A stretch of DNA of 28,376 bases from a virus. This document shows positions 1-28,376 of this stretch, one piece after another. The stretch covers positions 1 to 28,376 of the IMG/VR virus record IMGVR_UViG_3300048876_000001. The stretch is one strand, 5' to 3'. Below the pieces are notes generated by a model. It was not told the DNA's origin, ran no database searches, and saw nothing but the letters and a program-made list of their open reading frames with translations. Made by a program: the position numbers and the translations under genes. Numbering within the stretch: position 1 is the first letter of the stretch; each line of letters opens with the position of its first letter.

Positions 1-66
1 TGCTGAGGAGGCATTTTTACAAACCACCTCTCCGAGTAATCCGTGCAGGCTGAATATCTGAAGCTC

Positions 67-92
67 TCCCAGGTCTCAGAAGCGAGACCTGG
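67..92. terminator. Perfect 10-bp stem-loop, possible terminator
   Basis: CCCAGGTCTC and GAGACCTGGG form a perfect 10-bp stem around a 6-nt loop. No T-run follows on either strand, so it is not a textbook intrinsic terminator. It lies about 110 bases downstream of the last gene of the leftward chain that ends at 202. If the window is a circular genome it would also lie downstream of the rightward operon ending at 28366, in a convergent gap. I see no convincing gene in bases 1-201. Confidence 0.35.
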
Positions 93-201
93 GGCACCGA
101 CGTTTTCCACAGTTGCAAACACACAACTTACTGATTTTACATTGTCCAGGAAAGCCAAGAAGACGTAGACAGCCGGGGTGGTAGCGCAAAACTAACGCAA
201 A

Positions 202-324
202 TTAGAGGGCCGCTGCCGCGCATATCAGGCCCAACAGCAACGCGCCAACGGAGAGCAAGAGCATTGCCTCCCGGCACTCCCGCCAACGCATACGTATGGG
301 CAGTATATACACGGGCGGCCTCAT
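202..324 (-). CDS. Small single-span membrane protein, 40 aa
   Basis: The 40-residue protein has a short basic N-terminal part (RMRWRECRE at 11-19) and then a continuous hydrophobic stretch, residues 20-40 (AMLLLSVGALLLGLICAAAAL-type), reaching the C-terminus. It looks like one membrane span with the basic end in the cytoplasm. Its ATG overlaps the TGA of the preceding 25 aa peptide as ATGA, the third member of a coupled leftward chain (125 aa, 25 aa, 40 aa). The chain of overlaps and the clean hydrophobic segment are the evidence. No family is recognised and the role is unknown. A holin-like or regulatory membrane micropeptide is possible but untested. Confidence 0.5.
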   Translation of the reverse strand: MRPPVYILPIRMRWRECREAMLLLSVGALLLGLICAAAAL

Positions 325-398
325 GCGGGCACCGGCTGGAATAAACCAAACTTCTGGAGAAGGGCTTCCACTATGCCGTGGATGTCGGGGACTGTCAT
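321..398 (-). CDS. Coupled micropeptide, 25 aa
   Basis: A 25-codon reading frame (starts MTVPDIHGIVEAL) links two others by 4-nt ATGA overlaps: its ATG overlaps the stop of the 125 aa zinc-ribbon gene, and its TGA overlaps the start of the 40 aa membrane protein. The peptide looks amphipathic (hydrophobic residues around DIHGIVEALLQKFGLF). It may be functional or may serve mainly to carry ribosomes to the next gene. No homologue is recognised. Being bracketed by overlaps on both sides is the only real support. Confidence 0.4.
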   Translation of the reverse strand: MTVPDIHGIVEALLQKFGLFQPVPA

Positions 399-772
399 GC
401 TGGTATCCGGCTGTAGTGGGGTTGCAAGACCGTCAATGCTTGCCCGTCCCCCTGGACTAGATTCTCACTGAGGGCCTTATACATGAGGCGAAGGTCCGCC
501 CGGAGGAAGTTGAAGTCCTCAACCGTGAAGCCCTTCCGCTTCTGTACCTCACCCATGACCCGGGTGACAAGCCGGTCCCACTTGCTAGCCTCAATCCAAT
601 GTGCGCAAGAGCTACAGGCACCCCAACGGCCAACGTCACCCATGAAGATGGGCTGTCCGTTCCACTCAAAACTTCTACAAGCATAAAGACGGAAGATAAA
701 AGGAGCGGCACAGAAGTCACAAGCGTTGCCACCACGTCCTACACGATTCTTCAAATGCTGATTGGGCCTCAA
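395..772 (-). CDS. Small zinc-ribbon-type protein, 125 aa
   Basis: Residues 18-21 (CDFC) and 53-56 (CSSC) form two CxxC pairs about 32 residues apart, as in a zinc ribbon, followed by a helical region (HWIEASKWDRLVTRVMGEV). This resembles a small bacterial/phage family with CDFC...W..CxxCH.LI spacing; I know no established name or function for it. The start is a TTG at 772, preceded by AGGA at a workable distance. An in-frame TAG lies 13 codons upstream. The TTG overlaps the TGA of a possible 20-codon upstream frame. The stop overlaps the next gene as ATGA. It heads the leftward chain at the left edge. Zinc binding is predicted from cysteines only. Confidence 0.6.
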   Translation of the reverse strand: MRPNQHLKNRVGRGGNACDFCAAPFIFRLYACRSFEWNGQPIFMGDVGRWGACSSCAHWIEASKWDRLVTRVMGEVQKRKGFTVEDFNFLRADLRLMYKALSENLVQGDGQALTVLQPHYSRIPA

Positions 773-896
773 GAGGTCCTGCTTTCCGGGTCTGATCTTA
801 CGGAGGCCCTAATCGCAGAGTATACGCGCATCGGAGAGAAACAATAACACCTAATAGTTACATGGCGTTAGCGCACGCTCTAATGCACAATAAGGA

Positions 897-1079
897 GTGC
901 AAGAGAAGAGAACAGAGCTAATATCAGTGAGATTGACCCCAAGCGATATGGAAGCACTCAAGAAGGCTGCCGCCGTTCTATGGCCCGGGGCCGTGCTCAC
1001 ACAGTCCGGTATCGTTCTTGGCTTGGCCCGCATGATGGCTGAGTCCGTTTTGAAGCGGAAGCCTTCAGTCCGTACATGA
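897..1079 (+). CDS. Ribbon-helix-helix-like small DNA-binding protein
   Basis: The 60 aa protein begins with charged residues, then ELISVRLTPSDMEALKKAA, the usual beta-strand plus first helix of ribbon-helix-helix (Arc/MetJ-type) regulators, then a second helix ending near LARMMAESVLKRK. RHH dimers bind operator DNA through the paired strands, so a regulatory role is the natural inference. The start is the GTG at 897, the only start codon after an in-frame TAA at 891. AAGGA abuts it, which is closer than usual. A later start would delete the strand. It converges on and overlaps by 83 bases the leftward 80 aa gene ending at 997. No conserved operator was identified. Confidence 0.5.
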   Translation: MQEKRTELISVRLTPSDMEALKKAAAVLWPGAVLTQSGIVLGLARMMAESVLKRKPSVRT

Positions 1080-1239
1080 AAGCCGTGATGCTCTCCAGCT
1101 CGTCTAGCCCAAAAATCCGGCCCCCATTGGGGATGAAAACGCATGAGTCCTTGTGTTGCTCAACCGTGGCAATCTCAACAGAGTCCCGGAGCACTGTGAA
1201 CCGGGTTTCATCAATAGGCGTGAATCGGGTGTATAACAA
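997..1239 (-). CDS. Hypothetical protein, 80 aa
   Basis: Residues 1-60 read like a folded small domain: RFTVLRDSVEIATVEQHKDSC, then FIPNGGRIFGLDELESITAF, with alternating beta-type hydrophobics and a final helix. No family is recognised. I chose the TTG at 1239 because AAAGGG lies about 5 bases upstream and the domain pattern starts there. The frame stays open to 1371, but that extension (Cys- and Ser-rich) looks non-coding. The last 17 residues lie antisense to the RHH-like gene and have the composition of read-through sequence, so the biological end may be just the natural stop after a convergent overlap. Confidence 0.45.
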   Translation of the reverse strand: MLYTRFTPIDETRFTVLRDSVEIATVEQHKDSCVFIPNGGRIFGLDELESITAFMYGLKASASKRTQPSCGPSQERYRTV

Positions 1240-1409
1240 TTGGCCCTTTCTTTGCTTTGGAGTATGCCTTGAAGGTACAGCGGAGGACGCCACTGCGCAA
1301 CTACACTGTGGTAGCACGTTACCTTTTGGCTGTTGACAAAGGTGACCACTAGTGCCAACCTTTAAGGGCATCAGGGTAGCAGAGCACCAAGGCCAAGGAA
1401 GGACACATT

Positions 1410-1727
1410 ATGTACACGAAGACAAAAGACGATATTCCCAAGCGGACCCGGAAGGCTGTGAGCCTTTTTGAGCAGACCCCCGAGTGGAATCTGATGAAAG
1501 CTGACCTCGACCGGGGTCTAAAGCCCGGAGAGAAGCTCAACGTGGTTCTATCCGATGCGGACCTAAAGAAATATGGCATCACTCAGCCCCGCACGGTTGC
1601 ACGCTTCATCACCCTGTATCTCTTTAAGCACGGGCTTGGGTACGATGTGAAGCGGTCCCATAAGGACGGGCAAGAGAGTGTCTGGGTCATACAGCCCGGC
1701 AAAGCCAAAGCAAGCCGGGCCGCATGA
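1410..1727 (+). CDS. Hypothetical basic protein, 105 aa
   Basis: The gene starts at an ATG 5-6 bases after AAGGA (GGAAGGACACATT), a good ribosome site. The protein is charged and mostly helical with no cysteines or membrane segment. Residues 40-70 contain PGEKLNVVLSDADLKKYGI followed by a helical RTVARFITLYLF segment, and the C-terminus is basic (PGKAKASRAA). The segment QPRTVARFITLYLFKHGL could be a small nucleic-acid-binding helix, but no family is recognised. Its TGA overlaps the ATG of a 27 aa gene (ATGA). A consensus-like TTGACA sits at 1333-1338, but no matching -10 at normal spacing is visible. Confidence 0.65.
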   Translation: MYTKTKDDIPKRTRKAVSLFEQTPEWNLMKADLDRGLKPGEKLNVVLSDADLKKYGITQPRTVARFITLYLFKHGLGYDVKRSHKDGQESVWVIQPGKAKASRAA

Positions 1728-1807
1728 TAGAGGACGCTATTGGTGTTGAGGCTGACCAAGACTTCGTAGTCGTGGAAAACCAAGAGAAGAAGCGGGCCGT
1801 AGCGTAA
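1724..1807 (+). CDS. Coupled acidic micropeptide, 27 aa
   Basis: A 27-codon frame begins at the ATG that overlaps the stop of the 105 aa gene (ATGA). The peptide starts MIEDAIGVEADQDFVVV and ends in a short basic tail (EKKRAVA). It is too short for family assignment. The overlap type matches the many real junctions in this genome, which is why it is listed. It ends 20 bases from the end of the convergent fibre gene. Confidence 0.4.
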   Translation: MIEDAIGVEADQDFVVVENQEKKRAVA

Positions 1808-1832
1808 AGCCTATCCGGCCCCGGTCTTTACG
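1803..1832. terminator. Stem-loop in the convergent junction
   Basis: CGTAAAG (1803-1809) pairs with CTTTACG (1826-1832), with CCGG/CCGG inside the loop. It spans the 20-base gap between the end of the rightward 27 aa gene and the end of the leftward fibre gene, where a bidirectional terminator is expected. On the + strand a T6 run follows only about 15 bases later (1846-1852), so termination is plausible but not textbook. Confidence 0.35.
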
Positions 1833-4611
1833 GGAGTGCCACGGGATTTTTTCGCGCGTACCAATCAACAAACAGTGTGTACGCGCTGCCTATGCTCCCG
1901 CCGTTCCATATTGTCATTCCATCGGTCCATATATTGTACCCCGATGCGGATGTCATGGTACCCGTTGCTACGGTTGTACCGTTGATTATCCAACTGATAG
2001 CGCCATCTACAATCTGAACCGCTGCATACTGTAATGTTCCTTGGTCACCATACGTGCTTTGGCATGGAATAGAGGACGCAACGTTCACCACGGCGGTACC
2101 CGCTGTTACCTGCAAAGCGGTCCAATACGTCACTCCGCAATTCCAGCCTACAAAGTAAGTTGGATTTGGGGCCGCGAAGCCCGAGGCACCTCCTGCAATA
2201 CCCACTGACGAAGACAAGTTATTAGCGCTCACTGATTGACCGCCAGCAAATGCAAAGGAATAAGAACCGCCCACGTTGGTTAGTTGTATCCCACCTATGT
2301 CATTGAAACTTACCCACCCGTACCCGCTACCACTGTGGAGCTGTGCCACTCCGTAGTACACGGTACCGTCCGCCGTTGCAGTGCAACCAAAACTAGCCCC
2401 GCTGCCATTTGTAAACGTCCAGTCTGAGCATGAATAGAAGTGCTCGAAGGTCCACCCGTTTCCACTAGAGCCCCCCGATACGCTTATGGTCCCGTCGCTT
2501 GCGCAAGCTGTACCCGTACCACATTTGACACCGCCAAGGCTTGAAGACGTGGCCGCCGGGAGAGTGTAGCTCCCCCCGCCCGATGGGTTACCGCATGTGC
2601 CATCATTCTTCATATACGGGCTACTAGCGCAAGTGGAATCGCTCCAGTAGGCAGCCATGAGCTGCGCACGCGTCCCGATGGACGTAGCCCCAACGGATGA
2701 ACCGCGATACACAAAGCCCGCCGCACCCGTGTCGTTTAGATACGTGCCGGAGCTTCCAGACCAAGACGGAGTAGTCCATAGGCCGGTAGTACTGTCGCAG
2801 TAGCGGACTTGTGAGTCCGTACCGAAGTACCACCAACCTTTGTTTCCGTCCAGGTAGCTTGCGCAAGATGCCCCGGCGGTGGGCGTGGTACCCATCCGAA
2901 TACCGGCGAAGTGTACGCCGGTTCCCGTGTCCCTGTCCGTGCTCTCTCCAAAGTTTAGTACCCCGTTAGATTCGGCGCATATCCGCGCCTGTAGCGGTTG
3001 CGTTGTATGGTCATTGCCAAAGGTGGGATACAAGCCGAAGCATTTGCCATCCCCGGGAGTGAAGTCTCCATAGTGCCATACCCATCCGGGCATACGCCCG
3101 AGAGCCGGTGAGCCGAACAATTCGCCCCAACCGTCATTGACGTAGTCAAAGCCATGATAGCCCCCGGCGGTCCGGTACGTGACATCCGTGGAAAGCCAAA
3201 GGTTGTTACGGGCGTCCAGTGACGGGACGTTGCCAATCTGATGGTTAGAGTTCGGGGGGACGTTAGCGGCTACCCAATCGGCCACATTCTTTGTACAGTT
3301 GTTATTCAAGTGAATGAAATCTGTCTTATAGCAGTACGGGTCCGCCGTGCTTCCATTGAGAGCTATGAAGCGGTCCAGGTATTCACCCGTCGCCGGGGCC
3401 GTGAAGGGGTCCACGCTCGCCTCTAGTATGGTATTTGCGGCGGCCCAAGCGGACCAAGTGTCCGTGTTAGATATGTTATTGGGGTCGCCGGACGTGCCAA
3501 GCCCAAGCCCGAAGACGTAGACGTTAGCCGCTTCCGCGTGGAGACTTTGGGCTAGACTCAGATAATACCCCGCCAACGTGAAGCCCCCCGCCATACCCCC
3601 GGCGTTGTCGTTGTTGTAGAGGTACACATACACTGGAGCGCCTGCCGCTCTTGATATTGCGGCCACTACCGCCGGATGTATCAGAGTGGAATAGTTAGTA
3701 ACCATTTGCGAAAGGCTACTTCCCCCAACTGCGTAATTGAAGGTGCTCCCGTGGCCTATATAGTTCGGTTCATTTTTTTGCGAATACTCGGGGATCGCGG
3801 TATCTCCACTCTGATAATGGAAAGCCGTACCGCTTGCCGTCCCGCACGTTGTCCCTGTGATGGTAAACGTTGTCGAGTTGGCCGATGCTATAGGTTGCAT
3901 GGTATCCGTAACACACGCAGGGGCGTCCGCGTCCATCATTACGTCATGCCCGGCTAGAAGTGTATTTGTGCCGGACGATGTCACAACTAGGGTACCGCTA
4001 GTAGACGCCCATGAAGACGCGGTCAGACTCGTAGCTGTGCTTTGCAAAAGCCAAGAGTTACCGAACCAAAGACGTTGCGTCGTAGTTGGATCGCCCGGCG
4101 AGCCGCCGCCGCCCGTTACAGTGCAACTTTCCCCGCCGGAGACGGTGGAGCAAGTTACGCCGGGGCCGCTTATCGAAAAGCTCCCCGCCGCGCCGTTTAC
4201 AGACTGGACATAGCCCACCGTGGGAAGTGGCCCCGCGCTAGGACAGTCCAGCGTGTCCAACGTCCAGCTTGAGCCGGTGATTGGCACAACGCAATAGTCC
4301 CGGAGCACGGCATTACTGTTGCTTGCCTTGACGTACACGTGGTAGCCAATCCCGGTTGGGGACGGCTCCACGTCCAAGCCAGACTGAAGGACTCCCGCTG
4401 TGATGACTCCGCATACTTCTTCAGGGATGACCTGAGTGGAGCCAACCCGGAAGCCGCTCACTGCGGAGTTGGCATTCACCGGGGTGAAGCACAGCCGGGC
4501 CAAGGGGACGGGCCGGTTGAATGAGTCCGTGACACTGGACGCTGAAATTGCCACTTGAGCGGACGCCACAGCAGAGGACAGCCCAAGGATGAGAAGGATT
4601 AGCGTTTTCAT
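1828..4611 (-). CDS. SGNH-hydrolase tail fibre with signal peptide
   Basis: Predicted receptor-binding fibre, 927 aa. Residues 1-18 form a clear secretory signal (MKTLILLILG core, AVASA before Q19). Residues ~120-175 are Gly/Ser-rich. An SGNH-like esterase domain spans ~180-450: FGNSW at 183-187 (block I, Ser186), NYAVGGSSL at 292-300 (Gly block), NND at 333-335 (Asn block) and TDFIHLN at 430-436 (Asp431, His434). SGNH domains on phage fibres usually deacetylate surface glycans. The rest (~455-927) is Gly/Ser/Thr-rich and beta-predicted, with repeated short fibre motifs such as SSSLGGVKCG. The start is the ATG at 4611, with GGAG six bases upstream. It is the last gene of the leftward tail operon, 18 bases after the J-like gene. 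The signal peptide is odd for a virion protein. Confidence 0.7.
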   Translation of the reverse strand: MKTLILLILGLSSAVASAQVAISASSVTDSFNRPVPLARLCFTPVNANSAVSGFRVGSTQVIPEEVCGVITAGVLQSGLDVEPSPTGIGYHVYVKASNSNAVLRDYCVVPITGSSWTLDTLDCPSAGPLPTVGYVQSVNGAAGSFSISGPGVTCSTVSGGESCTVTGGGGSPGDPTTTQRLWFGNSWLLQSTATSLTASSWASTSGTLVVTSSGTNTLLAGHDVMMDADAPACVTDTMQPIASANSTTFTITGTTCGTASGTAFHYQSGDTAIPEYSQKNEPNYIGHGSTFNYAVGGSSLSQMVTNYSTLIHPAVVAAISRAAGAPVYVYLYNNDNAGGMAGGFTLAGYYLSLAQSLHAEAANVYVFGLGLGTSGDPNNISNTDTWSAWAAANTILEASVDPFTAPATGEYLDRFIALNGSTADPYCYKTDFIHLNNNCTKNVADWVAANVPPNSNHQIGNVPSLDARNNLWLSTDVTYRTAGGYHGFDYVNDGWGELFGSPALGRMPGWVWHYGDFTPGDGKCFGLYPTFGNDHTTQPLQARICAESNGVLNFGESTDRDTGTGVHFAGIRMGTTPTAGASCASYLDGNKGWWYFGTDSQVRYCDSTTGLWTTPSWSGSSGTYLNDTGAAGFVYRGSSVGATSIGTRAQLMAAYWSDSTCASSPYMKNDGTCGNPSGGGSYTLPAATSSSLGGVKCGTGTACASDGTISVSGGSSGNGWTFEHFYSCSDWTFTNGSGASFGCTATADGTVYYGVAQLHSGSGYGWVSFNDIGGIQLTNVGGSYSFAFAGGQSVSANNLSSSVGIAGGASGFAAPNPTYFVGWNCGVTYWTALQVTAGTAVVNVASSIPCQSTYGDQGTLQYAAVQIVDGAISWIINGTTVATGTMTSASGYNIWTDGMTIWNGGSIGSAYTLFVDWYARKNPVALP

Positions 4612-4629
4612 GGTGTTCTCCAATTGGCG

Positions 4630-7455
4630 TTACTTAATGCCGCCCGTGAAGGTGCCCCGGGTGAAGGTTACAACCCCGGTGGTTGGGTCTGCCGCTCCGT
4701 ATGCCACTGTAGCGGGGACGGTGATTGTCAAAGGTGCCACAGTGCTCAAGTCTTGTGCTGAGTTTCCAAAGCGGTTGAAGGACTGAAACTTCAGGTATAT
4801 AGTCTTGCCCGTCCAACTCGGGTCATACGTATACTTGAAGACTGCGTCATCAAGCCTGAGAAACTGAGAGCCTAACTCATGGAAGATGCTCGTGGTGCCC
4901 ATGAGTCCACGGCGGATATAAGTGCCCGCTGTGTATTGGTCAAGCCCCGTCATAGCACAAGAAGAGTAAGAGATAATCTCAAGCCCCGTGCCGCTGCCCG
5001 TGGAGCTGCAAAGAGCACAAAGGGTGGTGCCGCTGTCCGCGTCCGCTGTCGTGCCGGACTCCAAAGCGGCACTCCCCGTGGGGAGGTTGACAATCATCGT
5101 GTCCGCCGTGTCCGGGTCTGTGGTGCCCCCGGAGAAGGCTGCCGCTAAGACACCAAGCCGGGCTGCGTTCTCAATGGTCCCAATCTGCTGATACTTCACC
5201 CCGTCTTGAGAGGCATGGACATTGCATCCGCCCCAATCCTCTGAGAGTCCAAAGGCCCCCATCCACAGTTGATTCTGATAGAAACCACTCAGCCGTTGGG
5301 TTGCATTAAAGACCACAACGTCCGTGGTGCTTGGGTCCGCGTATTGACTAACCGGAGCTGCCGGACCTGAGACACCTTTGTTGTTGATAGTGGGCTGCTG
5401 GACTCCAAAGATGAAGTCCTCAGCCGTCACGTCTATCGTCCCGTCCGGGTTGTCCACGGTCTTAATGATGCGGGCCGGTTGGTTCCAAAGCTGGAGTGTG
5501 TTTGCGCTCACCGGTGCCCATGCGCTTGTGGTGGTCAAGCTGATAATGTCCATCGGCTCCAAGTGGGATTGCCGGAAAGACAACGTGAATTGGTATTGAT
5601 TCCGTATGTACACATTCCGCTTGACGCGCATTACGGCGGCAAACGTGGCCGCTGGTAGTGTGGTGATGAAGTCCCACGTCTGCGGGTCTTCAATGCGCTC
5701 ACCGTACCTATTGATGGCCGCTTGGTCTGACTCCGGGGTGACCTCGGGTGAGTATTGATTCCCCCGGTTGCTCCAAGAGACTTGGACGGTGTTGAATGCG
5801 TCTTGCCACGCCTTTGGCTCTGAGATTTTAACCGGGGTCTTGCCGCCCTTCGGGGCAATGAAGTCTGAGTCATCTAACTCCGCTGCAAAGACCGTGGGTG
5901 CCGTCCACGTGGCACCATTGGCACCTGCTGATGTGTCGCCATACGGTGCAAGCTTCATCAAGCCCTCAGACATAAAGGCCGCACACATCCCCGCTTCAAG
6001 CCACTTGCCAATGAGAGAGGCCGCCGTATCTTGCCGATCAATGACCGGGCTGATGAAGAAGTTATTGGCCGCAAACCACGCGGTTGCTGTGTTATCCGTG
6101 ATGACGTGTGCCGGGCCTGCTACGGGCCGGATGTACGCTTGGGCATTGTTGCCGCTGTGTCCCGCGTTGCCGCTGCCCCACGTTCCAAATTGCCCGTTGT
6201 CTATTGCGGACACGGGGAAAGGAATTTTACCCCGGCCCAGGCCCCACACGGGATTACTCAAGACCTGGAGGACGCATTGGACGGGGTTGCAATCCGGGAT
6301 GCCTCCGCCCCAAGCGTCCGCTGTCAAGACCTCAAACAAGTTTTGTTGAAGCTGCCCGCTGTATCCCATGTCCATCGGCGAGTAACAGACAAGGGCAATG
6401 CCCGGGTATCCCAAAGATGCGGAGGGATAATTGCTCTCTAGCAAGGCCCAAGGTGCCTGCCCGGGGGTGCCTTCTAGCAGCGTGAAGGCCAAGGAAGACG
6501 GGGTCCCGGCTGGAAGGGCAGAGCTGTTGTCCAGGTTGTACGTCATCATGACTTCTGTGTCTACGTCTCCCGGGGCGAAGGTGTACTTCGCTTCACGGAC
6601 AACCGTCACCGTGATTGTTGTCCCGGAGAGTGTTGAATAGTACGAGCCGGAGTCCACACTGTACGTCCCCGTGACCGTGGGGGTGCCGCTCACTCTGCGG
6701 AGAGCCGTGCCATTGGCAATTGCGCCAATCGTGCCGGTGCTGTAATAGATGACCCCATCATCCGCCGTGAAGGGCAGGTTGCCGGGGATGGACACGCTGA
6801 GGCCGGACGGGATGAGGGCCTTCAACTGCTTGGTGATGGTCTTCAAAGAGTACGTATACGAGACGATCACCGTGGTGCCATTGTCCGCCGTACTGAAGTA
6901 ATAGTTGTTGCTTGTGTCCACGGAGTATGTGCCCTGTGCCAACGCTGCCCCGGACACATACGGCACTTGCTGGAAGGGGACTATTAAGTCCGTTGCCAGC
7001 ACCGTGGCACTTGGCGCACCAAGGTCATTGTAAGAAGTGCTGAGAGGCACCAAATAGGCAACCCCGTGGTCCCCGGTCATGAAGGCCGCGTTGGTTGGTG
7101 TGTACTTCGGGATGGTCCCCGTGATGACGTATGACTCATTGGTCACGTTGTTGCGCAACCATGACTGACCGCTCCACACATCCCCAATGCCAAGGATGCC
7201 ACTGCCACCGTCACAGAGGGCCGCAATCACGTCCGCGCTGTACAGCAATTGCAAGCCGTTCTTGCCCCCGCCAAAGCCCTTGCCGCCGCTTGTGGGTGCG
7301 TTGCGAGACTCAAAGCCGTCCACCCAAATGATTGACTGTTGTACGCGGAACTTCCCCATACCTGCGGGCACACAGAAGCCTAAGACGCTCTGATTGACTT
7401 GCGCACCATTGATGCGCGTTGGTCCCGCTGTCTGAGGGCCAAATATCTGAGCCAT
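4630..7455 (-). CDS. J-like tail tip / host-specificity protein
   Basis: A 941 aa protein following the NlpC/P60 gene, where siphophages encode lambda J or the gene transfer agent megatron (g15). The N-terminal ~60 residues resemble the hub-binding start of such proteins (GPQTAGPTRINGAQVNQS). The middle contains NPVWGLG and, around residues 600-650, the RIIKTVDNPDGTIDVTAEDF motif typical of the hub/FNIII-like core of J proteins. The C-terminal part is beta-rich. J-type proteins form the central tip that contacts the receptor and opens for DNA. The ATG at 7455 overlaps the upstream TAA (TAATG). The open frame extends 51 codons further upstream, but that stretch is antisense-like. Shorter than RcGTA g15. 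Confidence 0.8.
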   Translation of the reverse strand: MAQIFGPQTAGPTRINGAQVNQSVLGFCVPAGMGKFRVQQSIIWVDGFESRNAPTSGGKGFGGGKNGLQLLYSADVIAALCDGGSGILGIGDVWSGQSWLRNNVTNESYVITGTIPKYTPTNAAFMTGDHGVAYLVPLSTSYNDLGAPSATVLATDLIVPFQQVPYVSGAALAQGTYSVDTSNNYYFSTADNGTTVIVSYTYSLKTITKQLKALIPSGLSVSIPGNLPFTADDGVIYYSTGTIGAIANGTALRRVSGTPTVTGTYSVDSGSYYSTLSGTTITVTVVREAKYTFAPGDVDTEVMMTYNLDNSSALPAGTPSSLAFTLLEGTPGQAPWALLESNYPSASLGYPGIALVCYSPMDMGYSGQLQQNLFEVLTADAWGGGIPDCNPVQCVLQVLSNPVWGLGRGKIPFPVSAIDNGQFGTWGSGNAGHSGNNAQAYIRPVAGPAHVITDNTATAWFAANNFFISPVIDRQDTAASLIGKWLEAGMCAAFMSEGLMKLAPYGDTSAGANGATWTAPTVFAAELDDSDFIAPKGGKTPVKISEPKAWQDAFNTVQVSWSNRGNQYSPEVTPESDQAAINRYGERIEDPQTWDFITTLPAATFAAVMRVKRNVYIRNQYQFTLSFRQSHLEPMDIISLTTTSAWAPVSANTLQLWNQPARIIKTVDNPDGTIDVTAEDFIFGVQQPTINNKGVSGPAAPVSQYADPSTTDVVVFNATQRLSGFYQNQLWMGAFGLSEDWGGCNVHASQDGVKYQQIGTIENAARLGVLAAAFSGGTTDPDTADTMIVNLPTGSAALESGTTADADSGTTLCALCSSTGSGTGLEIISYSSCAMTGLDQYTAGTYIRRGLMGTTSIFHELGSQFLRLDDAVFKYTYDPSWTGKTIYLKFQSFNRFGNSAQDLSTVAPLTITVPATVAYGAADPTTGVVTFTRGTFTGGIK

Positions 7456-7937
7456 TAGAAGCCCCCTTTGCAATATGCATCTTGCAACGTGAAGAAACAC
7501 CGGACGGTGCCTTTGGTGTACCAACGCTCCGTCAACCGTGGTGCCTTGGTGCCGTGTGTCCCGCTGACTCCATGGCGTAGCTCCGCTTGGATGACGTACT
7601 CCGGCCACGTCACGATGATGCCCGCATGGGCCATGGCGAGGCCCAACTTATAAGCCACAAGGTCACCCGGCTTTGCTTCTGACTCGGGGACCTCGCGGAA
7701 GAATTTCAATATCAAATCCACGTACTCCGTGGAGGCTTGATGCTGTGCAACCTGGAGGCTATAGTCAACGGGCAGCTCCACCACGGGGACCAAGCCCAAG
7801 GCCCGGTACACTCCGTATATAAGCTGCCCGCAATCCGTCCCAACGGTCTTCAAACAGCTCCACCCACGGTACGGCGTACCTTGCCATGCCTTAGCCTCAG
7901 TGACCACGGCCACGCGTTGTGTGTCTGTCAATCCCAT
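7455..7937 (-). CDS. NlpC/P60 tail peptidoglycan peptidase
   Basis: A 160 aa NlpC/P60-family cysteine peptidase, the counterpart of lambda K (C-terminal part) and RcGTA g14. Visible catalytic elements: GTDCGQLIYGVYRALGL with Cys36 at the head of the active-site helix, and AMAHAGIIV with His104 on the beta-sheet, preceded by the family's PGDLVAY segment at 90-96. Such enzymes cleave cell-wall peptides at the tail tip during DNA entry. The start at 7937 has GGAG five bases upstream. A longer open frame to 8048 is rejected because it lies inside the DUF2163 gene. It sits between the hub and J-like genes. This is the only obvious wall hydrolase in the window. Confidence 0.85.
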   Translation of the reverse strand: MGLTDTQRVAVVTEAKAWQGTPYRGWSCLKTVGTDCGQLIYGVYRALGLVPVVELPVDYSLQVAQHQASTEYVDLILKFFREVPESEAKPGDLVAYKLGLAMAHAGIIVTWPEYVIQAELRHGVSGTHGTKAPRLTERWYTKGTVRCFFTLQDAYCKGGF

Positions 7938-7947
7938 GGTGTCTCCA

Positions 7948-8895
7948 TTACATTGCTGATGACGGTGCCGGTGTAAACGGCGTGCCGCCAAAGCGGGTCT
8001 TGAAATTGTTTGTCTCTGCTGTGCCGTTGGCCCGTAGTGTGCCCGCACAAGTTGTCAGAGTCTTGTCACAGCCCTTGATGACCGCGAACGTGTCACCGGC
8101 AGCCACAGGCAAGAGCCAAGGGACCGTCATGCTCAGCGTCCCGCTTGCATTCAGCTTCACCGTCTGACTCAGCCCGGCATTTGCTCCCGTAAGACACGTC
8201 ACCACTCCCTGTGCAAAGTACCCCGCCGCTTGAGGGAAGGCCGCCACCGGGCTGAGCACATACTGCGTGCTTCCCGTTGCTGCCGTGAAGTCCACGGTGA
8301 AGTTGGCCGCGCTGAGTCCACAGTTGCCGTCCGCGAAACTCCAAGGGCAATTGCTCTGCAAAAGACGTGAAGGCACTTTGAGGTTGAGAAGAAAGAAAGG
8401 GTCAGCGCAATCAAATTGCAGAAGGTTCATGTCAAGCACAGGCCGGGTGGTGATGGTGCCCTGAAACTTTGTCTCAAAGACCTGGACACCGCCGTATTGT
8501 CCAAGCGGCATGTACGCGGCGTACACCCACACCGTGGCTCCGTCAAAAAGGTGATTAAACGCGGCATTGAGTATGCCTATGCTGAGGCCCGGGTACATGG
8601 CTCCCATCTGCGGTATACAGCTCAGAGACATGGTATTGCTTTTGCACTTGGAGTCAGCCTCAGACGTTATCTTTCCCCGGCTCCAAACGCCATAGCTCAC
8701 GGACTTAAACGTCACGGCAACCCCGGCCACGGGAGACAGCGCAATGGGGACCGTGATGTCCCACTGTCCGTCCGTGGCGTACAACGTCTCCCCCGTGGGC
8801 AGACTGATAGCGAAGCACTGAGCCATGTGACACGTGGGGTTGCTGTCCCACCACGCCAAAGCCGCTGAGAGTGTTGGCCCAATCATCCGCTTCAT
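7948..8895 (-). CDS. Tail hub protein, DUF2163/phage BR0599 family
   Basis: A 315 aa protein with the hallmarks of DUF2163 (TIGR02218; RcGTA g13). The N-terminus has the PTLSAALAWWDSNPTCHMAQCF start. A late region contains Cys183/Cys192 (NCPWSFADGNC) and Cys276/Cys283 (GCDKTLTTC), and the C-terminus ends in FGGTPFTPAPSS, matching the family's F-GG-P-F-x-P signature. In RcGTA and in the related lambda L protein the conserved cysteines hold an iron-sulfur cluster. The same is inferred here. It should form the ring between the distal tail protein and the J-like tip. The start overlaps the zinc-ribbon gene stop (ATGA), and the stop is 10 bases before the peptidase start, leaving room for the ribosome site. 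Confidence 0.85.
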   Translation of the reverse strand: MKRMIGPTLSAALAWWDSNPTCHMAQCFAISLPTGETLYATDGQWDITVPIALSPVAGVAVTFKSVSYGVWSRGKITSEADSKCKSNTMSLSCIPQMGAMYPGLSIGILNAAFNHLFDGATVWVYAAYMPLGQYGGVQVFETKFQGTITTRPVLDMNLLQFDCADPFFLLNLKVPSRLLQSNCPWSFADGNCGLSAANFTVDFTAATGSTQYVLSPVAAFPQAAGYFAQGVVTCLTGANAGLSQTVKLNASGTLSMTVPWLLPVAAGDTFAVIKGCDKTLTTCAGTLRANGTAETNNFKTRFGGTPFTPAPSSAM

Positions 8896-9101
8896 AGCGT
8901 CACCCGCATTTTCTTCAGCAAAGCAATGTCAGACGGGGTGAAGGCTCCGTCCACGTCCTCCCCGGCAACCACTCCCCGGCCCGGGACATACGCTAGACTC
9001 ACCCCACATCGGGAGTTGGCACAGATGATGATGTCCTCATCCGTCCGCCGCACGTGGGAGCCACAATGCGGGCAACCAAAGTTTGAGATGTAAGTCCTCA
9101 T
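8892..9101 (-). CDS. Small zinc-ribbon protein in the tail operon
   Basis: A 69 aa protein with Cys10-x2-Cys13 and Cys27-x4-Cys32 (CPHC, CANSRC), typical of a zinc ribbon, then a helical C-terminus (PSDIALLKKMRV). It is wedged between the DUF2460 and DUF2163 tail-tip genes with ATGA overlaps on both sides, so it is clearly translated with them. No RcGTA counterpart sits at this place. It may be a tail assembly factor or a small virion part. The function is not known. Confidence 0.75.
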   Translation of the reverse strand: MRTYISNFGCPHCGSHVRRTDEDIIICANSRCGVSLAYVPGRGVVAGEDVDGAFTPSDIALLKKMRVTL

Positions 9102-9925
9102 GCAAACACACTCTCAAAGTCAATTGAGCCGCATGACCACAACCACCCGCCGCTGTTCTTAGACACACGGCCCAAGTCCTTCAGGGTGTCATCTGTGAAT
9201 TGGCAAAGGTATTGAAACTGCCCTTGCCATGTGAGCACCGCGTTTAGAGGCGGGGCAAATGGGGCAAGGGCACCGCTCACCCATTGTTGAAAGGTGACAA
9301 CTCCCGTGGTAGAAACAACGGCAACAATGCCCGTGCCCGTTGTGGGGGTGACCGCGTAAGTGTTTAGGGCATTCCCGTTGAGAAACACAGCCACGTTGCT
9401 GACGTTCTGGAGAATGTCCACACCCATGCCAATGGCCCGGGCAAGCTGGAATTGATTAGACGCTCCGTCCCCCTTCAGGCCCATGGGTGCTGCCGCCCCC
9501 AGGGTCACGTTGAGCATCAAGCTTTGGTCAGCGTCCGGGCCTCCGTCCGGGTTTTCCACCGCGCTGTCATTGGGGTCCGTAAACAAGAAGAAGCCCGCCC
9601 CGCCGCACGTTGCCATGAACAACCCAAGGAAGTTTTGCAAGACACTGAATTGCACAGACTCCCCACCAAGGACCATGTTGAGGTCAAGGCTGAAGTCCCA
9701 CGTTGGGTATGGCTTGAAGCTAATGGCACTCCGGCCCCGGCCACTTGCGGGCTTTTGCACACTGCTGTTGAAGCTCGGGGTCTTGTGAAAGCCACTCTTC
9801 ACAAGGCTCCACGGGATGCCAAGGTCACACACGGGGTATGCCCCTGCCGGGGCGGTGCTTCCTCCGCTGCCGGAGACAAGCCGTGAGGACCAATACGGGG
9901 GCACGTAGGGTGGTATGAATGTCAT
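9098..9925 (-). CDS. Distal tail protein, DUF2460 family
   Basis: A 275 aa protein of the DUF2460/TIGR02217 type (RcGTA g12). Visible marks: an N-terminal Pro/Tyr-rich segment (PPYVPPYWSSRLVSGSGGS), a central GFFLFTDPND motif at ~111-120 (the family's F-D-P-x-D) and a C-terminal beta segment with YLCQFTDDTL and SIDFESVF. These proteins cap the tail tube and connect it to the hub. It opens the tail-tip group of the leftward operon. The start overlaps the stop of the 38 aa membrane peptide (ATGA), and the stop overlaps the zinc-ribbon start. Its nearest functional partners (tape measure, tube) lie on the opposite strand 10 kb away. Confidence 0.85.
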   Translation of the reverse strand: MTFIPPYVPPYWSSRLVSGSGGSTAPAGAYPVCDLGIPWSLVKSGFHKTPSFNSSVQKPASGRGRSAISFKPYPTWDFSLDLNMVLGGESVQFSVLQNFLGLFMATCGGAGFFLFTDPNDSAVENPDGGPDADQSLMLNVTLGAAAPMGLKGDGASNQFQLARAIGMGVDILQNVSNVAVFLNGNALNTYAVTPTTGTGIVAVVSTTGVVTFQQWVSGALAPFAPPLNAVLTWQGQFQYLCQFTDDTLKDLGRVSKNSGGWLWSCGSIDFESVFA

Positions 9926-10038
9926 TTAAGTCTCCGGGGCTTGGTCAAAACGGTTAATAGCACAGCAGCAAGAAGCACAAGGGCAATCACTACACCGTCA
10001 TGGTCCATGAGCCACAGAAAGACATACTCTTTCGTCAC
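9922..10038 (-). CDS. Membrane micropeptide, 38 aa
   Basis: The frame starts at a GTG overlapping the stop of the 31 aa peptide (GTGA) and ends overlapping the DUF2460 start (ATGA). The peptide has an acidic N-terminal part, a single hydrophobic span (VVIALVLLAAVLLTVL at about 17-32) and a basic end (TKPRRLK). That suggests an N-out/C-in single-pass protein. No family is recognised. Overlaps on both sides and the clean transmembrane profile support it. Confidence 0.55.
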   Translation of the reverse strand: MTKEYVFLWLMDHDGVVIALVLLAAVLLTVLTKPRRLK

Positions 10039-10130
10039 AAGAGCCTCCAAAGAGCACGCACTGCGACACACAGCCAAGCGTCAAACACAACCATAAAAGC
10101 CAATATCTTCAAGATGGGGTGTTGATTCAT
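10035..10130 (-). CDS. Membrane micropeptide, 31 aa
   Basis: A 31-codon frame starting at the ATG that overlaps the stop of the M50-like protease gene (ATGA) and ending in GTGA with the next micropeptide. It is hydrophobic over about residues 6-23 (ILKILAFMVVFDAWLCVAV) with Arg near the C-terminus. It is probably a single membrane span. Two membrane micropeptides directly after an intramembrane-type protease could be its partners or substrates. That is speculation from position only. Confidence 0.55.
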   Translation of the reverse strand: MNQHPILKILAFMVVFDAWLCVAVRALWRLL

Positions 10131-10495
10131 CGTGCGCACCGTGCCCGCGTTTTTAGTTCTGTCATCTTATTGAGGCACCACAATGCACGGCTCCCATCTG
10201 AGCCACGGAGCGGCAGAAGGTTGCACACGCCAAAGCAAAGGTTTGCCGTGAAGAAAGCCCCACCACCGGGGAAGGTCAACAGAGCAAAGGCCAAGTTGAT
10301 ACCCGGACCGGCAAGCGACACCATGAGGTCATCGAACGGGGGGCCTTGCTCTCGCACGATGCCAACGCCACGCCACCCAATGAAGACCCGCTTGACCTGG
10401 ATGCCAAAAAAGACCGCTGTTAAATAGTGGGCGGCCTCATGGACAAGGACCGCAAAAAGAACGTTGAGAATGAGCAAAGAAGCTTCCATATTCAC
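10127..10495 (-). CDS. Miniature M50/site-2-type metalloprotease
   Basis: A 122 aa hydrophobic protein with both signatures of the site-2 protease (M50) core: HEAAH at residues 19-23 inside the first hydrophobic helix (zinc ligands His19 and His23, catalytic Glu20) and NLLPLRGSDG at about 92-101, with Asp100 as third ligand, inside a later hydrophobic stretch (LAGPGINLAFALL between them). M50 proteases cut proteins within membranes, often to release regulators. It is near the minimum size for the fold. The start is the GTG at 10495 (overlapping the upstream TGA) or the ATG two codons on. It is coupled to the membrane micropeptides and tail genes. Activity is inferred from motifs. Confidence 0.7.
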   Translation of the reverse strand: MNMEASLLILNVLFAVLVHEAAHYLTAVFFGIQVKRVFIGWRGVGIVREQGPPFDDLMVSLAGPGINLAFALLTFPGGGAFFTANLCFGVCNLLPLRGSDGSRALWCLNKMTELKTRARCAR

Positions 10496-10701
10496 CGGCC
10501 TTGGTATGGGACTGGACTCTCCAGATTCATCTCTTCAGTGATGCGGGACTGAAGGGCAATACGCTCTTCCCGGATTGCGTCCGTTTGGCCTTGGATGTAG
10601 ACACGTGTCACGGCCAAGGCCAATAGCTCCCGCTTGAGCGGGGACAGCGGGTCAATGACACAACGCGGGAAGTCATTCAGCGGGTTTTCCAGGTTGTACA
10701 T
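10492..10701 (-). CDS. Hypothetical protein, 69 aa
   Basis: The start is the ATG at 10701, with GGAGG about seven bases upstream lying inside the end of the preceding gene. The upstream continuation of the frame looks non-coding. The N-terminal third is Pro/Asp-rich (ENPLNDFPRCVIDPLSP). The rest is one long charged helix (ELLALAVTRVYIQGQ, AIREERIALQSRITEEM) that could form a coiled coil. Its stop overlaps the protease start (GTGA). No family is recognised. Confidence 0.65.
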   Translation of the reverse strand: MYNLENPLNDFPRCVIDPLSPLKRELLALAVTRVYIQGQTDAIREERIALQSRITEEMNLESPVPYQGR

Positions 10702-10843
10702 CAGATGCCTCCAGTTCGGTAACGTGGGTGTCATCGAAGTGCTTGACCTTGGGCCAATGGCTGTTGATGTACGCAACGGCCCGGAGCATCCGGCACCGGT
10801 CCGTACAGGCACCGGAGCGGATAAGCAGCTCAGTTACTTTCAT
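10673..10843 (-). CDS. Hypothetical protein, 56 aa
   Basis: The ATG at 10843 has GGAAG five bases upstream, within the end of the FlbD-like gene (14-nt overlap). It overlaps the next gene by 29 bases. The protein begins KVTELLIRSGACTDRC and has a short helical middle (MLRAVAYINSHW) and an acidic C-terminus. No family is recognised. Position and ribosome site support translation in the leftward operon. Confidence 0.55.
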   Translation of the reverse strand: MKVTELLIRSGACTDRCRMLRAVAYINSHWPKVKHFDDTHVTELEASDVQPGKPAE

Positions 10844-11039
10844 AAAACTTCCGAATGATGCCGGTGACATATGTGTATGAGCGGTTGATGTTGTGTGCCG
10901 TGCCGCTTGTCATGCGGACAATGCAGAGGTCATGGTCCTTTGGGTCTTGCTCAACGGACTCAATCAAGTCCGGCTCAATTGCAACGAGGACGGTGTCATT
11001 GCCAACTTCAAGGCTTACGGACTTCATGAGTGCAATCAC
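10830..11039 (-). CDS. FlbD-like small protein, 69 aa
   Basis: The start is the GTG at 11039, which overlaps the upstream stop (GTGA) and has a strong GGAGG seven bases upstream. An ATG four codons on has no ribosome site. The pattern VLVAIEPDLIESVEQDP, then a beta strand CIVRMTSGTAHNI, then a helix TYVTGIIRKFYES resembles the FlbD family (family pattern: asparagine-proline-aspartate-leucine-isoleucine, strand, helix). FlbD-like proteins occur in flagellar operons and in phages. Their phage role is not defined. The resemblance is by eye and could be a coincidence of a common small beta-beta-alpha shape. Confidence 0.6.
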   Translation of the reverse strand: MIALMKSVSLEVGNDTVLVAIEPDLIESVEQDPKDHDLCIVRMTSGTAHNINRSYTYVTGIIRKFYESN

Positions 11040-11623
11040 TTCGTCACCTCCGTGGTGAGGTACTTCACGAGGATTTCCGCTTGAGCGGACATAGCAGCGG
11101 ACCAAACAGCGGACTCAGCAGCGGACCAAACAGCGGACTCAGCAGCGGACCAAGCAGCGGACATAGCAGCGGACGCAGCAGCGGACGCAGCAGCGGACCA
11201 AGCAGCGGACCTAGCAGCGGACGCAGCAGCGGACTCAGCAGCGGACATAGCAGCGGACGCAGCAGCGGACCAAGCAGCGGACCTTTGCAGCGCCGTTATT
11301 GTCCCGTTTGCGAAGTCCCGGGCGGCCTGAATTGCGAGTCTTGGCCGGTCATCGTTGGGGTAATACTTGAGCCACTCCGGCAAAGCCATCTCAGCGAAGT
11401 CAGCGGCCAAGAAGCGGGCAACCTTCTCACAGTCCTCCGCCGTTGCTGTTAGTGCCCACAGAGCGTCCTCAATACCGTTGGTCTTCAAGATGGTCAGTAT
11501 GTTAATGGGCTCGTCAGTGCCATACGAAAGGCCAAGAGCCTCACGGAGGACGCGGTAACGCGGCGTGCAAGCGCAGGCGCTACGCAACAGCGCAAACGTG
11601 GTAGTAAGGACAATCTTTTTCAT
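11036..11623 (-). CDS. Ala-rich SAAx-repeat protein, Imm5-like
   Basis: A 195 aa protein. Residues ~35-105 match the front of a widespread small family: GIEDALWALTATAED, an acidic helical part, then NDDRPRLAIQAARDFANG. Residues ~115-182 are 17 copies of a 4-residue unit Ser-Ala-Ala-x, x being Trp, Ala, Met, Glu or Arg, with Val for one Ala in two copies. The end, QAEILVKYLTTEV, is also typical. Such proteins are often annotated as Imm5-type putative immunity proteins, and similar ones are common in phages. Their function there is unknown. The repeat should form one long Ala-rich helix or helical stack. The start ATG has no obvious ribosome site but abuts a possible upstream small frame. It ends coupled to the FlbD-like gene. 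Confidence 0.65.
   Translation of the reverse strand: MKKIVLTTTFALLRSACACTPRYRVLREALGLSYGTDEPINILTILKTNGIEDALWALTATAEDCEKVARFLAADFAEMALPEWLKYYPNDDRPRLAIQAARDFANGTITALQRSAAWSAAASAAMSAAESAAASAARSAAWSAAASAAASAAMSAAWSAAESAVWSAAESAVWSAAMSAQAEILVKYLTTEVTK
11084..11287. repeat. 12-bp tandem repeat, 17 units
   Basis: On the + strand the unit is AGCGGACnnAGC with the variable bases mainly in positions 8-9; 16 full copies plus a partial one run without interruption. It lies wholly inside the Imm5-like gene and encodes Ser-Ala-Ala-x. Units of 12 bases can be gained or lost without changing frame, so length variation between related phages is expected. Confidence 0.9.
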
Positions 11624-11785
11624 TTAGCGGGCTGCTTTTCTGCGATTGTGCCGTGAGCTAAGTGAGCGGTCACGCTGTCCCCGGGTGCGGGGCCTGTGTC
11701 CGCCGTTAGCGTGCAAAGGTACCGGGATGCCACGCGTGGGTTGGTTTGCGCCGATGCTGAGCAAGTCAATAAGAAGCCAATCCAT
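11624..11785 (-). CDS. Doubtful small frame before the repeat protein, 53 aa
   Basis: The frame has an ATG preceded by AGGGGG four bases upstream, and its TAA directly abuts the repeat protein ATG. Its Arg/Ser-rich product looks poorly coding. The frame shifted by one base reads more like protein: GFLLTCSASAQ, a signal-peptide-like end, then a polar segment ending EKQPAK. It also has a TGA overlapping the next ATG in the ATGA style used elsewhere. That frame has no standard start codon. Either one is translated, or the region is a leader. Confidence 0.25.
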   Translation of the reverse strand: MDWLLIDLLSIGANQPTRGIPVPLHANGGHRPRTRGQRDRSLSSRHNRRKAAR

Positions 11786-11794
11786 ACTTCCCCC

Positions 11795-12055
11795 TTAAAC
11801 GTTGTAGAAGACCCATTTCTCCGGGGTGCATTCGATACTTCCGCACCGTATCTGTACTTCCCCGGCTGCCTTCTGCCGCGTAAGACGGACGATTGTGGCG
11901 AAGTCCTCAGCGAGTCCCGCGCGTTCGATACGTTGTAAGCCTCTGTGTGCTAACTGACGGGCATTAAATTCCGATATTCCCAAACGCTTGGCGATGTCTG
12001 CGTATTCCAAAGTTGTTCCCCTTCTGTGGTTGATGTATCCACTGTATGACGACAC
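11795..12055 (-). CDS. Sigma-70 region-4-like HTH protein, 86 aa
   Basis: The first gene of the leftward operon. Residues ~14-38, TTLEYADIAKRLGISEFNARQL, followed by HRGLQRIERA, closely resemble the helix-turn-helix of sigma factor region 4, which contacts the -35 element. No region 2 is visible, so it cannot be a complete sigma factor. Stand-alone region-4-like proteins can act as activators, anti-sigma binders or late regulators. The start is the GTG at 12055, immediately after an in-frame TGA. A TTG 14 codons on has a better ribosome site (AAGGGG) but would cut into the helix preamble. The C-terminus (QIRCGSIECTPEKW) is short and polar. It is a good candidate regulator of the divergent operons. 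Confidence 0.6.
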   Translation of the reverse strand: MSSYSGYINHRRGTTLEYADIAKRLGISEFNARQLAHRGLQRIERAGLAEDFATIVRLTRQKAAGEVQIRCGSIECTPEKWVFYNV

Positions 12056-12126
12056 TCAATAACGCCACCATAGCACTACAGTCGTATCCGTGTGACACCG
12101 AAAAAAGAAATACTCAGACTGTCACA
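12056..12126. promoter_or_regulatory. Divergent start region with inverted repeat
   Basis: Leftward and rightward gene sets start here only 36 bases apart, so both promoters must overlap this region or the gene starts. TGTGACA (12091-12097) and TGTCACA (12120-12126) are perfect 7-bp inverted arms separated by 22 bases, about two helical turns between arms, as in operators bound by dimeric regulators. No convincing -35/-10 pair is visible on either strand, which would fit a phage-specific promoter. Confidence 0.4.
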
Positions 12127-12430
12127 AAGCCCCGTGGATTCAGGTAGTGTGGCAATTGTTACCGAGAAGTGGCGTTATGAAGTGGCGTCAGAAGGGAGCA
12201 TGACCGTGCAAGTGACGAAAGTACCGCCCGGAGCAGCAAAGGGCAGCGGCCCATATAGACCAAGAGGCGCGGCGAAGTCCGCAAAGAACACGTACAACCG
12301 TCTGTTTCATTCAGCGGCCACGAGACGCGGGTCTGGCCGCACTGTACCGGGCGGCATACCGGAGGGCGTTGTATTCGCCCGTGAAGAGGCTGCCGCAGGC
12401 AGCGGGCTTGCGGAAGATTGTCACCGCTAA
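12092..12430 (+). CDS. Hypothetical basic protein, 112 aa
   Basis: The frame opens at a GTG with no ribosome site. An internal ATG at 12200 is preceded by AAGGGAG at very short spacing. Codons in the second half look used (a KSAKNTYNRLF segment). Basic and Gly/Pro-rich (GPYRPRGAAKSAKN). It overlaps the next frame by 62 bases, which is unusual here. First in the rightward set, where a small terminase subunit would often be, but no DNA-binding HTH is seen, so that role is not claimed. Confidence 0.35.
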   Translation: MTPKKEILRLSQSPVDSGSVAIVTEKWRYEVASEGSMTVQVTKVPPGAAKGSGPYRPRGAAKSAKNTYNRLFHSAATRRGSGRTVPGGIPEGVVFAREEAAAGSGLAEDCHR

Positions 12431-12638
12431 AGAGGCGGACAATTTTCTCTCTCGTGTTTTGTTGCCCTCTGAAAGCCGTGGCCCACGCCCTTGGTGCTCA
12501 GCTCCACGCGTTCTGCTTGACGCAATACCGGACAACCCGGAGCTGTTTGTTTGTAATGACAGACGGCATTTTATGGACCGCTTTGACCCGCTTGTCACAT
12601 TTGAGGCGGTGATGGCGCAAGAGGATACGAATGCCTAA
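12369..12638 (+). CDS. Hypothetical protein, 89 aa
   Basis: The only available start is a TTG at 12369 with GGAGG three bases away, closer than normal. Codon choice over the last 70 codons looks genuine (an IPDNPELFVCNDRRHFMDRFDPLVTFEAVM segment). It overlaps the next gene by 8 bases, with that gene's ribosome site (GAGG) inside its end. It could belong to the packaging module by position. No family recognised. Confidence 0.45.
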   Translation: MYSPVKRLPQAAGLRKIVTAKEADNFLSRVLLPSESRGPRPWCSAPRVLLDAIPDNPELFVCNDRRHFMDRFDPLVTFEAVMAQEDTNA

Positions 12639-12816
12639 GTTCGATTACAAGCAGCGTGCCGCAACCCCGGAGTACCGCAAGAATTGTGAGCGCATCTTCA
12701 ACACGTGTGCTCATGACTTGGTCACGTACAGATTTGGCAACGCGTATTGCATAGCGTGTGGTCAGCACGTTGGCCCGGCTTTGTTCCCAACCAATGACAC
12801 GGGGGCTGCCCGATGA
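12631..12816 (+). CDS. Small protein with CxxC, 61 aa
   Basis: The ATG at 12631 is preceded by GAGG at seven bases. The 61 aa product is basic at the N-terminus (PKFDYKQRAATPEYRKNCER) and has Cys39-x2-Cys-type YCIACGQHVG, plus further Cys at NCERIFNTCAHD. Four cysteines and histidines in 30 residues could bind zinc. The stop overlaps the next gene as ATGA. Unrecognised. Confidence 0.6.
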   Translation: MPKFDYKQRAATPEYRKNCERIFNTCAHDLVTYRFGNAYCIACGQHVGPALFPTNDTGAAR

Positions 12817-12962
12817 TGCCCGCCGTTCACATCCGTTACCGCTTTTGGCTGTACGCGGCCATCCTCGCGTATGAGACAAGCCGGGCACCGTTCGCCGTTG
12901 CCAAGGCACTACAGCAGTTATCCGCAGTGTGCCTTGCCCGCGTCGTAAAGGTGGCCCGTTGA
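12813..12962 (+). CDS. Small helical protein, 49 aa
   Basis: It begins with two ATG codons (ATGATG), the first overlapping the upstream TGA. The product is Ala/Arg-rich and helical (YRFWLYAAILAYETSRAPFAVAKALQQL in outline), possibly amphipathic and membrane-associated. Its TGA overlaps the TTG start of the terminase gene (TTGA), so it is translationally linked to packaging. No family is recognised. Confidence 0.55.
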   Translation: MMPAVHIRYRFWLYAAILAYETSRAPFAVAKALQQLSAVCLARVVKVAR

Positions 12963-14854
12963 GAGACTTCCCCGCCATTGCCGCTGAGTACATTGCCCGT
13001 GTGCTCTCCGGGGAAGAGATGGTCTGTCGTCTCAACCGGCTTGCCGTGGAGCGGCACTTAAAGGACCTGGAGAAGTCCAAGTCAGCGGAGTATCCGTACT
13101 ATTGGGACACCAAGCCCGGCATCCGCTTTTGCAGATTGTTTGAGTACGTCACACCAAGCAAGTGGCCGGGCAAGATGGTCATGGCCCCTTGGCAAGTGGC
13201 GCATGACATGATTCTGTACGGCTGGAAGCACAAGAAGCCTGTCCAGTACGGCACGGACAGCAAGGGTCAACCAATCCTTGTCTATCCCCGCCGCTTCCGC
13301 GTTGCGTATGACCGTTGGCCCCGCAAGACTGGAAAGTCAGCAAGGGCCTCCGTGCAAGCGGTCTTTCATCTGAAGTATGACAGTGAGAAAGGTGCGGAGG
13401 TATACTCCGCCGCTCTAGTAGAAGAGCAAGCCCGCCGCGTCTTTGATGAAGCTGTTGCAATGCGGGACGCCACACCAGAGTTGAGGAAGGGCATTGCTAA
13501 ACAAGGTGACAGCCCTTGCCGGAGACTCCGGGTCCCTGCGACAAAAAGTGAGTTTCGTCCATTGTCCCGGGACAAAGAATCCATGGAGGGCCTCAACATC
13601 AGCTTTGCCGTTGGTGATGAGGTCCACAAGTGGCCGGGCCGTGGTGCCTTTGATGTCCTCCGCTATGGCATGAGGACAAGGGTGCAACCGCTCTTCCAGC
13701 TCATCACCACAGCCCCCGCGTCTGATGACACAACGTCCATCTGTAACATGCTGGACAACAAAGCGGAGCAAGTGCTCACCGGGGCAGTTGATGACCCCAC
13801 TTTCTTTGCGTGGATATTGGAGATTGACGGCGAAATAAAGAACGCTGCCGGAGAAGTAATCCAAGAGGCTGACCGTTGGGATGATGAGACAACTTGGCAT
13901 AAAGCCTGTCCCAATCTTGGCATCACCATCAAGATTGAAGACATGCGGCAAGAGTGTCTTGAGGCCAAGAATGATGCGGAGTCCCTTCATGCGTTCAAGC
14001 GGTACTCGCTCAACATCCGCGTTGGGGGGCTTGAGCAAGCCATACAGGTTGCAGATTGGGACCTGTGCCAACGGAGTGAATGGGACGAAATAGGTGACCG
14101 CGTCCTCCCGGCACAGCTCCGGCAAGAGGCTTTAAAGAGGCTTGAGGGCCGTATATGTTTTGCCGCCCTGGACTTAGCATTGACGGATGACACAAGCGGA
14201 TTAGCCTTGGTCTTCCCACCTATGGAAGAGGGGGAGCATTTTGAGGTCATCCCGTTCTTTTGGATTCCCGCAGACAACATCAATGAGCGGGTCATCAAGC
14301 ACCAAGTCCCGTATGACGTTTGGAGGGACCAAGGCTTCTTGGTGACCACCCCTGGCAAGGTCACGGACTATGACTTCATAGTTGGGGACATCTTGAACCT
14401 TAATCAACGGTATGACCTCCGTGAGCTGTCTTACGACCCGGCCCTTGCAACGGGGCTAATTCAGAAGGTCATCCAAGGCCGGGATCAACCGTATGACGGT
14501 AAGTCAGCGGTCCCGCAAGGGTGGACGGTACGCGGTGACAAGATAGTCCAAAAGGGGATGAAGCAAGACAAGCTTGTTAAGTTTCAGCAGACCATGATGA
14601 ATTACGCGGCCCCGTGTGGGGACTTTGTCCGGGCCATTGCCCGCCGTGAGATACGCCACAACGCTGAGCCAATTATGAGGTGGCAAATTAGTAACCTCAG
14701 ATGGATCAAAAACCACACCGGGCTTATCATGCCGGACAAACTCAAGAGCGTGGACAAGATAGACGGAGTTGCAGCGGCAATCATGGCGTATGGCCGGGCC
14801 ACGCATCCTGATAATGCCAAACTCTTCAAGAAGCCAAAGGTGTCGATACTATGA
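12959..14854 (+). CDS. terL: Terminase large subunit (packaging ATPase/nuclease)
   Basis: A 631 aa HK97-type large terminase that cuts concatemeric DNA and pumps it through the portal. Visible ATPase marks: a deviant Walker A, RWPRKTGKS, near residues 119-127 (Lys126, Ser127) and Walker B AVGDE with Asp220/Glu221. The C-terminal RNase-H-like nuclease shows ALDLALTDDTSGLAL (Asp405), a FIVGD segment and a late VDKIDGVAAAIMA with the final acidic residue. I chose the TTG at 12959: AAGGTGG lies about five bases upstream and it overlaps the preceding stop (TTGA). A GTG ten codons earlier lies inside the 49 aa gene. The stop overlaps the portal start (ATGA). No small subunit gene was identified. 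Confidence 0.9.
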   Translation: MRDFPAIAAEYIARVLSGEEMVCRLNRLAVERHLKDLEKSKSAEYPYYWDTKPGIRFCRLFEYVTPSKWPGKMVMAPWQVAHDMILYGWKHKKPVQYGTDSKGQPILVYPRRFRVAYDRWPRKTGKSARASVQAVFHLKYDSEKGAEVYSAALVEEQARRVFDEAVAMRDATPELRKGIAKQGDSPCRRLRVPATKSEFRPLSRDKESMEGLNISFAVGDEVHKWPGRGAFDVLRYGMRTRVQPLFQLITTAPASDDTTSICNMLDNKAEQVLTGAVDDPTFFAWILEIDGEIKNAAGEVIQEADRWDDETTWHKACPNLGITIKIEDMRQECLEAKNDAESLHAFKRYSLNIRVGGLEQAIQVADWDLCQRSEWDEIGDRVLPAQLRQEALKRLEGRICFAALDLALTDDTSGLALVFPPMEEGEHFEVIPFFWIPADNINERVIKHQVPYDVWRDQGFLVTTPGKVTDYDFIVGDILNLNQRYDLRELSYDPALATGLIQKVIQGRDQPYDGKSAVPQGWTVRGDKIVQKGMKQDKLVKFQQTMMNYAAPCGDFVRAIARREIRHNAEPIMRWQISNLRWIKNHTGLIMPDKLKSVDKIDGVAAAIMAYGRATHPDNAKLFKKPKVSIL

Positions 14855-16434
14855 GCGGACTTATTAGTCTTGGACTTTCACAGCCGGACCTCATCAAGCA
14901 CGGCACCACGGCGGACATTGTGGATGCTCAGCAGAAGCGTGCGGACTATGAGTCCAGTGCCCCAACCGGCCTCCCCTCCATGTCCGATGTCTCCGCATGG
15001 GAAAACATCCTCATAGGGATGAAGACCAACACGGGGCAGCTTGTGACACCCGAGCGGGCCAAGCGGTGCGCAACGGTGCTTGCTATCATGCGGGGCTTGT
15101 CTGAAGATGTGGGCTGCCTTGGTATGCCGCTGATGAAGCGGGGAAACCTGGAAGACGTGCGGGCCATTGACCACCCGGTTGACCGCATCTGCAACGTTGT
15201 CCCCAATGACATCATGACCCCGCTTGAGGTCCGTGAGCGCATGATGTTTGACCTGATGACATATGGAGGCTTCTTCAACCTTCTCAACTTCGCTGAGGAC
15301 TTTAACGGCCTTGGGGAGATTGAGTCCATATGGCCGCTACAGGCAGCCTATGTCACCCGCAGATGGCGTGAGATGGTCTGGACGTTCACAGACCCAACCA
15401 CGGGCATTGCGGGGCAATTCGCCCCGGACTTGGTTTGGCGGGGTTCCATTCTTTCGAGCAATGGAATAGATGGTACTGCAATCACTCTCTTGTGCCGTGA
15501 GGCCATCGGCCTGCTACTCGCGGCAGAAGAGCAAGGTGCCCGGCTCTTCAAGCAGGGCATTCAGACAGACTTGTCCCTGGAGACAACGGAAGAGCTAGAT
15601 GCCGACACGAAGAAACAGCTTCGCTCAGCATTCATGGAGCGGCACGCGGGCAGCGGCAATGCCTTCATGCCCATCCTTCTTGAGAACGGGATGAAGGCTA
15701 ACCGGCTTGGGCTAACGGCTCAAGAGTCTCAGTACCTTGAGGCCCGTGGTTATCAACTCGCGGAATTGGCCCGGGTCTTCCGTTACCCCGAGGTGCTATT
15801 AGGCACAGCCGGGAAAAGCTCTAAGTCCTCCACCTATGCCAGTGCAAGTGCCTTCTTTGAGTCTTACACCAAGCACACGCTTGGGCCATGGGGCACCCGC
15901 ATACAGCAGACGGGCAACCGGGACATGCTCTCCAAGAAAGAGCAAGTCAAGTATTTCTTTGAGCATGACTTCAGCGGGCTATTAAAGGCAGATGAGACGG
16001 CCCGCATTGACAACTGGAATAAGAAAATCACGGGCGGATGGGCACAGCCGAAAGAGGCCCGCCGTGCGGAGCGGATGCCCTACCAAGCGGGGCTTGACTA
16101 CTTCAATCGCTCATTGAACCAAGAGGCTCTTGGGGGAGCAAGCCCCAACCCCACACCAACGGACCAATCCGCAAGCCTCAGCCTCCGGGTTGCGGACCAC
16201 ATGCTCAACCGTGAGTACAAGGCCGTGGTCGGGCAGAAGCAAGACGCTGATGTCTTTTACACCAACTTTGGAACGTACATTGAAGCACTGACCGGAGCAT
16301 CCCCGGACAAGGTCCGCATGTACCTGGAAGACCGCCGCAACAGCACGATGGATGACCGCTTCAGTGCTGACGGCATGGGCCGCGCGCGCGAGTCCCTTAC
16401 AAATCTTTGCACAAAGGACAAGACCAATGCGTAA
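14851..16434 (+). CDS. Portal protein, HK97 family
   Basis: A 527 aa portal that forms the dodecameric DNA channel at one capsid vertex. The family pattern is clear: an N-terminal helical part with the ERAKRCATVLAIMRGLSEDVG segment, the central VRERMMFDLMTYGGFFNLL and QAAYVTRRW strands, the helical LFKQGIQTD region, then NGMKANRLGLTAQESQYLEARGYQLAELARVFRYPEVLLG (in outline), the classic stem-helix/tunnel signature. It is longer than HK97 gp3 because of a C-terminal extension after about residue 420. It starts at the ATGA overlap with terminase, and its end overlaps the protease gene by 8 bases. No frameshift is seen. Confidence 0.9.
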   Translation: MSGLISLGLSQPDLIKHGTTADIVDAQQKRADYESSAPTGLPSMSDVSAWENILIGMKTNTGQLVTPERAKRCATVLAIMRGLSEDVGCLGMPLMKRGNLEDVRAIDHPVDRICNVVPNDIMTPLEVRERMMFDLMTYGGFFNLLNFAEDFNGLGEIESIWPLQAAYVTRRWREMVWTFTDPTTGIAGQFAPDLVWRGSILSSNGIDGTAITLLCREAIGLLLAAEEQGARLFKQGIQTDLSLETTEELDADTKKQLRSAFMERHAGSGNAFMPILLENGMKANRLGLTAQESQYLEARGYQLAELARVFRYPEVLLGTAGKSSKSSTYASASAFFESYTKHTLGPWGTRIQQTGNRDMLSKKEQVKYFFEHDFSGLLKADETARIDNWNKKITGGWAQPKEARRAERMPYQAGLDYFNRSLNQEALGGASPNPTPTDQSASLSLRVADHMLNREYKAVVGQKQDADVFYTNFGTYIEALTGASPDKVRMYLEDRRNSTMDDRFSADGMGRARESLTNLCTKDKTNA

Positions 16435-17329
16435 TCCTCTTGAACTACTCACACGCTCACCTCTATGGGCAATCAGGCCGGATGCCGTGACATTGGCGGT
16501 CCTCCACCTCATCAAGTTCTCTAAGCTGGACGCGGCGGACAGCACCTTCAAAGCTGCTTGGGAAGCGGCAAAGCCATCCCTTCAGGGCAAAGGCCCAAAC
16601 AAGATTGCCGTTATCCCCATTGAGGGAGTCTTGAGCAAAGACGGCCCAAGTTGGTACGGCAGCAACTATGACACCATCAGCCAAGCGGTTGAGAGTGCGG
16701 CGGGCAATCCCGAAGTCAAGCGGATTGTCTTGTCCGTAGACACCCCGGGCGGAGAAGTCACCGGCTTGCCGGAGTGTGCGGCAGTCATAGCAGCGGCCCG
16801 GCAACAGAAGCCCATCTCAGCCATGGTTGAGGGGATGTCCGCCTCCGCAGGGCTGTGGCTCACGTCTCAGGCCCATGACATCAGCGTCACCCCGAGCGGT
16901 GAAGTTGGCTCCGTGGGTGTACGCATGATGCACATGGATGTCTCGAAGATGCTAGAGGATTACGGTGTCAAGGTCACGGAGCTGTACTCCGGCAACTTCA
17001 AAACGGAGTGGTCACCGTACAAGCCTCTGTCCGAGGAAGCCCAAGCGGACATGATGCCCCGCCTCCAATCGGCTCATCAGGACTTCTTGGACGCTTTGAC
17101 ATCCGCACGTGGGACACGGGCATCCGCTGACATTGTGGCGGCAAGGTTTGGTGAGGGCCGGATGTTCTCAGCGGCCACGGCCTTAAGTAACGGCATGATT
17201 GACAAAGTCCAATCCTCAAGGGACTTCTACAAAGCCTTGGTCCCCGCGTCTGAGGAAGGCCCCACCTCGGGCTTCCCCGTACACCGTGCCCGGCTTGCAA
17301 TTGCCGTGGAGCGTGCCCGCACCACCTAA
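16427..17329 (+). CDS. S49-family prohead protease
   Basis: A 300 aa SppA/S49-type serine protease placed between portal and capsid, where it processes the capsid scaffold. Fold marks: IAVIPIEGVLS at 60-70, VDTPGGEV at 104-111 (oxyanion turn), EGMSASAGLWL at 135-145 with Ser140 as the predicted nucleophile, GEVGSVGV at 158-165 and NFKTEWSPYKPLSEEA with Lys192 as the general base. The start is the ATG at 16427, inside the portal end, with AAAGGA at eight bases. The open frame extends further upstream but is antisense in character. The partner substrate is probably the N-terminal helical region of the capsid protein directly downstream. Confidence 0.88.
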   Translation: MRNPLELLTRSPLWAIRPDAVTLAVLHLIKFSKLDAADSTFKAAWEAAKPSLQGKGPNKIAVIPIEGVLSKDGPSWYGSNYDTISQAVESAAGNPEVKRIVLSVDTPGGEVTGLPECAAVIAAARQQKPISAMVEGMSASAGLWLTSQAHDISVTPSGEVGSVGVRMMHMDVSKMLEDYGVKVTELYSGNFKTEWSPYKPLSEEAQADMMPRLQSAHQDFLDALTSARGTRASADIVAARFGEGRMFSAATALSNGMIDKVQSSRDFYKALVPASEEGPTSGFPVHRARLAIAVERARTT

Positions 17330-17458
17330 CTTTTGTGCTGTCCAGCTAAAAAGGGCCGGACCATCCACGCTAGCTGCCGGAGTACCCGGAAGGTAGGCAT
17401 GGGAGTTGTTGTGTCAAAAATCCTCAAACCCGCGCTAAAGCGCAACGGAGAAAATCAA

Positions 17459-18706
17459 ATGAATCTGCTTGACCTGAAACAACAGCACAAAGCGGCCCTT
17501 GACAAAGCGGAAGCACTGCTTGGCGCAAGCGACCACGTTATGACCGTGGCCGAAAATGAGAACTACACCAACGCCATGGCGGAAGCCAACAACGTTGCGG
17601 CGACCATCAAGGCCCGTGAGAACATGAGCACCATCCGTGCGGCTTTCCCCAACGGACATCCCGTGGTGGAAAACCGTGAAGAGGCCGTCAGTGGCCGCCC
17701 GGCATGGCAGTCCAGCAACTACCGCAAGGCTTTTGCTGCTTTCCTGTCCAGCCGTGGCCGCAACGTATCCGCTGACTTGGGCCTTGGCGCGGATGAAATG
17801 GGTGGCTTTAAGTTTGCCGGAATCAGTGCGGCAGCTTATGAAACCAGCTCCACGTCCGGTGCGGTCATTGTGCCGTCACTGGTAGAACAGCAGATTATTG
17901 CCCTTGCTCCCCCGGAGATGGGCATTGAGAAGCTTTCAACGGTCATCCCCACGTCCTTTGACCTGAAGTTTCCCCGCAAGATTGCACACGGCACGGCAGC
18001 GGTCAAGGCGGAAGGCACCGGCAACGGTACCAACGTATTCACCGGCACAGACCCACAGAATGAGCAAGTGACTTTGTCAGCGGGCATGATTGGGCACCCG
18101 GAAGACGCGTCTTGGGAACTGCTCCAGGATGTCAGCGTTTTCCAGTCCTTCATGACTGAAGACATCCTTCTGTCGCTTGCCATCCTGAAAGAGAACTTCT
18201 ACGTAAACGGCGGCGGCAGCATCACCGGCCTCAAGGGACACGTTGGCACGGGCACGGGTGTTGGTGTGGCTGCGGTAAGCAGCAGCTATGGCGCGCCTCT
18301 GCTTGACGCCACCTTTGACATCCTTGGCACCTTGAATGCCGTGTATCACCAAAATGCGGCATTCTTGATGGCCCGTGCAACTTCCATTCTCATCCGCAAG
18401 GCACAGAAACAGGCCAACCTGTTTGAGCCGGTATTTGTTCGTTCGGGTGGTGTGGACTACCTCCACGGATACCCCGTGGAATACAGCACGGCAGTTGACC
18501 CCGCAACGGCGGCAACTGATGTGCCGTTGTATTTCGGCAGCTTCAAGGCCGGGTACATGATTGGCGTCCGTGGCGGAGCTGGAGTCAATGTCAAGATTCT
18601 TGACCAACCCAAGGCCCTGGAAGGCTTGCTCACAGTGTTGGGTTATCAGCGCATTGGCGCTATCATCCGCCGCTCTGAGGCAATCCAGTCCATCGTCCTG
18701 GCTTAG
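17459..18706 (+). CDS. Major capsid protein, HK97 fold
   Basis: A 415 aa HK97-type capsid subunit. Residues 1-~75 are helical and charged (LLDLKQQHKAALDKAEALL), like the delta scaffold domain removed by the protease encoded just upstream. From ~110 the fold is typical: SSTSGAVIVPSLVEQQII at ~137-154, then KFPRKIAHGTAAVKAEG, the SWELLQD element and the late GSFKAGYMIGVRGG and GALIRRSEAIQSI-type end. The ATG at 17459 has GGAG eight bases upstream and fits capsid N-termini. An in-frame ATG at 17399 also has a fair ribosome site (GGAAGG) and would add 20 basic residues. The 129-base gap upstream contains a small GCGC/TAAA/GCGC hairpin just before the ribosome site. Confidence 0.92.
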   Translation: MNLLDLKQQHKAALDKAEALLGASDHVMTVAENENYTNAMAEANNVAATIKARENMSTIRAAFPNGHPVVENREEAVSGRPAWQSSNYRKAFAAFLSSRGRNVSADLGLGADEMGGFKFAGISAAAYETSSTSGAVIVPSLVEQQIIALAPPEMGIEKLSTVIPTSFDLKFPRKIAHGTAAVKAEGTGNGTNVFTGTDPQNEQVTLSAGMIGHPEDASWELLQDVSVFQSFMTEDILLSLAILKENFYVNGGGSITGLKGHVGTGTGVGVAAVSSSYGAPLLDATFDILGTLNAVYHQNAAFLMARATSILIRKAQKQANLFEPVFVRSGGVDYLHGYPVEYSTAVDPATAATDVPLYFGSFKAGYMIGVRGGAGVNVKILDQPKALEGLLTVLGYQRIGAIIRRSEAIQSIVLA

Positions 18707-18726
18707 CTTCAACTAACAAATAGGGC

Positions 18727-18783
18727 TTCCGGGCAACCGGAAAAAGCGGGCCGTCTTCACCTCTCCCCGTGCGGGCGGCCCGC
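18727..18783 (+). terminator. Tandem hairpins after the capsid gene
   Basis: TTCCGG-GCAA-CCGGAA (18727-18742) is a 6-bp stem closed by a GNRA-type tetraloop. A second, GCGGGCCG (18746-18753) with CGGCCCGC (18776-18783), is an 8-bp GC stem with a 22-nt loop. No T-run follows. Their place between capsid and connector suggests partial termination or RNA end protection giving more capsid transcript than downstream message. Confidence 0.5.
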
Positions 18784-18806
18784 ACTAACACGCCAAAGGA
18801 CTGACC

Positions 18807-19394
18807 ATGTCTTTGCAGATTGAACCAACCACAATCACGGAGCCGGTCACGTTAGCGGCACTCAAAGCCCGCATGAAGCTAACGTCAACCGCTGATGACA
18901 CACAGCTCACCGGCATCATCACTCAGGCCCGGGAGATTGCGGAGCGTGTCTCAAGACGCTGCTTGGCATACAAGTCCCTTGCGTACACAATGGACCGCTT
19001 CCCGTACCCTCACGAACCTATACGCGTCCCTGTGCCTCCGCTCATCAGCTTGACATCCATCACATTCTTTGATGAAACGGTCACAGAGCAGACGCTTGAC
19101 CCAAGTGAGTATTGGGTTGCCGCTCAACAAATCCCGGCTCTGATTGCACCCAAGCCCGGGATTGTATGGCCCCCAACGGCCCGCCTCCCTGGAGCCGTAA
19201 CGCTCAACTTCACTGCCGGGTACAACTACCCCGGAGCGGCAGCCGTGGGCAGCACACCGGCCATCCCTCCCGGTCCGGCACTGCCCGTGAGTTGGGCCAA
19301 CAACATCATGGACCTTGCGGTCTTCATTTATGAAAACGCCGGAGTCCGTGTCCCCGAGAGTCTTGTCCAGATTCCCAAGGTTTACGTGTTTTAA
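18807..19394 (+). CDS. Head-tail connector, gp6-like
   Basis: A 195 aa member of the gp6-like connector/adaptor family. The N-terminal helical part TLAALKARMKLTSTADDTQL and the following ITQAREIAERVSRRCL match the family (LKAHLRI..ddD..L..LI..Ar..ve..tgr). The later beta part (VPVPPLISLTSITFFDE and VTLNFTAGYN) also fits. It forms the ring under the portal. The ribosome site AAAGGA precedes the ATG. Together with the next two genes it makes the standard neck cassette. Confidence 0.85.
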   Translation: MSLQIEPTTITEPVTLAALKARMKLTSTADDTQLTGIITQAREIAERVSRRCLAYKSLAYTMDRFPYPHEPIRVPVPPLISLTSITFFDETVTEQTLDPSEYWVAAQQIPALIAPKPGIVWPPTARLPGAVTLNFTAGYNYPGAAAVGSTPAIPPGPALPVSWANNIMDLAVFIYENAGVRVPESLVQIPKVYVF

Positions 19395-19402
19395 GGACGG
19401 CC

Positions 19403-19738
19403 ATGAAACAACACACGGCAAAAGAATTGAGATATGACGCAAGCATTTTGGGGCCGGACGGGGCCACGGTCATCACCGCGTCTGTAGGTGCGGGAGTTGA
19501 GGACTTGAACGGACGGAGACTTGAGCAAGCACAGCTCATTTCGGCAGAAACGTCCCACATGGTCCTTCTCCGCTACCCGGACGCACAGGCGCTTCCAAAA
19601 CAGGGATACGTCAAGGTGACAGACCCGGGCAACAGTGTGGTCACGCTGTACGTCGTGGACTACACCCTTGACCCGAGAGTCCCCCGGCCCCGCGTATGGG
19701 TTGAGGTGTTTTGCCACGTTGAGAAGGGGGGCAATTGA
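19403..19738 (+). CDS. Probable head-tail joining/closure protein
   Basis: A 111 aa beta-rich protein just after the connector, with AAGGA before the ATG. Position and size fit the head-closure (head-tail joining) protein. The pattern VKVTDPGNSVVTLYVVDYTLDPRVPRPRVWVEVFC in outline is beta-barrel-like. The family itself is not certain from sequence. Its stop shares one base with the next start (TGATG). Confidence 0.6.
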   Translation: MKQHTAKELRYDASILGPDGATVITASVGAGVEDLNGRRLEQAQLISAETSHMVLLRYPDAQALPKQGYVKVTDPGNSVVTLYVVDYTLDPRVPRPRVWVEVFCHVEKGGN

Positions 19739-20220
19739 TGTTGATTGACGGTGTCATTGCTTTGCTTCAAGGGCAGCTCAACGGGACCAATCAGTCCGCG
19801 TACACTGCCCTGATTGCCGCTGTGTCCAGTGCGCTGAGCACAGACCCGGGAACATCAACCGGGGCAACCGGCAAGCCAAGTATTTATGAGAACGAATTGC
19901 CCCGGGGCTATATCCTCCCCGCCATTGCCGTACACCAATACGGCGGCACACAGGACTATGACTTTTCCGGTCCCATTGACATCAATGAGGACCAAATACA
20001 ACTTGACTGCTACGGGCTGGACAGTCTGTCTTGCCGCATGGCAGCGGAGGCGGCAAGAAAGCTGCTTGAGGGGTACATGGGCACGTTGCCGGATGGCACC
20101 GTTGTCCAGGGGCTTTACAAAGAAAGGGACATGGCCTTCCCGTACCTCTCCCATGCGGACACCAAGGGCATTGCAAACCGTTGGATGCTTGGCTTCCGGG
20201 TTGTCAAACAAAGGGCGTAG
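19738..20220 (+). CDS. Tail terminator, DUF3168-like
   Basis: A 160 aa protein. The middle region (PAIAVHQYGGTQDYDF and DEDQIQLDCYG) followed by helical AEAARKLLEGYMG and a C-terminal strand FRVVKQRA fits the tail terminator/completion family (DUF3168, like lambda U/HK97 gp10-type). It caps the head end of the tail tube. I chose the ATG at 19738 over a TTG one codon earlier: AAGGGGGG lies at eight bases. Family assignment rests on pattern and place between closure protein and tube protein. Confidence 0.7.
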   Translation: MLIDGVIALLQGQLNGTNQSAYTALIAAVSSALSTDPGTSTGATGKPSIYENELPRGYILPAIAVHQYGGTQDYDFSGPIDINEDQIQLDCYGLDSLSCRMAAEAARKLLEGYMGTLPDGTVVQGLYKERDMAFPYLSHADTKGIANRWMLGFRVVKQRA

Positions 20221-20275
20221 TAACACAAATCAGCGGCACGGAGCTGCAATCCGTGAGAACTAACGGAGACTTTCA

Positions 20276-20887
20276 ATGGCACTCATTGGACACGGCTCAA
20301 AGCTCACCATCTTAGGGCCGACTGGTACAACAACCGTCAACAAAATCCTTGCTTGCATGAGCATTGACTTTGGTTCAGACAAAGTGGACACGCATGACAC
20401 AACGGACATGCTGACTCCGGGTACACAACGCGTGAAGATTCCCGGACTGGAAAACTCCGGTGACCTCGCCATCAAGTTTAACGTCAAGCCGGGTGATGCC
20501 TCTCAGCAGGCACTCCGTGCGGCCAAGGGTCAGTTATATGACTACGTGGTCACTTATCCGGGCAACGTCCGCACCCGGTCCTTCACCGGCATTGTGTCCT
20601 CAATTGATGAGTCAATCCCGGATGACAAGGCCGCAACGGGCTCCGCCAAGATTGACATCAGTGGCGCAATTGCTGACACGGATGCCGCTGTTGTGAACGT
20701 TCCACAGGTTGTTGGTCTGACATTGGCAGCGGCAACAACAGCCATCGTAGCGGCGGGCTTGGTATTGGGTACCAACACACCACAGTCCGGCTCCGGTGTC
20801 ACGGTTGGGGATGTCATCAGTCAGAGTCCCGTTGCGGGAAGCCCGGCAATCACAGGCTCAGCCGTCAACGTTGTGACAGAGAGCTAA
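20276..20887 (+). CDS. Major tail tube protein with C-terminal PASTA domain
   Basis: A 203 aa protein in the tube-protein position, with GGAG upstream. Residues 1-~138 form the tube part (GHGSKLTILGP, HDTTDMLTPGTQRVKIPGLENSGDL-type strands, YVVTYPGNVRTRSFTGIVSSI). Residues ~141-201 match a PASTA domain: VPQVVGLTLAAATTAIVAAGL, then VGDVISQSPVAGSPAITGSAVNVV. PASTA domains bind peptidoglycan or muropeptides in kinases and penicillin-binding proteins. On a tail tube this would decorate the tail surface in hundreds of copies and may grip the cell wall. The fusion is direct, with no linker beyond a few residues. No frameshift is needed to reach it. Confidence 0.85.
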   Translation: MALIGHGSKLTILGPTGTTTVNKILACMSIDFGSDKVDTHDTTDMLTPGTQRVKIPGLENSGDLAIKFNVKPGDASQQALRAAKGQLYDYVVTYPGNVRTRSFTGIVSSIDESIPDDKAATGSAKIDISGAIADTDAAVVNVPQVVGLTLAAATTAIVAAGLVLGTNTPQSGSGVTVGDVISQSPVAGSPAITGSAVNVVTES

Positions 20888-21003
20888 AGCGCATTTGACC
20901 CCGGGCAATTGACGCGGTCAACGGGGGCCCGGGCGGCCCATTGTAGTTAGGACTACTCAGTAACAATTGCAGCCCGGCCCCACACTTTCAATCGGGGGAG
21001 ACA
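20888..21003 (+). promoter_or_regulatory. Inverted-repeat-rich gap before chaperones
   Basis: The gap contains TTGACC/GGTCAA (20895-20900, 20916-20921), CCCGGGC/GCCCGGG (20900-20906, 20927-20933) and GTAGT-TAGG-ACTAC (20943-20956). The first two compete for the same bases. These may reduce transcript passage after the abundant tail tube gene. No T-run was found, so termination is not shown. Confidence 0.3.
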
Positions 21004-21402
21004 ATGTCAGTCAACATCGCAGTGAAGCAACCCAAGATTTTCAAGGTAGACGGAGTGGACTTCCGTGTTGAGTTTCCGGTGTCCTCTGTCATCAAGCTGG
21101 AAGATGCCCTTGGCCGGTCCATGAAGTCCGCGTCCGATTGGTTGAAGACTCAGACCAAAGAGCTGCCGGAGATATTGAAAGCCGGGCTTTTGAAGCACCA
21201 CAAAACGGAAGCGGAGAAGGTTGCAACGGCAATCTGTGACAGCCTTGACCCGGAAGAGATTGAGCACGTGATTGATGGTCTCTGTGTGGCCGCTTGCCCC
21301 AAGGCCATGGCGCGGATTGAAGCGGAAATAAACCGGCTCCGTGAGAAAGCGGCGAAAGGGCTACCACTCCCAAACGTTCCGAGCGTGGGCACCGCAGTCT
21401 AG
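21004..21402 (+). CDS. Tail assembly chaperone, upstream (G-type) frame
   Basis: A 132 aa acidic-basic helical protein between tail tube and tape measure, where lambda G or its analogues lie. It starts after a good GGGGGAG site. A small beta start (KIFKVDGVDFRVEFPV) is followed by helices (KLEDALGRSMKSASDWL, AEKVATAICDSL). Near the C-terminus it carries a -1 slippery heptamer, allowing fusion with the next frame. G-type chaperones coat the tape measure during tail assembly, and the G:GT ratio matters. Confidence 0.8.
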   Translation: MSVNIAVKQPKIFKVDGVDFRVEFPVSSVIKLEDALGRSMKSASDWLKTQTKELPEILKAGLLKHHKTEAEKVATAICDSLDPEEIEHVIDGLCVAACPKAMARIEAEINRLREKAAKGLPLPNVPSVGTAV

Positions 21403-21416
21403 AGGAAGCCCCACGC
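21369..21416 (+). promoter_or_regulatory. Programmed -1 frameshift signal
   Basis: C-CCA-AAC in the zero frame (21369-21375) is a textbook X-XXY-YYZ slippery heptamer. After a 7-nt spacer, GCGTGGG (21383-21389) pairs with CCCACGC (21410-21416) in a 7-bp stem with a 20-nt loop. Slipping back one base continues reading at 21375 into the downstream frame. The zero frame stops at 21402. Confidence 0.75.
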
Positions 21417-21836
21417 ACTTGGATGGACATTTGGGCCGTCTGTAAGCACGACCACGGATTGACCTGGACAGAGTTTCAGGACATGACGCTTGCGGAATTT
21501 GAAGCCCTGGAAGCACGGCGGATGATTGCCGTTAGACATGCCCGCTTCAATGCGGCTCTGATAGCAAGCCATCTGTACAACGCCAACAGAGGGGCGGACA
21601 CGGACGCGGTGTCCCCGTTTGACTACCTCCCGGGGTATGAGCGGAGTGAGGAAGATATTGAGGCGGAGAAGACGCGTAAGAGCGTGAAGCACGCTATATC
21701 CGTGGCCTTCAGTGAGCGTGGGTTTGCAACCCCGGAAGCGGCCCAAGCCGAAAAGGCCCGGATGATTCTCCGCATGAGAGCAACCGGGGTTGAAGACGCA
21801 GAGCAACTCTTCCGGGAAGTCTTCCCGGACTTGTGA
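21375..21836 (+). CDS. Tail assembly chaperone, T-type extension by frameshift
   Basis: Expressed by -1 frameshift from the upstream chaperone, giving a fusion of about 277 aa (124 + 153). In the -1 frame the sequence is open without interruption: after the slip it reads RSERGHRSLEEAPRTWMDIW, then helices with LTWTEFQDMTLAEFEALEARRM. A separate start at the ATG at 21423 is less likely: its nearest GAGG-like site is about 16 bases away. The C-terminal part is helical and charged, as for GT proteins that recruit tail tube subunits to the tape measure. Confidence 0.75.
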   Translation, partial: RSERGHRSLEEAPRTWMDIWAVCKHDHGLTWTEFQDMTLAEFEALEARRMIAVRHARFNAALIASHLYNANRGADTDAVSPFDYLPGYERSEEDIEAEKTRKSVKHAISVAFSERGFATPEAAQAEKARMILRMRATGVEDAEQLFREVFPDL

Positions 21837-21842
21837 GGCACC

Positions 21843-22247
21843 ATGGCTGACATTGGCATTGACATCAGGACGGACGTGCAAGGGCTGGAAGAGCTGGAGG
21901 AAGCCTTCACGGACGGCAGTAAGCGGGCCATTGTTAAATTCCTCCGCAAAGTGGAGAAGGGGGCGGCCAAGGTCTTGAAAGATGCCTTGTCAGCGGATGC
22001 CCCGTACAAGGAAGGCTTCTTGTCCGATGACATCCACATCATGTCCATCGTTGGGGACGGACTCTTGACGGTCCGCGTTGGCCCGGGCAAAGAAGGCTTC
22101 TATGGAATATTCCAAGAGTTCGGGGCACCGGAAGCTAACGTCCCCGCACAGCATTGGATGGAACTGACAGCCAAGGAACACCAAGAAGAAGTCCTTCAAC
22201 AGTACATGGATGGTTGCACTGAGGGCCTCCAGGACATGAAGAAGTGA
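21843..22247 (+). CDS. HK97 gp10-like protein
   Basis: A 134 aa protein with ADIGIDIRTDVQGLEELEEAF, then a helix KRAIVKFLRKVEKGAAKVLKDALSADAPYKEG and a later GFYGIFQEFGAPEANVPAQHWM segment. This is the pattern of the HK97 gp10/neck-type family (core helix with A-K-x-L and the F-x-E-F-G motif followed by P-x-P-x-hydrophobic). Its ribosome site is GAGG. Such proteins are normally encoded in the neck cassette between connector and tail terminator. Here it lies between the chaperones and the tape measure, so its virion place may differ or the gene has moved. Confidence 0.7.
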   Translation: MADIGIDIRTDVQGLEELEEAFTDGSKRAIVKFLRKVEKGAAKVLKDALSADAPYKEGFLSDDIHIMSIVGDGLLTVRVGPGKEGFYGIFQEFGAPEANVPAQHWMELTAKEHQEEVLQQYMDGCTEGLQDMKK

Positions 22248-22254
22248 GGACGTA

Positions 22255-24672
22255 ATGGCGCAACCTGTATGGGTCTTATCCGTTGACCTCCAAACAAAAA
22301 CGGCCACATTCACAACCGGCTTGGCTGATGCTGCCAAGCAAGCCCGTGGGTCTTTCTCTGAGATTAAAGGCGGAGCCGGGGAGATGGGCCGGGAGGTGGG
22401 GTACTCCACTGGAGAGGCCCGTCACTCCGTCATGATGTTGGGTGAAGAGTTTGGTGTCCACTTGCCACGCTCTTTGACCACGTTCATTGCCGGTCTTGGT
22501 CCGATTGGTCCGGCTCTTGAGGCTGCCTTCCCGTTCTTGGCAGTCATCTTGGGTGCCACGCTCTTGATTGAGCATTTGGTGAAGATGCGGGAGGCCGGGG
22601 AGAAGCTGACAGAGGACCAAGTCAAGTTTGGCACCGCTGTACAAAACGCGTGGAACCAACTGGACCAAAAAATCCTGCAATCACAAATCCGGGCGGATGA
22701 GCTGAAGAATAACCACCTTGCTGCCCTTCAGCATCAGCTTGAGCTGATTGACAAACAGAGTCTCAGTGAGTTGGTCAAGAGTTTTGAGGAAGTTGCCAAG
22801 GCCGCTGACGTGGTCATGAAGGACCTTGAAGGTCATTGGTACAGCTTTGGCAAAGGCTCCGAGGGGGCGAAGCACGCGCTTGAGTCCTTCCAGAATGACT
22901 ACACCGCGTTACTTGCCAAAGGGAAAGGCGAAGAAGCATCCGGGCTGTTGCATGGCACGTTAGCGCAAGCGGAGAAGATTCAAGAGGCTCTCAAGAACAA
23001 ACAGACGTATGACTCCACGTCTGACATGGATGACGCCACATATCAGAAGGGCATTGCAGCGGCCAAGACCCTCCAGGGCATCCACGTGGAGACGGGACTC
23101 ACACTCACCAAGCAGATTGAGGCCCAACAGAATCTCGTCCAAGCCTTGAACGCACAAGTGGGCAGTGAAGAGCGGATTGCCGCGTTAAAAAAGCTGGAGG
23201 GCGGCAACGCCACACAGCAAGAGGGCAACGCTGAGGCCGCCCGTGCATCAGCGGCAGCAAGGGCAGCAGCGGCAAGTCAGTCCCGCATAAGCCAAGACGG
23301 ACTCAACGCAAGCAAGGCTGTGGGTGAGGCCGCATTAACCGTGACGCGGGCCACGCTAGAAGAGCGGCTCAGCTTTGAGATTGACTTTGCCGCCCGTGAG
23401 CGGGAGGTCCAGTTAAAGACCAACGCGGCGGAAATAGCTGCATTAGACAAAGGCGGGAAGGACTACGCAAACCAACTCAAGGCCCTTCAGGAAAAGACCC
23501 TGGAGATTAAGGCGGAGTACAACGCCAAGGTCATTGAGGACACGGCCAAGACAGCCACGCAAATAAATGCCCGGGACCTTCAGGACTTTGAGGCGGGGCA
23601 GCGGCAAAAGATTGATGCCACGGGACGCGGGGACACGGAACGGTTAGCGGCTCTTAACAACGCATTGAAAGAGGCTGAGGCCCGGAACATCCAAGACACA
23701 CAATTTTATCGGGACTTGCTTGTCCAGCGTGTCCAGGTAACCCGGCAAATGACGGAGGATGAGTCAAAGCTACGGGCTGAGGCCGGGAAGGAAGAGGCGG
23801 ACAATGAGCTGAAGAGCGGGGAGCTGATACTCTCTGCCCGTAAGCAAGCCGTCACGCTCGAAGAGAGTACACGGCATCAGAGCATTGCCCGCCGCATGTC
23901 TGATGAGATTCAGGCAGCAAACTTTGAGTTTCTCTTGAAGCAAGCGGCCATTGAAAAAGAAGCGGCGGCCCTGGACAAAGGCGGCAAGGACTATGAGAAC
24001 AAGCTGAAGGCCCTCCAGGACAAGGAAAAGCAGCTCATTCAACAGCACGAAAATGAAGTCACCAACATCAAGGAAAAGGCTGAGGAAGAGCGGAACACCC
24101 GCATCCTTGGTGCAGAGACCCGGATGCAAGACAGCCTTGCAAGCGGCTTGACTCAGTCCCTCATGAGGCATCAGACGTGGGCAAGGACGCTCATTAGCCT
24201 AGGGGACCAAGTGGTGACGGGCATGATTCAGAATGCCTTGAAGAGCATCCTTGCTGATGACATGGACAAAGAGCGGGACGCGGCCAAGGCAGCTCGAAAA
24301 GGATGGCTTGCCGGGGCACAGATGCCCTTCCCGGCCAACCTTGTTATGGCTCCCACATTGGCTGCGTTGGGCTTCACGTCCGTCATGGCTTTTGCGGGCG
24401 GCACGGACAGCGTCCCGGGCATTGGTCACACGGACAACGTCCCAACCATGTTGACCCCTGGTGAAGGTGTTGTCCCGGGCGGAGTTATGGACAACCTCCG
24501 CAACATGGCAAAGGACGGGGGCTTCAATCAGCGGCCACATGCCACGGTCCACGTGCATATGACCAACCACGTCAACACTATTGACGGGGACGGCATGGAA
24601 GCCACTCTGGACAAGCACGCGGAACAAGTACAGCGGCACGTTGAAAAGTCGTTGAGAAAGATGAGCCACTAA
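22255..24672 (+). CDS. Tape measure protein
   Basis: An 805 aa, largely helical protein that sets tail length and leaves through the tail tip. Residues ~75-110 hold a hydrophobic stretch (FIAGLGPIGPALEAAFPFLAVILG) and a second lies near 700-720 (LVMAPTLAALGFTSVMAFAGG). The rest is coiled coil, with a duplicated segment (see repeat). The C-terminal GGTDSVPGIGHTDNVPTMLTPGEGVVPGG is the familiar tape-measure tail motif. GAGGA precedes the ATG. Its TAA is followed directly by the ATG of the primase gene, not by distal tail genes as usual. The chaperone genes lie just upstream. Confidence 0.88.
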   Translation: MAQPVWVLSVDLQTKTATFTTGLADAAKQARGSFSEIKGGAGEMGREVGYSTGEARHSVMMLGEEFGVHLPRSLTTFIAGLGPIGPALEAAFPFLAVILGATLLIEHLVKMREAGEKLTEDQVKFGTAVQNAWNQLDQKILQSQIRADELKNNHLAALQHQLELIDKQSLSELVKSFEEVAKAADVVMKDLEGHWYSFGKGSEGAKHALESFQNDYTALLAKGKGEEASGLLHGTLAQAEKIQEALKNKQTYDSTSDMDDATYQKGIAAAKTLQGIHVETGLTLTKQIEAQQNLVQALNAQVGSEERIAALKKLEGGNATQQEGNAEAARASAAARAAAASQSRISQDGLNASKAVGEAALTVTRATLEERLSFEIDFAAREREVQLKTNAAEIAALDKGGKDYANQLKALQEKTLEIKAEYNAKVIEDTAKTATQINARDLQDFEAGQRQKIDATGRGDTERLAALNNALKEAEARNIQDTQFYRDLLVQRVQVTRQMTEDESKLRAEAGKEEADNELKSGELILSARKQAVTLEESTRHQSIARRMSDEIQAANFEFLLKQAAIEKEAAALDKGGKDYENKLKALQDKEKQLIQQHENEVTNIKEKAEEERNTRILGAETRMQDSLASGLTQSLMRHQTWARTLISLGDQVVTGMIQNALKSILADDMDKERDAAKAARKGWLAGAQMPFPANLVMAPTLAALGFTSVMAFAGGTDSVPGIGHTDNVPTMLTPGEGVVPGGVMDNLRNMAKDGGFNQRPHATVHVHMTNHVNTIDGDGMEATLDKHAEQVQRHVEKSLRKMSH
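23431..24030 (+). repeat. Duplicated coiled-coil segment in tape measure
   Basis: Two copies, 23431-23496 and 23959-24030, encode nearly the same segment: ALDKGGKDYANQLKALQEK and ALDKGGKDYENKLKALQDK, 176 codons apart. The bases differ at many synonymous sites, so this is an old duplication. It may mark the repeating unit by which the tail length grew. Confidence 0.7.
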
Positions 24673-26562
24673 ATGCCGATGCTTGATATTGCCCTTGAAT
24701 GCGCTGCCCGTGGTTGGCTCGTGTTTCCGTGTTGGCCCAAGTCAAAGAAGCCCATGACAACAGCGGGCTTTAAAGACGCGAGTGCTGACCCATTGCAGAT
24801 AGCAGAGTGGTGGCACCGTGAGCCAAACGCTAACGTGGCGATTGCCACAGGGCCTAGTGGGCTGTGTGTCTTGGACATTGACCACGGGCTTGGGGAGGAA
24901 GTCTCTGCGCTCCACGCTTGGGTGTTCACCCATGACTTGCCCCATACCTATACAGTACGGACAGGAAGACGCCCGGAGTTTGGTGCCCAAATGTATTACA
25001 GCGGTGCGGGCTTGAAGTCAACCGGCTGGAATCTTTTAGACGTGGACATGAGTGGCGATATACGTTGCTCAACGGGTTATGTCATGGCAGCGGGTAGCAT
25101 TCACCCCGACACTGGCTTACCCTATGAGGTCATCTGTGATGTGCCCGTTGTGCCGGTGCCGGATTACGTCAAGACGCTGACTGTGAAAGCGCAAGAGCGC
25201 ACAGCGGCGGACAGCGTGGACGATGAAACGGCAGACGCGTGGAAGACGTGGCTTTTCGGGTACGCGGACTTTCACCAATTAGTCACACGTGACTTTGAGA
25301 AGCGGGCGGATAACGGGTGGTGGTTGGGCATTGAGTGCCCGTGGGTCGCTGAGCACTCAAGCGGCCCCGGTGTGGTCAGCTCAACCGTGCTTGGGATACT
25401 GGCCGGGAAGATTGCCTTTGAGTGTTCGCATGGTACTTGCAAGGCTTTGAAGCGGGGCACAAGTGCCTTCAAGGAAGAGATGGCCCGGTTGCATGGCGAG
25501 TATTACTTTGAGGACGTGGCCGGTGAGCCGGGTGCTGACCCCATAGTTGTCATTGGGACGGGACTGCCCGCTCAGAAAAAGCCCACGGCTGATTGGCGCA
25601 CGATGTTCCACAGCAAGAAGGATGTTGTGGAGTGCGCTCCGCCGTCATTCCTGATTGACCAATTTTTATCTCATGAGTCCATCTGTGCGATTGCAGCTCC
25701 AGTGGCACAGAGAAAGAGCCTGATTGCGTTGAATATGGCTCACTCGCTCATCACGGGGAAGCCGTTGTTTGGTTGTTTGGAGGTGTTGGCGCAACCAAGC
25801 CGCGTGCTTTACCTGTGTCCTGAAATGGGCCTCATATCAATGAGCAACAGGGTCAAACGGATTGGGCTGACGGACTACCTTGGGGAGACGCTGTTTATCA
25901 GGACAATGAACCTTGAAGATATTGACCTTGATGACATCCCGGACGATGCAATTGAAGGCAGCGTCTTGATTGTTGATACAGCCATCCGCTTCATGAAGGG
26001 TGAAGAGAATAGCGCAACGGCGGTGAAAGACTTCAGCAAGACGCTGTTTCGTACTCAGAAGCGGCAAGGACCGCGTGGGGCAATCGTGGCGCTTTATCAC
26101 AGCCCAAAGGCCACAAAGGGGGCGTTTGAGCTGACCCTTGAAAACTGTATGCGTGGCTCGGGTGAGCTTGGTGCCGCCATCACGGATGCGCATGGCACGC
26201 GGTTGAATCTGGCAGACGGCTTGACGGAGTACACAGCCACGAGTTACATCAGCCACGTGAAGAGCCGGGACTATAAGGGGCTTGAAGCGTTTGAGGCTGA
26301 TTGCAACGAAGAGACGTGCTTAATGACCAAGGTTGGTGAGGCCGGTGTCAAAGCGGTGCTCAACGTAAAGCAAGGCGGATTCAAGGCTAACGCAGACGGC
26401 ATGGACGCTGCCGGTGATGCTTTGATACAGGCAAACCCCGAGATGACGCTGCCACAGTATGAGGCTCTGTTTGCTGAGCATGGCATCTCGCGGAAGAAGT
26501 CTTGGATTAGCCAACACCGGGGCAAACTGCTTGGAAAAGGCTCAAAACACACAGAAAGCTAA
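24673..26562 (+). CDS. Primase-polymerase with C-terminal RepA-like ATPase
   Basis: A 629 aa replication protein. Residues ~5-160 form a bifunctional primase-polymerase domain: KPMTTAGFKDASADP, the metal-binding LDIDHG (Asp68, Asp70) and GYVMAAGSIHPDTG at 135-148. Residues ~330-520 resemble a RecA/RepA-fold ATPase: Walker-A-like ICAIAAPVAQRKSL (Lys348, Ser349; the usual glycines are missing), Walker B SVLIVDTA with Asp435 and a following GAIVALYHSPK strand. A short helical tail (~560-629) could bind DNA. Together these suggest a primase-helicase that primes phage replication. Its ATG abuts the tape-measure TAA. The site just upstream is weak (GAGAAAG). No other replication gene is visible, and no origin is proven. 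Confidence 0.82.
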   Translation: MPMLDIALECAARGWLVFPCWPKSKKPMTTAGFKDASADPLQIAEWWHREPNANVAIATGPSGLCVLDIDHGLGEEVSALHAWVFTHDLPHTYTVRTGRRPEFGAQMYYSGAGLKSTGWNLLDVDMSGDIRCSTGYVMAAGSIHPDTGLPYEVICDVPVVPVPDYVKTLTVKAQERTAADSVDDETADAWKTWLFGYADFHQLVTRDFEKRADNGWWLGIECPWVAEHSSGPGVVSSTVLGILAGKIAFECSHGTCKALKRGTSAFKEEMARLHGEYYFEDVAGEPGADPIVVIGTGLPAQKKPTADWRTMFHSKKDVVECAPPSFLIDQFLSHESICAIAAPVAQRKSLIALNMAHSLITGKPLFGCLEVLAQPSRVLYLCPEMGLISMSNRVKRIGLTDYLGETLFIRTMNLEDIDLDDIPDDAIEGSVLIVDTAIRFMKGEENSATAVKDFSKTLFRTQKRQGPRGAIVALYHSPKATKGAFELTLENCMRGSGELGAAITDAHGTRLNLADGLTEYTATSYISHVKSRDYKGLEAFEADCNEETCLMTKVGEAGVKAVLNVKQGGFKANADGMDAAGDALIQANPEMTLPQYEALFAEHGISRKKSWISQHRGKLLGKGSKHTES

Positions 26563-26696
26563 GTCCTTTGTTTCGGTTGCCTCCACCTCCGCCGCCGTAT
26601 AACAAACGCACGGCGGAGGACAACATATATCTACCGTCTCCACTACCGCCGTAATGAATTCATTTTATTCATCCATTACTTCGGCTGTGTTGATGG
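26563..26696. promoter_or_regulatory. Gap with hairpin and perfect palindrome
   Basis: CCTCCGCCG (26586-26594) pairs with CGGCGGAGG (26611-26619), a 9-bp GC stem without a T-run. The 12-bp perfect palindrome AATGAATTCATT (26653-26664) follows, then ATTCAT again at 26668-26673. CTCCAC...CCGCCGTA occurs twice as an imperfect direct repeat. No -35/-10 pair is clear. Possible operator or origin-like region next to the replication gene. Confidence 0.4.
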
Positions 26697-26993
26697 ATGC
26701 CGCAAGGCGAACATCCCGGAATGGACTTAACTTCAATGCCAAGAAAGACATCAGCCTCAAAACTACATATATGTAAGGGAAAGAGCAGACTTTTTGTACG
26801 GACTTGCCCAAGATGCTGGGACGTTCGGCTGAAAGCCATGCATCTGACGATGGACCGGGCCCTGTGTGTAGGTTCGGGGGAAATAATATACGGACAAGAC
26901 ATCGTAGACCTTGACTTCTTTGCACACGAAGCAGAGAAACGGTATGCGTTGGCGTTCGTTGACCGGGGAGAGACGGGAAACGATGAAGAGTGA
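26697..26993 (+). CDS. Hypothetical protein with CPRCW, 98 aa
   Basis: The frame starts at an ATG without a good ribosome site. Internal ATGs at the ninth and fourteenth codons are possible. The middle has KLHICKGKSRLFVRTCPRCWDVRL, a CxxC with a preceding Cys that could be a partial zinc knuckle. The last 45 residues read as a clear globular end (GSGEIIYGQDIVDLDFFAHEAEKRYALAFV in outline). The stop overlaps the next gene (GTGA). No family recognised. Confidence 0.5.
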   Translation: MPQGEHPGMDLTSMPRKTSASKLHICKGKSRLFVRTCPRCWDVRLKAMHLTMDRALCVGSGEIIYGQDIVDLDFFAHEAEKRYALAFVDRGETGNDEE

Positions 26994-27220
26994 CCACAGA
27001 GAAGTTTACGGTCAGCCATAAACATTGCCCAAAGTGCCGGGCTTGCTTGATTGCAGGATTAACGCAACAGAGTCATTGGTGCCACGCGACCTTAGACAGC
27101 GGCATTGTCGCTTTCATGGCCGCTGAGTCCAAGGGCACAGCCGCGAAGTCCCGGGCAGTCCATAAGACGGCAGCCAAGTGGGAGATGAAAGCGAAATACG
27201 GATTTGACAGCGGACGTTGA
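26990..27220 (+). CDS. Small Cys/His protein, 76 aa
   Basis: The frame starts at a GTG overlapping the upstream TGA. It contains HKHCPKCRACLIAG and a following SHWCHA, giving four cysteines and two to three histidines in 25 residues, likely one zinc site. The C-terminal half is helical and basic (AESKGTAAKSRAVHKTAAKWEMKAK in outline), suited to nucleic-acid contact. Unrecognised. Last gene before the terminator-like hairpin. Confidence 0.55.
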   Translation: MTTEKFTVSHKHCPKCRACLIAGLTQQSHWCHATLDSGIVAFMAAESKGTAAKSRAVHKTAAKWEMKAKYGFDSGR

Positions 27221-27260
27221 CGCTAGAAACTGAGCGTACACACGGGGAGAGTCCGCAATA

Positions 27261-27300
27261 GGGGATGGCAGCTAACCGGCTGCTGTCCCCGTTTCATTTT
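27261..27300 (+). terminator. Intrinsic terminator before the lysis genes
   Basis: GGGGATGGCAGC (27261-27272) pairs with GCTGCTGTCCCC (27279-27290): 12 pairs including two G-U, with a TAACCG loop, followed by GTTTCATTTT (27291-27300). This is the best intrinsic terminator in the window. The strong ribosome site GGAGGAAAG of the holin-like gene begins at 27301, so the hairpin may also gate lysis expression. Confidence 0.65.
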
Positions 27301-27309
27301 GGAGGAAAG

Positions 27310-27558
27310 ATGGACACACCAATCAAGCGGCCTTTTTGGGCATGGGTTTTTTGTGAGACAGACGGTACGCCAAGCTTTGCCCGAGTTGGCACGGCGGTGC
27401 TTTTGGGTTTTGCGTGCGGTTGGGTCACGGCTCTTGTCCGTCACAATAACACGCTTCCCGAGATGGGCGGCCTTGCCATGTTTGTGACCGCCTTGTATGG
27501 CGCGAACAAGTTCACAACGTTTCTGCAAAACAGAGACGATAAAAACAGAGGTCAGTGA
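27310..27558 (+). CDS. Holin-like membrane protein, 82 aa
   Basis: An 82 aa protein with two hydrophobic segments, VGTAVLLGFACGWVTALV at about 26-43 and MGGLAMFVTALYGANKF at about 52-68, and a charged, Asn/Arg/Asp-rich C-terminus. This is the profile of a two-span (class II-like) holin. A near-perfect GGAGG site precedes the ATG. Holins permeabilise the membrane at the end of the cycle. It is the first of three small membrane genes in a row. No endolysin accompanies it, so the holin assignment rests on shape and place. Confidence 0.65.
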   Translation: MDTPIKRPFWAWVFCETDGTPSFARVGTAVLLGFACGWVTALVRHNNTLPEMGGLAMFVTALYGANKFTTFLQNRDDKNRGQ

Positions 27559-27791
27559 TGCAAACAGAGCACACATCTCCAATGCCTCTTGGTTGGCTTC
27601 AAGCGTTTGCAATCAACTTGGCATGGCCCGTGGTTGTTTTAGCTGCGTTTTGGGTTGGCCGATACGTGCAACGGCTGGAGATGCGTGTTGACAAAGCTGA
27701 AGAGAGCCTGAAGTCAATCGTGGAGCGGCATATGCCCGCGATTCACAGAGCGTTGAGTGAAATACGTGGCTTGCTGATTGGTGGTCGGTGA
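27558..27791 (+). CDS. Membrane-anchored coiled-coil protein, 77 aa
   Basis: The ATG at 27558 has AGAGG six bases upstream and shares one base with the previous stop (TGATG). One N-terminal membrane span (INLAWPVVVLAAFWVGRYV) is followed by a heptad-like helix (LEMRVDKAEESLKSIVERHM) of about 40 residues. Such anchored coiled coils are frequent next to phage holins, and could be a spanin-like or holin-modifying component. No lipobox or partner outer-membrane gene is seen. Confidence 0.6.
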   Translation: MQTEHTSPMPLGWLQAFAINLAWPVVVLAAFWVGRYVQRLEMRVDKAEESLKSIVERHMPAIHRALSEIRGLLIGGR

Positions 27792-27917
27792 ATGAAGCGT
27801 CTCTTCTTTTCGCTTTTGCTTGCTGATGCGGCCATAGTGATTGGCTTTGCAGCGTTTGTGCTGCTCTGTGCAAAACTCATTGACGCCATTGTCAATCTGT
27901 TGTTTGGTTGGCTGTAA
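27792..27917 (+). CDS. Small hydrophobic protein, 41 aa
   Basis: The ATG directly follows the previous TGA, and its TAA shares one base with the HNH gene ATG (TAATG). The product is almost wholly hydrophobic: basic KR start, LFFSLLLADAAIVIGFAAFVLLC, then KLIDAIVNLLFGWL, either two short spans or one span with an amphipathic end. It fits an antiholin-like or second-holin role by place only. Confidence 0.55.
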   Translation: MKRLFFSLLLADAAIVIGFAAFVLLCAKLIDAIVNLLFGWL

Positions 27918-28366
27918 TGCGCATTTGTAGTGGTGCAGGTTGCTTGCGTGTTGTTGCAAATGATGTGCGATTCTGCGATGAATGCAAGCCCGTTGTTGTG
28001 GTTGACAACACACAACAACAACAATCAACCGGATATACTGCGCAACTCGATACACTGCGCAAGTCAAGACGGTGGCAATCATTACGTCTTCTTGTGTTAC
28101 GGAAGCACCCAATGTGTGCGATGTGCAACAGGGCATTGAGTGAGATATGTGACCACATCATCCCGGCTGAGATTGCAGTCATGCAAGCACAGCTCAGTGG
28201 ACGCTTCCTGGACAGATGGGCCGGGTACTTCATCAGATCCAACCTTCAAGGACTGTGCCGTCCATGTCATTACACAAAGACGTGCTCAGACAAGTTGCAT
28301 ACAGGACCATGGGCAGACGTTGTTGAGCGTGACAGATTGACACAAAAGAAAGTGTGGTCTTTTTGA
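27917..28366 (+). CDS. HNH endonuclease
   Basis: A 149 aa HNH nuclease. An N-terminal zinc knuckle is formed by Cys4/Cys9 and Cys20/Cys23. The catalytic zinc-beta-beta-alpha unit shows HPMCAMC (CxxC), CDHIIPAE (Asp-His), then SNLQGLCRPCHYTKT (Asn, CxxC-His). In HK97-type phages such nucleases often lie beside the terminase genes and assist cutting of packaging ends. Here it closes the rightward operon near the window edge. If the genome is circular it would be next to base 1, about 13 kb from terL, so a role in packaging is less certain. The ATG at 27917 overlaps the previous stop. Confidence 0.85.
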   Translation: MRICSGAGCLRVVANDVRFCDECKPVVVVDNTQQQQSTGYTAQLDTLRKSRRWQSLRLLVLRKHPMCAMCNRALSEICDHIIPAEIAVMQAQLSGRFLDRWAGYFIRSNLQGLCRPCHYTKTCSDKLHTGPWADVVERDRLTQKKVWSF

Positions 28367-28376
28367 ATAGCAAACA

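What the first reader, a model, noticed from the sequence alone, without database searches (positions are those of the whole stretch)
10127..10495. Minimal M50/site-2-type protease in a tail operon
HEAAH and GSDG motifs in a 122 aa hydrophobic protein give the complete M50 metal site at near-minimal size. Intramembrane proteases are rare in phages. It is coupled to membrane micropeptides and follows a sigma-region-4-like gene in the same operon, suggesting regulated proteolysis of a host anti-sigma factor or membrane receptor.
Basis: partly seen in the sequence, partly recalled or inferred. Interest (0 to 1): 0.7.

Follow-up and report, generated by a model that had tools for sequence, protein, structure and literature searches.

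The report
Miniature phage membrane-cutting protease (M50)
A soil phage carries a real, stripped-down version (122 residues) of the proteases that cut proteins inside membranes, and very distant phages carry the same miniature, so it looks like a small phage tool whose target is still unknown.

Summary
The minus-strand ORF 10495-10127 (122 aa) matches Pfam Peptidase_M50 (E 3e-10, above the curated cut-off). Its AlphaFold2 model is very confident (pLDDT 95.9, pTM 0.85). The best PDB fold matches are the site-2 proteases SpoIVFB and MjS2P. HEAAH, GPxxN and NLLPxxxSDG-type motifs are intact, and little else is present: only the three-helix catalytic core, without the extra helices, PDZ or CBS domains of known family members.

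It is not unique. A DNA-signature scan found four more core-only M50s in unrelated terminase-bearing phage contigs. All five read S-D-G where 29 other M50s read L/M/F/H-D-G, and they group together in a tree (support 93/88; 69/88 with that column masked). The closest M50s in about 600 Bacillota and Bacteroidota genomes lie in intact frames of 167 codons or more. None of seven IMG/VR records of the phage's own relatives has the gene.

Function is not settled. The gene sits in a late tail operon, coupled to two one-helix micropeptides, but the five phages share no neighbouring gene. That favours an autonomous accessory protease acting on host (or co-made) transmembrane helices. The anti-sigma reading has only circumstantial support.

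The parts
10127..10495 (-). Minimal M50 (site-2-type) intramembrane metalloprotease, 122 aa: HEAAH 19-23, GPGIN 63-67, NLLPLRGSDG 92-101
   Evidence: PF02163 E 3.2e-10; AF2 pLDDT 95.9, pTM 0.85; Foldseek SpoIVFB 7.7e-5, MjS2P 1.8e-4
10035..10130 (-). 31-aa one-helix micropeptide MNQHPILKILAFMVVFDAWLCVAVRALWRLL; its ATG overlaps the M50 stop (ATGA)
   Evidence: sequence; KD peak 2.33; no significant likeness to TM1 of cellular M50s
9922..10038 (-). 38-aa one-helix micropeptide MTKEYVFLWLMDHDGVVIALVLLAAVLLTVLTKPRRLK (GTG start), coupled to the preceding peptide (GTGA) and to DUF2460 (ATGA)
   Evidence: sequence; KD peak 2.55
10492..10701 (-). 69-aa soluble protein of unknown function (longest frame runs to 10812), stop overlaps the M50 GTG (GTGA)
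   Evidence: no family, no phage record
11795..12055 (-). Sigma-70 region-4-like HTH protein, first gene of the leftward run
   Evidence: PF04545 24.9 bits against a cut-off of 24.1
9098..9925 (-). DUF2460 tail protein, coupled downstream
   Evidence: PF09343 E 3.3e-13
7948..8895 (-). Tail assembly protein of the same operon
   Evidence: phrog_778 E 3.9e-28
4630..7608 (-). Large J-like tail protein of the same operon
   Evidence: phrog_1101 E 3.5e-48, phrog_31

Best explanation
The gene encodes a genuine M50-family (site-2 protease) intramembrane zinc metalloprotease reduced to its three-helix catalytic core, and it belongs to a phage-borne group of such miniatures. Shown: M50 homology, a confident M50 core fold, an intact motif set, and recurrence in unrelated phages apart from any common neighbour gene. 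Inferred: His19, His23 and Asp100 bind zinc and Glu20 activates water to cut a substrate helix within the membrane. Without TM1, TM5 and TM6, of which TM1 and TM6 are the proposed substrate gate in SpoIVFB, and without PDZ or CBS domains, it should be little regulated and act on short one-helix substrates with no prior site-1 cut. Because it is made with the late tail genes here, the most likely role is an accessory one: clearing host inner-membrane one-helix proteins or peptides (signal-peptide remnants, small regulators, entry factors) during infection. The coupled micropeptides would be its partner, brake or substrate.
For: Pfam M50 above cut-off for the window protein; all five minimal members match PF02163 at E<=0.01. 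AF2 pLDDT 95.9, pTM 0.85 with helices 3-29 (HEAAH), 53-73 (GPGIN) and 79-93/100-121 (NLLP...DG), and a beta hairpin 34-48. The first six Foldseek PDB hits are all S2Ps. H19, E20, H23, G63, P64, N67, N92, P95, S99, D100, G101 are invariant in the five minimal members. All five contigs carry terminases and share no other neighbour gene in the stretches compared, except that L035 and L037 also share one ORF locus. Known S2Ps share a three-TM core with HExxH and LDG (PMC10202637); a cleft between SpoIVFB TMS1 and TMS6 may gate substrate access (PMC9042235).
Against: No activity, substrate or expression data. The model coordinates could not be opened, so metal-site geometry was not measured. The gene is absent from seven IMG/VR records of related phages, so it is dispensable. 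S99 replaces the usual L/M, with unknown effect. A three-helix core has not been shown to work alone as far as I know.
Confidence: 0.6

Rival explanations
1. Protease and coupled micropeptides form one unit: the 31- and 38-aa one-helix peptides occupy the open active-site cleft (a BofA-like brake), replace the missing gate helices, or are the substrates whose timed cleavage matters, for example in lysis timing.
For: Start/stop overlaps M50 > 31 aa > 38 aa > DUF2460. BofA TMS2 sits in the SpoIVFB cleft and blocks it (PMC9042235). In the Mu-like phage L046 a 48-aa one-helix peptide is coupled directly upstream of the M50.
Against: One-helix peptides directly adjoin the M50 in only two of five phages and are unrelated in sequence. 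The 31-aa peptide is no more like M50 TM1 than shuffles of itself (926 of 2000 as high; 38-aa: 139 of 2000). Small membrane ORFs are common in phages.
Confidence: 0.25
2. One reading: regulated proteolysis of a host membrane anti-sigma factor (or receptor), working with the sigma-region-4-like gene of the same operon.
For: Anti-sigma cleavage is a usual job of bacterial S2Ps (PMC10202637); a marginal Sigma70_r4 gene heads the gene run.
Against: No sigma-like gene among the neighbours scanned in the other phages, and no shared neighbour. No anti-sigma-like protein recognised in the window cluster. The region-4-only protein has no region 2 and may simply be a late-gene regulator.
Confidence: 0.12
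3. A captured, decaying fragment or pseudoprotease of a host M50 with no catalytic role.
For: It lacks TM1 and the C-terminal half of SpoIVFB-type proteins; related phages do without it.
Against: Intact frame with tight translational coupling; all catalytic residues kept in five divergent members (about 30% identity) that group together; very confident fold.
Confidence: 0.1
4. Assembly artefact: a bacterial gene or chimeric join in a metagenome contig.
For: Gene order differs from relatives: there the tape measure is followed directly by DUF2460; here it is followed by the primase, and the tail block is inverted behind the M50 cluster.
Against: The M50 is stop/start-coupled through two peptides to the DUF2460 gene, which is homologous to the relatives'; relative G001 also has genes in reverse orientation upstream of the terminase; the same minimal type occurs on four other terminase-bearing contigs.
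Confidence: 0.05

Closest known systems
SpoIVFB (Bacillus subtilis; PDB 8vjl), M50 / S2P group III
   Same: Best sequence and fold match; HExxH, GP, NLLPxxxDG, beta hairpin after the first core helix
   Different: Six TMs plus CBS domain, LDG motif; about 30% identity; the phage protein keeps only the core helices and has SDG
MjS2P (Methanocaldococcus jannaschii; PDB 3b4r)
   Same: Core fold (TMq 0.71)
   Different: 218 residues modelled against 122; has the flanking helices
RseP (PDB 7w6x, 9j82), M50 group I
   Same: Core motifs; weaker fold match
   Different: PDZ domains and a large insert; cuts anti-sigma RseA after a site-1 cut
Phage M50s in BFVD: A0A6J5SMS1 (184 aa, 'Peptidase M50') and A0A6J5RHB6 (268 aa, 'SpoIVFB Zn-dependent proteases')
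   Same: M50 in tailed phages
Four minimal M50s found here: L037 8943-9335, L038 2043-2471, L040 11248-11661, L035 8124-8702 (IMG/VR)
   Same: Core-only M50 region, SDG, phage contigs
   Different: About 28-38% identical; other genome contexts (Mu-like early region, methyltransferase genes, 360-kb contig); L035's start is uncertain and it has a longer C-terminal tail

Membership tests
Peptidase M50 / site-2 protease | Profile match to PF02163 above the curated cut-off | tested here: met
   40.2 against 27.2 bits, E 3.2e-10
Peptidase M50 / site-2 protease | HExxH in a hydrophobic helix plus NxxPxxxxDG (usually LDG) on another core helix | tested here: met
   HEAAH 19-23, NLLPLRGSDG 92-101; invariant H, E, H, N, P, D, G; residue before DG is S, not L/M
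Peptidase M50 / site-2 protease | Three-helix catalytic core fold | tested here: met
   pLDDT 95.9, pTM 0.85; Foldseek SpoIVFB TMq 0.66, MjS2P TMq 0.71
Peptidase M50 / site-2 protease | Zinc bound by His, His, Asp in the right geometry | not testable with these tools
   model coordinates and metal modelling not available; residues are present
Peptidase M50 / site-2 protease | Proteolytic activity in the membrane | not testable with these tools
   needs experiment
S2P group III (SpoIVFB/MjS2P subtype) | Six TMs with C-terminal CBS domain | tested here: not met
   122 aa, core helices only; no CBS match
S2P group I (RseP subtype) | PDZ domain(s) | tested here: not met
   no PDZ match; RseP equivalogs far below cut-off
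Regulated-intramembrane-proteolysis cassette (S2P + anti-sigma + sigma) | Membrane anti-sigma substrate and sigma factor next to the protease | tested here: not met
   only a marginal region-4 protein in the gene run; no anti-sigma-like protein recognised

The most novel reading that the evidence does not exclude
Phages hold their own clade of core-only site-2 proteases (SDG type) that work as three-helix enzymes, with the missing gate helices or the inhibitor supplied in trans by co-translated one-helix micropeptides: a split, self-regulated intramembrane protease used against host membrane proteins.
Probability: 0.15. Interest if true: 0.8.

Novelty: new variant of a known kind. Interest (0 to 1): 0.52.

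Why it matters
If active, it would be the smallest site-2 protease known to me and a natural test of whether the three-helix core alone can cut, given that flanking helices and domains are credited with gating. It would also be a phage enzyme that edits the host inner membrane by proteolysis. I found no paper on phage S2Ps in the library searched. The signature (HExxH, GPxxN, NLLP-SDG, about 120-140 aa) makes the group findable elsewhere.

Tried and rejected
The M50 hits in 'Bacteriophage sp.' faecal records (H1, H2, H4, H7) lie in frames of 186-371 aa on unannotated 'UNVERIFIED' records and look like ordinary bacterial M50s; not counted as phage relatives. Terminase scan of GTDB genomes for a provirus or host: none; host unknown. 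Idea that the 31-aa peptide is the missing TM1 in trans (it begins MNQHP, as some TM1s have HP): a TM1 profile does not favour it over shuffles (two earlier script runs failed). Search for shared neighbours of the five minimal M50s: only the M50 (plus one ORF locus shared by L035 and L037). Paper searches for phage intramembrane proteases or superinfection exclusion by them: nothing relevant.

Full report
1. What is there. The finding's interval holds a minus-strand ORF, 10495 to 10127, of 122 aa. It matches Pfam Peptidase_M50 at E 3.2e-10, 40.2 bits against a cut-off of 27.2. By sequence its best solved relatives are SpoIVFB (E 3.7e-5) and MjS2P (0.025); with a profile of five minimal members they rise to 5.8e-13 and 1.2e-9, and RseP appears. 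No PHROG matches.

2. Anatomy. Stops and starts overlap along the chain: 69-aa protein (10701-10492) GTGA M50; M50 ATGA 31-aa peptide (10130-10035); 31-aa GTGA 38-aa peptide (10038-9922); 38-aa ATGA DUF2460 (9925-9098). Both peptides hold one hydrophobic helix. Further downstream come a small zinc-ribbon-like protein, a tail assembly protein, a minor-tail-like protein, a J-like tail protein and a fibre-like protein. Upstream lie an alanine-rich Imm5-like protein and a Sigma70_r4-like protein at 24.9 bits, just over its cut-off. All run leftward without long gaps, so one transcription unit is plausible; the promoter scan gave no signal above chance.

3. Fold. AlphaFold2 with 15 sequences gives pLDDT 95.9, pTM 0.85: helix 3-29 carrying HEAAH, hairpin strands 34-40 and 43-48, helix 53-73 carrying GPGIN, helices 79-93 and 100-121 separated by the NLLPLRGSDG loop. 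The first six Foldseek PDB hits are SpoIVFB, MjS2P and Aquifex RseP, TMq 0.42-0.71. This is the three-TM catalytic core common to all S2Ps (PMC10202637), with little added.

4. Relatives of the phage. A terminase scan found eight IMG/VR loci on seven contigs, 56-67% identical. None of these contigs has an M50, though several are short fragments. In three longer ones the tape measure is followed at once by DUF2460 and the tail block in the same direction; in the window the tail block is inverted behind the M50 cluster and the tape measure is followed by the primase. The M50 is therefore an accessory gene of this phage. No provirus was found in GTDB genomes, so the host is unknown.

5. Relatives of the protein. 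A DNA signature (HExxH, GPxxN, NLxPxxxxDG with short spacing) scanned over IMG/VR returned six contigs. Four encode further core-only M50s: 130 aa (L037), 142 aa (L038), about 137 aa (L040) and a frame with an uncertain start and a longer C-terminal tail (L035); L036 and L039 are longer M50s. Against whole records the window protein matches the four at E 5e-16 to 6e-7. All four contigs carry a terminase. Contexts differ: a Mu-like early region next to transposase genes (L040/L046), DNA methyltransferase genes (L037), a 360-kb contig (L038) and a region near a tail-spike-like gene (L035). GC runs from 40% to 68%, and the only gene shared with the window is the M50.

6. A separable group. All five minimal members have S before DG; 29 other M50 cores gathered here have L, M, F or H. 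The five form one side of a branch with support 93/88, and 69/88 when that column is masked. Branches are long and the sample was chosen by similarity to the window protein and by spacing, so the clade is likely, not proven. In 300 Bacillota genomes the best matches lie in open frames of about 290 codons; the shortest listed without a stop is 167, and the two shorter ones contain a TGA. In 297 Bacteroidota genomes the shortest listed is 244. Other phyla were not sampled. In BFVD only two viral models match at E<=0.001, 184 and 268 aa.

7. Mechanism. Shown: family, core fold, intact motifs, recurrence in unrelated phages. Inferred: zinc hydrolysis of a helix in the membrane. In SpoIVFB a cleft between TMS1 and TMS6 is thought to gate substrate entry, and BofA's TM helix fills the active-site cleft as an inhibitor (PMC9042235). 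The phage protein lacks TM1, TM5 and TM6, so either its site is open and it cuts small helices without regulation, or other helices, such as the coupled peptides, close it. A profile of cellular TM1 segments did not recognise either peptide. RseP also clears signal peptides from the membrane (abstract of PMC8144685), a job needing no partner and available in every host, which fits a gene found without fixed neighbours. I therefore prefer an autonomous accessory protease over the anti-sigma proposal.

8. Verdict. Real gene, real M50 core, a rare and unusually small phage variant; function open. It is a new variant of a known kind, of moderate interest, rising if the core-only enzyme is shown to be active or to be controlled by its micropeptides.

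Noticed in passing
window 4623-1828 (-); L018 near 6601 (-); L020 near 1912 (+); L022 near 8880 (+): The fibre-like protein downstream of the J-like tail protein begins with an apparent Sec signal peptide (MKTLILLILGLSSAVASAQ), and so do its homologues in three related phages. Unusual for a tail fibre; it may be a secreted phage protein.
   Followed up: partly
window 9098-12631 and 24660-24690 compared with L018, L021, L022: Module rearrangement: the tail block is inverted and lies upstream of the terminase, and the tape measure is followed directly by the primase, unlike in three related phages. Real rearrangement or misassembly not settled.
   Followed up: partly
window 11036-11623 (-), DNA repeats about 11090-11290: Alanine-rich Imm5-like protein with tandem SAAWSAA/SAAESA-type repeats (PF21805 5e-8, phrog_18326 1e-22); function unknown.
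   Followed up: no
L046 7804-7950 and 7947-8360: In a Mu-like phage a 48-aa one-helix peptide is stop/start-coupled directly upstream of a minimal M50.
   Followed up: partly
L036 1590-2174; L039 85-332: Two further IMG/VR contigs carry longer M50s with LDG (194 aa; open frame 187), so phage-contig M50s are not only of the minimal type.
   Followed up: no
window 8892-9101 (-): Small zinc-ribbon-like protein (weak matches to several zinc-finger families) between DUF2460 and the tail assembly gene.
   Followed up: no
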